From a bacterium (GTDB lineage: Bacteria; UBP15; UBA6099; JAJRTR01): a DNA stretch of 64,000 bases. Location: NCBI GenBank assembly GCA_024278215.1, contig JAJRTR010000182.1:1-64000 (forward strand), in the 5' to 3' direction. Shown here in pieces: positions 1-64,000 of this stretch. Numbering within the stretch: position 1 is the first letter of the stretch; each line of letters starts with the position of its first letter. The position numbers were made by a program, and so were the translations under genes. The notes under the pieces were generated by a model. The model was not told where the DNA came from and did not search any database. It worked only from the letters and a program-made list of their open reading frames with translations.

Positions 1-173
1 ACGCAGGATGGTAAAGAAATGCTGAAAAGAGATCGGGGAAAGCTGGAGCTTCCAGTTACAGGCGTTTCCAAGGTAGACCTTGGAAACGATGAAACACTGT
101 GTGCCGTGCTCAAACCGCATTTGTTTGGGCACGAAAATGCGACCTGTTTGGTTCCGGCTTTGTCAGATTAGGG
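1..173. repeat. Repeat R5, copy 1 (window edge)
   Basis: This stretch is repeated in inverted orientation at 43542-43714 with roughly 90% identity by eye. It probably continues beyond the window start. It contains a self-complementary piece around CCAAGGTAGACCTTGG, which could form a hairpin. Reading frame 2 of the first 25 bases ends in a TGA (23-25) after R-R-M-V-K-K-C, the same ending as the gene remnant next to the other copy, so the repeat seems to include the tail of a multi-copy gene. Bases 174-460 hold nothing I recognise. Confidence 0.75.
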
Positions 174-460
174 TGTATTAGCATAACTTTTACATTATAA
201 TATATATATATAGCGTTAATTACAATTGTCAATGATATTGCCAAGAATATAGCGGGGTATGCGGAAAACATCGGAATTTGTTGCAGATTATTATGTCTGT
301 ATAGTTAGGCTGTGTAGCCCTGATCCTATAAAACACTCGTATCTAAATAGGGATTCTGAAGGAAGGGAAAATATTTTGCTCTGAAATCAGGGGAACAATT
401 CTATTCGCGATAATCCCTGTTCAAGAAAGTGACACGCATGTAACCGCTGTATGTCGGTAT

Positions 461-1294
461 TTACTTTCTGAAACACGCGCTGATTTCATAGCACAATGGA
501 CCCGGTATAACAGGCCGGAACACAGCGTCCATAGCGTCTGCAAGGGGCGCAAGACGCATGAAAACGCGTCCGGGCCGCCGGAACCGTTTCACCCGCGCCC
601 ATAGCAACCAGTGTAAAGAATGGAAAAACGAGTGTCCCCCCATGCGCACCAGTGTGAATCCTGCATCCTGCCCCAGCGTGCGCAAATCACTCGCCGAGTA
701 ACTCTTTTCCTGTTCATGGTCGAACGATTCCGAGCCGCTCCGGCCCAGCATGCGCATAGCGATAGACGGCAGAAACATCACAATGCGAACCATGCCGTCC
801 ACTACCCGGCTGCCGAACGCTTGTGGCTCACGGAAAATCAGAAACAGCCCGCCGGGAGCAAGCACCCTGTGTACCTCCTGAAAAAACGATTCCTCATCAA
901 CCATATGGTGCAGAAATCCCGCGCCGAATATGAAACTCACAGATGCGTCACGAAACGGCAACTGCTCGGAGTCCGCACGAACAGGTACAACATCGAGACC
1001 GTTGTGCTGAGCCAGTTCGCGTGTGGCAACCAGCATACCTGTGGAGATGTCGGTACTCACGATATGCGGCAGGATGACGGTGGCCATCAGGCAGCAACTC
1101 AGCCGTCCGGTTCCACACGCCAGTTCCAGAGCCGGACCGACCGGCAACCTGCCCCCGCCGGCACGGCGACACACTTCAGAGGCTACGGCGAGCGCGCGCT
1201 TACTGCTTAAGCGCTCGGGCGGCGGCGTGTCCAGTGTGTCATAGTAATCTACATTCGCCTGCTTGATGTCTTCAGGCCGTGCACCGGGCTCCAT
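461..1294 (-). CDS. Class I SAM-dependent methyltransferase
   Basis: A 277-residue protein of the Methyltransf_11/25 type. Motif I is L-E-L-A-C-G-T-G-R (about residues 56-64), followed by the acidic strand ending S-T-D and the post-motif F-L-H-H-M, then V-L-A-P-G-G (motif III). It should transfer a methyl group from SAM to a small molecule; the substrate cannot be read from the sequence. The C-terminal third (L-G-Q-D-A-G-F and a hydrophobic stretch) is typical of ubiquinone/lipid-type methyltransferases. I chose the ATG at 1292-1294 because GGAGGG lies 4 nt upstream; a GTG 12 nt further upstream overlaps that ribosome binding site. It lies about 50 bp downstream of the esterase gene on the same strand and may be cotranscribed with it. 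Confidence 0.8.
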   Translation of the reverse strand: MEPGARPEDIKQANVDYYDTLDTPPPERLSSKRALAVASEVCRRAGGGRLPVGPALELACGTGRLSCCLMATVILPHIVSTDISTGMLVATRELAQHNGLDVVPVRADSEQLPFRDASVSFIFGAGFLHHMVDEESFFQEVHRVLAPGGLFLIFREPQAFGSRVVDGMVRIVMFLPSIAMRMLGRSGSESFDHEQEKSYSASDLRTLGQDAGFTLVRMGGHSFFHSLHWLLWARVKRFRRPGRVFMRLAPLADAMDAVFRPVIPGPLCYEISACFRK

Positions 1295-1345
1295 AAAACC
1301 CTCCACAATTCGTTCTTCAACAACAGGTCAGTATATGTCGCGCCG

Positions 1346-3025
1346 TTATTGCTCATTGCTGTTTGTCATCAAAGATTCGAAATAGCCGCACTTGGCCGGT
1401 TTGTAGTTTGTGAGCACTTCGCTTTCGACGTCTATGCGCAGGTAAGAACCTTCCGGCAATGTGAATGCCGGCCAGTGCGGGACACCGGCGGCGGCGGGGA
1501 CACCCGATCGGGCGAACGAACTCCAGAGCAATATCATGTCTTTAGCCACTTTGTAATTTTTCTTCGATTTGAAATTGAAGTTCAGCACCTTGAATTGCCC
1601 GAAAATGAAAGCGAGTTCCGAACCGTGGAACGCGCCCCAGTCTTTAGCCATTCCTTTTTCATCGGGCGCTTTCGCGAAGTTGTACAGGTAGGTGTTAGCG
1701 CCGGCCTTCGACAGCAGCGTAGCCATTAAAAGGCTCGGGCATGTAAAACCCATATCGCCGACTATCTCGTTATACGCTTTGCGTGGTGAATCGTAGTTTT
1801 CGAGTGGGTAAAGTTCTTTGATCTTTTCCGGATCGCCGGCGAGTCCGAAATCGTTTTTTATTTCCTCGATATTTTTCGCGAGTTCCTTATCGAAGTTCTC
1901 CGGCGTGTCGACCTTTCTTCCGAGAGTGAAATACGATGTCTCATCCTTGTTGCTGCCGACTATAATGTCCTGGACGTTTTTGTTGTAAATTCCTTCGGCG
2001 AGCATCCTCAGGGGCGGCTCGGGGATGAGCGGGCCGCCGATTGTCGGCCCGAATCCGAAGGAGTCCGTCTTCGCGCCGAGTTTTTCACCGTCGCCGTCCG
2101 ATTTGCCTATGTGCATGGCCGGTCGCGCCGTTTCCTGAAACACAACGGCGTCGACAGCGCGGAGACATTCAAGCACATTTGTGGATTCGTCGCAGCCCAG
2201 CATCGCGGCAATCGCCAGTCCGTCCGCATCCGCGTCGTCAAAAGTTCTTCCGATATACGTCATCGGTCCGCTCTCGATAATAGCCCTGTGGAACAAGCCG
2301 GCGGACAGTGGAGACAACACATGGATACCCACGCTCATGCCGCCCGCGGATTCGCCGAAAACGGTTATGTTGTTCGGGTCGCCCCCGAAGTTCGCGATAT
2401 TGTTTTTTACCCACTTGAGCGCGAGCGTCTGATCGAGCATTCCATAGTTGCCCCGCCCGCCGGTCGCCTCGAGCGCCGGATGCGAAAAGAACCCGAACAC
2501 ACCGAGCCTGTAGTTGAATGTTACAACCACGACACCGCCTTTCGCCGCCAGTTTAGTTCCGTTGTATTCTATCAGGTCCGCACCGCCCGAGCCGGAAATG
2601 AAACCGCCGCCGTGTATGAAGACCATGACCGGTTTCTTCGCTCCATCTTTCGAAAAAGGCTGCCACACATTCAGGTAGAGACAGTCTTCACTGCCGATAA
2701 CTTCGCCCCCGCCCGTGACCATGCTCATCAATGGATATTGCACACATATATTGCCATACTCGAAAGCTTCAATCGTGTCTTCCCACGGAGCGGGCGGTTG
2801 TGGTGGCGCAAAACGCAGTTCGCCGACCGGAGGCGCGGCATACGGGATGCCCTCGAACTCACACACCTTCGCTTTCTCGATTACTCTGCCTGTGACCGCC
2901 CCACTGTCTGTCCGCACTCCCGCGCAATCGGGAACCTGCGCATAAATGGCCGCTCCCGATACTGCTATAAAAAGCATTATTGCCGACAATATTATTCTGA
3001 TACCGTTATTCAGCGCGTTTGTCAT
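1346..3025 (-). CDS. Secreted type B carboxylesterase
   Basis: A 559-residue alpha/beta-hydrolase of the carboxylesterase type B family (PF00135; para-nitrobenzyl esterase/cholinesterase-like). Visible motifs: E-D-C-L-Y-L-N-V (113-120), the oxyanion H-G-G-G-F (138-142), the nucleophile elbow G-E-S-A-G-G with Ser226, N-K-D-E-T in the region of the catalytic acid, and F-H-G-S-E-L-A-F for the catalytic His. An N-terminal hydrophobic segment ending A-I-Y-A-Q (about residue 30) looks like a Sec signal peptide, so the enzyme probably acts in the periplasm or outside on ester substrates. The start at 3025 is preceded by GGAGGG 10 nt upstream; longer reading frames to 3226 add a non-signal-like extension and are rejected. 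Confidence 0.88.
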   Translation of the reverse strand: MTNALNNGIRIILSAIMLFIAVSGAAIYAQVPDCAGVRTDSGAVTGRVIEKAKVCEFEGIPYAAPPVGELRFAPPQPPAPWEDTIEAFEYGNICVQYPLMSMVTGGGEVIGSEDCLYLNVWQPFSKDGAKKPVMVFIHGGGFISGSGGADLIEYNGTKLAAKGGVVVVTFNYRLGVFGFFSHPALEATGGRGNYGMLDQTLALKWVKNNIANFGGDPNNITVFGESAGGMSVGIHVLSPLSAGLFHRAIIESGPMTYIGRTFDDADADGLAIAAMLGCDESTNVLECLRAVDAVVFQETARPAMHIGKSDGDGEKLGAKTDSFGFGPTIGGPLIPEPPLRMLAEGIYNKNVQDIIVGSNKDETSYFTLGRKVDTPENFDKELAKNIEEIKNDFGLAGDPEKIKELYPLENYDSPRKAYNEIVGDMGFTCPSLLMATLLSKAGANTYLYNFAKAPDEKGMAKDWGAFHGSELAFIFGQFKVLNFNFKSKKNYKVAKDMILLWSSFARSGVPAAAGVPHWPAFTLPEGSYLRIDVESEVLTNYKPAKCGYFESLMTNSNEQ

Positions 3026-3218
3026 AGTACAGATACCCTCCGCCTTCGCCAGGATAATGAATTGTATCATGAAACGGTTAAGAGTGCAGCAGCAGAGCGC
3101 GAAAGGGTTGTGTAACAACGTGGTGTCGCGAGAATATTGAATGGTGAACGATGCGCGTTCAGACAATACGTTTTCGGGGTGAACTTTGGAAACGATGAGA
3201 AATAATGGGGCGGTAGTA

Positions 3219-3255
3219 ACCCGCATATTTCACCAATGCGGCCCAAAAACGAGAG
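3219..3255. repeat. R3-type hairpin end, solo
   Basis: Short palindromic end of the R3 family (CCCGCAT ... ATGCGG) between the esterase and typA. The same motif recurs at 13435-13460, 25555-25580, 32780, 34635, 54645-54670 and 63499. It lies just after the typA stop, so it may also act as a transcript 3' hairpin, but no T-run follows. Confidence 0.55.
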
Positions 3256-3317
3256 CATTTATTTGACAGTTGCTGCGAAAACCGATCGAGCAGGCTGATG
3301 TCGAGATCGGGAAAGAT

Positions 3318-5129
3318 TCAGACAGATCGTTCTTTGCGGGCTTTTCTCTTGCGGTCGGACTTGAGCAGGAGTTTTTTTCGCAGGCGTATATGGTGCGGAG
3401 TGATTTCGACATACTCGTCATCCTGAATATATTCAATAGCGGCATCGAGGGACATGTCGACAGGCGGTTTCAGCTTTATCGCGTCGTCGGCGCCGGATGC
3501 GCGCATGTTGGTGAGCTCTTTGCCCTTGAGCGGATTGACGACAAGGTCCGCGCCCTTGTTGTGTTCGCCGATTATCATGCCGTCGTAGACTTCCGTGCCG
3601 GGACTGATGAACAGAGGGCCGCGTTCCTGGAGATTGTTAAGCGCGAAAGCAACGGCAGTACCTGTGAAGCCGCTGATCATGGAACCGGCCTGCCGTTTTT
3701 TTATTTCGCCGCAGTGCGGGCCGTAGTGGTCGAAAGCGTGATACAACACGCCTTCGCCATGTGTCATCGTCAGGATCGCGGACCGGAAACCAAGCAGGCC
3801 CCTTGTCGGTATCTCGAACTCGATGACTGTGCGGTCACCGGCTCTGCTCATATTTTCTATGTTGCCGCGCCGCAGGTTTATTGATTCGATAACGGTGCCG
3901 GACATCTCTTCGGGCACAGTGATTACACCCTTTTCGATAGGTTCGTATTTCTTTCCGCCGACTTCTTTCATTATGACTTCGGGCCGTGACACCTGTAGTT
4001 CGTAGCCCTCGCGGCGCATGTTTTCTATCACTACCGAGAGGTGCATTTCGCCGCGCCCCAGCACTCTGAAACTGTCTGTGGCGTTCTCGAAGTCGATCTT
4101 GAGTCCGACATTCGATTCGGTTTCACGCAGGAGGCGCGCCTGCAGGTGGCGGCTGGTGACGTATTTGCCGTCCTTGCCCGAGAACGGCGAATTGTTTATC
4201 AGGAACGTCATTGCCAGCGTGGGCTGATCCACACTGATTGCGGGCAGTGGTTCGGCATCTTCGCTGTCGGCGATGGTTTCGCCGACGTATATGTCGGGAA
4301 TACCTGCGATTGCGACGATGTCGCCCGCGACGACTTCGTCGACCTCCACACGATCAAGGCCCTTGAACGAATAGACCTTCGTCGTTTTCGCCGGTCGGCG
4401 GGCACCGTTTGCATCCATGACGACGACGGGCATATTGCCCCTCACGCGGCCTTCATAAACCCTGCCGACAGCGATGCGACCGACATAGTTGTCATAAGCC
4501 AGCGTCGCCGGCTGCATACGGAAACCTTTGCCTGTCTCGGCAACGGCGGGCTTGACGTTTTCCATGATGAAATCGAACAGCGGGGTGATGTCCACACGGG
4601 GATCATCAAGCTTGCGCACGGCGATACCTTCACGCGCGATCGTGAAAATATAAGGAAAATCAAGTTGCTCTTCGGTGGCGCCGAGACTGTCGAAAAGGTC
4701 GAGCGTAAGGTCCAGCACCTTATCGGCGCGTGCCATTGGCTTGTCTATTTTGTTTATGACGACAAGAATCTTCAGACCGAGTTCCATAGCTTTCCCCAGC
4801 ACGAAACGGGTCTGGGGCATCGGCCCCTCATAGGCGTCGATCAGAAGCAGGGTGGCGTCCACCGAACGCAGTACCCGCTCGACCTCGGAGCCGAAATCCG
4901 CATGGCCGGGTGTGTCTATGATATTTATCTTTGTGCCCTTGTATTCGAGGGCTGCGTTTTTCGCGTAAATAGTGATGCCGCGCTCGCGCTCCTGGGCGTT
5001 ACTGTCCATCACACAATCAACAATCTCCTTCCTCGTCGAGATCGCACCACTTGCTTTCAGAAGCGCGTCGATCAGTGTTGTCTTGCCGTGGTCGACATGC
5101 GCAATATTTGCAATATTCCTGATTTCCAT
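3318..5129 (-). CDS. typA: TypA/BipA ribosome-associated translational GTPase
   Basis: A 603-residue translational GTPase of the TypA/BipA family, at the usual length (about 605). G1 is A-H-V-D-H-G-K-T (10-17), switch I contains E-R-E-R-G-I-T (47-53), G3 is D-T-P-G-H (72-76) and G4 is N-K-I-D (126-129). The EF-Tu domain II, EF-G-like domains and the TypA-specific C-terminal region follow in order. In other bacteria the protein binds the 70S ribosome and supports 50S assembly and growth under stress or cold. It acts in the cytoplasm. The ATG at 5127-5129 has only a weak upstream GGTAA. There is no obvious operon partner: about 300 bp separate it from the gene upstream. Confidence 0.97.
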   Translation of the reverse strand: MEIRNIANIAHVDHGKTTLIDALLKASGAISTRKEIVDCVMDSNAQERERGITIYAKNAALEYKGTKINIIDTPGHADFGSEVERVLRSVDATLLLIDAYEGPMPQTRFVLGKAMELGLKILVVINKIDKPMARADKVLDLTLDLFDSLGATEEQLDFPYIFTIAREGIAVRKLDDPRVDITPLFDFIMENVKPAVAETGKGFRMQPATLAYDNYVGRIAVGRVYEGRVRGNMPVVVMDANGARRPAKTTKVYSFKGLDRVEVDEVVAGDIVAIAGIPDIYVGETIADSEDAEPLPAISVDQPTLAMTFLINNSPFSGKDGKYVTSRHLQARLLRETESNVGLKIDFENATDSFRVLGRGEMHLSVVIENMRREGYELQVSRPEVIMKEVGGKKYEPIEKGVITVPEEMSGTVIESINLRRGNIENMSRAGDRTVIEFEIPTRGLLGFRSAILTMTHGEGVLYHAFDHYGPHCGEIKKRQAGSMISGFTGTAVAFALNNLQERGPLFISPGTEVYDGMIIGEHNKGADLVVNPLKGKELTNMRASGADDAIKLKPPVDMSLDAAIEYIQDDEYVEITPHHIRLRKKLLLKSDRKRKARKERSV

Positions 5130-5215
5130 TTACCGTTACCGTTTATTCTCAATACAGCCGCGCAATATCCGTCCTGCCTGTTCGATCAGTGCGGCGGCAT
5201 CGTTTTTCATCTCTG

Positions 5216-5279
5216 GAGCCGATTGCAGGATTCTCGTTCCGCCGTGGTCGAGCGACGAACATGATTTCGCAATCGGCTC
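5216..5279. repeat. Short degenerate R1 element
   Basis: A 64-bp element with inverted ends GAGCCGATTGCAGGATT and its near-complement (GATTTCGCAATCGGCTC). The right half matches the right end of the full 179-bp R1 copies (ACGAACATGATTT versus ACGAACATAATTT). It looks like an internally deleted or GC-shifted member. The rest of 5130-5434 shows nothing recognisable. Confidence 0.55.
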
Positions 5280-5434
5280 TCCGTTTTATCATTACAGGAC
5301 TTGTCCCGAACCGGGGCAAACACAACTGGTCGCAGCACATCATTATAAGAGTTTTTATCAATTTGGGAATACTTACGCAAATCCGGTTGCCGCCGCGTCG
5401 AATCAATGCAGTCCGCATATCTCGCAAAGACAGT

Positions 5435-8293
5435 CTAAATATCGATGACAGCCGCCGGGAAGAGATCGAGCACGAGAACAGCGACCGCGCTTCCCTTTTG
5501 TACATCGGCGGGCACTGTCGATATTACTTCCGACACCGCGCCGTCCGCTTCTGTGCGCACCTCCACCCTGTTGTTGTCGATCAGGCGTCCTTTTTCCGTG
5601 TCTATCATCACGATATGAACCCAGTGCTCGGCTTCCATGTATTTCGCGCCGCCGAATGTTGCCCTTATAATGTCCGAATCCTGCTCGATTCCGATCTTAA
5701 GTTTTCGGGGCATTTCAAGCGATTCATCGGCAAACGGCAATGTTGTGTATGTCAGGAAAGCGACTGCCATGTCATCCTCGTCGGCCATTTTCATGACGCG
5801 CAGCAGATCGACAAAGTCGGGCATGTTATGTATTGACGTCCTCGCGTAAGCGGAACCGTTCGCTATGCCGGGTTCGTCCGTGAGGCGGCCTGCAAACTGC
5901 ATACTGTCAAGGTACACATTCGCACCCTGGGCGTTTATGCGGGCCTTGCCTGTGAACTTGATGAATTCGTCTTTGAACACCCCGGTCGCGATTATTTTAT
6001 TCGCCGCTTTCGCCGCAAATTCGTAGCCCCCGCCCGTGTCCACGAGCCCGCAACCGGCAACGACGACAAAACCCTTTTCATCATTCACATAAACAGGTGC
6101 AAGCGCATAATTGTGCGCGTCCAGCGCGGCCTGTGCGAGCGCGTCGATTTCCTTGGGTGTGCTCAAAGCGAATCCTTTTATAATAATTCCCGGCGTTCCC
6201 GCATCCGTGGGTGTAAAAGCAAAACCATCGCCGGTACGCGCTGCCGTATGGAAATCTATTGAAGTGTTGAACGCGCGCAGTTCGCCTTCCGCCTCATATT
6301 TCCCTGATACTTTTATCGAATAATCAGTATCGTATTCCATGAAACCGTCGGGGATGATGTATATGTACCGCAGCCTGGAATCGCACATCGAGCGGTGCGG
6401 CAGTTCCGGCGATATCGCGACGTTGACGGAATCGGGATACAGTTCGGAACGACAGACATCGCCATTGTGGTCCACAGCGAACAGAGCGAGGTTCAGATTT
6501 GACTCGATGGAAATATCGGCGGGCGGCTGGAACAGCGGCGCCCCGCACCGGTCGAGCAGGACAATCGCCTCGCCGCCTGCCGGTATGCCGGGTCTCAGGG
6601 CATCGTCGCCCGGCGCGAAGCACAGGCGCTCGTCCTGCCGGTTTCGGAAATAGTAGTCACGCGGCACAGCGAAAACCTCGCCCGTTGTCGAACCGAAATA
6701 AATGGTGCCGTCCGGTCCGAAAGTGGGCGACGCGTTCAGGTCGTTCTCGGCGACACCGGCATTTGTATGCAGCGACCACACGCGGCGTCCGCCGGGACTG
6801 ATGCAGTATAATTTACCATTCTGGTTGCCAATATAAATAAGTCCGTCGGGCGCGATCACCGGCGTGCATTTTATGGGAGCGTCGGTGCGATACACCCATT
6901 TCCTGCGTCCGAAACGGTCGAGGCAATACACGCCGCCGTCGTCGGAGCCGATCACGACATCGCCGGCTCCGGTTATCGCGGGCGAGCCGTATATCATTCC
7001 CATTGTCTGGTATGTCCAGAAAACGGTTCCGTCCTCGGGCGCAATCGCATAAACTCTGCCGTCGAAGCAGCCGAAAAACATCTCTCCGTATTCGCCCATG
7101 GCAGGTGACGAGGACACGGCACCGCCCACCCTGCGCACCCACCTGCGCGCTCCGGTCTTCGTGTCGACCGCGTGGATATCGCACGCGAGAGTGCCTGCGA
7201 AAACGCTGTCGCCGTCCGGGCTCAGGAGCGGCTTGGTCCAGATAACGCCCGCCGGGTACGTATCCGTATAATAATCCCACACGAGGTTGCCGTCCGAGTC
7301 TATTTTATACAGCCGGTTGTCGTCGCTGCCTGCGTAAATAAAGATTCTCCCGCCTTCCTCGGATAGTGTGAGATTGCCCTCGAAAAAACTGGCGAGGTGC
7401 ATGTCGGGTTTGTTCAGGTCTTCGAAGTGGCGACCGTAGAATTGCCACAGGACACGGCCGTCTTTCGGATCGATCTTCCAAATACGGCCCTGGTTCTGGT
7501 TGCCGTTTTCATCCACATCGGTCGACGCCATATAGAGGAACCCGTCTTTGCCGAGCGCGCCGGTCGAGTCGATATACATCATGCGGCTGTCGTGGATGCG
7601 CCACCTCACAGAGACGTCCGGCGCGAGCGAGACGAACTCGCCGTCCGCATGGCCCGTATACAGGTTGCCCCGGCGGTCGACGATTGCGCTGGGCCAGATC
7701 AGCGCGCCTATTTTTGTCGCCCATAGAGTCGCGTCCTCCGCCGGTGCCGCCCTGAAGGCCGACACACGACTCCTGCTGAGCGCCGAGTAGTGATAGCTCG
7801 GATACGCCGCCTCCGCATCCAGCCCGCCAAAGAAATCCGACACCCGCTCCCTGTACAGCAAGGCGAGCTTCTGCACGATTATCTCGTCCATCGATTCCAT
7901 TATTTTGAAAAGACTGTCGACCGCTTCTGCGAACTTCATCGTGATCAATGCACGTGGGACACGTCTCTTGAACTCGCGGAAACGCTCCCGCAGCCTGTTG
8001 CGCGCTTCGACGACATCAGCGCCGATCGTGCTGTTGACAGTCGCCGGGTCGTTCACAACAGGCAACATCCGGCTTGTGGTCAGATCGACAAGCTCGACAG
8101 CCCCGACGATAGCAGCAGCGGTTGCGCCTATTGTTCCTTCCGTCGCCGCTTCGAGTTTCGCGCGGCATTCGAGGAACCGCACCTTGAGCGCCGCTGTTTC
8201 CTCTATCAGCTCGACGCGCGTCCTGCGTTTTCGGAATACGCCTGCCGGAAATCTTTCCGCAGTTTCCCAGAATGAATCTCTCAGTGAGGTCAT
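5435..8293 (-). CDS. Large PQQ/BamB-type beta-propeller protein
   Basis: A 952-residue protein of unknown function. Residues 1-190 are charged and probably helical. About residues 195-560 form a PQQ-like repeat propeller: successive blades carry G-x-I/V-Y-x-G and K-I-D-x-K-x-G-R-x-L-W type motifs (for example W-K-I-D-P-K-D-G-R-V-L-W). About residues 600-950 are an extra domain I do not recognise. No signal peptide is visible, unlike BamB or PQQ dehydrogenases, so it may be cytoplasmic or depend on its partner. The start at 8293 has AGGACAGGACT just upstream and overlaps the stop of the upstream membrane-protein gene as ATGA (8290-8293), indicating translational coupling. No PQQ-dehydrogenase catalytic motif was seen. 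Confidence 0.8.
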   Translation of the reverse strand: MTSLRDSFWETAERFPAGVFRKRRTRVELIEETAALKVRFLECRAKLEAATEGTIGATAAAIVGAVELVDLTTSRMLPVVNDPATVNSTIGADVVEARNRLRERFREFKRRVPRALITMKFAEAVDSLFKIMESMDEIIVQKLALLYRERVSDFFGGLDAEAAYPSYHYSALSRSRVSAFRAAPAEDATLWATKIGALIWPSAIVDRRGNLYTGHADGEFVSLAPDVSVRWRIHDSRMMYIDSTGALGKDGFLYMASTDVDENGNQNQGRIWKIDPKDGRVLWQFYGRHFEDLNKPDMHLASFFEGNLTLSEEGGRIFIYAGSDDNRLYKIDSDGNLVWDYYTDTYPAGVIWTKPLLSPDGDSVFAGTLACDIHAVDTKTGARRWVRRVGGAVSSSPAMGEYGEMFFGCFDGRVYAIAPEDGTVFWTYQTMGMIYGSPAITGAGDVVIGSDDGGVYCLDRFGRRKWVYRTDAPIKCTPVIAPDGLIYIGNQNGKLYCISPGGRRVWSLHTNAGVAENDLNASPTFGPDGTIYFGSTTGEVFAVPRDYYFRNRQDERLCFAPGDDALRPGIPAGGEAIVLLDRCGAPLFQPPADISIESNLNLALFAVDHNGDVCRSELYPDSVNVAISPELPHRSMCDSRLRYIYIIPDGFMEYDTDYSIKVSGKYEAEGELRAFNTSIDFHTAARTGDGFAFTPTDAGTPGIIIKGFALSTPKEIDALAQAALDAHNYALAPVYVNDEKGFVVVAGCGLVDTGGGYEFAAKAANKIIATGVFKDEFIKFTGKARINAQGANVYLDSMQFAGRLTDEPGIANGSAYARTSIHNMPDFVDLLRVMKMADEDDMAVAFLTYTTLPFADESLEMPRKLKIGIEQDSDIIRATFGGAKYMEAEHWVHIVMIDTEKGRLIDNNRVEVRTEADGAVSEVISTVPADVQKGSAVAVLVLDLFPAAVIDI

Positions 8294-8997
8294 AGTCCTG
8301 TCCTTTCGCCGGTCACTTCCTCCATACACGGAAGCGCCGGCTGTTGTTTTTCATTCAGCCATCGAGCGGGTCGGAGTTTAACAAGCAGAAGGTAGAACAC
8401 AATTGATACAATGAACCAGGTTATTTGTATCAGCACGGTGATGTTGTACCCGTGGACACGGAATATTACGGGATTCCACCAGTATTCGTAATATGACCAA
8501 CCGTCATTGAAGGTGCTGGACAGTTCGACGGCCAGGGCGGACACCTGTCCCCAGACCAGCATTACAAGGAGTTCAGGGAAACTGAATTTCCGCAACGCCT
8601 GCTTCCCGCGGATTGCATATATCAGCCACACGCCGATGATAAAAATCATACCGTCCCACAGCGAGTGGGCGACCACGAACACCGAGTAATGAGTGATCAG
8701 CGGGCGATGCCATAGAATGATCGGCATAGAAGTCCCTTCGGCGCTCAGGACAAAAACAGGTATCTCGAATATTGCTCCCACAAACACGCCGATCCAGAAA
8801 AAATACCACAGGCGCTTATTTATGCGACCGGTCCTGTACAGAAGATAGAAAAACAGCGGCGCGGCAAATCCGACAAGAAGATCAAGGTAATAATAGGACT
8901 GTTTGAAAAGTTCCGTCACTGTCTGCGTCTCCGAAAAAAAAGTATAGTGTGTGTTCCTGCTTATGTTTCCAGTAATACTCCGCTCCGCGTTCACCAT
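8290..8997 (-). CDS. Multi-pass membrane protein, unknown
   Basis: A 235-residue integral membrane protein with about five or six hydrophobic segments (for example L-L-V-G-F-A-A-P-L-F-F-Y-L-L near residue 40 and W-F-I-V-S-I-V-F-Y-L-L-L near 205). Trp and Tyr are frequent. I cannot name a family. It is the first gene of a two-gene unit; its TGA overlaps the ATG of the propeller gene by four bases, so the two products are probably made in fixed ratio and may form a complex at the membrane. The ATG at 8995-8997 has AAGAAG about 5 nt upstream. Confidence 0.75.
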   Translation of the reverse strand: MVNAERSITGNISRNTHYTFFSETQTVTELFKQSYYYLDLLVGFAAPLFFYLLYRTGRINKRLWYFFWIGVFVGAIFEIPVFVLSAEGTSMPIILWHRPLITHYSVFVVAHSLWDGMIFIIGVWLIYAIRGKQALRKFSFPELLVMLVWGQVSALAVELSSTFNDGWSYYEYWWNPVIFRVHGYNITVLIQITWFIVSIVFYLLLVKLRPARWLNEKQQPALPCMEEVTGERTGL

Positions 8998-9275
8998 AAT
9001 ATCTTCTTGGCGACAACATGTTGTCGCTTACGGCACGATAAGGGTCTTAAGGGCCTATTGTATTGTTTTTGCTTATGTGATTATACTGGAAAGTCTGCGC
9101 TATTCACACTTTTTCAAGGAACACGGCAGCCAGCTTGATTGGGGGAAATTCTCCGGTCTTGCATCGTAGTTGAGCCGCTGCATGTGTGCCGTGCTCATGC
9201 TCACTTATAGGACGTCATATCTCCGGATGAATACGTTATCTCAACTACATTATTATACGAATGTTATTATGAAGC

Positions 9276-9303
9276 TTGCCATATCGTATACGATTGTTAT
9301 ATT
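9276..9303 (+). promoter_or_regulatory. Candidate sigma70-type promoter of the PAS kinase
   Basis: TTGCCA at 9276-9281 and TATATT at 9298-9303 with a 16-bp spacer, about 37 bp upstream of the kinase ATG. The intervening AT-rich tract lies in the divergent region between the kinase and the 8.3-9.0 kb membrane-protein gene. Confidence 0.45.
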
Positions 9304-9340
9304 ATTGTGAAAAATATGTTGCCCTGTACTGGAGTTTGAC

Positions 9341-12300
9341 ATGGGTCCGAATCACCGGAAACCTCACGATATATATAGTTCTATCGGAATACCTGTAATA
9401 ATAATTTCTCCCGGCTACGATGTCGTTTCTATAAACCGGATAGCTTCCGAAGCGCTCGGCATGAGCAACGGCGAGGCCGACGGAAAGAAGTGCTATGAGA
9501 TATTCCACAAGTCGAAATCACCACCTGCCGAATGCCCCCTAAAAAAGACGCTCGAGACCCATAAGCCGGAATCGAGCAGGATGGTTGTGGAAACACTGGA
9601 CGGAACATACCTTGTCACGTGTTTTCCTGAATTCGACGAGCCGGGCAATCTTCTCAGGATAGTACACACCCTCATAGATATATCCGACATAAAAAAAGCC
9701 GAGTCGCAGGCCACCCGTGCGATGGAAGAATCGAAGAAGCGGGAACGCGAACTTCAGCTTCTGTTCGACGGTGCAAGAGTTGTTCTGAAACAGGAGACAT
9801 TCAGGACAACCGCAAGAAGCATATTCGACGCGTGCTGCGACACTATCGGAGCCACATCCGGGTACGTTGCCCTCCTGTCGGAAGACGGCAGCGACAACGA
9901 AGTTCTTTTCCTCGAATCGGGCGGTCGTTCCTGTTCTGTGGACACCTCGCTGCCGATGCCGATTCGCGGGTTGCGCGGCGAGGCATACAGGCTTCACAGA
10001 GTTGTGTATGATAACGACTTTAAAAACAGCGGGTGGATGGATTTCATACCGCCGGGACATGTCGACCTGAACAATGTAATGTTCGCCCCGCTGAACCACG
10101 ATGGGAACACTGTGGGGCTGATCGGCGTCGCCAACAAGCCGACGGACTTCACCGAGGATGACGCGCGGCTTGCTTCCGCCTTTGCCGATCTCGCCGCCAT
10201 CTCGCTGATCAACTCGCGGTCGCTGGATCAACTGACACACCAGCGGGATAAGGCTCAGCAGTATCTCGATCTGGCCGGAGTCATGTTTGTCGCGCTGGAC
10301 ACCGAAGGCCGTGTGACGATGGCCAACAGGAAAGCCTGCGATATTCTCGGGTTCGACGAACATAAAATACTGGGCGAAAACTGGTTCGACAACTTTATCC
10401 CCGAACCGGAACGAAACCGTGTTCGTGATGTTTTCCGGAAGTTGTTGCAGGGAGATGTGGAATCCGTCGAATATTTCGAGAATAATGTTCTGACAAAGTC
10501 GGGGGATAAACGGCTGATAGCATGGCATAACGACGTGCTGAGAAATGAAAGAGGCGGTATAAACGGCATATTGGGTTCGGGTACGGATATCACGGACTAC
10601 GTTGCCCTGGAAAACGCGAAAGTCGAGGCGATGCAGAAATACAGGAACCTTTTTGACGCCTCTAATGAAGGGCTTTTGATTCTCGACGGTGATATGCGAA
10701 TCGTCGAGGCAAACGATACCGCGGCGGAAATGTTCGGATTCTCGAAGGATGAGCTTGCCGGGATGCCTCTCCCGGGTATCTCAGCCGAAAAGGCGCAAAC
10801 CAATATAGCTGTCGCTAAGCTGCGGACCGAGGGCGCGGTGCAGGTTGATCGAAGGAGACAGCGGCGAAAAGACGGCTCCACTTTCATCTCACAGATTTAT
10901 GGGAAACAATTCTCTGTCGACAAGCAGACATATTACATGTACCAGATCAGAGATGTCACGGACCATGTGATTGCCGAGGAGAAACTGTCGGGCAGCAGAA
11001 CACTGATCGACCTGACGGGAAGAATGGCCAAAGTCGGCGGTTGGGAGGTCGATGCCGAAACGCTTGAAGTAACGTGGACGCAAGAAGCCTGCCGCATCCA
11101 TGGATTGCCGACAGGCCAGAAAATGCAACTCGATGAAGCGATCGGCCTGTTCCACCCCGATGATCGCGGCAAGTTCAAAACAGCACTCCGGAACGCGCTC
11201 ATAAATGGCGAGCCTTACGACCTGGAACTCCGTTTTCTCACCGCAAACGGTAAAAAAGCATGGACCCACACGATTTGCAAACCGATTCCGGCAGCGGGGA
11301 AGATCGTCAAACTCATAGGCTCTTTCCAGGACATCACCGATCGTAAACAGGCCGAGAAAAAGAACAGAAAACTCACGGAACAACTCCTGCAATCACAAAA
11401 AATGGAAGCCATAGGCCGGCTCGCGGGCGGCATCGCTCATGACTTCAATAATCTGCTGACCGTCATCATGGGCAATGCCAACCTCATGGAGATGAAACTC
11501 GATGAATCCGATCCTAATTATATGGAAGTTTCTTCGATACTGGACGCATCGGAAAGAGCAAAAGCTTTGACCATGAAGCTCCTGACTTTCTCGAGGAAAG
11601 ATAAACTCAACATAAAGCGTGTTCTACTGGACGACATAATCAGCGGTATGGTGGAACTGCTGGAAAGAAGCATGCTCAAAAATATCAACATCGTCAAAAT
11701 ACTTCAGAGTAAAGTTTGGATCCGGGTAGACACGAACCAGATAAATCAGGCGCTTCTGAATATATGCAACAATGCGGCGGACGCAATGCCCGAAGGCGGC
11801 ACGCTGACAATCGAAACACAAACTGTGAGTCTTAACAGTGAGCATTGCAGGACATGCGGAAAAAGGTTTGACGGGCTCTATTGCCTGCTTCAGATAAGCG
11901 ACACCGGGGTCGGTATTCCTCCCGAAATTTTAAATAAAGTCACTGAACCTTTTTTCACAACAAAAGAAATCGGTAAAGGCACGGGGCTGGGACTGTCCAT
12001 AACACACGGCATTGTCGAGAACCACAACGGACATCTGCACATATACAGTGAAGTGGGAAAAGGCACATGCGTGAAGATTTATCTGCCGTTTGTGATGGGA
12101 GAATATAAACCTGCCGCTACGGCTTCTCAGGATGCGGTGCTGACGGGAAGCGAGACTGTTCTGATTGTGGACGACGAGCAAAGCGTACGGTCGGTTGCCG
12201 AAAGGTTGTTCCGCCTGCTGGGATACAATCCGATACTCGCCGAGAGTGGTATCACGGCCGTCGAGTTGTTCCGTGAGCAATCAGAAAAGATAGACATTGT

Positions 12301-12523
12301 AGTTCTCGACCTCGTTATGCCCGGGATGGACGGCATGGCGACTTTCAGGCTGCTTAAAGAGATCGACCCCGAAGTGAAGGTGCTGGTGTCCTCCGGATAC
12401 AGCATCAACGGCCAGGCGGGCGACGTTCTTGAAATGGGCGCACTCGGATTCATACAGAAACCGTTCTTCATCGAGAACCTTGTCGGCGCCATACGCAACA
12501 TTCTGGATGCTGATGTCATGTAA
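9341..12523 (+). CDS. Multi-PAS/GAF hybrid sensor histidine kinase
   Basis: A 1060-residue soluble hybrid kinase. In order: PAS (about 10-125), GAF (about 145-290), three PAS domains (about 305-425, 430-550, 560-680), HisKA with the H-box G-G-I-A-H-D-F-N-N and His700, HATPase_c (N-box N-x-C-N-N-A-A-D-A-M, G1 D-T-G-V-G-I, G2 G-K-G-T-G-L-G-L), and a C-terminal receiver with the phosphoacceptor Asp990 in V-L-D-L-V-M-P-G. A C-x-x-C pair (H-C-R-T-C-G) sits between the N and G1 boxes, an insertion known from many NtrB-like kinases. No membrane segment is visible, so it should sense cytoplasmic signals. No partner regulator is adjacent. ATG at 9341 has GGAG 6 nt upstream. An imperfect GC hairpin (12525-12540) follows the stop without a T-run. 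Confidence 0.93.
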   Translation: MGPNHRKPHDIYSSIGIPVIIISPGYDVVSINRIASEALGMSNGEADGKKCYEIFHKSKSPPAECPLKKTLETHKPESSRMVVETLDGTYLVTCFPEFDEPGNLLRIVHTLIDISDIKKAESQATRAMEESKKRERELQLLFDGARVVLKQETFRTTARSIFDACCDTIGATSGYVALLSEDGSDNEVLFLESGGRSCSVDTSLPMPIRGLRGEAYRLHRVVYDNDFKNSGWMDFIPPGHVDLNNVMFAPLNHDGNTVGLIGVANKPTDFTEDDARLASAFADLAAISLINSRSLDQLTHQRDKAQQYLDLAGVMFVALDTEGRVTMANRKACDILGFDEHKILGENWFDNFIPEPERNRVRDVFRKLLQGDVESVEYFENNVLTKSGDKRLIAWHNDVLRNERGGINGILGSGTDITDYVALENAKVEAMQKYRNLFDASNEGLLILDGDMRIVEANDTAAEMFGFSKDELAGMPLPGISAEKAQTNIAVAKLRTEGAVQVDRRRQRRKDGSTFISQIYGKQFSVDKQTYYMYQIRDVTDHVIAEEKLSGSRTLIDLTGRMAKVGGWEVDAETLEVTWTQEACRIHGLPTGQKMQLDEAIGLFHPDDRGKFKTALRNALINGEPYDLELRFLTANGKKAWTHTICKPIPAAGKIVKLIGSFQDITDRKQAEKKNRKLTEQLLQSQKMEAIGRLAGGIAHDFNNLLTVIMGNANLMEMKLDESDPNYMEVSSILDASERAKALTMKLLTFSRKDKLNIKRVLLDDIISGMVELLERSMLKNINIVKILQSKVWIRVDTNQINQALLNICNNAADAMPEGGTLTIETQTVSLNSEHCRTCGKRFDGLYCLLQISDTGVGIPPEILNKVTEPFFTTKEIGKGTGLGLSITHGIVENHNGHLHIYSEVGKGTCVKIYLPFVMGEYKPAATASQDAVLTGSETVLIVDDEQSVRSVAERLFRLLGYNPILAESGITAVELFREQSEKIDIVVLDLVMPGMDGMATFRLLKEIDPEVKVLVSSGYSINGQAGDVLEMGALGFIQKPFFIENLVGAIRNILDADVM

Positions 12524-12561
12524 AGGCGTGTTGCCACGCCCTGCGTTTGCCGGCACCTGTT

Positions 12562-12599
12562 ATCGTGTCGACTTTGCATTGTCGTATTGAGTCCGGCCG
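12562..12599. repeat. R4 end, solo
   Basis: Resembles the right end of the R4 repeat (GTGTC-ACTTTG-...-CGTATTGAG), also seen at 15751-15810 and in reverse complement at 24230-24265. It fills the gap between the kinase and the next convergent gene. Confidence 0.45.
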
Positions 12600-13409
12600 C
12601 TATTGATCTACCGTAAAGCCGGTCTCACCGGCCGACAGCGAATCCCCCCCATAATCAAGAACCGTGAGCGCGACGTATGCGCCCGGCTCGAGTTCCTTTT
12701 CAATCGGCACCTTCAGGTCCCATTCCTGCCCCGGTAGTGACGCAAACTCCTTTACCTCCTCATGTCCGACCACATCTCCATCAATCGTTCTTATTTCAAT
12801 ATAACCTTTTGTTTTCGTGAAATAATCGCCTGTGTTGACATAATTGATATGCGATACATACTTTTCGGTCGCCATGTCTCCTGAACGAGCCACGCTGAAA
12901 CTTTTAATTTCAGACTTCCTGGACGAGGCGTCGCCCACATTGACGACAAAACGCACTCCGATCCGCAACCGCGTGTCTATCATTACCTGCACCTTATTCT
13001 TTATAACCGATGGTTTCGCGGGCCTTTTGGTCCCCTCGATCATGATGTATGTCCAATACGTACCGCGGGCATCGTCCGGGACTCGAAATGAGTATTTGAG
13101 CGGTGCGTTTCCGTCCGGCTTCACGGTAAACAAAGTACTATTAAAAGAAATCCACCCGGCGCATGACCTTTCCGCGCCGTCTCCAAGGTCAACGTAGTTT
13201 CCGTCTCGCTGGCGCAGAAGATTCCGCGTGAAGACCTTGAGTCTTTCTTCCTTCGCGGCGGTGTTGAAGATACCTATTTCGCCGACATACGTATTCCCGG
13301 CTTTTGCGTTTATCTCAACCGTCATCGGCGACACGTCAAACGCGCGCGCGCACATCCCGGTCAAGAAAATTATTCCGATAGCGAGCCCTGTTATCCATGA
13401 TGTTTTCAT
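12600..13409 (-). CDS. Secreted PapD/DUF916-like protein
   Basis: A 269-residue exported protein. Residues 1-23 (ending M-C-A-R-A-F) form a signal peptide. The mature part begins F-D-V-S-P-M-T-V-E-I and continues with short beta strands, then K-V-Q-V-M-I-D-T-R-L-R-I-G-V, in the style of periplasmic pilus chaperones (PapD-like) or DUF916-type cell-surface proteins. The likely role is binding or stabilising a secreted beta-sandwich protein; the 14.1-14.6 kb gene is the obvious candidate partner. The start at 13409 follows a GGGAGAAAG ribosome binding site; the longer frame runs into the neighbouring R3-type repeat. Family placement is by fold-like pattern only. Confidence 0.7.
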   Translation of the reverse strand: MKTSWITGLAIGIIFLTGMCARAFDVSPMTVEINAKAGNTYVGEIGIFNTAAKEERLKVFTRNLLRQRDGNYVDLGDGAERSCAGWISFNSTLFTVKPDGNAPLKYSFRVPDDARGTYWTYIMIEGTKRPAKPSVIKNKVQVMIDTRLRIGVRFVVNVGDASSRKSEIKSFSVARSGDMATEKYVSHINYVNTGDYFTKTKGYIEIRTIDGDVVGHEEVKEFASLPGQEWDLKVPIEKELEPGAYVALTVLDYGGDSLSAGETGFTVDQ

Positions 13410-13434
13410 AGCTGCTTTCTCCCGATTTTCGGCC

Positions 13435-13460
13435 CGCATTGGTGAAATATGCGGGTTATT
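13435..13460. repeat. R3-type hairpin end, solo
   Basis: Palindromic CCGCATTGGTGAAATATGCGG motif (split here by a few bases), the same hairpin that ends R3 elements elsewhere. It lies between the PapD-like gene and the STAS gene. Confidence 0.55.
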
Positions 13461-13470
13461 CCCCACATTG

Positions 13471-13920
13471 TCATGCGGGCGCTTTGTCTGTGTTGCACAG
13501 GAAAGTCTGCCCGGATATTTTTTCATAGGGGAACAACAACAACTCTCCTTTTTCATCTGCCCTGCATGAGTTGCTGTCACTGTGCGCAGTGTTACTGTTT
13601 ATCGCAACGATATTTTTCGACCCCTGCCCGTCGACGATTCTATTGATTACATGAGAAGCCCATTTCAGCTCGAACACGCCTCCGGCGGATTCAACAATCT
13701 TACTGAGTCCCCGGATCAGTTCGATGCCGGCGCCTGATACGTATCGTACCCGCTTGAGGTTCATCGTAACTCTCATTGTTGTTGCTTTGCCACTTATCTT
13801 ATGCAGGTTCAGCCACCCGGCAAGAGCTTTATCGAGCTCCGGGTACGAGGCGGCTGTCAGTTCGCCGAAAGGCATAATCAGCATCTCGTCGGCGTCGCTT
13901 GTAATCGAGTATCTTATCAT
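13471..13920 (-). CDS. STAS-domain protein (anti-sigma antagonist-like)
   Basis: A 149-residue protein with a STAS-type core (about residues 1-110): G-E-L-T-A-A-S-Y-P-E-L, M-N-L-K-R-V-R-Y-V-S-G-A-G-I-E-L. In the SpoIIAA family the D-S-x-G serine is phosphorylated; here the corresponding position reads V-S-G-A-G, so a serine is present but the preceding Asp is replaced. About 35 extra residues follow. No anti-sigma kinase or sigma factor is near. It sits between two secreted protein genes on the same strand. GAGGAG lies 7 nt before the ATG at 13918-13920. The C-terminal end runs through the R3-like region and may be partly repeat-derived. Confidence 0.65.
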   Translation of the reverse strand: MIRYSITSDADEMLIMPFGELTAASYPELDKALAGWLNLHKISGKATTMRVTMNLKRVRYVSGAGIELIRGLSKIVESAGGVFELKWASHVINRIVDGQGSKNIVAINSNTAHSDSNSCRADEKGELLLFPYEKISGQTFLCNTDKAPA

Positions 13921-14060
13921 TTACGGTCTCCTCACCTTTCCGCTGTCTTCTTTAAGCGACTGAAAGCAACAGGTTGCTTTTCAGAGAAACGGGCGTATGC
14001 CCTCAATTGATTTTGTTTCGGAGGAGAAGGAACCGCAAGCGCCTTCTCCCCCTTATGAGA

Positions 14061-14570
14061 TCAGTCGATAAGTATCGTGTACGTAAGAGTAGTCGAATAG
14101 ATGCCCGGTGTGTCCTCTGTCGCGTAGAGCAGAAGTTTGTAATTCAAGATATGCTGCTCGTCCGCCGCCGCGCCCTGTTCGTCGAGAATCGTTACCGGAC
14201 TGATTGAATCCTTCACCATGTAAGGATATGTTCCAGCGTTGTCCACATCGACACGAAGTGTCTGTATCGGTTTGCTGCCCGAGCCGCCTGCGAATGTCCA
14301 TCCGTTAGCTTCCACCGTCAGGTCGTATGGTTCATTCGATGTGCAGCTCAGTATCCCGCCGGGGATGCCTTCTTTGTAGCCCTGTATTACCTCGGCGACT
14401 GTGATCGAGTTTACGCCGGTCATATCGACAACCGAGCCGTCGACATACCAGTTGAGGTCGATCAGTTGCGGTATTTCAAAACTCATGTTGACGTCCAGTG
14501 TTGTGCCGGCGATTGCCGTAATTCCGCTCAGCGACATGATAATCGCAAGTGTTAAGATGACTTTTTTCAT
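14061..14570 (-). CDS. Secreted beta-sandwich protein, possible surface subunit
   Basis: A 169-residue exported protein. The signal peptide ends at about residue 22 (S-G-I-T-A-I-A-G). The mature chain is a Thr/Val-rich beta protein with the pattern N-M-S-F-E-I-P-Q-L-I-D-L-N-W near its start and an ending T-Y-T-I-L-I-D, resembling WxL-like or fimbrial/coat-U type surface subunits. I do not recognise an exact family. The ATG at 14570 is preceded by GGAG at 8 nt. First gene of a three-gene minus-strand run with the STAS and PapD-like genes; the pair of secreted proteins suggests subunit plus chaperone or anchor. Confidence 0.65.
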   Translation of the reverse strand: MKKVILTLAIIMSLSGITAIAGTTLDVNMSFEIPQLIDLNWYVDGSVVDMTGVNSITVAEVIQGYKEGIPGGILSCTSNEPYDLTVEANGWTFAGGSGSKPIQTLRVDVDNAGTYPYMVKDSISPVTILDEQGAAADEQHILNYKLLLYATEDTPGIYSTTLTYTILID

Positions 14571-14653
14571 GTTTTTTCTCCTTCGTTTTGTATTGTTTTT
14601 ATTTTTTATGATTAACCCGTGGGACATATCCCCCGGGACTTGTTTTCTCTTCT

Positions 14654-14832
14654 GAGCCAATTGCAAAATTATGTTCGTAGCGAGGTCGAGCGAAATTGTT
14701 CAGAGCAAGGAGGAGGTGTAAAATCCCCGCGTGCGTACTTGCAGAGTACGTCGAGGACGATTTTGCGCCGACAACGCAGCTATGGACAATAAGCAGCCGA
14801 CCGCAGCAGAATCAGAATTTTGCAATTGGCTC
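14654..14832. repeat. R1 element, full copy 1
   Basis: A 179-bp element bounded by inverted repeats GAGCCAATTGCAAAATT, with a central palindrome CGTACTTGCAGAGTACG. No coding frame is conserved. Other full copies are at 27584-27762, 37186-37363 and 62724-62902. It has the shape of a miniature inverted-repeat transposable element. Confidence 0.85.
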
Positions 14833-15243
14833 TTCTTTGTTATCGTTTTCATTTTTCGCCGCCTCTTCTGGTTACGCTTATAGATCAATATTCATGCCAT
14901 AACCGGCGGCGCATTGTCCGATTACACAAATACCCGGTGTTTACTACACATTTTATTGTTTTGAGAGAAACAACGATTATCGGAACCCGGCTCGCTTTGT
15001 ATACTTCGTTTAACAGTGGAATCTCGTGTTTACAAAATATGGGCGTTTTACTGATTGCCGTTAAGCAACTACCGTAACGCCCGACTCGTCATGTTAGGGA
15101 AAAACGGTAATTATAAAAAGGTTTTATCTATATATATAGCGCAGGTTTTATAAGAATGAATTATTTATGTTTTGGAATATATGATTGGCAAGAATATTGA
15201 TTTCGTATTGTGTATAAATGAAAAGTAACGGGAGGTTATAAGA

Positions 15244-15654
15244 ATGACTGAATTCCAGATCACCACGTTGTCCGCGAAGGAGAAAGCGCTTTTTTTCTAT
15301 TCACAAAATCACAGCAGAAAAAGACGCTCGAGCAGGAAAGGTATCGGAAGGTTGAAAACGAAAAACAAAATCATGAAAGTTGCGCTGCTGCTTATCCTTG
15401 CGCAGATCATCTTCTTCCTGAGTGTTGTAGATGTGCAGTCGACGCAGGCGTTCGAGATGATCGGCAACTTTTTATCACCGGCGGCACACTCCGGCACACA
15501 GACCATGCAGGAATACATAGCGGAGGTCAGTGTTCTCGCGGACAAGGTGGCTATCGTAGCTATGCCGGTCGTTATAGTGCTCGGCACTTACATGGCATAT
15601 ATATTTGCCGGTTTCAACAGCGCCATATCGAGTATGCTCAGAAAAGCATCCTGA
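15244..15654 (+). CDS. Small membrane protein, unknown
   Basis: A 136-residue protein with a basic N-terminal tail (K/R-rich residues 25-43), one hydrophobic segment at about 44-62 and a second at about 102-122. It is probably an inner-membrane protein with two helices and a short periplasmic loop. No family recognised. GGGAGG lies 8 nt before the ATG, and a strong terminator follows 40 bp after the stop, so it is likely a single-gene transcript. 14833-15243 upstream is AT-rich and holds no other recognisable feature. Confidence 0.6.
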   Translation: MTEFQITTLSAKEKALFFYSQNHSRKRRSSRKGIGRLKTKNKIMKVALLLILAQIIFFLSVVDVQSTQAFEMIGNFLSPAAHSGTQTMQEYIAEVSVLADKVAIVAMPVVIVLGTYMAYIFAGFNSAISSMLRKAS

Positions 15655-15695
15655 AACCGGATCGAAAAGATTGTTTGTGGAATAATTGCGAAAAG

Positions 15696-15721
15696 AGCCG
15701 ATCCGCCGGGTCGGCTTTTTT
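15696..15721 (+). terminator. Rho-independent terminator
   Basis: Stem AGCCGA (15696-15701) with TCGGCT (15711-15716), GC-rich loop, followed by a T-run to 15721. It sits downstream of the small membrane protein gene. Confidence 0.8.
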
Positions 15722-15750
15722 GTTGCGGGGCTCCTGCAAAACGCGGTGGA

Positions 15751-15810
15751 ACGTGTCTACTTTGTGTTAACGTATTGAGTTGCGGGCGGAGTCACCGTCC
15801 CGTGTCTACC
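15751..15810. repeat. R4 end, solo
   Basis: Matches the reverse complement of 24215-24265 over about 50 bp (GTGTC-ACTTTG, CGTATTGAGT, GTCACCGTCCCG versus GTCACCGTACCG). This looks like a detached end of the R4 family. The rest of 15722-15871 is unassigned. Confidence 0.5.
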
Positions 15811-15871
15811 CATATTCACCTGTATGCCATGCGGTTAAAGTGTTATTATCATCGTTTATATACGCGCCGCC

Positions 15872-18010
15872 TCAGCCTGTTTCCGACCTGAAAATTTTTA
15901 TTGATTGTTCGGGCAGATTGATCTTCTCGCCGTCGAAGATATATTTTTCGGCAGTGTCGACATCGACAAGGGTCTCCCTTCGGCCCATCTCGACGCGCAC
16001 ATTGCGCGGTTCGTCCGTCGGGTTGGCGACGAAGACGAGGCGGTCCGCGCCCCTGTCGTGAGCGACAGTTTCCACAAGCGGGTCCGACGGTTTATACAGC
16101 GGCCGGACCCCGGCGGCGGCGGCGATCTTCATCATCAGGCCCGCCACTGTGGGCGATTGCTCGATACCTGTGTAATCCTGAAAAATGAAACCAAGATGTA
16201 TGATCGAACCCCTCTCGGTCGGTGAAATATACGCGCAGACTTTTCCTGACTCCTCGATGAACACGCGGTCTGTCTTGAAGATGTCGGCGTTCTCGACGAC
16301 CAGCGGCCCGATGTTCATCCTGTCGATGCGCTCGACGGGTTTCTGCGAGTGGGAACTGAAACGCGAGTCGCGTCTCATGAACTCGTCGCAGACCGGCATC
16401 CGCGGCCCCATCACAAGCGTGCCGCCCTTGAACGCATAAACAAGCAGCCTGCGCTGGAGCGCGATATTCATAAACTCGAAGGACGGCGCGATTACTATTT
16501 TATATTTTTGGAGCGTCTCCTGCTCGACCGCCGAATCCGCAAGCGTCACCGGGAACCCGGCCTGTGTGAACCCCATGCGAAACGCGCGCCACTGTCTTTT
16601 GTATACAGCGCCTATCGGATCGCTGAATCCGCCGAATATCCGCCGCGCCACAAACCAGTCGTGAGGCATCGCCGCGCCGGGCTCCTGCGGCGGCAGCGGC
16701 GACAGGTACGAACCGAGGCGTTCGAGACGCTCGTAGTCTCTCATCGACAACAGCAGTACGTCCGAGCGCATATCGTATTCGTTGAAATCCATTTTCTCGA
16801 TAAAACGATTCAGCCTGCAATAGAAATTAAAGTACTCACCACGTTTGCGCCCGTCGCGGGTGACCGGCGCACCGCACCACCGCTCGCGCTCGACTATCAT
16901 GTGGAAGTTGGCCGCCTTCACACCGTTCATGAGCGCCGCGCGCGCTGCAAGTTCCCTGTCGCGCTGCGACATTGGTTTATCCCATGGTCGCCCGCCCGCG
17001 CGAAACTCCGGTACAAACGGCAACCGGCTGGTGCCCGCGAGGAAACGCGCGCCCGTCTTTACCGAACCGTAGTCGGCGCCGCCCCGCCACAGGTCGATAC
17101 CCGCAACATCCACACACGTTTCTATCTTCGGAATATGGTAGGGGGTGGTCGGGTATGCAGTGGGGAAATTGTGGAAATAAAACACACCCGTTATATCTCT
17201 TTCGCGCAACATCCTCGCGATGCGGTGTATCCCGTGGTAGATGTAGAACTCGCGATATTCCATCCAGTCGAGATAATAGGGCAGATCATAAGCTGAGTCG
17301 GCCTCGAACCTGCGCGGAGGGCTGACATCTGCAAAGTCGAAATGGTCTGTGTCGTAAGCGGCGTTCAGGTCGTCGATGCCGGTGTATTTCCCCTGCAGGT
17401 AGCGCCTGTAGAGAGCGATGGAGGCTTCGGAGTAGTCGAGATCGAACGGAGATGTGCGCGAGAAGAACGACATACCACTGTCCGGCTGAACGCCGACAAC
17501 GGGGCCGCCGGGATGCAGCCGCGGGGAGAGAATCGGACACAGCGCGTCGAAAAAAACAGACACCTCTTCGTAGAAACTGTCTGCGGCATAGCTGATCGCC
17601 GGAAAAAAGCGCGGCGGCGCGGGCACAATCGCCGGCGTGTCTTCCGCGGTGCGCGCGATCATGCTGTCCTGTCCGAAAAGGCGGTCCGGGTAGCCGGCTC
17701 CCGTGATCTCGGCATTTATGCGCGGGCACGGCCTGGCGAGAACATACAGTCCTTTGTCCGCGCACAGGTCGATGAATGCGCCGACATCTTTCGCCGGGTC
17801 ACGCTCGCCGAAATCGAATTCCCCTTTCCTTATCTCATGCACACTCCAGGGAATATCCGCACAGATAAAACGGAACCCCATTTCCCTGACAAGATCGAGA
17901 ATACCGGGCCAGCGCTCGCGCTCGAGCCGCCAGTAGTGCACGCTGCCGGAGAAGAGCGCGTATGTGCAACTGTCGATCTCGACGCCGTGCCCGTTGATTC
18001 TCACAGGCAT
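15872..18010 (-). CDS. GH35/GH42-like glycoside hydrolase homologue
   Basis: A 712-residue protein. The N-terminal (beta/alpha)8 region follows the GH35/GH42 beta-galactosidase pattern: S-G-S-V-H-Y-W-R (about 21-28), E-R-W-P-G-I-L, G-F-R-F-I-C-A-D-I-P-W-S-V-H-E and the G-x-F-D-F-G that follows. The later V-P-E-F-R-A-G-G fits the nucleophile Glu position. However, where GH35 enzymes have the acid/base motif Q-V-E-N-E-Y, this protein reads Q-P-D-S-G-M (175-180), so the usual Asn-Glu pair is missing. It may be inactive, use another residue, or belong to an unnamed family. No signal peptide. The start at 18010 follows GGAGAAG. Residues after about 500 resemble the GH42 trimerisation/beta-sandwich region. 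Confidence 0.75.
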   Translation of the reverse strand: MPVRINGHGVEIDSCTYALFSGSVHYWRLERERWPGILDLVREMGFRFICADIPWSVHEIRKGEFDFGERDPAKDVGAFIDLCADKGLYVLARPCPRINAEITGAGYPDRLFGQDSMIARTAEDTPAIVPAPPRFFPAISYAADSFYEEVSVFFDALCPILSPRLHPGGPVVGVQPDSGMSFFSRTSPFDLDYSEASIALYRRYLQGKYTGIDDLNAAYDTDHFDFADVSPPRRFEADSAYDLPYYLDWMEYREFYIYHGIHRIARMLRERDITGVFYFHNFPTAYPTTPYHIPKIETCVDVAGIDLWRGGADYGSVKTGARFLAGTSRLPFVPEFRAGGRPWDKPMSQRDRELAARAALMNGVKAANFHMIVERERWCGAPVTRDGRKRGEYFNFYCRLNRFIEKMDFNEYDMRSDVLLLSMRDYERLERLGSYLSPLPPQEPGAAMPHDWFVARRIFGGFSDPIGAVYKRQWRAFRMGFTQAGFPVTLADSAVEQETLQKYKIVIAPSFEFMNIALQRRLLVYAFKGGTLVMGPRMPVCDEFMRRDSRFSSHSQKPVERIDRMNIGPLVVENADIFKTDRVFIEESGKVCAYISPTERGSIIHLGFIFQDYTGIEQSPTVAGLMMKIAAAAGVRPLYKPSDPLVETVAHDRGADRLVFVANPTDEPRNVRVEMGRRETLVDVDTAEKYIFDGEKINLPEQSIKIFRSETG

Positions 18011-18269
18011 GCGACTTCTCCATTTCGCCTTACCGACATAATTCGAGTCCTCTTCGTATATGCTGCAAACACAACATGATTCTGGTAAACTCACCCAACA
18101 GGTTGCATAAATATAACACACCCGGCGCACATACGGAAGTGTGGGCGCACTCCTCACCGCAAGTTGACACAACACTGGAGGGATGCTTTTTGATACCGGA
18201 TCATAGAAGAGCCGTTTCTTATATACTGAAAGTACCGGACATTGTACGAATATAGCTCTCCGGAACGTC

Positions 18270-18289
18270 ATTCCCACGAAAGCGGGAAT
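18270..18289. repeat. ATTCCC-N8-GGGAAT palindrome
   Basis: Exact match to the pattern ATTCCC, eight bases, GGGAAT, known as dRS3 in Neisseria and present as REP-like repeats in other genera. A weaker relative lies at about 63260-63280. It is followed at 18350-18377 by a short R5 end. The remainder of 18011-18561 shows nothing else. Confidence 0.5.
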
Positions 18290-18561
18290 CCATTTTCCAG
18301 TACTGTGAACAGCTACATGGCAACAATATTTCCGGCAGTTCCCGCTTCTCTGTTTGGTTCCGGCTCTGCCGGATCAGGTAATAAAGCGGGTTTATCTTTT
18401 AAGTAAGCTGTATTGCGCCCAGTCATATTTATTGCGATAATTTCTTTGCGGGCACAAGTCCCGGCGGTATACGCTGGATCGCACCCTGCATAAAACGCCG
18501 GCTTGTTTCATGCAGAGTTATAGCTCGACCAAAAGAGCGAATATGAAAATGAGGACTGTAA

Positions 18562-19590
18562 ATGGATAACGACAAAAACCGTTCGAGAAGAGAATTTATC
18601 AAGGATACCGCGAAAAAAGTCGCCGTTATCGGTGCCCTGCCGCTAATAGGGACACAGGTATTCAGCAGTGAGCGAGCACATGCGGCGGCGGCGTCATCGG
18701 CGGCGTCATCGGCGGCGGAAAAAGCTAAAGTCGCTCTTGTAATATCAAAGAAACCGGTGCCGGTCGGCAGAGACGCGAAAGCCGTCTTGAGCGATATGCT
18801 GGATGCGGGGATAGAATATATCGCAGGCGGCGACACGGTCCGGTTCTGGAATAAGCTTTTCAGCCCCGATGACCGGGTGGCGATAAAGATCAATAATCTC
18901 GCATATAAAAGAAACCGCGGCCCGATGCTCACGGAAGCCGTCTGCGACAGGGTTTCCGCGGCAGGTGTCGTCCCCGGGAATATCGTGATCTACGAACACA
19001 GCGACGGCAGCCTCAAGCACGCAGGTTACAAGTTGAATTTCGACGGACCGGGTGTTCGCTGCTACGGGACAGATCGTGTGGGCTACATGGCCGAATCCAT
19101 AAAGTCCGGCGCGTGTGATGCCCACTACACAAAGATTCTCGATCAGTGCACAGCACTCATCAACATGCCCATCCTGAAAGCACACACCATGGCGGGTGTC
19201 ACTATCAGCCTGAAAAATCATTACGGTTCTTTTGATAATCCGAGACAGTACCACGGCAACGATTGCGACCCGTTTATCGCCGACATCAACACGGCGGATA
19301 TCATCAGGAAAAAACACCGGCTTGTCGTCTGCGACGCGGTGAAGGTTCTTTTCGCAGGCGGCCCGGACTGGCTCCAGCCGTATACCAGCGACTTCAACGG
19401 GATTCTCGTAAGCACAGACCCTGTGGCCCTCGATGCTGTCGGCGCCAGGATACTAAAGAAATTGCGCAGGAAATCCGGGATAAAACAATTGCCCTACAAT
19501 CCGAAGCCGAAACAGATTGCGACCGCCGCTAAAAACGGTATCGGCATTTCGGACATAAAAAAAATCGACTTCAAACAGATTACTGTATGA
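18562..19590 (+). CDS. Tat-exported DUF362 protein
   Basis: A 342-residue protein of the DUF362 family (PF04015). The twin-arginine motif S-R-R-E-F-I-K (residues 8-14) and a following hydrophobic stretch ending A-H-A-A-A indicate Tat export. The DUF362 core includes D-R-V-A-I-K-I-N, V-I-Y-E-H-S-D-G, I-N-M-P-I-L-K-A-H and the conserved L-K-N-H-Y-G. DUF362 proteins are often found with ferredoxin-type cofactors, but no CxxCxxC cluster is present here, so its cofactor is unknown. Tat export suggests it folds before transport. TGAGGA lies 6 nt before the ATG. It appears to be a single-gene unit. Confidence 0.85.
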   Translation: MDNDKNRSRREFIKDTAKKVAVIGALPLIGTQVFSSERAHAAAASSAASSAAEKAKVALVISKKPVPVGRDAKAVLSDMLDAGIEYIAGGDTVRFWNKLFSPDDRVAIKINNLAYKRNRGPMLTEAVCDRVSAAGVVPGNIVIYEHSDGSLKHAGYKLNFDGPGVRCYGTDRVGYMAESIKSGACDAHYTKILDQCTALINMPILKAHTMAGVTISLKNHYGSFDNPRQYHGNDCDPFIADINTADIIRKKHRLVVCDAVKVLFAGGPDWLQPYTSDFNGILVSTDPVALDAVGARILKKLRRKSGIKQLPYNPKPKQIATAAKNGIGISDIKKIDFKQITV

Positions 19591-19741
19591 TGCGGTCAGG
19601 GAATGATTGCCGGCTCTTTGCTCTTTGCGCCGCAATTGCTGATTATCATGCCGGCGGAGCCGGGCCGGCAGACTGCTGTTCTGCAATAAATAACGAGTAA
19701 CTGGAATTTTTTTGACGTATGTATCGCTGTAGTAACAATGA

Positions 19742-19995
19742 GGAGGGTGCGACACAAAAGTGGGTTTTTGCGAAAAGCGGGACAGGTACCCATAAGCGTT
19801 AACTTAAGCGCGAAATGGGGTATTATGGCGAACTATAGCGCACATTTTTTGCACAGTATCGCATAAGAATGCAACAAAATCCACGTTAAGTTAACGCCTA
19901 TGGGACAGGTACCGCAAAAAACAGCGTTACCAGTCCCTGTTTTTCGCACATTAAAAATGTAGTTGTTTTTAACCCACTTTTATGTCGCACACCCT
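19742..19995. mobile_element. R2 element with an insertion inside it
   Basis: An R2 copy whose right end is the inverted CGCACACCCT terminus, flanked by perfect 8-bp direct repeats AACAATGA (19734-19741 and 19996-20003). It is split by the 112-bp element at 19791-19902. Without the insert and its duplicated target, it is about 131 bp, matching the uninterrupted copy at 27443-27572. Its left end differs from the consensus at three positions. Confidence 0.8.
19791..19902. mobile_element. 112-bp element nested in R2
   Basis: A 112-bp sequence with 17-bp inverted ends (CATAAGCGTTAACTTAA against CATAGGCGTTAACTTAA) inserted into the R2 copy. An 11-bp direct repeat GGACAGGTACC flanks it (19780-19790 and 19903-19913). 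It encodes no protein, so it must have been moved by an enzyme encoded elsewhere. No second full copy was seen in this window. Confidence 0.8.
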
Positions 19996-20037
19996 AACAA
20001 TGATGTAGAGGTAGACACCGATAGTGAGAGCTGCGTT

Positions 20038-21018
20038 ATGTCGGACAGGATAATCAGGAAAGTGTGCATAATCCGGTTGGGCGGGTTCGGCGACATAGTC
20101 GTCTTTGCCGACAGTTTGCGCAACAGAACACGCAACGCTTTCCCCGATGCCGCGATTGATTTCGTGGTAGCGAGCGAGTTTGTTCCGCTGATGGACGGTT
20201 GCGACTTTGTCGACCGCGTAATCGGGCACGACCGCATCGGGGGCCCGGTGGGACTTCTTCCGTTCCTGAAGTTCTGCTCGATGTTGCGAGCCGAAAAATA
20301 CGACCTGCTGATCGACCTGCACGACAACACGCGCAGCAGGCTCATGGGGGCACTCGCGCGACCACGCCGCAGGACATTCGACTTCCCGGACGCGGCGACC
20401 AGTCCGACCGGCGGCACGCGCGGCGATGAAACGCGGCGGTACCGGGGCATAGACTTCCCCGGCGAACGGACTCCGTTGTGGCTCTCGGCCGCCGACAGGG
20501 AATATATCGCGGCGCTCACCGGGGAACTGCGCAGGCCTGTCATAGGCTTTTGCATTGTCGGCTCGTGGGAGACGAAGCGATGGCCGACCCGGCATTTCGC
20601 GGCGCTGGGCGACATGCTCATAAAAAAAATGGACGCCACGATAGTTCTGATCGGCGGGCCTTCCGATAAGATCACTGCTGAAGAAGTCGAGGAAATACTG
20701 CCCGCGGGCAAGGTGGTGAACCTTTCCGGAAAAACATCACTATCGCGTTCGGTAGCCGTCACGCTGATATGTTCCGCAATCGTCAGCAACGACTCCGGGA
20801 TGCTGCACGCCGCCTACCTGTCCGGTGTTCCCCTCGTGGGGCTTTTCGGCTGCACCGATCACACAAAGTTCGGCCACCAGGGGCCGCGTTCGATCCCGCT
20901 CTCCTCGGACTTGCCGTGTTCGCCATGCCACAAACCGGTCTGCCCGCTGGGCACCACGGACTGCATGAACGCGCTGACACCCGAATGTGTCTATTCCGCA
21001 CTGGAAGAACTTTTGTGA
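20038..21018 (+). CDS. GT9 heptosyltransferase-like glycosyltransferase
   Basis: A 326-residue protein of the lipopolysaccharide heptosyltransferase family (GT9, WaaF/WaaQ-like), with GT-B fold. Visible: the N-terminal I-I-R-L-G-G-F-G-D-I-V (17-25 region), the mid-protein W-x-T-R-H-F-A-A-L, and the C-terminal nucleotide-binding S-N-D-S-G-M-L-H-A-A-Y-L-S-G-V-P-L-V-G-L-F-G. It would transfer a sugar (often heptose) to an inner-core acceptor at the inner membrane. It starts at ATG 20038 after G-A-G-A-G; an upstream frame to 19963 reads through the R2 repeat and is rejected. First gene of the 20-27 kb glycan locus. Confidence 0.85.
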   Translation: MSDRIIRKVCIIRLGGFGDIVVFADSLRNRTRNAFPDAAIDFVVASEFVPLMDGCDFVDRVIGHDRIGGPVGLLPFLKFCSMLRAEKYDLLIDLHDNTRSRLMGALARPRRRTFDFPDAATSPTGGTRGDETRRYRGIDFPGERTPLWLSAADREYIAALTGELRRPVIGFCIVGSWETKRWPTRHFAALGDMLIKKMDATIVLIGGPSDKITAEEVEEILPAGKVVNLSGKTSLSRSVAVTLICSAIVSNDSGMLHAAYLSGVPLVGLFGCTDHTKFGHQGPRSIPLSSDLPCSPCHKPVCPLGTTDCMNALTPECVYSALEELL

Positions 21019-21124
21019 AGTGTGGTCTCGTGTGCGGTCGGATTATGGATATTATTCAGAAACCGGCATGTGGATGCAGTATCATTGTTGCTGTTTTCCA
21101 ACGCTATAGAGGATTTTACATTAC

Positions 21125-22291
21125 ATGAGGATCGCCATAGACGTAAGCTCGTTGCGATATAGAAAAACCGGCCTCGAGACCTACACATATTATCTCTTGA
21201 AAGCGCTTTCCAAAATTGCGGTCGATGATGAATTTGTACTGGTAAACAACTCTTTCCGCAGGGGAAAGGCCGCGCCCATCAGCCTTCCGGCATTTGGAGA
21301 CGATTTCAAGTTTGAAGTAAAAAACCCGAAAGTGTCGAAAAAATTGCTGAGGGCCTTGTGGCGCTATTCCCCATACCCGCGTATTGAAACGTTTCTCGGT
21401 AAGCTCGACACCTATCATTCACCGACAATCGACGCGCTTCCGAGCACCGCGGCACGCAAGGTCCTGACCGTGCACGACATTTACCACAGGAAAGGCGACT
21501 TCAACCCGCCCTGGTTTACAAGCGAGCTGATGGAGTTCTTCCCCGCGGAAATCGCAAAGGCCGACGTCGTAATCACAGTCTCGGAATCCACAAAAAGAGA
21601 CATCATCGAGGAATTCGACACCGACCCCGACAAGATCAAATGCGTATATAGTGCGGCCGGCGAGAACATGAGACGCATCACCGACACGGCTGCCGTCGGC
21701 AGGATAAAGAAACAATTTGGAATAAGTCGCGATTACATGCTGTTCCTCGGCGCGCTCGGCAAAGTCAAGAATGTTGTGCGGATCGTCGAAGCATATAATA
21801 TCCTCCGACAAAGACAAAGAGACACGCCGCAACTTGTGCTTGCCGGAGGGAAAGGTTACGGTTTCGAGGAGATCAGGGCGGCGGTTACGGAATCGCCGTA
21901 CAGCGATGATATTATTCTGCCCGGCTATGTCGATGACGCCGCCGCGCCCGTGTTGATGTCGGGCGCGCTGTTTTTCGTGTTTCCGTCACTGTACGAGGGT
22001 TTCGGTATCCCTGTGCTCGAGGCGATGACCTGTGGTGTCCCGGTGCTGACGTCCTCGGTCGCGTCGCTGCCGGAAGTAGCCGGAGACGCGGCCGTAATGG
22101 TTGACCCTTGCAGTGTTGAGGAAATCGCCCATTCGATGGAACTCCTGGCGGAATCACCTGCACTCAGAGCCAAGCTTGTCGGGAAAGGATTTGCACAAAG
22201 CAAGCGTTTCTCATGGGAAAGATGCGCCGCGGAAACGCTTCGGATATACAAACATGATTTTGTAACCTGTTCAGCAGGGAGGAAACAATGA
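21125..22291 (+). CDS. GT4 glycosyltransferase
   Basis: A 388-residue GT4 family (group 1) retaining glycosyltransferase with GT-B fold. The C-terminal nucleotide-sugar domain has F-P-S-L-Y-E-G-F-G-I-P-V-L-E-A with the E-x7-E pair at Glu291/Glu299, and N-terminal motifs L-E-T-Y-T-Y-Y and S-E-S-T-K-R-D. The donor and acceptor sugars cannot be inferred. It is related to the 24.3 kb GT4 gene. Its stop overlaps the next start as ATGA (22288-22291), so it is translationally coupled to the GT2-radical SAM gene. Confidence 0.9.
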   Translation: MRIAIDVSSLRYRKTGLETYTYYLLKALSKIAVDDEFVLVNNSFRRGKAAPISLPAFGDDFKFEVKNPKVSKKLLRALWRYSPYPRIETFLGKLDTYHSPTIDALPSTAARKVLTVHDIYHRKGDFNPPWFTSELMEFFPAEIAKADVVITVSESTKRDIIEEFDTDPDKIKCVYSAAGENMRRITDTAAVGRIKKQFGISRDYMLFLGALGKVKNVVRIVEAYNILRQRQRDTPQLVLAGGKGYGFEEIRAAVTESPYSDDIILPGYVDDAAAPVLMSGALFFVFPSLYEGFGIPVLEAMTCGVPVLTSSVASLPEVAGDAAVMVDPCSVEEIAHSMELLAESPALRAKLVGKGFAQSKRFSWERCAAETLRIYKHDFVTCSAGRKQ

Positions 22292-24035
22292 AAGCTTCAA
22301 TAATGATAATGACTGGTGATGCCGGGGGCCGACTGGCGAGAAACTGCCTGAGAGCTGTCAAAAAGAACACACCTCCTGAATTGATCAAGGAGATCATCAT
22401 CGTCGACGCAGGCATCAGTCCCGACTTCAATCACGCTTCGGAAATCAATAAAATACTGAAGATATTCAGCGGTAACGTGTTTGTGCATCTCGACGACGAC
22501 ACAATCGTCGAACCCGGGTGGCTGAAGGCGATGATCGACTGCGCCGAATCGGACGGCAGGATCGGCATCGTCGGCTGCGTGATGAAGAACGGGCGTGGCA
22601 AGATTGTTCATACCGGCAGCACGATAGACCCGGACTTTTACGGTATCGATCTTAATAATCCGATAAATGAGCCCAGAGACCGTAAATATGTTTGCAGCGC
22701 CGTAATGCTCATCAAGCGTGCCCTTGTGGAAGAGATCGGATATTTCGACGAATCGTCTTTCAGAAAATTCTACCAGGATACCGATTATTGCGTGAGAGCA
22801 CACAAGGCGGGTTTCCGTGTCGTCTGCGCGCACAACGCGTCGGCTGTCCACCTTTTCGGGGCCACTGTCAAAAAACGGGCGGACAAAAACGAATTGCATA
22901 AAATGGATCATGAAGCTTTCAGGGCAAAATGGGAGGGTTCCAGCCTGATGCCCTCACTCGACATCATTGAAGTCACTAAACGGGGCGTGACCTACCCTTC
23001 TTTCGCGTGCAACATAAAGTGCGCTTTCTGCTATTACCGCAAAAGCGACAACCGGGAACATAGACCCATCGAGGAAATGAAAGCCGAGATGGACCGCTTC
23101 AGGTCTGAATACGGGCATGATTATGTCGACATCACCGGCGGCGAACCCACTGTTTACAAACACATTACCGAACTGGTTGCTTATTGTCGTCAAATCGGAT
23201 TGCTCCCGACGATTATCACAAACGGACAGAAGCCTCAAATTATTCCGGAACTCATACAAAACGGACTCGAAGACCTGCTCGGCAGCATCCACGGCTACAA
23301 AGAAGACTGCGACGCGGCGATGAATAAGAAGGGCGCGTTCGACACCATCGTCCGCACATTCGAGTCATGCAGGGAACTCGATTTTACTTTCCGCACGAAC
23401 ACAACGCTCCTGAGATACAACTATCGGAACCTTCCACGCCTCGCGGAATTCCTGACGGATATTCGGCCGCGAATCGTCAACTTCATCAATTCAATCCGCA
23501 CTCAGGCACTACCTGGTCGAAAGAGAAACAAATCGAATTCCAGATCGACTTCACTCATCTCTCTCCTTTTGTCAAAGAAGCGATCGATATACTCTCCGAT
23601 GCCGGAATATGGGTAAATGTAAGGTATTATCCGCTGTGCCGGCTTCAGGGATATGAACAACACGTATGCAATTTCCACCAGTGGCAATGGGACCCTTATG
23701 AGTGGGACTACGTTTCCGGCAACATGCTATCGAAAAAGGAAGTCAAGAAAATCAAGAAGAGCGCGAAGGCCGCCGGAATATCGACCGATACCTCCAATGG
23801 AGATATCAGGCAGTGGTATACAAAAAACGTGACCTGCAAGGAGAATCTTTTCATAGAATCGTGCGCCAGGTGCCGCAACCGCCTTATATGTGACGGTATT
23901 TATACGCAATATGCGCGAAATTTCGGGACAGATGAGTTCGAACCGGTCAAGGGTGACACCATTCTCGATCCACTGTATTATAGGAGAAACAACCAGGCCT
24001 GGCGCGTGCTGAAAACAGATTGCAACTGTTCATAG
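22288..24035 (+). pseudogene. GT2-radical SAM fusion, frameshifted
   Basis: About 582 codons encoding two modules. Residues 1-225: a GT2 glycosyltransferase with D-D-D (69-71) in H-L-D-D-D-T. Then a radical SAM domain with C-x3-C-x2-C at Cys241/245/248 and D-I-T-G-G-E-P-T. Near 23485-23495 the frame breaks: the upstream frame reads I-N-S-I-R and ends at 23616, while the downstream frame continues F-N-P-H-S-G-T-T-W and ends at 24035. One missing T in AATTCAAT would join them as I-N-F-N-P-H. The downstream part has additional Cys clusters (C-A-R-C-R-N-R-L-I-C) like a SPASM/twitch domain. The fusion could glycosylate and modify a glycan or peptide. The break may be real, a sequencing error, or slippage. 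Confidence 0.8.
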
Positions 24036-24088
24036 CGCTGCGAAGAGCATTTCTTCCCCTGGTGAAGTCTCGAAAGAAACGCGGAATC

Positions 24089-24265
24089 TTGTCAACAAAG
24101 AAAAGACGTAAGATGGGTTAGCGTAATAACGATAAAAGGGCGAGGACATCCTGCACCGCCTCGACTTATAACTTGTACAAACCGTTTTCGCGAGAAATAT
24201 GCTCTGGCGCGGTACGGTGACCGCGCTCTACACTCAATACGTAAAAACAAAGTTGACACGACAGC
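24089..24265. repeat. R4 element
   Basis: About 177 bp. The left end CTTGTCAACAAAGAAAAGA recurs at 34851-34924 and 40074-40121, and the right end GTTGACACGACAG is an inverted counterpart. Its inner part shares CGAGAAATATGCTC with 35046-35090 in reverse. It occupies most of the space before the GT4 gene; the remaining bases show only a short upstream region. Confidence 0.6.
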
Positions 24266-24315
24266 ACTATCTTAAAAAGCGATCGGGCGAAAGGCTCCGC
24301 GATGGGAACACGAAA

Positions 24316-25479
24316 ATGAAAATAGCCGTCAATGTCGAAATACTTCGGCGTCAGCTCGTGGGCGTCGCCCGGTATACCTTCCATCTTATATCCGGGCTCT
24401 CCAACCTGCTCGAACCCGATGACAGTCTTCTGCTTGTCAATAACTCATTCAAGCGGGGAAAAGATCGGCAACCGTCTCTGCCTCCGGGACTTTCCAATCA
24501 GTGCGTCTACAAAAATATCATCATTTCCAGAAAACTGCTGATGTTTCTCCAGCAGAAGATAGGCCTGCCACGCATCGAGCACCTGACAGGCCGTTTCGAT
24601 GTATATCATTCCACATGGCTCGACCCGGCGGTCCAGGGCACATCTCCTTTCCCTTCGACAAACGCCGCGCGGGTTATCACTATCCACGATTTGTCCTTCA
24701 ATAAAATCGACAGAAATTATTTCGAGACGGGATTTATCGAGAAAATCGACGCTTACATGCGTAATGGAGCACGGGTGGCGGATGCGATAATCGCCGATTC
24801 CGAGAGCACACGCCGCGATGTTATTGAAATACTCGATGTACCCGCGGATCGAATAACTACAATTCATCTCGCGGTCGACCCGAAGTTTCATCCAATCGCC
24901 GACAGGGAAACTGTGTCCGGAACCTGCGCCCGTTTTTCCGGCGGGATGCCTTTCTTCCTCTATGTCGGAACTCTGACCAGACACAAGAATATCGTAAATG
25001 TCATACGCGCATTCGAAATATTTCAGGCGGGATTTTCCGAAGACTTCCGACTGGTGCTCTGCGGCGGGAACGGATGGCGGCACGAGGAAATTTACGACGC
25101 GGCGCGTGGTTCCGCGCTCCGCGACAATATCATTCTCACCGGTCGGCTGGACGACGACTTGCTGCCGATCCTGATGAACGGCGCGACGGGGTTCGTCTTT
25201 CCCTCTTACTACGAAGGGTTCGGACTGCCCGCGCTGGAGGCCATGGCCTGCGCAACACCGGTCATCGCTAGCAATGTCTCTTCACTTCCGGAGATTGTCG
25301 GCGACGCGGGATTGCTTGTTGAGCCGGATGATATTGAAGCCATTGCCCATGCCATGTTCCGGCTTGCCGATGACGCGCAACTGCGCAGTGAACTCAGCAG
25401 GAGAAGCCTGCGTCGCAGCGCCGGTTTCTCATGGGAACGCTGCGCGTGCGAAACGCTCGCGGTCTATCGTTCATTATGA
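24316..25479 (+). CDS. GT4 glycosyltransferase
   Basis: A 387-residue GT4 family glycosyltransferase, paralogous to the 21.1 kb gene: both begin with R-I/K-I-A-V/I-D/N-V and contain L-L-L/V-N-N-S-F-K/R-R-G-K. The C-terminal motif F-P-S-Y-Y-E-G-F-G-L-P-A-L-E-A carries the E-x7-E. The shared S-W-E-R-C-A-x-E-T-L ending suggests a recent duplication within the locus. The ATG at 24316 has GGGAACACG upstream. An upstream frame to 24199 would be translated from R4 sequence and is rejected. Confidence 0.88.
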   Translation: MKIAVNVEILRRQLVGVARYTFHLISGLSNLLEPDDSLLLVNNSFKRGKDRQPSLPPGLSNQCVYKNIIISRKLLMFLQQKIGLPRIEHLTGRFDVYHSTWLDPAVQGTSPFPSTNAARVITIHDLSFNKIDRNYFETGFIEKIDAYMRNGARVADAIIADSESTRRDVIEILDVPADRITTIHLAVDPKFHPIADRETVSGTCARFSGGMPFFLYVGTLTRHKNIVNVIRAFEIFQAGFSEDFRLVLCGGNGWRHEEIYDAARGSALRDNIILTGRLDDDLLPILMNGATGFVFPSYYEGFGLPALEAMACATPVIASNVSSLPEIVGDAGLLVEPDDIEAIAHAMFRLADDAQLRSELSRRSLRRSAGFSWERCACETLAVYRSL

Positions 25480-25554
25480 TTGGTCTGTACGATTCCACCG
25501 TGGATGTTGTGAACGAGTGAAACGACATGTACAATGCTCATGTTCATTTTTCAC

Positions 25555-25580
25555 CCGCATCTGTGAAATATGCGGGTTAT
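25555..25580. repeat. R3-type hairpin end, solo
   Basis: Palindromic CCCGCATCTGTGAAATATGCGGG between two glycosyltransferase genes. A possible cleavage or recombination remnant of the R3 family; nothing else is recognised in 25480-25703. Confidence 0.5.
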
Positions 25581-25703
25581 AACTTGATGGTATGTCATAA
25601 AAAGTTTATTATGGACTGGAACAGATAGGGTTTATACTCACAATCTCGATATGACCAAAATATTTTCTACTGGAACTGGAACGGGGAAAGGTTTATCAGG
25701 CAG

Positions 25704-26504
25704 ATGATCCCGAAAAAACTTCATTATTGCTGGTTTGAGAGGGACAACTACACGCCGCTTGCTTTGAAGTGCATGGAAAGTTGGAAAAAACACCTGCCGG
25801 AATACGAAGTGATTGCGTGGAACGATGATAATTTTGATGTCAATTGCAACCAGTATGTAAAAGAAGCTTACGAAGCGAAAAAGTGGGCCTTCGTCTCGGA
25901 CTATATAAGATTGTACGCCCTTTACCACCACGGCGGGGTATATATGGACGCCGACCTCGAAGTCCTGAAACCCCTGGACCGTTTTCTTGTCCATTCCGCT
26001 TTTACGGGGTATGAAGACGAAGGCGTCATATTGGCGGCGCTTTTAGGTGCCGAAAAGGGACATCCATGGATAAAAATGCTGCTGGACGACTACGCAGACA
26101 GACGGTTCATCAAGACCGACGGCACTTACGATGAGACGGCAAATGTGATTCCCATAACAGCACGAACCATAGAAAAGTACGGCATAACCCTGAATAACGA
26201 GTTATTGACTTTCGGTGAGGATATCACGTTATACCCCAAAGAGTACTTCTGCCCTATCGACTACAAAACATGGGCTCCGAACATTACGGACAACACATAC
26301 ACGTTCCACCATTTCGCCGCAGGGTGGTGGGATGAAAAGGAGCGAGAAGAGCGGCAGCACAAGTTGCGTTACCGGAACTACTTGAAAGAAAAACGCTACA
26401 AAGAGGCGGCGGAGGAAATGCGAATGGCGTACAGCTACTCGAAGAAGCCGAAGCATCTTTTGATAAGCCTTCTGCTGTCGGCTGTCGGGGCTATAAAAAA
26501 GTGA
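25704..26504 (+). CDS. GT32-like capsular glycosyltransferase
   Basis: A 266-residue glycosyltransferase of the Gly_transf_sug/GT32 type. It begins with I-P-K-K-L-H-Y-C-W-F and has the sugar-binding D-x-D in Y-M-D-A-D-L-E-V. Family members transfer mannose, galactose or similar sugars in capsule and exopolysaccharide biosynthesis. The C-terminal K/E-rich helix is usual. It is a soluble protein, likely at the cytosolic membrane face. A GGGGAAAGG upstream of the ATG is 13 nt away, so the ribosome binding site is only fair. Confidence 0.88.
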   Translation: MIPKKLHYCWFERDNYTPLALKCMESWKKHLPEYEVIAWNDDNFDVNCNQYVKEAYEAKKWAFVSDYIRLYALYHHGGVYMDADLEVLKPLDRFLVHSAFTGYEDEGVILAALLGAEKGHPWIKMLLDDYADRRFIKTDGTYDETANVIPITARTIEKYGITLNNELLTFGEDITLYPKEYFCPIDYKTWAPNITDNTYTFHHFAAGWWDEKEREERQHKLRYRNYLKEKRYKEAAEEMRMAYSYSKKPKHLLISLLLSAVGAIKK

Positions 26505-26576
26505 CCGGTGTGGCCGGGACGTGCTCGACCGGCATCATCCGGAAAACCGCGCTGTTTTTGGGAGGAACACGTTAAT

Positions 26577-27458
26577 TTGGACACGCGCAACCCCGCAAAC
26601 AAGCCCGGACTGTCTCTCCCGGAACGTCCGAAGATCAGTGTGGTTATTCCTTGCTGCAACTCCGAAAAAACTGTACTCGATGCCGTCGATTCCGTTCTGA
26701 GGCAGAGCGAGCGCGACTTCGAGTTGATCGTTGTGGATGACGGCAGCACCGACAATACCGCGGCGCTTGTAGAGTCACTGGCCGACCCGCGCATAAAACT
26801 CGTCCGGCAGGAAAACAAAGGCGCGGCTGCCGCCCGCAACACCGGCATCAACACCGCGCGCGGCGACTATGTAGCGTTTCTCGATCACGACGACGTGTGG
26901 TTCCCGGCCTTCCTCGAAAGAACCGTCACCCTTCTCGAAAAAGAACGCCGGGCGGTGATGGTCGCCGCTAATCAGTACTGGCAAAAACACCCCGACGAAA
27001 CAGACATGGAAACACTGCACGACTGTGTGGGGTTCGACAACTCAAAAGGCCTGATATTTTTCGAAGATATTATTCAGCGCAACATAATCTCGACATCGGC
27101 GTGCGTGGTGCGCAGGAAAACGCTCTTGCAGCACAGTTGTTTTGACGAGGGGCTCAAAGTGGCTGAAGATTATCATCTCTGGCTGAAAATCGCCGCTTCG
27201 CAAGGTGAGATACTCGTCGTCGCCGAGCCGCTCGGCATTTCCCGCCGATATGTCGACGGCAGCCTTGTAAAAGACAAGCTTCTTATGGCGCGCGACGGGT
27301 TGTTGTGTCTCGATAAATTCCATCAATCACATGGCCACCTTCTTTCCGGTGCCGAGCACAAGGCATTCAGAAAGATGCGGCGCAACACACGGCTTGGATT
27401 GCTTTACAGGGAACTCCGCAAGAAACTGCGTTCTTGTTTATACGGGTGTGCGACATAA
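26577..27458 (+). CDS. GT2 glycosyltransferase, C-terminus altered by repeat
   Basis: About 293 residues of GT2 family. Motifs: I-S-V-V-I-P-C-C-N-S-E, V-V-D-D-G-S-T-D-N-T, A-A-A-R-N-T-G, and the D-x-D in D-H-D-D-V-W-F. I chose the TTG at 26577 because GGGAGG lies 11 nt upstream; an upstream GTG at 26508 has no comparable site, but the choice is uncertain. The final residues G-C-A-T and the TAA are encoded by the left end of the R2 element at 27443, so the natural C-terminus may have been cut by insertion. Last gene of the glycan locus. Confidence 0.85.
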   Translation: MDTRNPANKPGLSLPERPKISVVIPCCNSEKTVLDAVDSVLRQSERDFELIVVDDGSTDNTAALVESLADPRIKLVRQENKGAAAARNTGINTARGDYVAFLDHDDVWFPAFLERTVTLLEKERRAVMVAANQYWQKHPDETDMETLHDCVGFDNSKGLIFFEDIIQRNIISTSACVVRRKTLLQHSCFDEGLKVAEDYHLWLKIAASQGEILVVAEPLGISRRYVDGSLVKDKLLMARDGLLCLDKFHQSHGHLLSGAEHKAFRKMRRNTRLGLLYRELRKKLRSCLYGCAT

Positions 27459-27572
27459 AAGTGGGTTAAAAACAACCATATTTTTAGTGTGCGAAAAACA
27501 GGGACTGGTAACGCTGTTTTTTGCGTACCTGGCCCGCTTTTCGCAAAAACCCGCTTTTGTGTCGCACACCCT
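27443..27572. mobile_element. R2 element, uninterrupted copy
   Basis: A 130-bp element with ends GGGTGTGCGACATAAAAG and the near-complement; a possible 6-bp direct repeat TTTATA flanks it (27437-27442 and 27573-27578). It aligns in reverse with the copy at 19742-19995. Internal palindromes are present and no coding frame is conserved. Confidence 0.8.
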
Positions 27573-27583
27573 TTTATACTGAA

Positions 27584-27762
27584 GAGCCAATTGCAAAATT
27601 CTGATTCGGTTGCGGTCGGCTGCAATTGTCCATAGCTGCGTTGTCGGCACAAAATCATCCTCAACGTACTCTGCGAGTACGCCTGCGGGGATTTTGCACC
27701 TCCGCCTTGCTTCTGAAAAATTTCGTTCGACCTCGCTACGAACATAATTTTGCAATTGGCTC
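27584..27762. repeat. R1 element, full copy 2
   Basis: A 179-bp R1 copy, in reverse orientation relative to copy 1, only 12 bp from an R2 element. The central palindrome reads CGTACTCTGCGAGTACG. The fabG-like gene promoter starts right after its right end. Confidence 0.85.
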
Positions 27763-27769
27763 TGAATAT

Positions 27770-27797
27770 TTGACAGTGATCGAGGAATTGTTATATC
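27770..27797 (+). promoter_or_regulatory. Candidate sigma70-type promoter
   Basis: TTGACA at 27770-27775 and TATATC at 27792-27797 with a 16-bp spacer, about 60 bp upstream of the SDR gene start. It begins 8 bp after the end of the R1 element. Confidence 0.5.
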
Positions 27798-27858
27798 ATA
27801 GCACTCGGAATACACAGGTCATTTATCAACGAATAAAAATGTGTTAGGGGGAAGTTAT

Positions 27859-28671
27859 ATGTCTATACTTGATGATTTCAAGCTTGATGGTAAAGTGGCA
27901 GTTGTCACTGGCGCGGGACGCGGAATCGGCCAGACGACGGCAGTTTCGTATGCCGAGGGCGGCGCGAAGGTCGTTATCGCGGACCTGGACGCGGACCCGG
28001 CGAACGAAACGCTCGAACTGGTGAAAAAAGCTGGCAGCGACGGGGTCGTGGTCACGGGCAACGTCGCCAAAAAGGACGATTGTGCAAAAATGGTCAAAAC
28101 CGCTCTCGACAAGTTCGGCGGTATCGACATCATGACAAATATCGCGGGCATCACGCGCGACGGCATGCTCCACAAAATGGACGAAGACGCCTGGAATTTC
28201 GTCATTGACATCAACCTGAAAGGGACTTTCCTTTGCAGCCAGGCGGCCATTGCCGCCATGCGCGACCTCGCCAAGGCGGAAGGCAAGGATAAGAAATCCC
28301 GAAAAATCATCAACACCGCTTCCATCGCCGGCATGTCGGGCAACAAGGGCCAGGCAAACTACTCGGCCGCCAAGGCCGGTATCATCGGCATGACGAAATC
28401 TATTGCTAAAGAGGGACTCATGTTCAATATACAGGCCAATGTCGTAGCTCCCGGCTGGGTCGACACACGCCTCACCGCCGAGAAAAAGGAAGGCCAGACC
28501 ATCGGCATCCCCGGCCAGGACCGCCAGCAGACTCTTATGTATATGCAGATCATGGGCATCCGCACAGGCAAACCCATCGACCTCGCGCGCGTGTTCTATT
28601 TCCTCGCGTGCCCGGCTTCCGACTATCTCACCGCGCAGTGCATCAACGTCAGCGGCGGACTGCTGACATGA
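27859..28671 (+). CDS. FabG-like short-chain dehydrogenase/reductase
   Basis: A 270-residue SDR resembling 3-oxoacyl-ACP reductase (FabG). NAD(P)-binding motif T-G-A-G-R-G-I-G (17-24), N-I-A-G (94-97), Ser155 and the Y-x3-K pair Tyr168/Lys172. FabG reduces 3-oxoacyl-ACP with NADPH; since no other fatty-acid genes are near, a separate role in sugar or alcohol metabolism is possible. The ATG at 27859 has AGGGGGAAG upstream. It is followed by its own terminator and is preceded by a promoter, so it is likely a single-gene unit. Confidence 0.88.
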   Translation: MSILDDFKLDGKVAVVTGAGRGIGQTTAVSYAEGGAKVVIADLDADPANETLELVKKAGSDGVVVTGNVAKKDDCAKMVKTALDKFGGIDIMTNIAGITRDGMLHKMDEDAWNFVIDINLKGTFLCSQAAIAAMRDLAKAEGKDKKSRKIINTASIAGMSGNKGQANYSAAKAGIIGMTKSIAKEGLMFNIQANVVAPGWVDTRLTAEKKEGQTIGIPGQDRQQTLMYMQIMGIRTGKPIDLARVFYFLACPASDYLTAQCINVSGGLLT

Positions 28672-28705
28672 TTACGACGCAATGAAGTATTCAGAATCTT
28701 TCCGA

Positions 28706-28735
28706 AGCCGTCCGGCACATCAACGGGCGGCTTTT
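28706..28735 (+). terminator. Rho-independent terminator
   Basis: Stem AGCCGTCCG (28706-28714) with CGGGCGGCT (28724-28732), followed by TTT. It lies 35 bp after the SDR stop and separates it from aroB. Confidence 0.75.
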
Positions 28736-28740
28736 CTCAT

Positions 28741-28770
28741 TTGACATTGTGCGCGCCCTTCTGATAGATT
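28741..28770 (+). promoter_or_regulatory. Candidate promoter of aroB
   Basis: TTGACA at 28741-28746 and TAGATT at 28765-28770 with an 18-bp spacer, 31 bp upstream of the aroB ATG. Confidence 0.5.
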
Positions 28771-28801
28771 GCACTCGACTATTGCAAGCAGGTAATAATA
28801 T

Positions 28802-29914
28802 ATGAAAAAGAACAATGCTATAAGATACAAAGTTATTGTCAGGCCCGGCGGCGGGCGCGACTACCCGATCCTCATCGGCAACAATATCATGTCCTCGCTG
28901 AAAAACGCCGTCGCCGGTATATCCACAAACTGCCGCGTACTGCTGGTATCCGACAAAAAAGTGGCGTCGTTCTATCTCGAAGACGCCCGAAAAGGCATCG
29001 CGGGCGCCGGAGCCGACATTCAGACGGAAGTGCTGCCGGCAGGTGAGAAGCAAAAAAATTTCAGGACTTATGCAAAGTTGATAAACAGGCTTGCCGGGAT
29101 GGACGACGCGCGTGACCTCATTGTAGCCGCGCTTGGCGGTGGTGTCGTGGGCGACGCCGCGGGGTTCGCCGCTGCGACATACCGGCGCGGCATCCCGCTG
29201 ATCCAGATTCCAACTACGCTGCTCGCTTGTGTCGACTCGAGCGTCGGCGGCAAGACCGCTATCGACCTGCCGGAAGGTAAAAACCTCGTCGGCGCGTTCC
29301 ATCAGCCGCGCGCCGTGATCGTCGATCTCGACACGCTCGCGACCCTGCCGCCTCGCGAACTACGCGCCGGTATGGCGGAAGTAATAAAATATGGTTTCAT
29401 TATGGACGCGAAATTCACAGCGAAACTCGAGAAGCGGATCGACCGTTTGCTCGGACTCGATTCGACAGAAATGGCCGCCGTTGTCAAGCGTTGCTGCGAG
29501 TTGAAAGCGCGGGTAGTAAAAGCCGACGAGCGCGACACGAAAGGCGCGCGCGCGATTCTCAACTTCGGACACACGTTCGCGCACGCTGTCGAGACTGCCC
29601 GCGGCTACACGAAATACCGCCACGGCGAGGCAGTCGGTGTTGGAATGGTCTGCGCCGCCGAATTGTCCGAACGCGCCGGAATGCTCGACGCGGGCGGCGC
29701 GGCGCGTGTCGAGCGGCTTGTCGATGCCTGCGGCCTGCCCGTGAAGATCGACGGCGCGGCCCCGGGCGAACTCATCGACCTCATGCAGAGGGACAAAAAA
29801 ACGAAAGGCGGCAAACTCCGTTTCGTGCTCCTCGAATCGATCGGCAGCGCAAAACTCGTCGGCGATATACCGGTGCGGCTGGTCTCCGCCGTCCTTAAAA
29901 AGAGATGCGTCTGA
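28802..29914 (+). CDS. aroB: 3-dehydroquinate synthase
   Basis: A 370-residue AroB. It converts DAHP to 3-dehydroquinate in the shikimate pathway. Visible: the NAD-binding G-G-G-V-V-G-D-A-A-G-F (112-122), P-T-T-L-L-A-x-V-D-S-S-V-G-G-K-T (137-152), N-F-G-H-T-F-A-H-A-V-E (metal-binding His) and Y-R-H-G-E-A-V. Length is normal. The ribosome binding site is AGGTAAT. It stands alone without other aro genes, as is common. It is followed by 500 bp of gene remnants. Confidence 0.97.
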   Translation: MKKNNAIRYKVIVRPGGGRDYPILIGNNIMSSLKNAVAGISTNCRVLLVSDKKVASFYLEDARKGIAGAGADIQTEVLPAGEKQKNFRTYAKLINRLAGMDDARDLIVAALGGGVVGDAAGFAAATYRRGIPLIQIPTTLLACVDSSVGGKTAIDLPEGKNLVGAFHQPRAVIVDLDTLATLPPRELRAGMAEVIKYGFIMDAKFTAKLEKRIDRLLGLDSTEMAAVVKRCCELKARVVKADERDTKGARAILNFGHTFAHAVETARGYTKYRHGEAVGVGMVCAAELSERAGMLDAGGAARVERLVDACGLPVKIDGAAPGELIDLMQRDKKTKGGKLRFVLLESIGSAKLVGDIPVRLVSAVLKKRCV

Positions 29915-30042
29915 ACTTCGCATGACGACGCTGTTGATGATAGAATATCACTATGTAAGCTTATATGCAGACCACTCTGCAGATGAACGAAGAACTACGA
30001 AACTAAAAAACAGATATGACAAGCACAACATCGGGGTAAAAT

Positions 30043-30282
30043 ATGAAACTCAAGAGACTGAAAACAGCAGGCTTCAGAGGCATATCAGGCACACTCGACA
30101 TCGACTTCACTGGAAGCGGCGGAATGTTCCAGCCTTTTTTATTCAGCAGTCCTGTACAATCTGAAAAAGAGAATCGAGACGCATTCCGGTCCTGTTTGCT
30201 CCTCATAAGACGTCGGCAATACGTTAGTTTGTCAACGCTTTTGATGATTTCTCAAATTCCGGGATTTATAACACTATTTTAA
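30043..30282 (+). pseudogene. Remnant of an AAA/SMC-like ATPase gene
   Basis: The first 25 or so codons (M-K-L-K-R-L-K-T-A-G-F-R-G-I and L-D-I-D-F) match the usual opening of SMC/RecF-type AAA_23 ATPases, with a GGGGTAAA ribosome binding site. The rest of the ORF does not continue the family (no Walker A follows). It looks like the start of a truncated gene. Confidence 0.5.
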
Positions 30283-30285
30283 CGT

Positions 30286-30414
30286 GCGGCGGAAGTCAAC
30301 CTGATCGAGGACCCGATGGCCGAATACGACCCGATCACCATCAACGGCTCGACGCGCAGGGTTGCTCTCGGACATCATGAGATAAAGACTTTAAAAGTAT
30401 CGAAGCAGCTGATG
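30286..30414 (+). pseudogene. Remnant of a GH38 alpha-mannosidase 3' end
   Basis: In-frame A-A-E-V-N-L-I-E-D-P, a short gap, then G-H-H-E-I-K-T-L-K-V resembles the C-terminal end of GH38 alpha-mannosidases (where E-C-N-L-x-E-E and E-I-K-T-L-x-L occur). No upstream catalytic domain exists here. It lies directly before the CgeB-like gene and probably resulted from a deletion. Confidence 0.4.
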
Positions 30415-30416
30415 AT

Positions 30417-32144
30417 ATGGCCACACACAACAGTATTTTCGCGGAGAATATCGAAGCGTTGCGCCGAAATGACAGCCGCATGGCGGATGCGCTTGAAAAT
30501 GCCGCTGCAAGCGTGATTCCATATCAATTGGAGTCGTCACGTTCGGGGCTGCCGACGTTCTCGATTGTTAATGGCGCAAAAAAGAGGTACGTGCACAGCA
30601 AAGTCGATCCATTGCTCGAAGCTGCGAAAATGCTGGTGGCCTCGGATGTCGAAGGTGTGCGTACTCTAGTAATATGCGGCCTGGGACTTGGCTACATACT
30701 GAAAGCAATCGAGAAGTATTATAAAACACTTCCGTTCGTCATCATAGCAATCGAGCGCAGCCCGGAAGTTCTGGCCGAAGGCCTGCGCCATATCGACATT
30801 TCTTCCATTCTTGGCAATTCGAACTTCAAACTTTTCGCCGGAGACTGTGCGGACGATCTCATTCCAACGGTCCGCGAGCCGGTCCGCTATATTTTTATCC
30901 CGCCACTTTTTTCGCGTGACGAAAATTATTACGCACATTTCCTGCGGCGCGTCATGAAGAGCCTGGTTACTGAAAAAAGTCGCAAAACTCTGAAAATAGC
31001 ACTCCATATATATCCGTTCCTTTTCGACAGTCTGAAAAGAACTCTGCGGAATATGGGGCATGATGTGAAAACGATACGCGGGTCCGGAAACGTTGTCAGA
31101 AAATTGTCGGATGCCGTTCCGGACATCGTTGTTTCGGTCAATCTGCAACCCGAGCTTGCACACGCATGTAAACTGCTGCACATTCCCTATGCAGTCATCG
31201 GTATCGATGCCGTTGTGAATTCCGAGCTGCTCGATCCCGGCCTTGCCGCCGACTCGACACACCTTTTTCTGTTCAATAAATCCGACGCGCAACTTTTCAA
31301 TGATATCGGATACAAAAACGCATTCCATTTCCCGCTGGGAACAGATACGGATATTTTCAAACCTGTCTGCCCTCCGCCCGGCGCAACGGCGTCCGACATC
31401 TCTTTTGTCGGCCACTCATTTACGTCGGATGTCAACGAGTACAGGGAATCGATCGTTCCGAACCTGACCGAAATAGTATCGAGCGCCTCCGATACCGGCA
31501 TAGCCGAGGCTTCCGAGCGCGCCTTGTTCTTTTTCAGAGAAGCACTTGAAAAGCAGTGTGAAGATCATTTTACATATACTCTCGATTCCTTTTTTGGAGC
31601 GAATCCTGAGCGTGTCTCCGAACTTCGGAAAATATTCTCCTGTGAGACCGTAGGGACGTTGCCTGTCCTTCTCGGCAAAGAGGCATCGTGCAGAAAGCGG
31701 CTCGAGATAATCTCGAATATCGCCGCCCGGTACAGAATAGACGTCTATGGCGACGACGGATGGCGCGAAGCTTCAGGCCGGATGCTGAAGTTACACGGTC
31801 GGGTTCCCTACGGAAAACTCCCGGATATTTATTGTGCATCCGCGATAAACCTTAATATCAATCGCGTATATGCGACAGACCCCGTGCCGCTGCGCGTGTT
31901 CGACATAGCCGCCTGTGGCGCATTCGTCATGTCGGACCGTTCGTCGGACCTTGTCGACATATTCGAGCCGGACACCGAGATCGGCGTCTTCAGTTCGCTG
32001 CGCGAAATGCACGAAAAGATTGATTTTTTCCTCGATCATCCCGAACAGCGAAAAGCGGCAGCGGAGCGAGCACGAAAAAAGGTTGTCGAAAAATACTCCC
32101 TGAGGCATCGACTCGATATTATTCTTGACCTTTGCCTGGAATAG
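30417..32144 (+). CDS. CgeB-like glycosyltransferase with MptE/Maf-like N-domain
   Basis: A 575-residue protein. Residues 1-200 resemble the DUF115/MptE-like domain of motility accessory (Maf) proteins: T-L-V-I-C-G-L-G-L-G-Y. Later parts match the CgeB/DUF3880 and Glyco_trans_1_2 arrangement, with P-L-R-V-F-D-I-A-A-C-G-A-F-V-M-S-D and D-L-V-D-I-F. CgeB-type proteins are proposed glycosyltransferases of surface or spore polysaccharides; Maf proteins glycosylate flagellin. The combination suggests modification of a surface protein or glycan. The ribosome binding site is weak. Confidence 0.75.
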   Translation: MATHNSIFAENIEALRRNDSRMADALENAAASVIPYQLESSRSGLPTFSIVNGAKKRYVHSKVDPLLEAAKMLVASDVEGVRTLVICGLGLGYILKAIEKYYKTLPFVIIAIERSPEVLAEGLRHIDISSILGNSNFKLFAGDCADDLIPTVREPVRYIFIPPLFSRDENYYAHFLRRVMKSLVTEKSRKTLKIALHIYPFLFDSLKRTLRNMGHDVKTIRGSGNVVRKLSDAVPDIVVSVNLQPELAHACKLLHIPYAVIGIDAVVNSELLDPGLAADSTHLFLFNKSDAQLFNDIGYKNAFHFPLGTDTDIFKPVCPPPGATASDISFVGHSFTSDVNEYRESIVPNLTEIVSSASDTGIAEASERALFFFREALEKQCEDHFTYTLDSFFGANPERVSELRKIFSCETVGTLPVLLGKEASCRKRLEIISNIAARYRIDVYGDDGWREASGRMLKLHGRVPYGKLPDIYCASAINLNINRVYATDPVPLRVFDIAACGAFVMSDRSSDLVDIFEPDTEIGVFSSLREMHEKIDFFLDHPEQRKAAAERARKKVVEKYSLRHRLDIILDLCLE

Positions 32145-32160
32145 CGAGAAAGGACATAAT

Positions 32161-32748
32161 ATGAGAATGAACAACAATAGCTCAATGTTGATATTAACAA
32201 CAACAATAATAATATTATTCTGCATTCCGACAATATGCGGATGCAACCGGCAGAAAACAGAAAAACAAGAGGGGGTTGCAGCAATGACAATGAAAATCGA
32301 AAGTCCGGCGTTTGCCGGAGGCGGCAGGATTCCGGCAGGGTTCACATGTTCCGGCGCGGACATCTCACCAGCGCTCAAATGGACGGCACCGCCTGAAGGA
32401 ACCGTGGAACTCGTTCTTATTATGGACGACCCCGACGCGCCGATGGGCACCTGGACCCACTGGATTCTTTATGGACTCGACCCGGCCACGCGCGAACTGC
32501 CTGAAGGCGTCTCGAAGGGCACAACAGCACCGGAAATCGGCGCGAAGCAAGGCATAACGAGCTTCGGCAGACCCGGCTACGGCGGTCCGTGTCCGCCACC
32601 AGGTCCCGACCATCGTTATTTCTTCAAACTCCATGCGCTCGACACCGCGACGAACCTGCCCGCCGGCGCTTCACTGCGCGAGGTGGAACACGCGATACGT
32701 GGTCACATCATCGCGGAAGCGCAACTTATGGGCACATTCAGCAGATAG
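32161..32748 (+). CDS. PEBP/Raf-kinase-inhibitor-like lipoprotein (YbhB family)
   Basis: A 195-residue protein of the phosphatidylethanolamine-binding protein family (YbhB/YbcL). Residues 14-30 are hydrophobic and end I-C-G-C, a probable lipobox, so it is likely a lipoprotein. The PEBP motifs are M-D-D-P-D-A-P and G-P-C-P-P-P-G-P-x-H-R-Y. Bacterial YbhB proteins have no firmly known substrate. It starts 16 bp after the CgeB-like stop (GAAAGGA ribosome binding site), so the two genes may be cotranscribed. Confidence 0.9.
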   Translation: MRMNNNSSMLILTTTIIILFCIPTICGCNRQKTEKQEGVAAMTMKIESPAFAGGGRIPAGFTCSGADISPALKWTAPPEGTVELVLIMDDPDAPMGTWTHWILYGLDPATRELPEGVSKGTTAPEIGAKQGITSFGRPGYGGPCPPPGPDHRYFFKLHALDTATNLPAGASLREVEHAIRGHIIAEAQLMGTFSR

Positions 32749-32779
32749 CGCCGGCAAAGCGGTTTCACAGACAGCTACA

Positions 32780-32978
32780 CCGCATATTTCGCCAATGCGG
32801 GCCAAAAATCGGGAGAATGCCTGTAATGATAAGGCGCGGCAAGTGAGTGGGGAGGGAGCAGCCGGCCAGCCGGCCTCTTGCGCAAAATGCCGGTATGTGA
32901 CCGATCCCGAATCGCCGACGCAACGCAGTAGAACAGGCGTTATCGTGATTTTCCGGATTCCTTTGTGAGAAATCCGGG
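32780..32978 (+). mobile_element. R3 element, copy A
   Basis: A 199-bp element with a hairpin at each end: C-C-G-C-A-T ... A-T-G-C-G-G at the left, and GGATTCC..GAAATCC type at the right. Copy B (34437-34635) is about 90% identical in inverse orientation. There are no terminal inverted repeats; the two end hairpins differ. This structure resembles non-autonomous IS200/IS605-type elements. It lies downstream of the PEBP gene. Confidence 0.8.
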
Positions 32979-33020
32979 CTATGGACAATTGCAGCCGAAT
33001 CAGAATCTTGCAATTGGCTC
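32979..33020. repeat. Partial R1 end
   Basis: Right end of R1 (CTATGGACAATTGCAGCCG to CAATTGGCTC), joined directly to R3 copy A. The left half of R1 is missing, so R3 may have entered an R1 copy or the copy was deleted. Confidence 0.65.
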
Positions 33021-33026
33021 ATAAGT

Positions 33027-34403
33027 TCAGGAAATACCGCTTTTTTCGCCTTTGTCGTAATCCGGATAATATTTCACAAAGACGTAACAGGCGACAAAAC
33101 AGATTACGCCCGTGACCGGCCCGATGAGAATTACAGGGGTCGCGTTGCTTTTCGAGAACTCGCCGAACGGCGCGTAAACAGCATAGCGAATAATATAACT
33201 CAGCGCCATTCCCATTTTCATTGCAAAACCCAGCGCGCCCGCAAAAACAGCTTCGCGTTTCGGAACACGATGCACCTCCGAGTCTTCGTCTGCTATGTCG
33301 CCTATCAGGACATAAGGCAACACGAATTTCACCGCCTGCGGAAGCCCGGCGATTGTCACTATGCCGAACGCTGCGATCAACTGGATATTATCCGGAAGAA
33401 TCCCGACAAGGCCAAGTCCGAAAAAGACTACTCCGAACCCTCCCAGCCCGAACGCATAAAGTTTTTTCTTCCCATACTTTTCGGCAAGTTGGGGGATAAA
33501 GAAGCTTGCCCCGAGACAAACGAGGATAAACGGAAAAAGCAGGAGGGGAACAAATCCTTCATCTTTACCCAGGACAATAAGCGTATACTCGACAATAACT
33601 ATATTTATCAGAAAGATCGCCATTGAAAATATTGTTTCCGCAATAGTCAACACTCTGAACGAATGCAGCTTGAACGCTTCGCGGAATTGAGACATTATCT
33701 GCGCGACAGAGGAACCGTCCCCTTTTTCGACAGGTGTGTTGATATCGAACCGCTCTTTGATGTTCCAGCCGGCGAACTGGAAACACGCAAATGCGGCTGC
33801 ACCATATATCACGCCCATTGCTTTCGCTCCGACGGCATGGACTACAAAACCGCTCAAGTTGGCGATAACGAAACCCACAGCAAGTCCGATACCCCAGTAT
33901 TTCGCGAATTCGACACGCCCCTCTTTCGTGACGCCCACTTCAGGAGTGAGCGCCAGCAGTGGGATGAGCACCATCGTTATAGCCCACCAGAAGATAATGG
34001 AGACTGCCAGCCCGAAGACAAAATTCCATGTCGATGAATGCGCTATCGGCGGAAACCAGAAAAGAATAAATGAAATACATGCCGGTATCGACGCATAAAT
34101 GATCCATGGCCTGCGCCGACCAAGCCGGGAGCGTGTGCGGTCCGACCAGTAGCCCACAAGAGGGTCCGAAACAGCATCGGTCACCCTTGCCAGAAGCAGC
34201 ATACTGCTGGCTAGTATGAACGTCGTATAAAAAACCTGATTTGTGATGTTTTCATCTTTCGGGGCGTGGTAGAAAACCTGCGACCACATGAAATATGTGG
34301 CAGTTACAAACTGGATGCCCAGTGCGCTGCAAAAGTAGGCCATCCCCTCCAGCCTGGTAAATGGAAATTTTTCTCTTGTCGTTTTCTGTATGGTTTCGCT
34401 CAT
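33027..34403 (-). CDS. GPH-family sugar:cation symporter
   Basis: A 458-residue MFS transporter of the glycoside-pentoside-hexuronide (GPH, MelB/XynT-like) family, with 12 predicted membrane helices. The family signature lies near the N-terminus: D-A-V-S-D-P-L-V-G-Y-W-S-D-R-T-R-S-R-x-G-R-R-R-P-W (the loop 2-3 motif). It would import a sugar or glycoside with Na+ or H+. No glycoside hydrolase is adjacent. The gene is flanked by two R3 copies in opposite orientation (32780-32978 and 34437-34635). GAGGCC lies upstream of the ATG. Confidence 0.92.
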   Translation of the reverse strand: MSETIQKTTREKFPFTRLEGMAYFCSALGIQFVTATYFMWSQVFYHAPKDENITNQVFYTTFILASSMLLLARVTDAVSDPLVGYWSDRTRSRLGRRRPWIIYASIPACISFILFWFPPIAHSSTWNFVFGLAVSIIFWWAITMVLIPLLALTPEVGVTKEGRVEFAKYWGIGLAVGFVIANLSGFVVHAVGAKAMGVIYGAAAFACFQFAGWNIKERFDINTPVEKGDGSSVAQIMSQFREAFKLHSFRVLTIAETIFSMAIFLINIVIVEYTLIVLGKDEGFVPLLLFPFILVCLGASFFIPQLAEKYGKKKLYAFGLGGFGVVFFGLGLVGILPDNIQLIAAFGIVTIAGLPQAVKFVLPYVLIGDIADEDSEVHRVPKREAVFAGALGFAMKMGMALSYIIRYAVYAPFGEFSKSNATPVILIGPVTGVICFVACYVFVKYYPDYDKGEKSGIS

Positions 34404-34436
34404 CGGCAGGCCTCATGTATTCGATATTCACGTTAA

Positions 34437-34635
34437 CCCGGATTTCTCACAAAGAAATCCGGAAAATCGCTATAACGCCTGTTCTACTGCGTTGCGGCGG
34501 CGATTCGGGATTGGTCGCATACCTGCATTTTGCGCAAGAAGCCGGCTGGCCGGCTGCTCCCTCACCACTCGCTTGCTGCGCCTTGTGTTACAGGCATTCT
34601 CCCGATTATTGGTCCGCATTGGTGAAATATGCGGG
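34437..34635 (-). mobile_element. R3 element, copy B
   Basis: A 199-bp R3 copy in reverse orientation. The right hairpin end (C-C-C-G-G-A-T-T-T-C, loop, G-A-A-A-T-C-C-G-G) comes first here at 34437 and the CCGCATTGGTGAAATATGCGGG hairpin closes it. With copy A it forms a 199-bp inverted pair around the symporter gene. Confidence 0.8.
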
Positions 34636-34772
34636 CTAACGTATTATCCGCTTGTGCGGATTGTGTCGGGATGCTGTTATCAAGGGATTATATATTAATG
34701 GGCGTAAGATAGGAAGAACCTGTGGAGGAGTGGGGCGTTCACAAAAAAAGCGGGGTTGCGTATTTTGCATCA

Positions 34773-34794
34773 GAGCCGATTGCGCAATCCGCTC
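34773..34794. repeat. R1 ends joined back to back
   Basis: GAGCCGATTGCGCAATCCGCTC is a 22-bp palindrome-like joint of two R1 termini, possibly an excision or deletion scar. Nothing else is recognised in 34636-34846. Confidence 0.4.
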
Positions 34795-34846
34795 CACTGT
34801 GTAAGGTAAAGCGGCACAAACAACATAATCTTCACAGAGGCAACTT

Positions 34847-34924
34847 ATAGTGTCGTGTCAACAAAGAAAAGACGTAAGATGGGTTAGCGTAAAAACGATA
34901 AAAGTGATAGGACGCGGTCATCGC
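34847..34924. repeat. R4 left end
   Basis: TGTCGTGTCAACAAAGAAAA and the following bases through GATAAAAG match the left half of the R4 element at 24089. It is followed immediately by an R2 element, then by an inverted internal piece of R4 (35047-35090). Confidence 0.6.
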
Positions 34925-35046
34925 AGGGTGTGCGACATAAAAGTAGGTTAAAAACAACCACATTTTCAATGTGCAAAAACAGGGACTGGTAACGCTGTTT
35001 TTTGCGGTACCTGTCACGCTTTTCGCACTTTTGTGTCGTACGCCCT
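34925..35046. mobile_element. R2 element, copy 3
   Basis: A 122-bp R2 copy with ends AGGGTGTGCGACATAAAAG and CACTTTTGTGTCGTACGCCCT style. It is shorter than the others by an internal deletion, and no target duplication is visible. It is set inside or beside R4 sequence. Confidence 0.75.
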
Positions 35047-35183
35047 GCACATCTCGCCTGAGCATATTTCTCTCGAAAACGGTTATTACAGGCACAGGTT
35101 GAGGCAGGAGGCGGTGACCCCGCCCTTGTGCATTTACAGATGTGCTGCGCCACTGAAAAACACGTTCTGCCGGAAAAGAATTC

Positions 35184-35212
35184 TTTCAATTAGGTGGAGA
35201 CTCGGTTATAAT
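35184..35212 (+). promoter_or_regulatory. Candidate promoter of the binding protein gene
   Basis: TTTCAA at 35184-35189 and a consensus TATAAT at 35207-35212 with a 17-bp spacer, 33 bp before the ATG. The -35 is weak. Confidence 0.4.
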
Positions 35213-35244
35213 TGTGCAAAACAACACAGACGCGGAGAAAGAGT

Positions 35245-36216
35245 ATGAATAAATTCAGGATAGCTGCGATAGCTGTTTTGTTGATGTCGGTCGTAGTGTT
35301 TTTCGCACCGGAGCCGAACGCGGCAGAGCCGGAAACGAGCGGTCGCGAATACGTGTTTTATCTGCCTCTCTCCAAAGGGCTTGCCCAGGGAAGCTTCAGC
35401 AAACTGATGAGAGATATTGTAAAAACCCTTGCAAGTGTCACAGGGATCAAAATCAAATGTTTGCAGGATACGTATGATGTGGGAACAATCGTAAACAGCA
35501 TGGTATACGAAAAAATGTCTGCGGGCGAGGCAGATGTCAGTTACGTGAATTCTATCGAGTACCTGGAGGAACGTGAGAAATGGGACAAGATATTCCGGCC
35601 TGTCTTTCTCATTCAATTTAACGGAAAGTATTACAACGAGTACTGCATGTATGTGGACCGCGAAAGTAGCGTTGAAACAATCGGTGATACTCGCGGGATG
35701 GTCTGGGGCGGAATGGACACGGTGCAGACCCGCATGGTGCTGCACGATGCGGGAATAGATGAGCCGCTCGCCGATTTTTATTCAGCTCGCAAGTTTATTT
35801 TCGAATCTCCCGTCACTAATTATCTCGAAGCACTGGCACAGGGCGACATCGATGTTTTCGTGGCAAACAAGGGGCAGATGTTGATGAGCGGCGGTGTGCC
35901 GGGCTCGACTGGAAAAGTCAAGAGCATCGCATTCAAAGAGATCGCCTGTGTCGAGGGTGAACATTCATGGATTTTCGGGTTTCGCAAAAATGTTCCGAAA
36001 GAAATTGTGTCAAAAGTTATGAAGAACATTCTGAAGGCACACAAACTTCCTGAGTTCAGACAGTTCGGATTCCTCTTTGTAGCTATCAAGGGCCATTTCG
36101 CTCCGTTCAAGGAAGAAAACCTTACACGCACCAAGGAAATCGTCAAACTGAAAAAAGAATTTAACTGGAGAAAAGAACAGGCCGATTTTTACAAGACTGC
36201 GCCCGAAAGAGAGTAA
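35245..36216 (+). CDS. PhnD-like solute-binding protein, orphan
   Basis: A 323-residue exported protein with a signal peptide (residues 1-27, ending P-N-A-A-E). It resembles the phosphonate-binding PhnD family (PF12974), as judged by layout: Y-L-P-L-S-x-G, repeated A-D-V-S-Y-V, W-G-G-M-D-T-V and the conserved late E-G-E-H-S-W-I-F. No ABC permease or ATPase is nearby, so its partner is unknown. Paralogue of the 61.2 kb protein (shared V-A/M-A-I-K-G-H-F near the C-terminus). It may act as a sensor for a kinase. GGAGAAAG lies 4 nt before the ATG at 35245. Confidence 0.8.
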   Translation: MNKFRIAAIAVLLMSVVVFFAPEPNAAEPETSGREYVFYLPLSKGLAQGSFSKLMRDIVKTLASVTGIKIKCLQDTYDVGTIVNSMVYEKMSAGEADVSYVNSIEYLEEREKWDKIFRPVFLIQFNGKYYNEYCMYVDRESSVETIGDTRGMVWGGMDTVQTRMVLHDAGIDEPLADFYSARKFIFESPVTNYLEALAQGDIDVFVANKGQMLMSGGVPGSTGKVKSIAFKEIACVEGEHSWIFGFRKNVPKEIVSKVMKNILKAHKLPEFRQFGFLFVAIKGHFAPFKEENLTRTKEIVKLKKEFNWRKEQADFYKTAPERE

Positions 36217-36284
36217 GCGGTAAATGTCCGGGTGCGCGCGCTTCATGATGAGCAGCGCGCCTCAGCTCGTTTTGCCTGCGCATT

Positions 36285-36314
36285 TTGACTTTTCAAGAAT
36301 ATGCGATATATAAT
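36285..36314 (+). promoter_or_regulatory. Promoter close to ATG, possible leaderless gene
   Basis: TTGACT at 36285-36290 and TATAAT at 36309-36314 with an 18-bp spacer. The ATG of the next gene is only 8 nt after the -10 box, so the transcript may begin at or near the start codon. Confidence 0.5.
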
Positions 36315-36322
36315 CTGAAACC

Positions 36323-37150
36323 ATGAAAAGAACCTTTTTTACCATAATATTGCTGTTTTGCTCACTCTCATGCGGTGTGATCGTGAAGGCAGCCGGAGGC
36401 GCTGAAATGGCACCTCCTTCTATCCACAATGAGAAATCCATCATTAAAAGTTTCCTTATAGTTTGTGACGACGAAAGCATACGCTACTCGCTGTTCGCGG
36501 CAGCCGAAAAGGGTGTCAAATTCATCGAGCTGAAATCTGCGGCCACAATAATAAACCATAAAGAATGTTATGGTGCGGGAAGCTGCATGGTTTCCGGGGC
36601 AACACCGAAAGACCAATTGCCGAGCGATATTATTACCGCGCATGTGGCCTCCACCGGCAGCCTCGAACAGAAAGAAAAAACCAGAATCATTTTCGAGGCC
36701 GGCGAAACAAAAGTCTATTTCATAGGTTCGGTCCCCGGTTTCTCGAGTATGCCCACCGCTGTAGTGGCATCGGCAGATGCAAATAACGGGAACGATGAAA
36801 AAGATATTCAGGAAAAGACAGGCACGGCTAAAACAATCGACAAACCCGGGAAAACCGAATTAACCGCACCTCCGAAAAAAGGGCCCGAGATTACCGTTCA
36901 GGTGCGCAAAACAAGTTCAAACGATTTCACCGTTAAAATTCTCGCACGCGACGAGACAGGTATCGACTTCATCGAGATACTTGAAAACGGCAGCTTCATT
37001 GATGTACAAATATGCGGGAATAAGAAGGAATGCACATTCGTCAAAGAATTGAAAAAGAGGAAACCGGGCAGAAACAGATACCTGATAAAGAGTATGAACT
37101 CGGAAGGCGCGCTCAGTTTCCAGGAAGAGCTCATTTCATTCACCCGGTAG
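36323..37150 (+). CDS. Secreted protein with C-terminal Ig-like domain, unknown
   Basis: A 275-residue exported protein. An N-terminal signal (residues 1-24, I-I-L-L-F-C-S-L-S-C-G) may end in a weak lipobox. Residues 30-140 carry three or four Cys (C-Y-G-A-G-S-C). A Lys/Thr/Pro-rich linker (about 150-190) is followed by a beta-rich C-terminal segment with F-I-E-I-L-E-N-G and F-V-K-E-L-K-K-R-K-P-G-R-N-R-Y-L-I, in the style of Ig-like domains. No family was recognised. There is no ribosome binding site, but the -10 hexamer lies 8 nt upstream, so a leaderless transcript is possible. Followed by an R1 element. Confidence 0.6.
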   Translation: MKRTFFTIILLFCSLSCGVIVKAAGGAEMAPPSIHNEKSIIKSFLIVCDDESIRYSLFAAAEKGVKFIELKSAATIINHKECYGAGSCMVSGATPKDQLPSDIITAHVASTGSLEQKEKTRIIFEAGETKVYFIGSVPGFSSMPTAVVASADANNGNDEKDIQEKTGTAKTIDKPGKTELTAPPKKGPEITVQVRKTSSNDFTVKILARDETGIDFIEILENGSFIDVQICGNKKECTFVKELKKRKPGRNRYLIKSMNSEGALSFQEELISFTR

Positions 37151-37185
37151 TTCTTTCAAAGGTATTCAATAATGAAGATACGTAT

Positions 37186-37363
37186 GAGCCAATTGCAAAA
37201 TTATGATTCTGCTGCGGTCGGCTGCTATAGTCCATAGCTGCGTTGTCGGCGCGAAATCGTCCTCGACGTACTCTGCAAGTACGCCTGCGAGGATTTTACA
37301 CCTTCGCCTTGCTCTGGACAATTTCGCTCGCCCTCGCTACAAATATATTTTTGCAATTGGCTC
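37186..37363. repeat. R1 element, full copy 3
   Basis: A 178-bp R1 copy between the secreted protein and the HTH gene. Ends GAGCCAATTGCAAAATTATG and complement; the central palindrome is CGTACTCTGCAAGTACG with one mismatch. Same orientation as copy 2. Confidence 0.85.
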
Positions 37364-37380
37364 GAATTTTATTTTTTTGA

Positions 37381-37409
37381 TTGATCTAACCGGACATAAA
37401 TGATAAAAT
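37381..37409 (+). promoter_or_regulatory. Candidate promoter of the HTH/STAS pair
   Basis: TTGATC at 37381-37386, a 17-bp spacer and TAAAAT at 37404-37409, 33 bp upstream of the HTH gene. Confidence 0.45.
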
Positions 37410-37442
37410 AGCGGTTGATCCCGGAAGCAGCAGAGGGCGGAT

Positions 37443-37664
37443 ATGGCGCTTAAAAGGAAAAAAGAACCACCGAAAGAAAAACTGTATACGTTCGATGAGA
37501 TGCGCACAATTCTCCAGGTGGACAGGCGCAGACTCATGGAATGGGTGCAGTACAGGAAGATCCCGCATGTCAGAATAAAGGGGCAGGTCAGGTTCAAGAT
37601 GTCTGAAATAGCACAATGGATGATGGAAAAGAAAAAACCGCCGCAAAAGTTCAGCTTCAAATAA
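37443..37664 (+). CDS. Small HTH_17/MerR-like DNA-binding protein
   Basis: A 73-residue basic protein of the excisionase/HTH_17 type: Y-T-F-D-E-M-R-T-I-L-Q-V-D-R-R-R-L-M-E-W-V (14-34), then I-P-H-V-R-I-K-G-Q-V-R-F. It probably binds DNA as a winged-helix fold. It could regulate the downstream STAS gene (25 bp gap), suggesting an operon. Ribosome binding site GAGGGCGG. In many genomes such HTH proteins regulate mobile elements, but no integrase is near. Confidence 0.75.
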   Translation: MALKRKKEPPKEKLYTFDEMRTILQVDRRRLMEWVQYRKIPHVRIKGQVRFKMSEIAQWMMEKKKPPQKFSFK

Positions 37665-37689
37665 TTTTACCTGTACGGCATGGAACCCC

Positions 37690-38067
37690 ATGGATATTCA
37701 ACAGACCAATCCCGAGGCGAGAGACGCTGTGCTTCTGCGTCTTGAAGGCAGCCTTGTCAGGCATGAAGACCAGGAACTCGAACTACTGATCCGTGAACTG
37801 ATTGACAGACATTGCCGCCGCTTTGTGCTGGACTTCAATCTCGTCGACTTCATAGACAGCGCCGGTATCGGACTCATTATGAAATTTGCCGCACTCATCG
37901 AAAAGGCAGGCGGCGCCCTGCTGCTGTGCAACCCGCAGGACAATGTGCAAAATGTTTTCTCGATGCTCGGCATCGAGTCCCGCTTTAAGATTTTCGACGA
38001 TCTCGCCAAGGCACTCATTGCCTGTGGTCGACAACTTAACCTCGAAATTATCTCCGTCAAATTCTAA
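37690..38067 (+). CDS. STAS anti-sigma factor antagonist
   Basis: A 125-residue SpoIIAA-like STAS protein. The phosphorylation motif is intact: F-I-D-S-A-G-I-G-L with Ser57. In the family it binds an anti-sigma factor when unphosphorylated and releases the sigma factor. No RsbW/SpoIIAB-type kinase or sigma factor is in the window, so it must act with a distant partner. It lies 25 bp after the HTH gene and is probably cotranscribed. A second STAS-like protein is at 13471-13920. Confidence 0.85.
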   Translation: MDIQQTNPEARDAVLLRLEGSLVRHEDQELELLIRELIDRHCRRFVLDFNLVDFIDSAGIGLIMKFAALIEKAGGALLLCNPQDNVQNVFSMLGIESRFKIFDDLAKALIACGRQLNLEIISVKF

Positions 38068-38387
38068 TCTGCATTGGTGCAATATGAGAGTTTATCCCAA
38101 TACCGTTCTCTTAATAGTACAGATCGACCTCGTGTTATTTATCCTCGAAAACCCGGCGCCGGATAGATTCCCGGACTTTTGCCTTGCAGCCTGAAGGGAA
38201 ACGTGGTACTGTCCAAATAATAGGTGTATACTTATACTTGTAGACGTTGTTGATACGTCCGCATTCTTCAAGTTTGCTGCGTGCCTGTAAGGAGCTGGAG
38301 ACCTCGTAATATAAGGAAGCCAACAGAGTCTACAATCCCGCATTTATATTGCAGCGGCAAACAGTGAACGCCGAGAAACAGAATAAT

Positions 38388-39893
38388 ATGAACAAAAGCC
38401 GCCTGGCATTAGTCATTCCCCCTGCCGTATCCGCAGTACATAAGGACGTGGCAATGAAGGAAAGCCTGCCTCACATCGGCATCGCCTACCTCGCGGGCAA
38501 CCTCGACCGCAGCAGACACGATGTGCGTGTCTTCGACTGTCCGGCGACAGGGACTTCACTTAAAAAACTTATTTCAGAATTACGATCCTATGATCCAACA
38601 GTTGTCGGTTTCACTTCGTTCACACAACAAATTGTCGATACCCACTATTCCGCAGAAGCTGCAAGGGCTGCCCTGCCCGGCGCGGTTATTCTGATCGGCG
38701 GCTATCACGCTGCCGCAGTGCCCGGGGAAACAGCCGAGCGGTTCCCTGCTTTCGATGTTGTTGTCCGGGGAGAAGGGGAGCACACGCTCAACGAGCTGAT
38801 GAACACCGTGGCAGACGGCGGTTACCCGGATGCCCTTTCGGAAATAGCGGGACTATGCTACATGCACGGCGACACTCCATACAAAACGCCCGAAAGACCT
38901 TTTATAGAGGAACTCGACTCGCTGAAATTCCCGGCTTACGACCTTATGCCGATGGAACTTTACAGCGGTTTCTACAGTTTCTTCACGCTCAGACGCCGCA
39001 CCGTGCCGCTCTCCACGGGTCGAGGCTGCCCCTACCACTGCATATTTTGCTATAAAGCAACAGGCGACAGATACAGGGTCAGGAAGATCGCATCTGTCAT
39101 GGAGGAAGTGCGCCGCGATATCCGCGACTTCAATGTTCAGGATATCGTGATCACCGACGAATCGTTCCTGCAATACAAAGACCGCATCGTCGAATTCTGC
39201 GAAACTATTCTCACCGAGGGAATCCAGAAAAAAGTCAAATGGATATGCCAGGCTCGTGTCAACCATGCAGACCCTGATGTGCTGAAACTCATGAAACGCG
39301 CCGGTTGCCGTGTCATCTGCTACGGCATCGAATCCGGTGACCGCGAAATATTGAAAAGAATAAAAAAGGGCATTACTTTCGAACAGGCCCACAATGCCAT
39401 AAACTGGGCGAAACAGGCAGGGATCCTCACCGACACAAACTTTATCATCGGTCACCCCGGAGACACACGGGAAACAATAAAACGCACGATAGATTTCTCG
39501 AAAATACTTAATGCCGATCTCGCCTCGTTTGCCATCCTCGTGCCGTTTCCCGGCACCCGTGTCGCTGAGATGGCGCGGCGCGGAGAAGGTGGCCTCAAAC
39601 TCATCTCCGACGACTACTCACAGTTCGGCAAACAAGTCGGCGGGGCTATGACTCTCGACACTATCGAGCGTTCCGAACTCGAACGGCTTCACCGCAGCGC
39701 ATACATGAAGTTCTACCTTCGTCCTTCCCGCATTCTTAAACTCTTCATCGTCGCCGACATTCGTATGCTTTTCATCATGGCGCTCCACACTTTGCTCACA
39801 AAACTCGGTCTCTCCGACCCCCGCCGCAAACCGCCTGAAATCGTAATTGCAAACAACACCACAATATCAAAAGAGACAACGTCTTCGACTTGA
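38388..39893 (+). CDS. B12-binding radical SAM protein
   Basis: A 501-residue cobalamin-binding radical SAM protein. Residues 1-150 form a B12-binding Rossmann domain (V-V-G-F-T-S-F-T-Q-Q and G-G-Y-H-A-A), then the radical SAM core with C-x3-C-x2-C at Cys214/218/221 (G-R-G-C-P-Y-H-C-I-F-C). B12-radical SAM enzymes of the BchE/P-methylase type make methyl transfers or rearrangements; the substrate here is unknown. The long C-terminal helical region is basic. The ATG at 38388 was chosen over an upstream TTG at 38349. A terminator follows. Confidence 0.9.
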   Translation: MNKSRLALVIPPAVSAVHKDVAMKESLPHIGIAYLAGNLDRSRHDVRVFDCPATGTSLKKLISELRSYDPTVVGFTSFTQQIVDTHYSAEAARAALPGAVILIGGYHAAAVPGETAERFPAFDVVVRGEGEHTLNELMNTVADGGYPDALSEIAGLCYMHGDTPYKTPERPFIEELDSLKFPAYDLMPMELYSGFYSFFTLRRRTVPLSTGRGCPYHCIFCYKATGDRYRVRKIASVMEEVRRDIRDFNVQDIVITDESFLQYKDRIVEFCETILTEGIQKKVKWICQARVNHADPDVLKLMKRAGCRVICYGIESGDREILKRIKKGITFEQAHNAINWAKQAGILTDTNFIIGHPGDTRETIKRTIDFSKILNADLASFAILVPFPGTRVAEMARRGEGGLKLISDDYSQFGKQVGGAMTLDTIERSELERLHRSAYMKFYLRPSRILKLFIVADIRMLFIMALHTLLTKLGLSDPRRKPPEIVIANNTTISKETTSST

Positions 39894-39898
39894 TCGAA

Positions 39899-39932
39899 GA
39901 ATCCTCCGGAGCAAGCACCGGGGAATTCTTTT
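39899..39932 (+). terminator. Rho-independent terminator
   Basis: Imperfect stem GAATCCTCCGG (39899-39909) with CCGGGGAATTC (39918-39928), loop of 8, then TTTT. It lies right after the radical SAM gene. Confidence 0.6.
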
Positions 39933-40073
39933 CGATTGCGGGCGCAGGCGGCTCACTCGTGACGGAGAGAATGCGCGTCTCCGGAAAATGATGAACTAAC
40001 CCGCATATAGCATTTATTATTTAGAACTGCATACGTATAGTTACGATTATCATGTACAAAGGAAAGAACCCTT

Positions 40074-40121
40074 TATTGTCGCGTCAACAATGAAAAGACG
40101 TAAGAAAATAATTTAGCCCGT
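40074..40121. repeat. R4 left end, solo
   Basis: TTGTCGCGTCAACAATGAAA and the following bases match the left end of R4. The 39933-40185 gap contains nothing else recognised. Confidence 0.5.
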
Positions 40122-40185
40122 ACAAAATCTGTTGTATAAAAAAACCAATAAAAAGGTGTTTCTTTCTCTTTCGATTAGGGGCTTT

Positions 40186-42249
40186 TTATAACCGTGATAT
40201 CCTTGTTGAAGTAATCGCGCCGGTTTTAATGTTTATCCGCACTTTCAATTTTCCCAGCGGCACAACGACTTCTTCGCCTTCGAGAACAGCTTCGGGAGGC
40301 ATCTCTTTTGAAGACGAGGTCGCTGTGAAAAGAGCCTTGTCGCCATTCTGACGCCATATCATCACGGGCAGCCTGGTGTCCGGATAAAAACCTGTGGCAG
40401 TACCCTCGTATATTGTCCCCCTGGTAAACGGTGTCAGCGTTGTCGCGACGTTCTTCTGTTCCTCACTTCGTCTAATCCAGAAAGTTGTCATCGAATTTTG
40501 AAAATCAATCTTCACCGAAAGTTTTATCTCAGGATTCGGCGATATATTCGGATAAACCGATCTCGGTTCATGCGACGGCCCGTCCGCGTGAAGTATCCAG
40601 TCGATAGTGTGCGCTTCGGCGGCCTCGACATAAGTTACATCTATCATTCCATCTCCCGTCAGCACTATGGCACGCATTGCATTGACCTGCTCATCGATCC
40701 CTTTGCACTCGACGGAAACACCCGTGAAGTATTTGTTATCCTCGAACGCGAGCGCGTCGCAGGGAACACGTATCTGCTGTTTGCCGTCGATCATGATCGT
40801 GTTGTGCGCCTCGGTCGTTCTATACCATGAACGATACAGCGGGTGGCCGTAGGAGATGGTGCCGGGATCGGGGAACAGTTCGTGTCCGCCCGAGTAGTAG
40901 ATGAGACCCAGCCTGTCGTAATGGTCATGCGCGCCGCATGGCGGATTGTACTTGATCAGCGCGTATTGCTCACCGAGCCTCAGGACTGTTATGCCTGTGT
41001 CGGGCATGTGCGACGATCTTCGCGGCATCGCCCACACCGGCGGCGCGCTTTCCGGCGCGACGTAATACATAAACACGGTATCATCAACATTGTCCCAGCC
41101 TTTGCTGTTGCCGAGGTGATTTATTATGCTGTCGAGCGACGTATCATTAAAGGCCCATCTTGCGACCACAAGGCCCGGCATCGCGTCATGAATAGTGTTG
41201 CCCCTGCCACCGTCGTTCAGCGCGGGCAGACTCCCGTCCGGCATCACGAGTGCTGTTATGGATGTGAAGAGTTTCTTCAGTCGCGGCGCCTCGCACAGGT
41301 CGAGGTTGCTGTTTCGGCAAACAGCCGCCAGCGCCTGGAACGGTTTCAACACGAACAGGTGGTAGCCGACCGATCTTTCATACCACATACCTTCATCCGT
41401 TATCCCCAGCTCTATCTGTTTGCGAAGGTCCTCCTCCGCGAATTCCACAAGTGAACCCCTGCCGGACACAAGACCCGTCATAAGAATAGATACCGATTGC
41501 CACACCTGTATATTATGAATGCCGAACGGGAACATGCGAATGTGTCTGGCTGCCGGAATCAGCAGTAATTTTATAATATTGCTGCGATCCATGGCAGACA
41601 TTGCGGGCGAGTCCGCTATCAGATCGAATGTAGCACAGGCGTTTATTAGCCATTTCGCTTCACCGAGCGATTGAGCCGTGATGCGGCCAAGACCCGCCGG
41701 GCCGCCGTGCGGCGGATAATGTTTATAGGCTTTCGCGTATCGCACAAGGATCGTCCTCGCGAAACCCGCGTACCAGTCGTCGCCGGTAAGTTGATAGAGA
41801 AGCGCCGCTTTTTGTGCAATACGGATGTTGTTGTGATGTGTAATCGCTCTCCACGCGGCGTCGAGAAGCTCACCCTCGTGATACTTTCCTGTCGAAGGAT
41901 CGCGGTGTCTGTGCGGTTCGTCCCGATTGTATTCGAGCCGCCGGCCAGTGTCCGGCGCAACGTAATTCTGCGTCCAGCCGCCGCCTCTCTCCGGTATGTC
42001 CGGTTCCCGGTCGCGCCATTTGTCCACATCCGCTTTCATCCGCTCGAAATGCGCGCTTGCCCATGCGACATTGTTTATGTTCCATACGATACGGTCGATG
42101 TCGCTCTGTGACAACAGCAGTTTCAGCCCGACTGCGTTTTCAGCTCCGGCACCTGCGGCACAGGCCCTTGCGGACGCGATGACTGTGAATGCGATCACAA
42201 AAATCACGATGATTTTTCCTGCTGGTAACCGGACAGCTTTTTGTAACAT
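40186..42249 (-). CDS. Heparinase II/III-family polysaccharide lyase-like protein
   Basis: A 687-residue exported protein of the heparinase II/III family (PF07940) with an N-terminal alpha/alpha toroid and a C-terminal beta-sheet domain. The signal peptide runs through about residue 33 (ends A-R-A-C-A-A-G). Markers: A-L-L-Y-Q-L-T-G-D, N-I-Q-V-W-Q-S-V-S-I-L, D-G-G-R-G-N, and G-A-H-D-H-Y-D-R-L-G-L at the usual active-site His/Tyr region. It would cleave acidic or uronic-acid-containing polysaccharide by beta-elimination; the exact substrate is unknown. The start at 42249 has GGGAGGAAAG upstream. It is adjacent to, but divergent from, LpxL. Confidence 0.88.
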   Translation of the reverse strand: MLQKAVRLPAGKIIVIFVIAFTVIASARACAAGAGAENAVGLKLLLSQSDIDRIVWNINNVAWASAHFERMKADVDKWRDREPDIPERGGGWTQNYVAPDTGRRLEYNRDEPHRHRDPSTGKYHEGELLDAAWRAITHHNNIRIAQKAALLYQLTGDDWYAGFARTILVRYAKAYKHYPPHGGPAGLGRITAQSLGEAKWLINACATFDLIADSPAMSAMDRSNIIKLLLIPAARHIRMFPFGIHNIQVWQSVSILMTGLVSGRGSLVEFAEEDLRKQIELGITDEGMWYERSVGYHLFVLKPFQALAAVCRNSNLDLCEAPRLKKLFTSITALVMPDGSLPALNDGGRGNTIHDAMPGLVVARWAFNDTSLDSIINHLGNSKGWDNVDDTVFMYYVAPESAPPVWAMPRRSSHMPDTGITVLRLGEQYALIKYNPPCGAHDHYDRLGLIYYSGGHELFPDPGTISYGHPLYRSWYRTTEAHNTIMIDGKQQIRVPCDALAFEDNKYFTGVSVECKGIDEQVNAMRAIVLTGDGMIDVTYVEAAEAHTIDWILHADGPSHEPRSVYPNISPNPEIKLSVKIDFQNSMTTFWIRRSEEQKNVATTLTPFTRGTIYEGTATGFYPDTRLPVMIWRQNGDKALFTATSSSKEMPPEAVLEGEEVVVPLGKLKVRINIKTGAITSTRISRL

Positions 42250-42409
42250 TAGCACTTTCCTCCCTGGTTGCGGATATTCACAAAAGGTATACATACATTT
42301 TAACATAAAATTTATTGTGTTTTTCCCCCGACGGCTTTTAAAGAGTATTTTCTATGCTAATATATACTATCGACATACAAGCGAACTTCTCAGAACGGTT
42401 GACATTATT

Positions 42410-43435
42410 ATGACTGGCAGCGACAACAGGCAGACATGGCCTGACCCCAGAGATACGGAACCGGACAAAAGAATAATAGGCGAAGAGTTGCCGGATGATT
42501 ATTTCCGGCCTATGCCGTTCAGGGCACGCTTAAAGTATTTTCTGATACGTAGTGTAGTAGCGGCCATTGGAAAGATGGCTGCGGTAGCGCCGGAGAGCTG
42601 GACATACAGTGTGTGCGTGCGCCTCACACTGTTTCTGCATCGCAAAGTTCACAAGTTCCGAAAACTCGCCAGGAAGCATCTCGAGATAGCTTTCGGCAAG
42701 GAGAAAACACCGGAAGAAATAGACGAAATACTCCGGCAGACCTACATCAATTATGGAAAGAACCTTGCCGAATTTCTCATGGTGCCCCACAAGTCGAAAG
42801 AATGGATCGAAAGCCGTGTCGCGTTCAACGACCCGAACTGGATAATCAGGACCGAACTTCAGAAAGGAAACGGCGTCATCGGCCTGAGCGGACATTTCGG
42901 CAGTTGGGAACTCGTGGCCGCAAGGCTTGGTATTTATCACTATCCGATGGTTGCTGTTGTAAAGGCGCAGCGCGATGCGATGATGTCTCGCTTTGTTATG
43001 GACACACGCACAAAATGGGGCAATGAATATATTTTCCGCACAAAAGGAGTTAAGGAAGAGTGCTACCGCCAGCTGAAACAGAATAAGATACTTGCGCTGA
43101 TGGCCGACCAGAATGCCAGCCACGGCGGGATATTCGTCGACTTTTTCGGAAGGGAAGCATCAACATTCAAAGGCCCGGCGTTTTTCGGCATGATGACCAA
43201 AGCGCCGGTTGTCCCGAGCTTCCCCATGCGCAACGAGGACAACACCGTCACTCTTCATGTGTTCAAGCCTATTGAAATGCGCGACACCGGCAACTTCGAC
43301 GAAGACCTTCAATATAATGTGCAGCAGTGCGCTCTGGCCGTCGAGAAATTCGCGCGGAAATATCCCTCCGAGTATTTCTGGTGGCACCGGCGTTGGAAGA
43401 CAAAACGTAAAGATTCCGAAGCTGCAAAGGAATGA
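42410..43435 (+). CDS. Lipid A acyltransferase (LpxL/HtrB family)
   Basis: A 341-residue protein of the lysophospholipid/lauroyl acyltransferase family (PF03279). It has an N-terminal hydrophobic segment and the catalytic H-x4-E motif as G-H-F-G-S-W-E-L, with a later G-x-x-F-V-D-F-F-G-R-E-A. It adds a secondary acyl chain to Kdo2-lipid IVA at the inner membrane. This strongly implies a lipid A-containing outer membrane. The ATG at 42410 has a weak ribosome binding site; the longer frame upstream overlaps the divergent lyase gene and is rejected. Confidence 0.93.
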   Translation: MTGSDNRQTWPDPRDTEPDKRIIGEELPDDYFRPMPFRARLKYFLIRSVVAAIGKMAAVAPESWTYSVCVRLTLFLHRKVHKFRKLARKHLEIAFGKEKTPEEIDEILRQTYINYGKNLAEFLMVPHKSKEWIESRVAFNDPNWIIRTELQKGNGVIGLSGHFGSWELVAARLGIYHYPMVAVVKAQRDAMMSRFVMDTRTKWGNEYIFRTKGVKEECYRQLKQNKILALMADQNASHGGIFVDFFGREASTFKGPAFFGMMTKAPVVPSFPMRNEDNTVTLHVFKPIEMRDTGNFDEDLQYNVQQCALAVEKFARKYPSEYFWWHRRWKTKRKDSEAAKE

Positions 43436-43541
43436 ACCTGCCTGCAGCTTATCCCGCATTGCATTGGTGACCTGAAAAGATAAAAACCCTGCGTGTTTGT
43501 ATTAAAGTAGTATTTAATACAATTTGCAAAACGCAGTTGTG

Positions 43542-43714
43542 CCCTAACCCGGCATAGCCGAAACCAAAAAGGTCGCATTTTCGTGCCCGGATCAATGCGG
43601 TTCGAGCACAGCACACAGAGTTTCAGCGTTCCCAAGGTCTACCTTGGAAACGCCTGTAACTGGAAGCTCCAGCTTCCACCGATCTCTTTTCAGCATTTCT
43701 TTACCATCCTGCGT
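43542..43714. repeat. Repeat R5, copy 2
   Basis: Inverted counterpart of positions 1-173 (for example CCAAGGTCTACCTTGG, and the GTTACAGGCG region in reverse). It lies after the LpxL gene. Short fragments of the same family are at 18350-18377 and 63341-63385. Confidence 0.75.
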
Positions 43715-43950
43715 ATCATTTCAGTCGTAAAATACTTCTCTATTTACCTGACGTCCTCAATATCTTTCACTTTCCATTCGCCCCATGAGTAGTATTCCTG
43801 CAATATTTTATATTTCTGTTTAGAATTAGAATAAAATGGGTATCTCCTAGAAATAATAACTTTGCATACGCGTTCATATATGATTTTCTGGTGCTGCACC
43901 TCCGGGAGATGTTGCTTAACACATAATTTTGAAATATATGTGTTAATACA
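43690..43950 (-). pseudogene. Degraded coding remnant, unknown
   Basis: On the minus strand an open stretch (43950-43747) encodes C-I-N-T-Y-I-S-K-L and later Y-Y-S-W-G-E-W-K-V-K-D-I-E-D-V-R, then a TAA (43744-43746), then E-K-Y-F-T-T-E-M-I-R-R-M-V-K-K-C and TGA (43690-43692). No start codon is evident. It looks like the 3' end of a decayed gene, the tail of which is part of repeat R5. I do not recognise the family. The 43951-44130 region is AT-rich and otherwise empty. Confidence 0.4.
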
Positions 43951-44130
43951 TCACGAAGCGTATGGAGATATATATTTATAGAGCTGATAATCCTTTTTTA
44001 AGATAACCGGATTTTCCCTTGTGCCCCCAGTTTGTGACTCCGGTGATTTCTCTGAATATTTTCTCCGCGAACAGGTGCAAAATATCTTTATCAGATAATC
44101 AAGCGTATTCACGGAGATAAGATTACTGCC

Positions 44131-44550
44131 ATGCCTCCATCAATGAGAAAAAGCGTTCTTATTATTGAGGATGACGATGATATGTCCCAACTCATCAGCG
44201 GTATTCTTACTGATGCCGGTTTCTCAACCCATATTTCACATAATGGCGAAAATGGTTTTGAGACAGCCGAAAATATTCTTCCCGATATTATCCTTCTTGA
44301 TATAATGCTTCCGGGTATAGACGGCATAGAGGTATGCCGTCTATTGTCTACCAGCAAAAAAACAAAGCATATTCCTGTTATCATGGTTACAGTGAAGAAA
44401 GAACTCTCTTGTAAACTTGCATCCTATATTTCCGGCGCAAAGCGATTTGTATCTAAACCCTTCGGTGTCGACGAATTGATTTATGAAGTGAACAATGCTC
44501 TGAATCAATATTCTAATAGCAAATCATCGCAATATGATATTAATGCCTGA
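44131..44550 (+). CDS. CheY-like single-domain response regulator
   Basis: A 139-residue receiver domain without an output domain. The acidic pocket is E-D-D-D-D (13-17), the phosphoacceptor Asp57 lies in L-L-D-I-M-L-P-G, and the conserved Lys is in S-K-P-F-G. It may pass phosphate between kinases (for example the hybrid kinases in this window) or act on a motor or enzyme. The codon and base use is AT-richer than its neighbours. GGAGATAA lies upstream of the ATG. Confidence 0.9.
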   Translation: MPPSMRKSVLIIEDDDDMSQLISGILTDAGFSTHISHNGENGFETAENILPDIILLDIMLPGIDGIEVCRLLSTSKKTKHIPVIMVTVKKELSCKLASYISGAKRFVSKPFGVDELIYEVNNALNQYSNSKSSQYDINA

Positions 44551-45294
44551 TACTCCCACATTTAATCATTCGGAATCCGTTTTTCTTGTTCTTTTGATTC
44601 TCTGTCATCAATCTTAACTGTTTCTTTAAAATCAATACATAAATTCCCGATTCCGTCACCTGATCGCCTCTCTTCGACTCCCTCACATCAGCATATGCGA
44701 AAAGCGTCTATTGCACAGACAGCATATATATAAGATGTTGCTTTTGATTGCTTTATCAAGATAAAATGTCAGGCCCCTGTATCTTAACACCGATATTATA
44801 CGCTTTATTTATAGGGCAATATGTTTTCAACATTTTTTTAACTTTTCCCCATAATATTTTATTCCATCATGTTGAAATTAAACACATCAATCGCTATTGC
44901 GTTCTAATTATATAAATATACTATATTTGGTTTTTTAATATTGCGGGTATATCATCATAACATTAAGGCATTATTTTGCAATAAAGTTACACATAATGTC
45001 TAATTTATATCTATAATGACCATATCCGATCAGTCATGTGATTTTCTTGTGGAAAACATCGCTTTCAACACGATTGACTCCACAATAAACGGATGATAAA
45101 TGGAAGCAGTTGTTTGAACATTCACAATTGTATTTTTTATTAACCGCATGAATTTCAATGACAATCGTGCTGTCGTATTCATTTCATGTTGTACACAGTT
45201 AGATCGAAGCCGTCATATTATGTATTTTCTTGTATTTAAGGGAGATTCTATGTTTTTGAAATACTATGAGGTCGAAATATGTTATTAATCGAAG

Positions 45295-45380
45295 ATCGTT
45301 TCAGGGCTGCTGAAACGATGGAAGCAGTGCCTCGCGGCACTAATGCATATTGAAGCCCGGCAAGTGCAAACAGCTTGCAC
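45295..45380. ncRNA. Candidate pseudoknotted structured RNA
   Basis: In an AT-rich 870-bp gap: a perfect 9-bp stem ATCGTTTCA/TGAAACGAT (45295-45303, 45311-45319) with loop GGGCTGC; a second stem AGTGCC/GGCACT (45326-45331, 45336-45341) with loop TCGC; AGCCC at 45354-45358 able to pair with GGGCT of the first loop (pseudoknot); and a third stem GTGCAA/TTGCAC (45364-45369, 45375-45380). The overall form resembles small self-cleaving ribozymes or riboswitches, but it does not match one I can name. Strand is undetermined. The rest of 44551-45419 shows nothing. Confidence 0.4.
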
Positions 45381-45419
45381 AAACATTAAATAATATCCAG
45401 ATTAGCATAATATAGCATA

Positions 45420-46274
45420 TTAACCGAGATACTCATTCAGTGCATCTTTCCAGTGAGGCATCTCAATATTAAGTATACGTCTGAGTTTATCGTTGCTTAG
45501 AATTGAATTATGAGGACGCCTTGCAGGACGAGGAAAGCTATCGGTTCCGACCGGTTTTACGCTTTTCACCATGCCCGGTCTGTATTTCAGAATTTCGAGC
45601 GCAAATTCATACCATGAGCAACAACCTGAGCCGGTAATGTTGAATACACCTGAAATATCGTTTCCGGCAAGAACTTTAAAAACGATCTTCTTGATACCGG
45701 CAGCGAGATGGGCGGTGTAGGTTGGTGATCCATATTGATCATCTACAACAGAGAGCTCCTCCCGGTCTTTTGCAATGTTTATTATTGTGTCCACAAAGTT
45801 CTTTCCGCCGGTACCGTATAACCAGGAAGTTCTTAATATTATATGATTTTCACATTTTTCCGCTATCAATTTTTCGCCTTCGAGTTTGCTTTCGCCATAA
45901 ACATTGATAGGAGCGGGGTTATCTTATTCGTTGTATGGACCTTTTTTCGAACCATCGAAAATATAATCTGTACTGGTATGAATAATCATAGCATGATTTT
46001 TCTGTGCAGCAGCAGCGACATTGCCGGCCCCCTTCGCATTTACGGAAAACGCAGTGCCCCTGTTACTTTCACACGCATCCACATTCGTATATGCCGCACA
46101 ATTGATAATAACATGGGGGCTGATGTCGGAAATGACTTCTATTAAAGCGTTTTTTTCTGTTATATCCACATTATTTATGTCGAGTTGCGTTATTTCCACA
46201 TCAGTTTCCGTGAGCATTCTCACAATATCCTGCCCGAGCATACCATCTGCACCAGTTATGGCTACCCTGTGCAT
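45420..46274 (-). pseudogene. rfbD: dTDP-4-dehydrorhamnose reductase, in-frame stop
   Basis: About 284 codons of RfbD/RmlD (NADPH-dependent reduction of dTDP-4-dehydrorhamnose, last step of dTDP-L-rhamnose synthesis). The N-terminal part has G-A-D-G-M-L-G-Q-D and T-S-T-D-Y-I-F-D-G; after a TAA at 45924-45926 the same frame continues N-V-Y-G-E-S-K-L-E-G-E (with the Y-x3-K pair), L-R-T-S-W-L-Y-G and R-P-H-N-S-I-L. Only one codon is affected. It is either an inactivating mutation, an error, or a read-through case. The gene is 15 bp downstream of rfbB. Confidence 0.85.
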
Positions 46275-46289
46275 ATCGCTTCACCTGTG

Positions 46290-47306
46290 TTATCTCTCTT
46301 TATAATATTCATCAATAAACTGCTTATAATCCGCCTGCTTTTCTTTGATTTTTCTCCACCAGGGCTCATTATCAACATACCACTGAACTGTCCGTTCCAT
46401 AGCATGTTTGAAATCCAATGTCGGCTTCCAGTCGAGTTCACGCTGAATCTTTTCTGTGTTCACAGCATGTCTTTTAACATGTCCGAGTCTATCCTGAACG
46501 AATTTGATTAGAGCATCCGGCTTATTGAGATGCTGGAGGATGCAGTCAGTTATTTCAAGAATGGAGAATTCGTCACCGGTCCCGATATTAAACACCTCAC
46601 CATTATATTTATCGCCTGCCTGTATAACTCTGTCGATAGCTTCGCAGTGATCATCGACAAAGATCCAGTCCCTGGTGTTTTTCCCTGACCCATAAACCGG
46701 AAGCTTGTTGTTGTCTATTGCGTTAGTGACAAAAAGAGGGATGAGTTTTTCCGGGTACCGGAATGGACCGAAGTTATTTGAACAACGAGTAATTATGACA
46801 GGGAGATCAAATGTTGTCCAATAAGAGAAAGCCAATCTGTCCGCTCCCGCCTTGCTTGCTGCGTAAGGGCTTCGAGGCATCAGGGCATCAGTTTCCCGTG
46901 ACGGCAAATCGCCGGCATCACCGTAGACCTCATCGGTGGAAATCTGGACAAATTTGTCGATACCGTGTTCCCTGGCCGCTTCCAGCAGGCAGAATGTTCC
47001 ATAGATGTCTGTTTGTATGAAATCACCGGCGAACAGGATTGACCTGTCCACATGAGTCTCTGCAGCAAAGTTGACAATAATATCCGCCCTGGGCACCAGC
47101 CTTTTAACTATGTCCATGTCGCATATGTCACCCTGAATAAACTCATGTGCAGGATTGTCCTTGAGTCCATCAAGATTTTCGACATTTCCGGCGTATGTCA
47201 GCTTGTCGAGATTGATTATCTGAATGTCATCGTACTTATCGAGCATGTAATATACGAAATTTGAACCAATAAATCCTGCTCCACCTGTAACAAGTATGGT
47301 TTTCAT
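46290..47306 (-). CDS. rfbB: dTDP-glucose 4,6-dehydratase
   Basis: A 338-residue extended SDR, RmlB/RfbB. It converts dTDP-glucose to dTDP-4-keto-6-deoxyglucose. NAD motif T-G-G-A-G-F-I-G-S (7-15), S-T-D-E-V-Y-G-D (123-130) with the catalytic Asp and Glu, and Tyr148/Lys152 of Y-x3-K. Full length. First gene of an rfbB-rfbD pair; rfbA and rfbC are absent from the window. The base composition is AT-rich compared with genes outside 43.7-47.8 kb. GAGGAAATAA lies before the ATG. The 490-bp gap upstream (47307-47796) is AT-rich and shows no other gene. Confidence 0.95.
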   Translation of the reverse strand: MKTILVTGGAGFIGSNFVYYMLDKYDDIQIINLDKLTYAGNVENLDGLKDNPAHEFIQGDICDMDIVKRLVPRADIIVNFAAETHVDRSILFAGDFIQTDIYGTFCLLEAAREHGIDKFVQISTDEVYGDAGDLPSRETDALMPRSPYAASKAGADRLAFSYWTTFDLPVIITRCSNNFGPFRYPEKLIPLFVTNAIDNNKLPVYGSGKNTRDWIFVDDHCEAIDRVIQAGDKYNGEVFNIGTGDEFSILEITDCILQHLNKPDALIKFVQDRLGHVKRHAVNTEKIQRELDWKPTLDFKHAMERTVQWYVDNEPWWRKIKEKQADYKQFIDEYYKER

Positions 47307-47796
47307 TTATTTCCTCATCTTTCTCTTCGCTCAATACGGTTGTTCACAGTATGCAGGTTTGTCCATAATCCATTCGCTGCAAATGTATATTTCGTGATTT
47401 TTACTGTGTCCGATATTTATATTTCGCTTCAATTCGCTTTCATGCAATTATTTCGGCTTTCCTCGTATCGGCCCTGACCTGTACCGCCGATCCCTGTTCG
47501 TTCTTTTTACCAAATATGCCTTTATTCATAGTCATTTCAGTGTTTTTGTTCAGGCATTATATATCCTGTTTTCCGTTTATGGTTGTCGTAACATGTATAA
47601 CTGCCTTATAGATATATTGCATACAATAGCGGCATGATGCAACAGTAATCATTAAAAAGTACGTTCATATTGAGTGTCTCCGTACTGTTTGTGGTGTCCG
47701 GTGAATAAGTGGATAATGTCTTCACGCGACAGTAAGTGTTCGCCGATTCTATTTTCTGTGAACAGTTGCGATTTTCAGAGGAGCAACACCTGCTTT

Positions 47797-50292
47797 TCAC
47801 GGTTTCCAGTCGACGGGAGAAACGATAAAGTGTGAAGCGATAAGAGGAAAAACAGGCCCGTCTATACCGCTTGATATCCAGACACTACCGATATAATCGA
47901 AGGCCATAGTGTTGTCGTCTTTGCCCCATGTCAACGAACTCAACGGCAGATTCCGTCCGTCAGGGCGCGTGAAATGTTTTTCATCGATAACACCGGATTC
48001 AATGTCCGCGACATAAAAAGTTGAAACTCCGGAAATCGAATCGTAGATGAGCAGTTTGGAGCCGGAAGGCGAAAACTCGATTGCAGGGCTCCTGAATTGC
48101 TGGAAGCTGACCGGATAGTCTTTCTTCCTGTCCCTGAATGGGAGCGAGTCGTAGGAAAAAGCGCCGCTTTCGGGGTCCAGCCGGACAATGCAAAGGCCGG
48201 AGAAAAGCATATTATCCGGGCAATCACGAGGTATGATCACAATTGAATCGCCGGAAGGGTCCCAGTCGTAACTGCTGAAATCAAGTTCACTCGTTGTAAC
48301 CTGGACCTGGAGCGTTTCCATATTTATAACCCGCAGATTCCGAGTTATGCCTGAGGATATCTCGACGACACTAACATATTTCCCCGACGGCGAGAACTCA
48401 GGACTTTTGAGCGGATTTTTTGTCCTGAAGACTGTGCCGCGCAGCGCCGTGGCGAACTCGTAAACATAGAGCCCGACGTTCTCGAGGTCCCAGTTTATAT
48501 AAACCATTCTCGTCGAATCTCTGCTGACACAGGGCTGCGACCCCTTGAAAAGTTTCTGATAGTACGAATTTTCGGGATTGAAGCGCCATATCCAGTGGTT
48601 CTGATCCTCGAAATAGAATCTGCCGCTGACTTTCTTTCTTAAAGCCGCAAGTTTGAGAAATGAAAAGTCTTTCACCGGCAACTCGTCGAGCCCGAAAAAG
48701 ACAATTTCTTTTTCAAGAGAAGTCGAAGGAAGCGGGAGCGGAGAAAGCGCACCTTCCACGGGGACCGTATTATTTTTCACTGCGAGGCGGTCTGCGAAGG
48801 AACCTTCTGTTATCCAACTTTTCTTTTTTTCAGCATTCAAAGGCTCGGCATCCATGATTTTAGTTTCCACGGATTTTGTTTTTTCGACTTTTCTTTCTTT
48901 TGCCGCTGCTTGTACAAGTTCTTTAGTCGCCTGTTTTACCGGTTTCGCCGGAATCTCTTTTTCTTGTTTGGAATTGTTATTTTCCTTCTTCACAACAGTT
49001 TCCGGGACTTCCGCTTTTCCATTTTTCTTTTCAGACGACACCGGATTTACAGTAATTTTTGTCCCGGGCGCCGATGATTCGTTGTTTCCGGCCATTCTGT
49101 CGCTTTTGGTGTCGGGAGGTCTTCCGCCGGTGTTCCTGCTGAAATTATTTGAACTTGCCGACGCGGCGGACTGCCCCATATCCACAGCTCTGGAGATAGT
49201 GATTCGTGTTTCGGCATTTGAAGTTTCCGCACCTGCCGTCCCTGTGGCCGTGGGTGTGGGCGGCACATCTGTGAGCGGCACCGGCCGGGCGGATATTGTG
49301 GTACCGACATGCTGCGTCGCAGTTGCGATTACGATCCCGGGTGCGGCGGCATGTAAAGATGTGGATGCCGTTGCTGTTTCTGTTGTGGTAGCATCTGTAG
49401 TGATAGTCGACGTTGCGATTGCAGGTGTGGCCGCAGTCGCCGCGGCAGGTACGGGGTGTGCGGGGGTGTTTATCAGTGTTTCTTTCGCCGCCTGAAAGTC
49501 GGACAGTTTGCCTATATCATTTTCGAGGTATTCGAGATTCTGCGCGAGAACCTCGTTATCCGGATTCAGGTGGACCGCCTGCCGCATAGCGTCGAGCGCC
49601 TTTCGGTACTTGCCGAGCTTGTAGTATGCGAACGAAAGATTATTGTAAGCGATGTCGGATTGGGGGGCGAGAGAAACAGCCATGAGCAGCGAGTCCGCCG
49701 CTTCCCGATAGCGACCGAGACTCACAAGCGCGACACCTTCGTTGAGACGGCTCTCGGCACTCGTTTCATCAATAGAAACAGCATAATGGAAGTGTTCGAG
49801 CGCCTCGCTGTCCCTGCCGAGTTCCTGGAGTGCCCTGCCGAGCAGGTTGCGGATCATCACCGAATCCGGATTGCGCTCCAGCGCGCGCTGATAGTAATCG
49901 GCGGCCTCGTTCCATTTTTCGAGATCATACGAAATGTTGCCGAGTGAAATGAGTATCCCTTCGTTTTCCGGGTCCATATCGAGCGCTTTTCTGTAAATGT
50001 ACGCGGCTTCTTTATAGCGTTCGAGACTCGCAAGCGCCTCTGCTTTCATCAGCTCCAGTTCGAGAGTGCCGATGCCTTCTTTCTCGATCTCTTCAATAAT
50101 CGAAAGTGCGTCGTCGTATTCGGACATCAGCATCTTTTCGTTTGCGCTGTCTATTTTACTGCTCAGCAAAGGATCATCGGCAACAGTGGTGGCGCCCGAT
50201 GCAGCAGCGGCAGAGGCGGGTGGTACTGAATACATACACACAGCCGCAAACGCGAGAGCTGTAGATACAAAAATAATTACAATAGTTTTCAT
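47797..50292 (-). CDS. Exported TPR/TolB-propeller protein
   Basis: An 831-residue exported protein. After a signal peptide (about residues 1-28), residues 35-270 contain about six TPR motifs (typical A-L-x-x-A-L-D-M-D-P-E-N and A-L-D-A-M-R-Q-A-V-H-L-N-P-D-N). Then a long Ala/Thr/Ser-rich and Lys-rich low-complexity linker (about 270-520), and a C-terminal WD40/TolB-like propeller (S-P-S-G-K-Y-V-S-V-V; S-P-S-G-S-K-L-L-I-Y). It is likely a periplasmic scaffold for protein complexes at the envelope. Ribosome binding site GGAAAAGAGAAG. Upstream of the secreted 50.4 kb gene by about 60 bp, possibly one operon. Confidence 0.8.
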   Translation of the reverse strand: MKTIVIIFVSTALAFAAVCMYSVPPASAAAASGATTVADDPLLSSKIDSANEKMLMSEYDDALSIIEEIEKEGIGTLELELMKAEALASLERYKEAAYIYRKALDMDPENEGILISLGNISYDLEKWNEAADYYQRALERNPDSVMIRNLLGRALQELGRDSEALEHFHYAVSIDETSAESRLNEGVALVSLGRYREAADSLLMAVSLAPQSDIAYNNLSFAYYKLGKYRKALDAMRQAVHLNPDNEVLAQNLEYLENDIGKLSDFQAAKETLINTPAHPVPAAATAATPAIATSTITTDATTTETATASTSLHAAAPGIVIATATQHVGTTISARPVPLTDVPPTPTATGTAGAETSNAETRITISRAVDMGQSAASASSNNFSRNTGGRPPDTKSDRMAGNNESSAPGTKITVNPVSSEKKNGKAEVPETVVKKENNNSKQEKEIPAKPVKQATKELVQAAAKERKVEKTKSVETKIMDAEPLNAEKKKSWITEGSFADRLAVKNNTVPVEGALSPLPLPSTSLEKEIVFFGLDELPVKDFSFLKLAALRKKVSGRFYFEDQNHWIWRFNPENSYYQKLFKGSQPCVSRDSTRMVYINWDLENVGLYVYEFATALRGTVFRTKNPLKSPEFSPSGKYVSVVEISSGITRNLRVINMETLQVQVTTSELDFSSYDWDPSGDSIVIIPRDCPDNMLFSGLCIVRLDPESGAFSYDSLPFRDRKKDYPVSFQQFRSPAIEFSPSGSKLLIYDSISGVSTFYVADIESGVIDEKHFTRPDGRNLPLSSLTWGKDDNTMAFDYIGSVWISSGIDGPVFPLIASHFIVSPVDWKP

Positions 50293-50352
50293 CTTCTCTT
50301 TTCCATCCAGGTGTCCAAAAGAAAGACACCGGATTCCCGCGCGCGCCGGCGC

Positions 50353-51603
50353 TCAGAAGAATTTCGCCGTGTTCGCCATGGCCTGGTACTGACTGAACAG
50401 CCTTGGATACTCATCTTTCAATCCTGTAAAGGAAATTATGTATTGTATGCCGTTCGATTTAGTAATAATCATGTACTGTTGCGAAACAAGTTGCTTATCA
50501 GCACCGGACTTTGCGCTGTTTGTCCCGCCGTTTTGTATAAGGTCGTTGTACTTATGCTCCGATATGATTTTGTATGCCTGCAAACCGTTGAAGTCGAACT
50601 GTTGTTTCGAGTTTATTTTATAGCCGGCCTGTTCGAGCAGTTTTTCGCTTCCGGCTATAAGTTCGCCGAGAGCGGAGGAGGCGCCGGAAGGGCTGAGTGT
50701 GCGGCACACCACATTGAGCCCCGAACCCTTCAGCGCGGTTTCATCTTTCTTTCGCACGCTGACCTGTAGCGAATTGCGCCCTTTTCTTACGACGAATTTC
50801 CATGTGTCGTCAGGCCGCCTGATAGAAAAGCGCCACTTGTAATTTATGTAAGTATCATCTTCGACAACAGCGTTTTCGATCACTTCTTCCGGCTCGTCCG
50901 CGGCACCGTTGCCGGATGTCGGGCGAGACTTTGCGCCGGGCCGCGTATCTTTGAAAATAAGCATTCTGTACAATTCGGAAAACTGCCTTTGTGAGACAAC
51001 CGCTTCGGATTTCGCTTTGGGGCGGTTGTATTTCTCCAGCATTTTTCCGATGCCGCCGAAGCCCGTGTTCAACTCGTAAGCCTGCATGAAATTCTTTCGC
51101 GCCATCCAGTAATATTCCTCCGCGCTTACCCCCGGGATGTCGTTCAGATTTGCCTTCAGGCGGTCCAGGCCGACACCGACAAGAAAAAACGTGTCCGCGA
51201 TTGATTGTTTCTCGAGCCGCTGCTGGGCGAGTGTGATCGCCCTGTTGAAAAATGAAACCGCCTCATCGGTGCAGTTTACAATTAAAGCGGAAGAGTCGCC
51301 GGTCTGCTGCAAGAAAGAATAAGGGCACATGCGGACATAATTATATCCGATTGCAAGTGTGAAAAGCGTGCGTTTGTGGATGTCGTCAATGTTTTCAATG
51401 GTGACACCGAGGTTCCCGAGCACTCTGTGGGCCCGGGCGAAATTCTCCGGCTTTCCGAGAGTGATGCCGTCTTCGATAATGCCTTTCGCGAATTCAAGTT
51501 CCTTCGATACCTGACGGACCGAAGGGGCGGCAGCCGCTGAAACGCCGGTAAGAAACAAGAAAACTGTAAAAAACACTATTGTGTATTTGATATAATATGT
51601 CAC
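50353..51603 (-). CDS. Exported protein with PsbP/MOG1-like C-terminal domain
   Basis: A 416-residue exported protein. A signal peptide of about 26 residues, a helical middle part with D-E-A-V-S-F-F-N-R-A-I-T-L-A-Q-Q-R-L (TPR-like), then a beta-rich C-terminal half with W-R-F-S-I-R-R-P-D-D-T-W-K-F and a late Y-M-I-I-T-K-S-N-G-I-Q-Y-I-I-S-F like PsbP/MOG1 (DUF1795) folds. I cannot name a function. It starts at GTG 51603 without a good ribosome binding site; no better internal start exists before the signal segment. It lies on the same strand as the TPR/propeller gene. Confidence 0.65.
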   Translation of the reverse strand: MTYYIKYTIVFFTVFLFLTGVSAAAAPSVRQVSKELEFAKGIIEDGITLGKPENFARAHRVLGNLGVTIENIDDIHKRTLFTLAIGYNYVRMCPYSFLQQTGDSSALIVNCTDEAVSFFNRAITLAQQRLEKQSIADTFFLVGVGLDRLKANLNDIPGVSAEEYYWMARKNFMQAYELNTGFGGIGKMLEKYNRPKAKSEAVVSQRQFSELYRMLIFKDTRPGAKSRPTSGNGAADEPEEVIENAVVEDDTYINYKWRFSIRRPDDTWKFVVRKGRNSLQVSVRKKDETALKGSGLNVVCRTLSPSGASSALGELIAGSEKLLEQAGYKINSKQQFDFNGLQAYKIISEHKYNDLIQNGGTNSAKSGADKQLVSQQYMIITKSNGIQYIISFTGLKDEYPRLFSQYQAMANTAKFF

Positions 51604-51718
51604 GGTTCAATTCTAAAATATACCCATTCATTTAGCAACATCCGGAGCTTTTGAAAATTTTAAATATAGCTTTCGAGCAATCCCGGTGTGTCCCATAACC
51701 TGCCTGTGTTCAGCAAAG

Positions 51719-51767
51719 CAGCCGATTGCAGCAGACCGCAGCGGGCGCGGAATTCTGCAATCAACTC
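51719..51767. repeat. Degenerate R1-like element
   Basis: A 49-bp piece with GCCGATTGCAG near its left and TTCTGCAATCAACTC at its right, reminiscent of R1 termini. The similarity is weak. The remainder of 51604-51925 has only the candidate promoter below. Confidence 0.3.
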
Positions 51768-51774
51768 AAACATA

Positions 51775-51801
51775 TTGACTTGTGTAAGCGTTGAATATAA
51801 C
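51775..51801 (+). promoter_or_regulatory. Weak promoter candidate
   Basis: TTGACT at 51775-51780 and TATAAC at 51796-51801 with a short 15-bp spacer, about 125 bp upstream of the cyclic nucleotide-binding domain gene. The spacer is below optimum. Confidence 0.3.
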
Positions 51802-51925
51802 ATTATTATCAGTAGGCGTGTGGCGAATTGCAATTCGCATATAGATCAGGGGAGAAGGTTTTCGTTTTTCAAATATGAACTGCGGGAATACCTGTAACCG
51901 GAAAACGCGCGACAGGAGGCACACG

Positions 51926-52411
51926 GTGGACATAAACGAGACTATAGAAATTTTAAAAACCTGCCAGGTGTTTGATGGATTGGGGCGCTCTGAACTAAGG
52001 AAGATCGCCGAAGGCTGCGTCATACAGTCAGTCCCCATGGGGACAACGATCATCGAAGAAAACGATCCGCCGAAGGGAACTCTGTATTTTATCAAATACG
52101 GAGATCTGGCAGTCAGCACAGGGCAGATCGATATCGAGAACGCCGAAGTGAAAGATGAATCTCTCATTACGACACTCGGCCCCGGAGACGCCTTCGGAGA
52201 AATCGCTCTCGTCGACGAAATGCCCCATTCGGCAACTGTGAGAACTATTTCCGACGCGGCCATATTGCATCTTCCGGCACGCTTCCTTCACAACCTTTGC
52301 GAACAAGAACCGACAATCGGTCTTGTTGTCTACAGAAATCTCGCAAAGATAATATGCACCAGGTTGCGGATGTCAAATTTTTCTACCAAGCATTTCTGGT
52401 TCAGTGATTGA
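51926..52411 (+). CDS. Cyclic nucleotide-binding domain protein without HTH
   Basis: A 161-residue single cNMP-binding (CRP N-terminal-like) domain. The phosphate-binding cassette reads F-G-E-I-A-L-V-D-E-M-P-H-S-A-T-V (90-105), in which the conserved Arg before S-A-T-V is His101. The loss of this Arg argues against cAMP binding by the normal mode. No DNA-binding helix-turn-helix follows, so it is not a transcription factor of the CRP type. The start GTG at 51926 was chosen because AGGAGG lies 6 nt upstream; the longer frame from 51875 lacks support. It is followed closely by the TIM-barrel gene. Confidence 0.85.
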   Translation: MDINETIEILKTCQVFDGLGRSELRKIAEGCVIQSVPMGTTIIEENDPPKGTLYFIKYGDLAVSTGQIDIENAEVKDESLITTLGPGDAFGEIALVDEMPHSATVRTISDAAILHLPARFLHNLCEQEPTIGLVVYRNLAKIICTRLRMSNFSTKHFWFSD

Positions 52412-52450
52412 ACCGATCGTTTTCATTTGGTGCCTGGAGAACAATCCATC

Positions 52451-53257
52451 ATGAAAATAAGCATGGCAGTGTCCACTCCGGACGCCGAATTCAGCGCACT
52501 TGCTCTGAAAGGTGATTATCCGGATATTTTCGATCTGCTCCAGCGGTGCGGTTATGACGGCGCCGAGCTTGCAGTCCGCGACCCCGACGCAGTCGAGCCG
52601 GACGAACTCGAAACACTCCTGAAACAATATGAACTGACACTTCCGGCAATAGGCACGGGAAGAGCATTCGGCGAAGACGGACTGTCTTTCTCTTCACCCG
52701 ATGAAAAAATCAGGCGGGCCGCTGTCGAACGAATATTGAAACATATTGATTTCGCCCGCAGATTCGATTCGCTCATTATCATCGGTCTGATAGTCGGCAG
52801 GTCCGAGCGAACGGAAGTCAACGAAGCGCGGGCCGCGGCCTGCCTGGCGGAATGCGCGCGATATGCCGCGCAACAGAATGTCCGGCTCGCTGTCGAACCG
52901 ATAAACAGGTACGAAACGAATTTCATTATTACTGTCGATGACTGCCTCTCCTTCCTCGACCGCGCAGGGGAAGAATCCTGCGGCTTGCTTTTCGACACAT
53001 TCCATGCCAATATCGAGGAAGCTTCAATAACGGACAGCATCAGGGCCGCCGGAGACAGGATCGTGCATGTACATGTGGCCGACAGCAACAGGCACTATCC
53101 GGGCGCGGGCCACACGGATTTCCGGGCCATCATCGACACATTGCGCGACATCGGCTACGACGGTTACCTCTCCGCGGAAATTCTGCCCCTGCCCGATCCT
53201 GAAACCGCTGTCGAAAACAATGCCGCATTTCTTAAAGCGATCCTGGACACAGGCTGA
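52451..53257 (+). CDS. Xylose isomerase-like TIM-barrel sugar epimerase
   Basis: A 268-residue TIM-barrel protein of the AP endonuclease 2/xylose isomerase-like family (PF01261). Metal-ligand-like motifs: V-E-P-I-N-R, L-L-F-D-T-F-H-A-N, H-V-H-V-A-D-S and A-E-I near the end. Such enzymes isomerise or epimerise sugars such as D-tagatose or hydroxypyruvate derivatives. The substrate is unknown. GGAGAA lies before the ATG at 52451. Same-strand neighbour of the cyclic nucleotide-binding domain gene by 40 bp. Confidence 0.88.
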   Translation: MKISMAVSTPDAEFSALALKGDYPDIFDLLQRCGYDGAELAVRDPDAVEPDELETLLKQYELTLPAIGTGRAFGEDGLSFSSPDEKIRRAAVERILKHIDFARRFDSLIIIGLIVGRSERTEVNEARAAACLAECARYAAQQNVRLAVEPINRYETNFIITVDDCLSFLDRAGEESCGLLFDTFHANIEEASITDSIRAAGDRIVHVHVADSNRHYPGAGHTDFRAIIDTLRDIGYDGYLSAEILPLPDPETAVENNAAFLKAILDTG

Positions 53258-53381
53258 ACAGGTCGCGAAAAGAAATATAAACGGTGCGGCGCCGGGAAAG
53301 CGGAATGCTTTCGCCCGGGATGCACACACCGGCCGCATCGCTGAAGATCGATAAAAGATCACCGAAAGTTGTATTCCGAAA

Positions 53382-53699
53382 ATGGTAAATCAACAGTTGC
53401 TGAACGGATCGCCGGAAGTTATGATGATCCTGTTTGTGCTGAGCATCGCTGTATCTCTGATCGCTGTTCTTGTCGCTCTCGATTCGCAGGATCGCGGCAA
53501 GAGTAAAACACACAGCATCTTATGGTTTTTCGCGATACAACTTTTCGCGCCGGCCGCCCTGGTGTATCTCGCTGTCAGAAACAGGGGTAAGGCTCAGGCC
53601 CGAAACGCGAAAGCAATAGAAACCTTTAACTGTCCATATTGCAATGCACCCTATCATGAGGGGGACAGAATGTGTTCCCAGTGCGGGAGAATCCTTTAA
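53382..53699 (+). CDS. Membrane protein with C-terminal zinc ribbon
   Basis: A 105-residue protein with two hydrophobic segments (about 13-32 and 46-65) and a C-terminal zinc ribbon C-P-Y-C ... C-S-Q-C (84-102). It resembles small zinc-ribbon membrane proteins of unknown function. The ATG has only a weak ribosome binding site. Its stop is 4 bp before the next start, so the downstream TIM-barrel gene is likely coupled. Confidence 0.65.
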   Translation: MVNQQLLNGSPEVMMILFVLSIAVSLIAVLVALDSQDRGKSKTHSILWFFAIQLFAPAALVYLAVRNRGKAQARNAKAIETFNCPYCNAPYHEGDRMCSQCGRIL

Positions 53700-53703
53700 G
53701 ATA

Positions 53704-54618
53704 ATGAAACAGCTTGGAATGGTACTGGCTCACACGGCCGGAATAAAGAGGTTGCTCGAATATAATCTTGAAAGAGCCGAACTTATCATATTCAACGCCT
53801 CGGAGAAAAAAGAACTGATGCGTTTCATGGAAGACGCCCCGGTTACCGTCAGCGGCCATTGCCCGATCTTCATACCTGAACATTACCACGAGAATCCGCT
53901 GCTCGCTTCACTTCTCGATTTCGACCGGGAGCGCAGGTTCGCCGGGCTCGAACTGATGAAGCAGGCTGCCCGCGACGCCGCGGAACTCGGCGCGGAATAT
54001 GTCGTTGTACACACCCAGCGCCCCGAACACTTCGGCGGCGCCAACCCCGATGAGGCAACACGCGACGAGGCGCTGGATATTCTCATGCGGAGTTGCGACA
54101 TCCTGATGGACTATTACTACGAATTCGGTGTCCCTTTCTATCTCGAAAACCAGATGGACAATGCTGTTTTTAACAGAGCGCAGGATTATATTAAGTTACT
54201 GGAGAAATTTCCCGATTTCGGTTTTTGCCTCGACATAGGACACCTTGACATGGATTCGAGGAAATTCGGATTCTCGTTCTTGGAATTCATCGAGCAGATG
54301 CTGCCGTTCATCAAGGCGGTTCATCTGCAAAACTCGAATTCGGCCGAGTCGGATTTCAACGGGCGACACTGGAAAATCCCCGTGCATCCCGATCAGAAGA
54401 CAGAAGACGGCTGGCAGGACATCGAGGGAATCCTGAAGAAAATCCTCGGGCACAACAGGGATTGCGTAATAAATTTCGAAGCCCGGCCCGACGAAATTCA
54501 CGGCTTCGACTACATGCGCGAAGGCATAATGTGGATCAAAAATCTCATGCCGCACATACTCAGGGAAATTGACAACAGCAATGAAGCATTGTGTCGTGTC
54601 AACGGTAAAAAGAAGTAA
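53704..54618 (+). CDS. Second TIM-barrel isomerase/epimerase-like protein
   Basis: A 304-residue protein of the same superfamily (PF01261) as the 52.5 kb gene, with H-C-P-I-F-I-P, V-V-V-H-T-Q-R, F-C-L-D-I-G-H-L-D-M-D, K-A-V-H-L-Q-N-S-N and N-F-E-A-R-P, giving Glu/Asp/His metal ligands. The substrate is unknown. The C-terminal C-R-V-N-G-K-K-K and the TAA match the left end of repeat R4 (54589-54618), so the tail is repeat-derived. The start at 53704 is inferred because the preceding gene ends 4 bp upstream. Confidence 0.85.
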   Translation: MKQLGMVLAHTAGIKRLLEYNLERAELIIFNASEKKELMRFMEDAPVTVSGHCPIFIPEHYHENPLLASLLDFDRERRFAGLELMKQAARDAAELGAEYVVVHTQRPEHFGGANPDEATRDEALDILMRSCDILMDYYYEFGVPFYLENQMDNAVFNRAQDYIKLLEKFPDFGFCLDIGHLDMDSRKFGFSFLEFIEQMLPFIKAVHLQNSNSAESDFNGRHWKIPVHPDQKTEDGWQDIEGILKKILGHNRDCVINFEARPDEIHGFDYMREGIMWIKNLMPHILREIDNSNEALCRVNGKKK

Positions 54619-54672
54619 GTGTATGATTCTGCTACGGTCGGTTCCCCATATTTCACCATTGCGGGCTATTCA
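54619..54672. repeat. R1 and R3 end fragments
   Basis: 54622-54642 matches an internal piece of R1 (GATTCTGCTACGGTCGG), and 54643-54672 a R3-type palindrome end (CCATATTTCACCATTGCGGG). They lie between two convergent genes. Confidence 0.45.
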
Positions 54673-57017
54673 CTGATTATCCGGATAAGGGTCTGTTTGA
54701 AAATGTCGAGAGTGAAAGGTTTGACGAGGTATCCCGCGGCACCGGTGTCATAACCGCGTTTTATCTGGTCAGAAAGTCCTGATGCGGTGAGCATGAGCAC
54801 CGGTATGTTCTGTTTTGCTTCTACAGTTTTTATCATTTTAAGCAGCTCGTAACCGCTGATTTTCGGCATTGTCACGTCAAGTAAAATTACGTCTATGGGA
54901 TCTTTGGAAAAGAGCAGAGAAAGAGCTTCAAAGCCGTCTGATGCAGGGAACACGGTATAGCCATCTTCCGCGAGTATGTCCGTCATCATATCGAGAAAAT
55001 CCAGATCGTCATCGATAAGCAGTACGTTCTTCCCGCTCGCCGTCATCGTCGGCCCGTGAGCGCCGGAATCATTGGCCGGCCTGACACCGCCGGCGCCGGT
55101 GTAGACTTGTTTGCGTGCTGCTTCGGCTACTTTGTTCGGGTCTGTGAAAGGAAGGGTGAAAAGGAACGCCGCACCGCCCGACTCGCTTTTTTCCAACCAG
55201 AGTTTTCCGCCGTGAACACTTACTATTTCGCGTGTAATGGCGAGTCCCAGCCCCGAGCCGCCGTGTTTGCGCGTGTCGGAACCGTCTATCTGGTAGAATT
55301 TCTCGAAGACCTTTTCGGAATATTCTTCCGGGATACCCGGGCCGGTGTCGGAAACTTCTGCAAGCGCCATGCCTTTGTGAGACGGGTGTCGGCAGACCCG
55401 CAGCCGCACACTTCCCTCTTCAGTAAACTTGATCGCGTTTTCGACAAGATTGTTGAATACCCGTGATATTTTTTCTTTGTCGGCGAGGACCGGTGGCAAC
55501 TGCTCATCCATTTCAATAAAAAAAGCGAGTTCGGAAGCCTTTGCCCTTGATTCATATCCGCATGCAAGGTCGTCTATAAGGTCCTTGAGGAATACCTCTT
55601 CCCGGTGGAGTTCGAGCTTGCCGGATTCTATTCTCGACAGGTCCAGGAGGTCGTCGATAAGTTCATTCAGGCTTTTGCAGCGCCTGTTCATAACCTCGAC
55701 GGCTTTTTCCTGTTTTGGGGTGAGCGCGCCGAGTTTCTCTTCGGCAAGCATTGAAGAATACATTTTTATGAGAGTGAGTGGAGTCCTCAATTCGTGAGAC
55801 ACCATGGAAAGGAATTCGGATTTCACAACATTTGCGCGCTGGAGTTCTTCGTTGACCCTGAGCAGGTGGTCCTCGAGCAGAACTTTATCAGTGAGGTTTT
55901 CGAAAATGGCGATTGCGCCCATTACTTCCGAGGCCAGGTCCTTCATCGGACAGATGCTTACATTGAACATAACTTCATTGGCCATCTGCGACGATTTGTA
56001 GATTACGCGTTCATTGGTATAGATGTTGCCTTCAGTGACGACTTTATTGAAAATGGATTCAAGATTTTCGCTTTCCCAACCGGGGAAAACATCCCATATC
56101 TTTTTCTGATTTATGTCCCCGGGCCTGATGCCCATGTGAGTCTCCAGGCTGCTGTTCGCGCGTGTGATACTGCCTGTTCTGTCTATAACGATGATTCCAA
56201 GGTTGATATTCTCGACGACAGCATCGCTCAAGCGTCGTTGCTCGTCGGATTCTCTCTGCCTTCTAACCCTGGTTTCATACTGCGTGTGCCAGTAATCCAT
56301 CATCTCATTTATCGAATTGGACAATTCTCCTATCTCATCGTGAGTATCGTAAGATAGTTTCTCGATGCGTTCCTCGCGGACGAGGCGGTCTACCGTTTTC
56401 TTGAGATGCGACAGAGGTCGCAAAGCTAATCTGGAAACGGTAATGACGAACACAAGATTCAGAACTGTGAGTACCAGTATGAGGAGTGCGCTTCTGGTCT
56501 GGAGGGTGGATATGTGGTTGTTGATTTCCTTCATGGAAACGACCATCAGCACATAGCCCCAGTTGATGCCGCCCGCGCTTACGGGAGCGACGATAAGCAA
56601 CTCTTCATCTTTTCCCTGCGGTCCGTTTCTCTTGAGGAAGCGCGGTTCTGGCGTCTCCTGTTTCAACAATTTCAGAATGTCTTCATCTGTGACACTTTCG
56701 CCGGTCGACTCTCCGGCGGAATCCACGATATATGTGAAGTCGTCGGAGATGACAGCACATTCCAGAACAGGGAACTTCACATCGTGGGTGACGATAATTT
56801 CCGGCAGGTCGTTTATAAGCTGGTAATCGTGTATGACCAGTGAATTGCGGACCATACGGGCAGTCAGCTTTGCTCGGTCCATCCCGACACGCTCGAGAGA
56901 TTCCTTCATTATATGCTCCGCGCCCCTTATGCTGTGGAGAGCAAACACATACATGATGATCAAAGTGATCGCAGAAGTTGTGACACCGATTCTGAATGCT
57001 ATATTGAGATTCTTCAA
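54666..57017 (-). CDS. Membrane-bound hybrid sensor histidine kinase
   Basis: A 783-residue kinase. TM1 at about 10-30, a periplasmic sensor segment 31-172, TM2 at about 173-197, HAMP 198-265, PAS about 275-390, HisKA with His408 in V-S-H-E-L-R-T-P, HATPase_c (N-L-V-E-N-A-I-K-F; D-T-G-P-G-I; G-G-S-G-L-G-L-A-I), and a C-terminal receiver with Asp in L-L-D-V-T-M-P-K and S/T-V/K-P-F. The receiver may autoregulate or pass phosphate onward. It starts at TTG 57017 without a strong ribosome binding site. No regulator is adjacent; the R1/R3 fragments separate it from the convergent TIM-barrel gene. Confidence 0.92.
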   Translation of the reverse strand: MKNLNIAFRIGVTTSAITLIIMYVFALHSIRGAEHIMKESLERVGMDRAKLTARMVRNSLVIHDYQLINDLPEIIVTHDVKFPVLECAVISDDFTYIVDSAGESTGESVTDEDILKLLKQETPEPRFLKRNGPQGKDEELLIVAPVSAGGINWGYVLMVVSMKEINNHISTLQTRSALLILVLTVLNLVFVITVSRLALRPLSHLKKTVDRLVREERIEKLSYDTHDEIGELSNSINEMMDYWHTQYETRVRRQRESDEQRRLSDAVVENINLGIIVIDRTGSITRANSSLETHMGIRPGDINQKKIWDVFPGWESENLESIFNKVVTEGNIYTNERVIYKSSQMANEVMFNVSICPMKDLASEVMGAIAIFENLTDKVLLEDHLLRVNEELQRANVVKSEFLSMVSHELRTPLTLIKMYSSMLAEEKLGALTPKQEKAVEVMNRRCKSLNELIDDLLDLSRIESGKLELHREEVFLKDLIDDLACGYESRAKASELAFFIEMDEQLPPVLADKEKISRVFNNLVENAIKFTEEGSVRLRVCRHPSHKGMALAEVSDTGPGIPEEYSEKVFEKFYQIDGSDTRKHGGSGLGLAITREIVSVHGGKLWLEKSESGGAAFLFTLPFTDPNKVAEAARKQVYTGAGGVRPANDSGAHGPTMTASGKNVLLIDDDLDFLDMMTDILAEDGYTVFPASDGFEALSLLFSKDPIDVILLDVTMPKISGYELLKMIKTVEAKQNIPVLMLTASGLSDQIKRGYDTGAAGYLVKPFTLDIFKQTLIRIISE

Positions 57018-57326
57018 TTTATGTTGATCCGCAGCCGCCCATTGTTATGTTTGCGGTAACACTTTAGACATCTGAAGTAAAGCCGTGGAATTCCGGGGAC
57101 ATAACTGGAATTTGTCCTTTAATTGCAGTCATGTAGGGAACTCTTCACCTGGCTGAAGTGTTACTGTTTGTGAGCATATTATACAACACTATTCTGATAA
57201 ATTGCACTTGGGTAGTGATTTTTTTTAGCTTATCTGCAACAGACGGCGCGGGGAGCAGAAGATGCGCTGTTCCCGCAAGCCGGTGCCCCCGCCTGCGGTG
57301 ACATCCGATGCCCGGCGCGGCGGCAA

Positions 57327-57402
57327 TACGTTGAGGAATATTTTCGTGCCGACAAAGCATCTGTAGACAATTGCAGCCGAATCAGGATTTTACAATTGGC
57401 TC
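57327..57402. repeat. R1 element, partial
   Basis: Right half of R1 (from TTGAGG through TGCCGACAAAGCATCTG to TTTTACAATTGGCTC) truncated on the left. It sits in the 490-bp gap upstream of the barrel operon. Bases 57018-57326 hold no feature I recognise. Confidence 0.65.
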
Positions 57403-57438
57403 ATAAGAAATATTTCTACGGATTTACATGAGATCACG

Positions 57439-57467
57439 TTGACAACAATAAAGTTGGATGATATTCT
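57439..57467 (+). promoter_or_regulatory. Strong promoter of the barrel/FecR/lipoprotein operon
   Basis: TTGACA at 57439-57444 and TATTCT at 57462-57467 with the optimal 17-bp spacer, 40 bp upstream of the first ATG. It begins 36 bp after the R1 fragment. Confidence 0.65.
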
Positions 57468-57507
57468 ACTCGGTACAAAATTATTTTATTTCAGGGAGGT
57501 ATCACAC

Positions 57508-58302
57508 ATGAGGTCATCACTGCGGAATATTACGCTACTCATAGCGTTGGCAGTGCTGGTGGCATCCGTGCCGGCGACAGCGAAGCCGGGACCGGTAGTG
57601 CTCACCTATATGGAAAGGGTGGAATATCATTCCGACACGACCACGATCAACGAAACCACGGGTCAATCGGAAATCGGAGAAGAAACGTATCTTTACACCC
57701 TCATTTCAGCTTACAGGAAACTGGACAAGGATGTTTTTGGGAACCTGTACTATATCCACAAGTACAGCCTGGACGACACCGACACGGCGTCCAACATCGG
57801 CGGCGTCAGCATTACTCACAAAATGACGGGCAAGTGGAAGATGAATTATTCATACTCTTATACGTCGAACCCGGAGAGAGGCTCCGTCACCTACACGACG
57901 GAAAGATTCGACAACGACAGACTTTCGTTTTCGCTCACGCACAGTGTGAACCCCGGCAAACAGCACAACAGACATTACAGGCTGAAGACGACTTACAGCA
58001 CAAACACGGACTTCACGGAAAACAGAACTCTTTCAGAGAAGGTCTCTGTCGACGGAAAGTTTTGGAACAGGTGGAAGTATGATCTTTCATACCAGTTCGT
58101 ATGGGGGCTGACAGACGACCCGGCGAAGGGTATCTACAGGTCGCAGTTCGCCAACCAGTGGTCTGCCGATTTTTCGTACAAGATCAACAAGAAACAGAGG
58201 CTCGTCCTTGGTTACATGTACCTCGACAAGCAATATCACGGGGCCACAGACGACGATAACCTTCTCAGGCTCAGCTATTTCAGATCGTTCACAGGGCTCT
58301 GA
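57508..58302 (+). CDS. Outer-membrane beta-barrel-like protein
   Basis: A 264-residue exported protein: signal peptide (residues 1-24, ending A-T-A-K), then alternating polar/aromatic strands with many Tyr/Thr (K-M-N-Y-S-Y-S-Y-T-S, W-K-Y-D-L-S-Y-Q-F-V-W) in the DUF481-like style, ending in Y-F-R-S-F-T-G-L. An outer-membrane beta-barrel is likely. AGGGAGG is 7 nt before the ATG, and a strong promoter precedes it. First gene of a three-gene operon with the FecR-domain protein and the lipoprotein. Confidence 0.7.
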   Translation: MRSSLRNITLLIALAVLVASVPATAKPGPVVLTYMERVEYHSDTTTINETTGQSEIGEETYLYTLISAYRKLDKDVFGNLYYIHKYSLDDTDTASNIGGVSITHKMTGKWKMNYSYSYTSNPERGSVTYTTERFDNDRLSFSLTHSVNPGKQHNRHYRLKTTYSTNTDFTENRTLSEKVSVDGKFWNRWKYDLSYQFVWGLTDDPAKGIYRSQFANQWSADFSYKINKKQRLVLGYMYLDKQYHGATDDDNLLRLSYFRSFTGL

Positions 58303-58386
58303 TCGTACAACACTCGCACCTTGCAGCAATACATAAACATTAAATTAGGTGTATATAGTACATTAATAAAAAAAGGGAGGATGATT

Positions 58387-59169
58387 TTGAGGAAATCACT
58401 ATCAGCATTAATACTAACATCGATTATGCTTTTCGCAGTCTCCATAGCCGCCTGTGCTGCGAACAGTGCGGTACTGAAGGACCTTAAGGGTAAGGTCCAG
58501 GTGAAAGCGGCGATGGGACAGCCGTGGGAAGATGCGCGGAACGGCCAGAAAGTGGACGCCGGCGCATCGATAAAAACAGGATCCGGCGCGGAGGTTATTG
58601 TCGCATGGGGGGAAGGAAAAGCGATAAAGGTCAGTCCGCTTTCAAACATTAAACTGGAATCACTTGCATCTGCAAAATCGAAGATAAACCTATCTGAAGG
58701 AAAGATATTCGCACGCACAAATAAGTTGAAAAGCGCGGGAGGAACATTCGAAGTGAGAACCCCGACGGCCATAGCCGGAGTGCGCGGCACGGGTTTCGAG
58801 GCGACACCCGGCAGCTTCGCCGTTGTGGAAGGCACAGTGGCTGTAACAGCCGGTGGAGTGGAAGTCATAGTCGAGGCGGGCATGATGACGGAGATTCCCG
58901 AGGCAGGCGCGCCACCCGCACAACCGACGGCCATTCCAGCCGTGAAACTCGATGAGCTCAGGAAAGTCAACGCAGGCGTGCAGAAGGTCGCCGACGTAAC
59001 TTCCGCCGCGGGTGTTGTCAAACAAGAACCGAAACCTGTCGAGCAGGTTGTCGAGGAAGTAAACGAAGATGTCGAACAGGTTACAGTCGACGACAAGCTT
59101 ACCGAAGATGCGGCGAGTGCAGGTTTTGACGCTGGTACCGGCGGCATCCAGGGAACGATAAACTACTGA
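58387..59169 (+). CDS. FecR-domain exported protein
   Basis: A 260-residue exported protein. After a signal peptide (about 1-22), a FecR-type domain (PF04773): V-K-A-A-M-G-Q-P-W-E-D-A-R-N-G-Q-K-V-D, T-G-S-G-A-E-V and V-R-T-P-T-A-I-A-G-V-R-G-T-G-F. The C-terminal third is a P/E/V-rich linker (V-V-E-E-V-N-E-D-V-E). FecR domains bind polysaccharide or sigma-regulator partners; here a periplasmic role with the barrel is likely. I chose TTG at 58387 because GGGAGG ends just before the ATG at 58381, leaving no spacing for that codon and 6 nt for the TTG. Confidence 0.85.
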   Translation: MRKSLSALILTSIMLFAVSIAACAANSAVLKDLKGKVQVKAAMGQPWEDARNGQKVDAGASIKTGSGAEVIVAWGEGKAIKVSPLSNIKLESLASAKSKINLSEGKIFARTNKLKSAGGTFEVRTPTAIAGVRGTGFEATPGSFAVVEGTVAVTAGGVEVIVEAGMMTEIPEAGAPPAQPTAIPAVKLDELRKVNAGVQKVADVTSAAGVVKQEPKPVEQVVEEVNEDVEQVTVDDKLTEDAASAGFDAGTGGIQGTINY

Positions 59170-59187
59170 AAAGGGGATGGTACAAAC

Positions 59188-61026
59188 ATGAAGAAATTAA
59201 GTTATATTGCAGCAGCGACAATGATTGCCATCGCCGGATTTATCGCCGGATGCGGCGGGGGCGGCGGCACGACAGCTACAAACAGTCCGACTAACTACAG
59301 ATATGGCAATATTAAAGCAAATGTCAATTTCGGCGTAACTTCGGCGGCGAAAACTGCCGCCAGGAATGCGAACAACGGAAGTGATTTTACTGTCGAGGAA
59401 CTCGCAATACCCACATCCACAAAGATGTACCAGGGATGCGAGAACTGGATACTCGAGAAGACGACTTACAACTTTGACGACAATTATTCACGTGTGGCCG
59501 GTTCAACAACATCTTCTTCCTCTGAGTATTACTCCATTAAACCTCCGGCAAGTCTGGCCGCATCAAGCACGGTTCCCGTGTACCTGTGGGTAGCAAAAAA
59601 CCCCGGGTATCTTGCCGAACATTACGCGAAATCACTTGAAAACACCGGCAACACGGATGTTAATCCCGTGGCGAGCGCCTGCGCCATGCTTTCATGCTCC
59701 GGATGGAGCACCGACCTGAACGCCCCGATAGGTTGTTCCGGCGAGTTCGATATCAAAAACGTCGCCGTCGGCGACAATCTTCTCCTCGAGGCCAGTGCCT
59801 ATGCGTGGGACGACGACGGCTGTTACAATATGTCTACAAACTCATACGAAGCCTGCTTCATCCAGAAACATTTCGTCGCGGGACTGGTTGCTTCCGTTGT
59901 CGAAGGCCAGTATACGACCGGCGTGGAAATCACCCCCACATCGACACTCGTCGCTATATCTGCGATGGCTTATGCCACGGACACAGGGCAACTGCTGTCG
60001 AGTATTTCACAGACCGACGTCAACAAGATAATTACCGCTGTAAGCGGCACGAGCGGTTTGTTCCCGTCAGGCATCAAGTACGGAGAGACGACCTATAGCG
60101 GATCGACACTGCAAAACTACTATTCATTTACCAATACAATTGTGGAATCGGTATTGAACAGCGCCGGTCTGAGTGGTCCGCATTTGTCTTCATTCTCTCC
60201 GGAAAGCGGATCGAAAATCACTTATGATGCCCCGGTGTTCAAAGCGGTGTTCAACGAAGCGCTCGACACATCAGTCACTCCGACAGGCTTCACCGCGACA
60301 ATAACCAACAGTTACACCGGTAACACATTCACCATCAACAACTCGAATGCAACAGACTACGGCACATTCTCCTATGAGAGCTCGGGAAGCGCCACAGACA
60401 CGCTCGTGTATACCCTGAAATCAAGCAGTGTTCTGTCCGCCGCCGGCCTTCATACACTGTCGGCAAACTCTTCTTACTATATATCGGATTTCTCGATGCC
60501 GACAAATATCAAGAATGCGGACGGCGAACCGTGGATCGCATCGCTTGATTCCCTTATGCCGTATTATTTCTACATTTACACATACACCGGGCCGGTTCTC
60601 GTCTCGACATCTCCGGCAAACGGCGCGGCCGACGTCGCCTACGACGGGACGACCTTCGACGCGGTCTTCAACATGGCTCTGGACACTTCCGTCACACCAT
60701 CCGGCTTCTCTGTTTCTCTGGTCAACAGCAGCACCGGTGGCTATCTGACTATAGACGACACGAACATTTCGGACTACGGCACTTACTCTTACATTACAAC
60801 TACCGTGACGAATGATACGCTCCGTTTTACGCTGAAATCCAGCTCCGAACTCTCGGCCGCGGGCCTGAGCACACTCTATTCCGGAACCACATACACGATC
60901 TCAAACTACACCCTGCCTGCCAACGTAAAGGATTCGGCGGGCAACATCGCTTATGACCCCAATAGTGTTGTTCCCTCCGAGAATGTTCAGTTCACGACTG
61001 AATACGGAAGCGATTACGAGTATTGA
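59188..61026 (+). CDS. Lipoprotein with Big_5-type Ig-like domains
   Basis: A 612-residue lipoprotein: signal with lipobox I-A-G-C (Cys22), a Gly-rich linker, a long unknown N-terminal domain with Cys-rich S-A-C-A-M-L-S-C and Ser/Thr-rich segments, and two Big_5/SbsA-type Ig-like domains (about 330-450 and 470-605), each with F-x-A-V-F-N-x-A-L-D-T-S-V-T-P-T/S-G-F and Y-T-L-K-S-S-S. Probably a surface-exposed adhesion or matrix protein. AAGGGGATGG lies upstream. A strong terminator follows 33 bp after the stop. Confidence 0.85.
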   Translation: MKKLSYIAAATMIAIAGFIAGCGGGGGTTATNSPTNYRYGNIKANVNFGVTSAAKTAARNANNGSDFTVEELAIPTSTKMYQGCENWILEKTTYNFDDNYSRVAGSTTSSSSEYYSIKPPASLAASSTVPVYLWVAKNPGYLAEHYAKSLENTGNTDVNPVASACAMLSCSGWSTDLNAPIGCSGEFDIKNVAVGDNLLLEASAYAWDDDGCYNMSTNSYEACFIQKHFVAGLVASVVEGQYTTGVEITPTSTLVAISAMAYATDTGQLLSSISQTDVNKIITAVSGTSGLFPSGIKYGETTYSGSTLQNYYSFTNTIVESVLNSAGLSGPHLSSFSPESGSKITYDAPVFKAVFNEALDTSVTPTGFTATITNSYTGNTFTINNSNATDYGTFSYESSGSATDTLVYTLKSSSVLSAAGLHTLSANSSYYISDFSMPTNIKNADGEPWIASLDSLMPYYFYIYTYTGPVLVSTSPANGAADVAYDGTTFDAVFNMALDTSVTPSGFSVSLVNSSTGGYLTIDDTNISDYGTYSYITTTVTNDTLRFTLKSSSELSAAGLSTLYSGTTYTISNYTLPANVKDSAGNIAYDPNSVVPSENVQFTTEYGSDYEY

Positions 61027-61059
61027 ATCGAAAAGCAGGAATTTATTGTACAGATACCG

Positions 61060-61087
61060 CCCCGGCGCAACCGCGCCGGGGTTTTTT
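61060..61087 (+). terminator. Rho-independent terminator
   Basis: Stem CCCCGGCGC (61060-61068) with GCGCCGGGG (61073-61081), loop AACC, then TTTTTT. It ends the barrel/FecR/lipoprotein operon. Confidence 0.85.
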
Positions 61088-61199
61088 CATGGTGCCTGCA
61101 ACACTTGCGCTGTGCCTGCAAAAGGCCCCGGATTCCCGTCTGCCACCACGGATCCCGGATTCCGCACAAAGAAATCCGGAAAACATCGGCAACTCTTTT

Positions 61200-62183
61200 T
61201 CATTTCTCATCAGTCGGCAGAGCAGGCGATTTTTTGTGGAATTCGTCGGATTCTTTGTCCCATCCGTTTTTCTTGATCAAATCAACTATCTCACGGGTAC
61301 GTTCAAGATCCTTTTCATCGAAAAGCTCGAAATGGCCTTTGATAGCCATGAACATGAATCTGAACTTATTGAAAGCTTTGTCCTTGTAGGCGTTTACAGT
61401 TCTTTTCGTCAATTTTGCGACGACATCGGATGGCAGGTTATTGCTAAGAACGAAAATCCAGTTGTGTTCGCCCTGTGTGCAAGCGACAGGTTCGAGTTCG
61501 ACAGGTTCGCCGGTGCTGTTTTTACCGCCGCTGATTCCACCGCCCACAAACAACTGGTGCTCGTCGGCAGTAAAACAGTCGATTTCCCCGGCAGACAGTG
61601 CGTCCACAAGATTGGAGGGGGGAGAATCATACACGAATACAGTGTCGCCGAAAAATTCGGACATTGTTTTGTCTATACCGTTCTCATGGAGCAGCAGGCG
61701 GGTGTAGATTGTATTTGTGCCGCCCCAGGTTTTTCCTTCCAGTTCGCTTATCTTTTCAATCCCCTGTCCACGCTCGACATATATACATTGTTTCGAGTAC
61801 TTCGCTTTATTAAAAGTCACAGTGAATGCGGGGGTCGCCAGCGCTTTTACCTTGTTTTCTATCTGTACATAGCCTGCTGCGCTTGAAAAGATCGTTATAT
61901 CCGCCCGCCCCTCCTTGAGCGCAGTATAAGCCATGTCCGCTTCATCCTGAGCATATCTGTAAGGGACGATTTCCACGTTTACATCGAATCCGGTTTCCTT
62001 ACCCAGCGTAATGCAGAATTCACGCAGAAGTTTTGTCAGGCTGCTGCCCACCATAGATTCATTCACAGGAAGGTACACAGCCAGTGTGTTGTCTTCATCG
62101 GCAGCGCGCGCGGTTGCGGCGTGAAGCGCAACGGCGGCAAGTATGACAAAAATAAATCCGGCTGATAATCGCAGTTTCGACAT
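61200..62183 (-). CDS. PhnD-like solute-binding protein, second paralogue
   Basis: A 327-residue exported protein of the same PhnD-like group as the 35.2 kb protein. The signal peptide ends at about residue 28 (A-T-A-R-A-A). Shared motifs: A-D-I-T-I-F, W-G-G-T-N-T-I, Q-G-E-H-N-W-I-F and M-A-I-K-G-H-F. Again no transporter genes are adjacent. The ATG at 62183 was chosen because AGGTGAG lies about 4 nt upstream; a GTG 9 nt further upstream is part of that ribosome binding site. A R3-type hairpin follows (61135-61180). Confidence 0.8.
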   Translation of the reverse strand: MSKLRLSAGFIFVILAAVALHAATARAADEDNTLAVYLPVNESMVGSSLTKLLREFCITLGKETGFDVNVEIVPYRYAQDEADMAYTALKEGRADITIFSSAAGYVQIENKVKALATPAFTVTFNKAKYSKQCIYVERGQGIEKISELEGKTWGGTNTIYTRLLLHENGIDKTMSEFFGDTVFVYDSPPSNLVDALSAGEIDCFTADEHQLFVGGGISGGKNSTGEPVELEPVACTQGEHNWIFVLSNNLPSDVVAKLTKRTVNAYKDKAFNKFRFMFMAIKGHFELFDEKDLERTREIVDLIKKNGWDKESDEFHKKSPALPTDEK

Positions 62184-62355
62184 GGGGCTCACCTCTCTGC
62201 AACAATTGTATTACGAAAAACCACAGCACTGCAAGCGAAATATCGCAGTATCGTGAATTCACGCTTGGAGACAAAAAAACATCCCGCCCGGAGATGCCTG
62301 TATTTTATGAATAAATGATAATATTTCTGTTTATCTTACATCGCCGATTACAAAA

Positions 62356-62583
62356 TCATCTTGCCATCAGGCTGAGTTGTCTGTTGAGTGCCGAGTTGAG
62401 GGTGCGCACTCTGGATTCGAGTTCACGTGCCATTGCGAGTTCCGGCAGCGCATTCGTTCTTGACGGTTTCGGGATAGACGGACATTGTGTTGCCGAACGT
62501 GTGTGCACGGCATCGACCGGGGTATATATGATGTGTGCTCTTGCGGGTTTGTAGGTTATTTTATCGTAAAGAAATGTTGACAT
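62356..62583 (-). CDS. Small protein with strong ribosome binding site, unknown
   Basis: A 75-residue protein. Residues 48-72 (L-P-E-L-A-M-A-R-E-L-E-S-R-V-R-T-L) could form an amphipathic coiled coil. The ribosome binding site GGGAGG is excellent (5 nt before ATG), which supports a real gene. No family recognised. Divergent from the 63.0 kb small gene. 62184-62355 shows nothing else. Confidence 0.5.
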   Translation of the reverse strand: MSTFLYDKITYKPARAHIIYTPVDAVHTRSATQCPSIPKPSRTNALPELAMARELESRVRTLNSALNRQLSLMAR

Positions 62584-62723
62584 TTTTTCCTCCCTGATCT
62601 TCAGCCGCGAAAACGTCCATGTTTCCTATATTTATATTTATCGGACGAATCGGGTGGAACTTTAACATTTTTTGTGATATTGATAATTCGATTGAAGATT
62701 ATGCGGAAAAAAAGAAAATTATT

Positions 62724-62902
62724 GGGCAAATTACAAAATTATGTTCGAAGCGAGGTCGAACGAAATTTTTCATAAGCAAGGCGGAGGTGCAAAATCCCCG
62801 CAGGCGTACTCGCCGAGTACGTTGAGGATGATTTTGTGCCGACAACGCAGCTATGGGCAATTGCAGTCGACCGCAGCCAAATCATAATTTTGCAATTGGC
62901 TC
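62724..62902. repeat. R1 element, full copy 4
   Basis: A 179-bp R1 copy with a degenerate left end (GGGCAAATTACAAAATT) and intact right end; central palindrome CGTACTCGCCGAGTACG, in which the loop base changed but the stem is perfect. Same orientation as copy 1. Confidence 0.8.
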
Positions 62903-63001
62903 TATTGTAAAAACAGCATTTATTTATATATCAGGGTTCATTTATCACAGTTTTTTGACGAAAACTAATATAAGAAAGCGTCAGAGAAAACGGTATTGGA
63001 C

Positions 63002-63193
63002 ATGTGGATTGAAGAAGAAACAGAAAAGTGTGAATCGCGCAAGCAGCGGGATTATGTGCGCGACATGAACGATCTGATCAATGCCGAACGTGAGCGTGTC
63101 CTGAGGATTATGAAAAGAATCGACAAGTCGATGGAAGCCGTCCGGAAGACTCAGCGAATCACCGGAAAGAACACTCCGGAGAGCGATAGATAA
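63002..63193 (+). CDS. Small charged helical protein, uncertain
   Basis: A 63-residue, mostly helical, highly charged protein (W-I-E-E-E-T-E-K, E-R-E-R-V-L-R-I-M-K-R-I-D-K). No family recognised. The ribosome binding site is fair (AGAGAAAACGG). It follows the R1 copy by 100 bp. It could be a chance frame. Confidence 0.35.
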   Translation: MWIEEETEKCESRKQRDYVRDMNDLINAERERVLRIMKRIDKSMEAVRKTQRITGKNTPESDR

Positions 63194-63340
63194 TTCATTG
63201 ATTCTCCGCAATACTACTATTTCAATGCTCCGGACTGAAGTCCGAGGTATCTATTGGTGTCGTTCCTGCGAAGGAGGAATCCAGTTTCTTTTTGCGGGAC
63301 CCGGGAGCCCGATCTACAGTTTTGTCAGTACTGATGGGCG

Positions 63341-63385
63341 TGCCCAAACAAAAACGGTTTGAGCACGGCACACATGGTTTGATTC
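63341..63385. repeat. R5 fragment
   Basis: GGGCGTGCCCAAACAAAAAC and the following bases to ACGGCACACATGG match the inner part of R5 (positions 95-135) in reverse. A degenerate ATTCC-type palindrome is just upstream. Confidence 0.5.
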
Positions 63386-63498
63386 GTGTGTAATCAGTCC
63401 CAATACTGTTCAGTTAGGACTCAATAATGCACAAAAAACCAGTATTTATCAAGATATTCGTTGTATCTGTGCCCTTAACTTAACGGTATTGTAATTAG

Positions 63499-63578
63499 CC
63501 CGCATATTTCACAAATGCGGGTTCAAAAACAGGAAGAATGCCTGTAATACAAGGCGCGGCAAGTGAGTGGTGAGGGAA
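63499..63578 (+). repeat. R3 element, truncated copy
   Basis: The left end of R3 with the CCCGCATATTTCACAAATGCGGG hairpin and the following AGAATGCCTGTAATACAAGG through GAGGGAA matches copies A and B, then the similarity stops at about 63578. It is roughly 80 bp instead of 199. Confidence 0.7.
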
Positions 63579-63647
63579 TTCTTGCAGAATATCTGAATTT
63601 GCACAAGTTCAGATACAGGAAACACGCACTCAAAACGGAGCCGCCTG

Positions 63648-64000
63648 TTATTTCTGTTGTATATACGGCTTTTCGCCCAGGTTCTCGAACCAGTTGGGCG
63701 GGAATTCTTCGGTAAATACCGAAGGGGCAAGCGGTATATTGAACCTGTAGTTTGTATAGGTGGACAAGTTGATAAATGTGTATGGGAGTTTGCTGACTTT
63801 TGTTTTCCACTTCGAACTGACAGGAAACCAGTAGTCGTTCATTTTTTCATAGTCGATTACGCCGTTTATCGAGACTTTCATATCTGACGAATTAACCAGC
63901 CCAAGGAACTTAAGAACAATGTACCGCTCTTTGTCTATATACCAGGTCATTGGAAAAATGATCTTGTTTTCCACACTTTTAGGTATCAGGGTGACGCGGA
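63648..64000 (-). CDS. LolA-like outer-membrane lipoprotein carrier, partial
   Basis: The C-terminal part (at least 117 residues) of a gene running off the window end. The frame is open to 64000 with R-V-T-L-I-P-K-S before the first visible codons. The beta-rich pattern (W-Y-I-D-K-E-R-Y-I-V-L-K-F, D-Y-W-F-P-V-S-S-K-W-K-T-K) resembles LolA/LolB-type lipoprotein-sorting proteins, with moderate confidence. LolA carries lipoproteins across the periplasm, consistent with the lipoproteins of this window. Confidence 0.5.
   Translation of the reverse strand, partial: RVTLIPKSVENKIIFPMTWYIDKERYIVLKFLGLVNSSDMKVSINGVIDYEKMNDYWFPVSSKWKTKVSKLPYTFINLSTYTNYRFNIPLAPSVFTEEFPPNWFENLGEKPYIQQK

Follow-up and report, generated by a model that had tools for sequence, protein, structure and literature searches.

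The window, a 64,000-nucleotide stretch of DNA from an uncultured bacterium, harbours a group of glycosyltransferase genes in which the sequences for a GT2-family glycosyltransferase and for a radical SAM enzyme follow one another on the forward strand in two different reading frames (Table 1). Pfam assigns the neighbouring genes to GT9, GT4, GT4, a GT32-type capsule glycosyltransferase and GT2, which places the gene in a surface-glycan locus.

A preliminary description of this DNA had proposed that a GT2 domain and a C-x3-C-x2-C radical SAM core are split over two frames, and that the gene is translationally coupled through an ATGA overlap to a GT4 gene of a polysaccharide operon. Both open reading frames, the Pfam domains and the cysteine motif were recovered, as were the overlap, a GGAGG sequence ahead of the start codon and the glycosyltransferase neighbours. 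Positions 22288-24035 are confirmed as a single predicted gene of ~582 residues, with an N-terminal GT2 domain and a C-terminal radical SAM domain, interrupted by one frame break. Taken on its own, the frame 3 open reading frame contains no domain found by Pfam. An Rfam scan of positions 19000-33000 gave no match.

Table 1. Coordinates of the GT2-radical SAM gene, its motifs and the adjoining genes of the glycan locus (positions are those of the window)
Feature	Position	Strand	Basis
GT9 (heptosyltransferase-like) glycosyltransferase, same locus	19963..21018	+	Pfam Glyco_transf_9 2.1e-31
GT4-family glycosyltransferase, upstream, translationally coupled to fusion gene	21125..22291	+	Pfam Glycos_transf_1 1.1e-30; overlap in sequence
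Shine-Dalgarno GGAGG, 5 nt ahead of fusion-gene ATG	22278..22282	+	sequence
ATGA overlap of GT4 stop and fusion-gene start (4 bases)	22288-22291	+	sequence
Frame 1 open reading frame, 442 aa	22288-23616	+	ORF list
GT2 glycosyltransferase domain (GT-A fold)	22288..22932	+	Pfam Glyco_tranf_2_3 1.8e-8, Glycos_transf_2 1.4e-7
GT2 motif DDD	22492-22500	+	aligned with L017 and L020
GT2 motif QDTDYC (acidic)	22774-22791	+	aligned with L017 and L020
Radical SAM core, residues 237-389	22996..23454	+	PF04055 3.1e-23
CxxxCxxC of radical SAM core	23008-23031	+	sequence
GGEPT of radical SAM core	23137-23151	+	sequence
Frame 3 open reading frame, 222 aa, ATG at 23367	23367-24035	+	ORF list
Frame break, frame 1 to frame 3	23485..23495	+	homology; codon-model switch at 23489; sequence
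C-terminal radical SAM part in frame 3, putative twitch-like region and stop	23490..24035	+	family alignment
Premature frame 1 stop, after ~42 out-of-frame residues	23614..23616	+	ORF list
RYYPLC, predicted auxiliary-cluster Cys	23622-23639	+	invariant in family alignment
CARCRNRLIC, predicted auxiliary-cluster Cys	23862-23891	+	invariant in family alignment
Downstream GT4 glycosyltransferase, same glycan locus	24199..25479	+	Pfam Glycos_transf_1 6.8e-35

Three dispersed repeats are also present in the window. A MITE-like element of ~185-190 nt bounded by palindromic ends (GAGCCAATTGCAAAATT...AATTTTGCAATTGGCTC) lies at 14654-14837, 27573-27766, 37178-37363 and 62723-62913, its copies being up to 93% alike and found in either orientation. 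A 61-nt repeat occurs just 3' of the fusion gene (24087-24147) and again at 34853-34913, the two copies being 92% alike; related but shorter copies lie at 40074 and 54589. Another intergenic repeat (GGTGTGCGACATAAAAGTGGGTTA...) is found at 19904-19995, 27444-27525 and 34925-35015, its copies matching by up to 100% over 41 nt.

Relatives with fused or paired domains

The preliminary description had staked its proposal on homologues of the joined 582-residue protein, and in particular on GT2-fused homologues of its downstream part: several exist. A scan of genome contigs with the single frame 1 protein gave no match; the scan with a three-sequence alignment of the radical SAM part yielded 154 relatives, 80 of which were kept. 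L017, a 6.3 kb contig of a Planctomycetota MAG, encodes the same GT2-radical SAM protein intact in one frame, with 54% identity to the window protein overall (53% in the GT2 half and 56% in the radical SAM half). L020 is a close copy that is in frame across the junction, its gene being cut by the contig end, and L021 and L022 are GT2-radical SAM fusions with a more distant GT2. The reverse order occurs in large multidomain proteins of Deltaproteobacteria and Desulfarculales, namely radical SAM-GT2-TPR-radical SAM in L030 (3652-7083) and radical SAM-GT2-TPR in L039 (5962-8778), beside which L033 and L038 group on the tree.

The window protein and L017 are joined with an SH-aLRT of 96 and form, with L018, L019 and L020, a five-member clade with an SH-aLRT of 99. 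Fusion to GT2 requires at least three changes on the radical SAM tree. Unfused arrangements are found within this same clade: the GT2 and radical SAM genes of L019 share 4 nt, and L018 has a GT2 of the same subtype ~0.4 kb away from its radical SAM gene. Most of the sampled members of the radical SAM family are not fused to GT2. Of 88 genes immediately neighbouring the family, up to 20 encode GT2 enzymes and 13 encode ABC transporter ATPases, the two commonest kinds; the GT2 count is weak evidence alone, as GT2 is common in any glycan locus. Judged from these gene sequences, the GT2-radical SAM fusion is real and recurrent.

In a broader set of 386 genomes there were 8 matches, including the source genome and G138, apparently the genome of L020. 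The plasmid collection contributed one partial GT2 match and the viral collection two distant radical SAM matches only. One IMG/VR contig labelled viral, L097, carries a distant member of the radical SAM family and may represent host contamination. No paper on a GT2-radical SAM fusion was found in the open-licence subset of the literature.

Two further arrangements were observed in the family. In Nitrospirota of the Magnetobacterium type, its members adjoin GT2 genes (L023:4945-7038, L028:4930-7041 and relatives), and these proteins possess an N-terminal domain of ~350 aa that has no Pfam match above cut-off. Two to three paralogues share a single locus in L059 (5968-11204) and also in L067, L072 and L075.

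Position and nature of the frame break

The radical SAM relatives align colinearly with frame 1 through VNFI and then with frame 3 from FNP on, so that the conserved motif VNFIxFNP spans the junction. Past this point only frame 3 is open, and its alignment to L017 scores 580; the other two frames score 35 and 37 and contain 5-6 stops. A Viterbi model of codon usage, trained on the source genome and blind to homologues, switches at 23489 and leaves a 125-nt non-coding-like, out-of-frame tail up to the frame 1 stop. Homology and codon usage therefore agree with the join that had been claimed near 23485-23495. As assembled, the gene is not the one unbroken frame expected of a functional bifunctional enzyme: it breaks at ~23489 and terminates at the premature stop.

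In a sample of ~224 kb of coding DNA from the source genome, all other same-strand switches leave tails of 70 nt or less that resemble ordinary gene boundaries, a few of them measuring 50-70 nt. The break is an isolated event, one in the ~224 kb of coding sequence sampled. The ratio of third to first-second codon-position divergence against L017 is 2.13 in the GT2 domain, 1.87 in the radical SAM core and 2.02 past the break, where all family-invariant residues are intact and no second lesion is present. As constraint is equal before and after the break and the invariant residues are kept, the break is either recent or an error of assembly. The fusion is absent from the six examined genomes of the same order, which leaves no near relative as a reference for the frame.

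The chances are close to even that the mutation is genuine and recent, in which case the organism would make a GT2 with a dead, truncated radical SAM tail and the locus would be a recent pseudogene of the fusion. The rarity of such breaks in the assembly and the lack of a homopolymer at the site that could provoke a read error both speak for a genuine mutation; the intactness of every invariant residue downstream speaks against it, and isolated indels do occur in metagenome assemblies. Glycan genes are frequently phase-variable, a general consideration that would favour a phase-variable switch, or programmed frameshifting, as the link between the two frames. At the junction, however, there is neither a homopolymer nor a tandem repeat nor a slippery heptamer (X-XXY-YYZ), which makes both mechanisms unlikely, and L017 and L020 are unbroken at this point: a link of this kind is very improbable. 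Hardly credible is a pair of separate overlapping genes, the second beginning at the ATG at 23367, since this ATG, although present, has no Shine-Dalgarno sequence ahead of it, the first ~40 residues read from it are non-homologous, and homology starts at the junction, colinear with frame 1.

Domains and their known counterparts

The N-terminal half is a GT2 glycosyltransferase by its Pfam matches above the gathering threshold, by a DDD motif that is invariant with L017 and L020, and by matches to GT-A structures. It resembles the GT2 family (Pfam Glycos_transf_2 / Glyco_tranf_2_3) in its GT-A fold, the DDD and acidic QDTDYC motifs and its setting in a glycan locus; it differs in bearing a C-terminal radical SAM enzyme and in having no NCBIfam equivalog above cut-off among the matches listed.

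Membership of the C-terminal half in the Radical SAM superfamily is established by the PF04055 match, by CxxxCxxC and GGEP in a partial TIM barrel and by an AlphaFold model of L017 (pLDDT 87.4, pTM 0.76), both domains of which are well formed. The GT half of this model matches GalNAc-T GT-A structures, and the radical SAM half has structural matches to SkfB, SuiB, BlsE, viperin and DesII.

Exactly seven cysteines are invariant in 28 family members: three in CxxxCxxC, all kept in 28 of 28 rows, one in RYxPxC and three in CxxCx5C, the post-core residues being invariant in 28/28 and 27/27 rows of the family alignment. With three cysteines for the radical cluster, the four post-core residues fit one predicted auxiliary [4Fe-4S] cluster; this half is probably twitch-like, and it is not a full SPASM domain with two clusters. 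Of the SPASM-like cysteines described earlier, four invariant post-core residues stand; a full SPASM assignment does not, as the seven-cysteine motif is lacking and the Pfam models for SPASM find nothing here even when E<=10 is allowed. The NCBIfam twitch model NF033640 scores 43.7 bits against L023, with a cut-off of 170.

With SPASM and twitch radical SAM enzymes (SuiB, SkfB, BlsE, PqqE, MoaA), CxxxCxxC, GGEP and a C-terminal cysteine region are shared, with profile matches of 1e-15 to 1e-20, whereas the window family has exactly four invariant auxiliary cysteines instead of the seven of SPASM, matches no SPASM model and is fused to or lies beside GT2. Among solved radical SAM enzymes, BlsE comes closest by profile; it is a cytosylglucuronate decarboxylase and acts on a sugar acid, but the match is confined to the core, and for this reason fixes no reaction. 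The BlsE model TIGR04466, for which more than 400 bits are expected, gives 60 bits with the window and 51 with L017. The model for prokaryotic viperin, pVip (NF038283, cut-off 180 bits), gives 56 and 54 bits, and matches to pVip in PADLOC do not extend beyond the core. Among the HxsC / HxsC4 maturases (TIGR03977, NF038332), HxsC4 aligns near full length to the radical SAM half of L017, but at 67 bits against an NCBIfam cut-off of 500. The matches to BlsE, SuiB and viperin are remote and mostly core-only, and fix neither substrate nor reaction; no assayed activity was found for any member of the family.

None of the NCBIfam matches listed attains the cut-off of its model, so that the family has no name below superfamily level in this resource. 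The predicted radical SAM half belongs to a broad, widespread family of glycan loci that carries no NCBIfam or Pfam name below that level, and what is new here is an architectural variant within it.

A candidate enzyme for sugar editing

The gene probably encodes a bifunctional glycan enzyme in which the GT2 adds a sugar and the radical SAM half alters it, with one break, recent or artefactual, at ~23489. Several lines of evidence converge on this reading: the two domains, the intact L017 and in-frame L020 proteins, the other fusions, the unfused adjacency within the same clade and the GT2 and ABC transporter ATPase genes among the family's neighbours, together with the seven invariant cysteines, the AlphaFold model of L017, the equal codon-position constraint and the BlsE profile match. 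Against it stand the unfused state of most family members sampled, the remoteness of the BlsE, SuiB and viperin matches and the weakness of GT2 adjacency alone, together with the consideration that the break may be genuine and the radical SAM half dead in the source strain.

The order of the domains, their motifs and cysteines and the surroundings of the gene are seen in the sequences; we infer an order of steps, a substrate and a chemistry. The product of this surface-glycan operon would combine a GT2 of GT-A fold with a radical SAM enzyme carrying one predicted auxiliary Fe-S cluster of the twitch-like kind. The GT2 would attach a sugar to a glycan that is either lipid-linked or part of the core; with SAM and its 4Fe-4S cluster, the radical SAM domain tethered to the GT2 would then generate a 5'-deoxyadenosyl radical that takes a hydrogen from the attached sugar or from a neighbouring glycan residue. 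The auxiliary cluster might take part in electron flow, and the product would be an oxidised, epimerised or deoxygenated residue. It is plausible, as far as sequence comparison goes, that the fused enzyme both makes and modifies a sugar. From the gene as assembled, only the GT2 and a truncated radical SAM core devoid of the auxiliary cluster would be made.

A radical SAM enzyme and a GT2 also act in one pathway in mycofactocin, whose MftC and MftF differ from the present protein in being encoded by separate genes and in having a peptide substrate. A comparable system, in which a ribosomal peptide is modified by the radical SAM half and glycosylated by the GT2, could account for the weak matches of L017 to mycofact_glyco and mycofact_rSAM (53 and 51 bits, respectively), and for the profile alignment with the peptide cyclase SuiB over most of its length. 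These scores are nevertheless far under the respective cut-offs of 280 and 265 bits, no small precursor-like open reading frame is conserved among the seven loci compared (the window and L017 to L022), and the neighbours are glycosyltransferases and ABC glycan exporters. The low scores and the lack of a conserved precursor make the peptide reading less likely than sugar editing, and in itself improbable; the glycopeptide variant of the original proposal gains no support from these results.

Implications for surface-glycan chemistry

The radical SAM enzymes with known sugar substrates, such as DesII, BlsE, NeoN and BtrN, belong mainly to antibiotic pathways. A radical SAM family with repeated fusion or coupling to GT2 and ABC glycan exporters, across many phyla, would be a sign that surface polysaccharides undergo radical chemistry. 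As the fused protein links the radical reaction with a single defined glycosyl transfer, this reaction becomes testable, and the intact L017 protein provides a usable construct. The sugar-editing reading can be extended, tentatively and with somewhat less than even odds, to a class of bifunctional glycan enzymes that spans phyla. Their GT2 would transfer a sugar to the surface polysaccharide, and the twitch-type radical SAM domain tethered to it would remodel that sugar while the polysaccharide is still growing. If true, this would amount to post-glycosylation radical editing of bacterial surface glycans.
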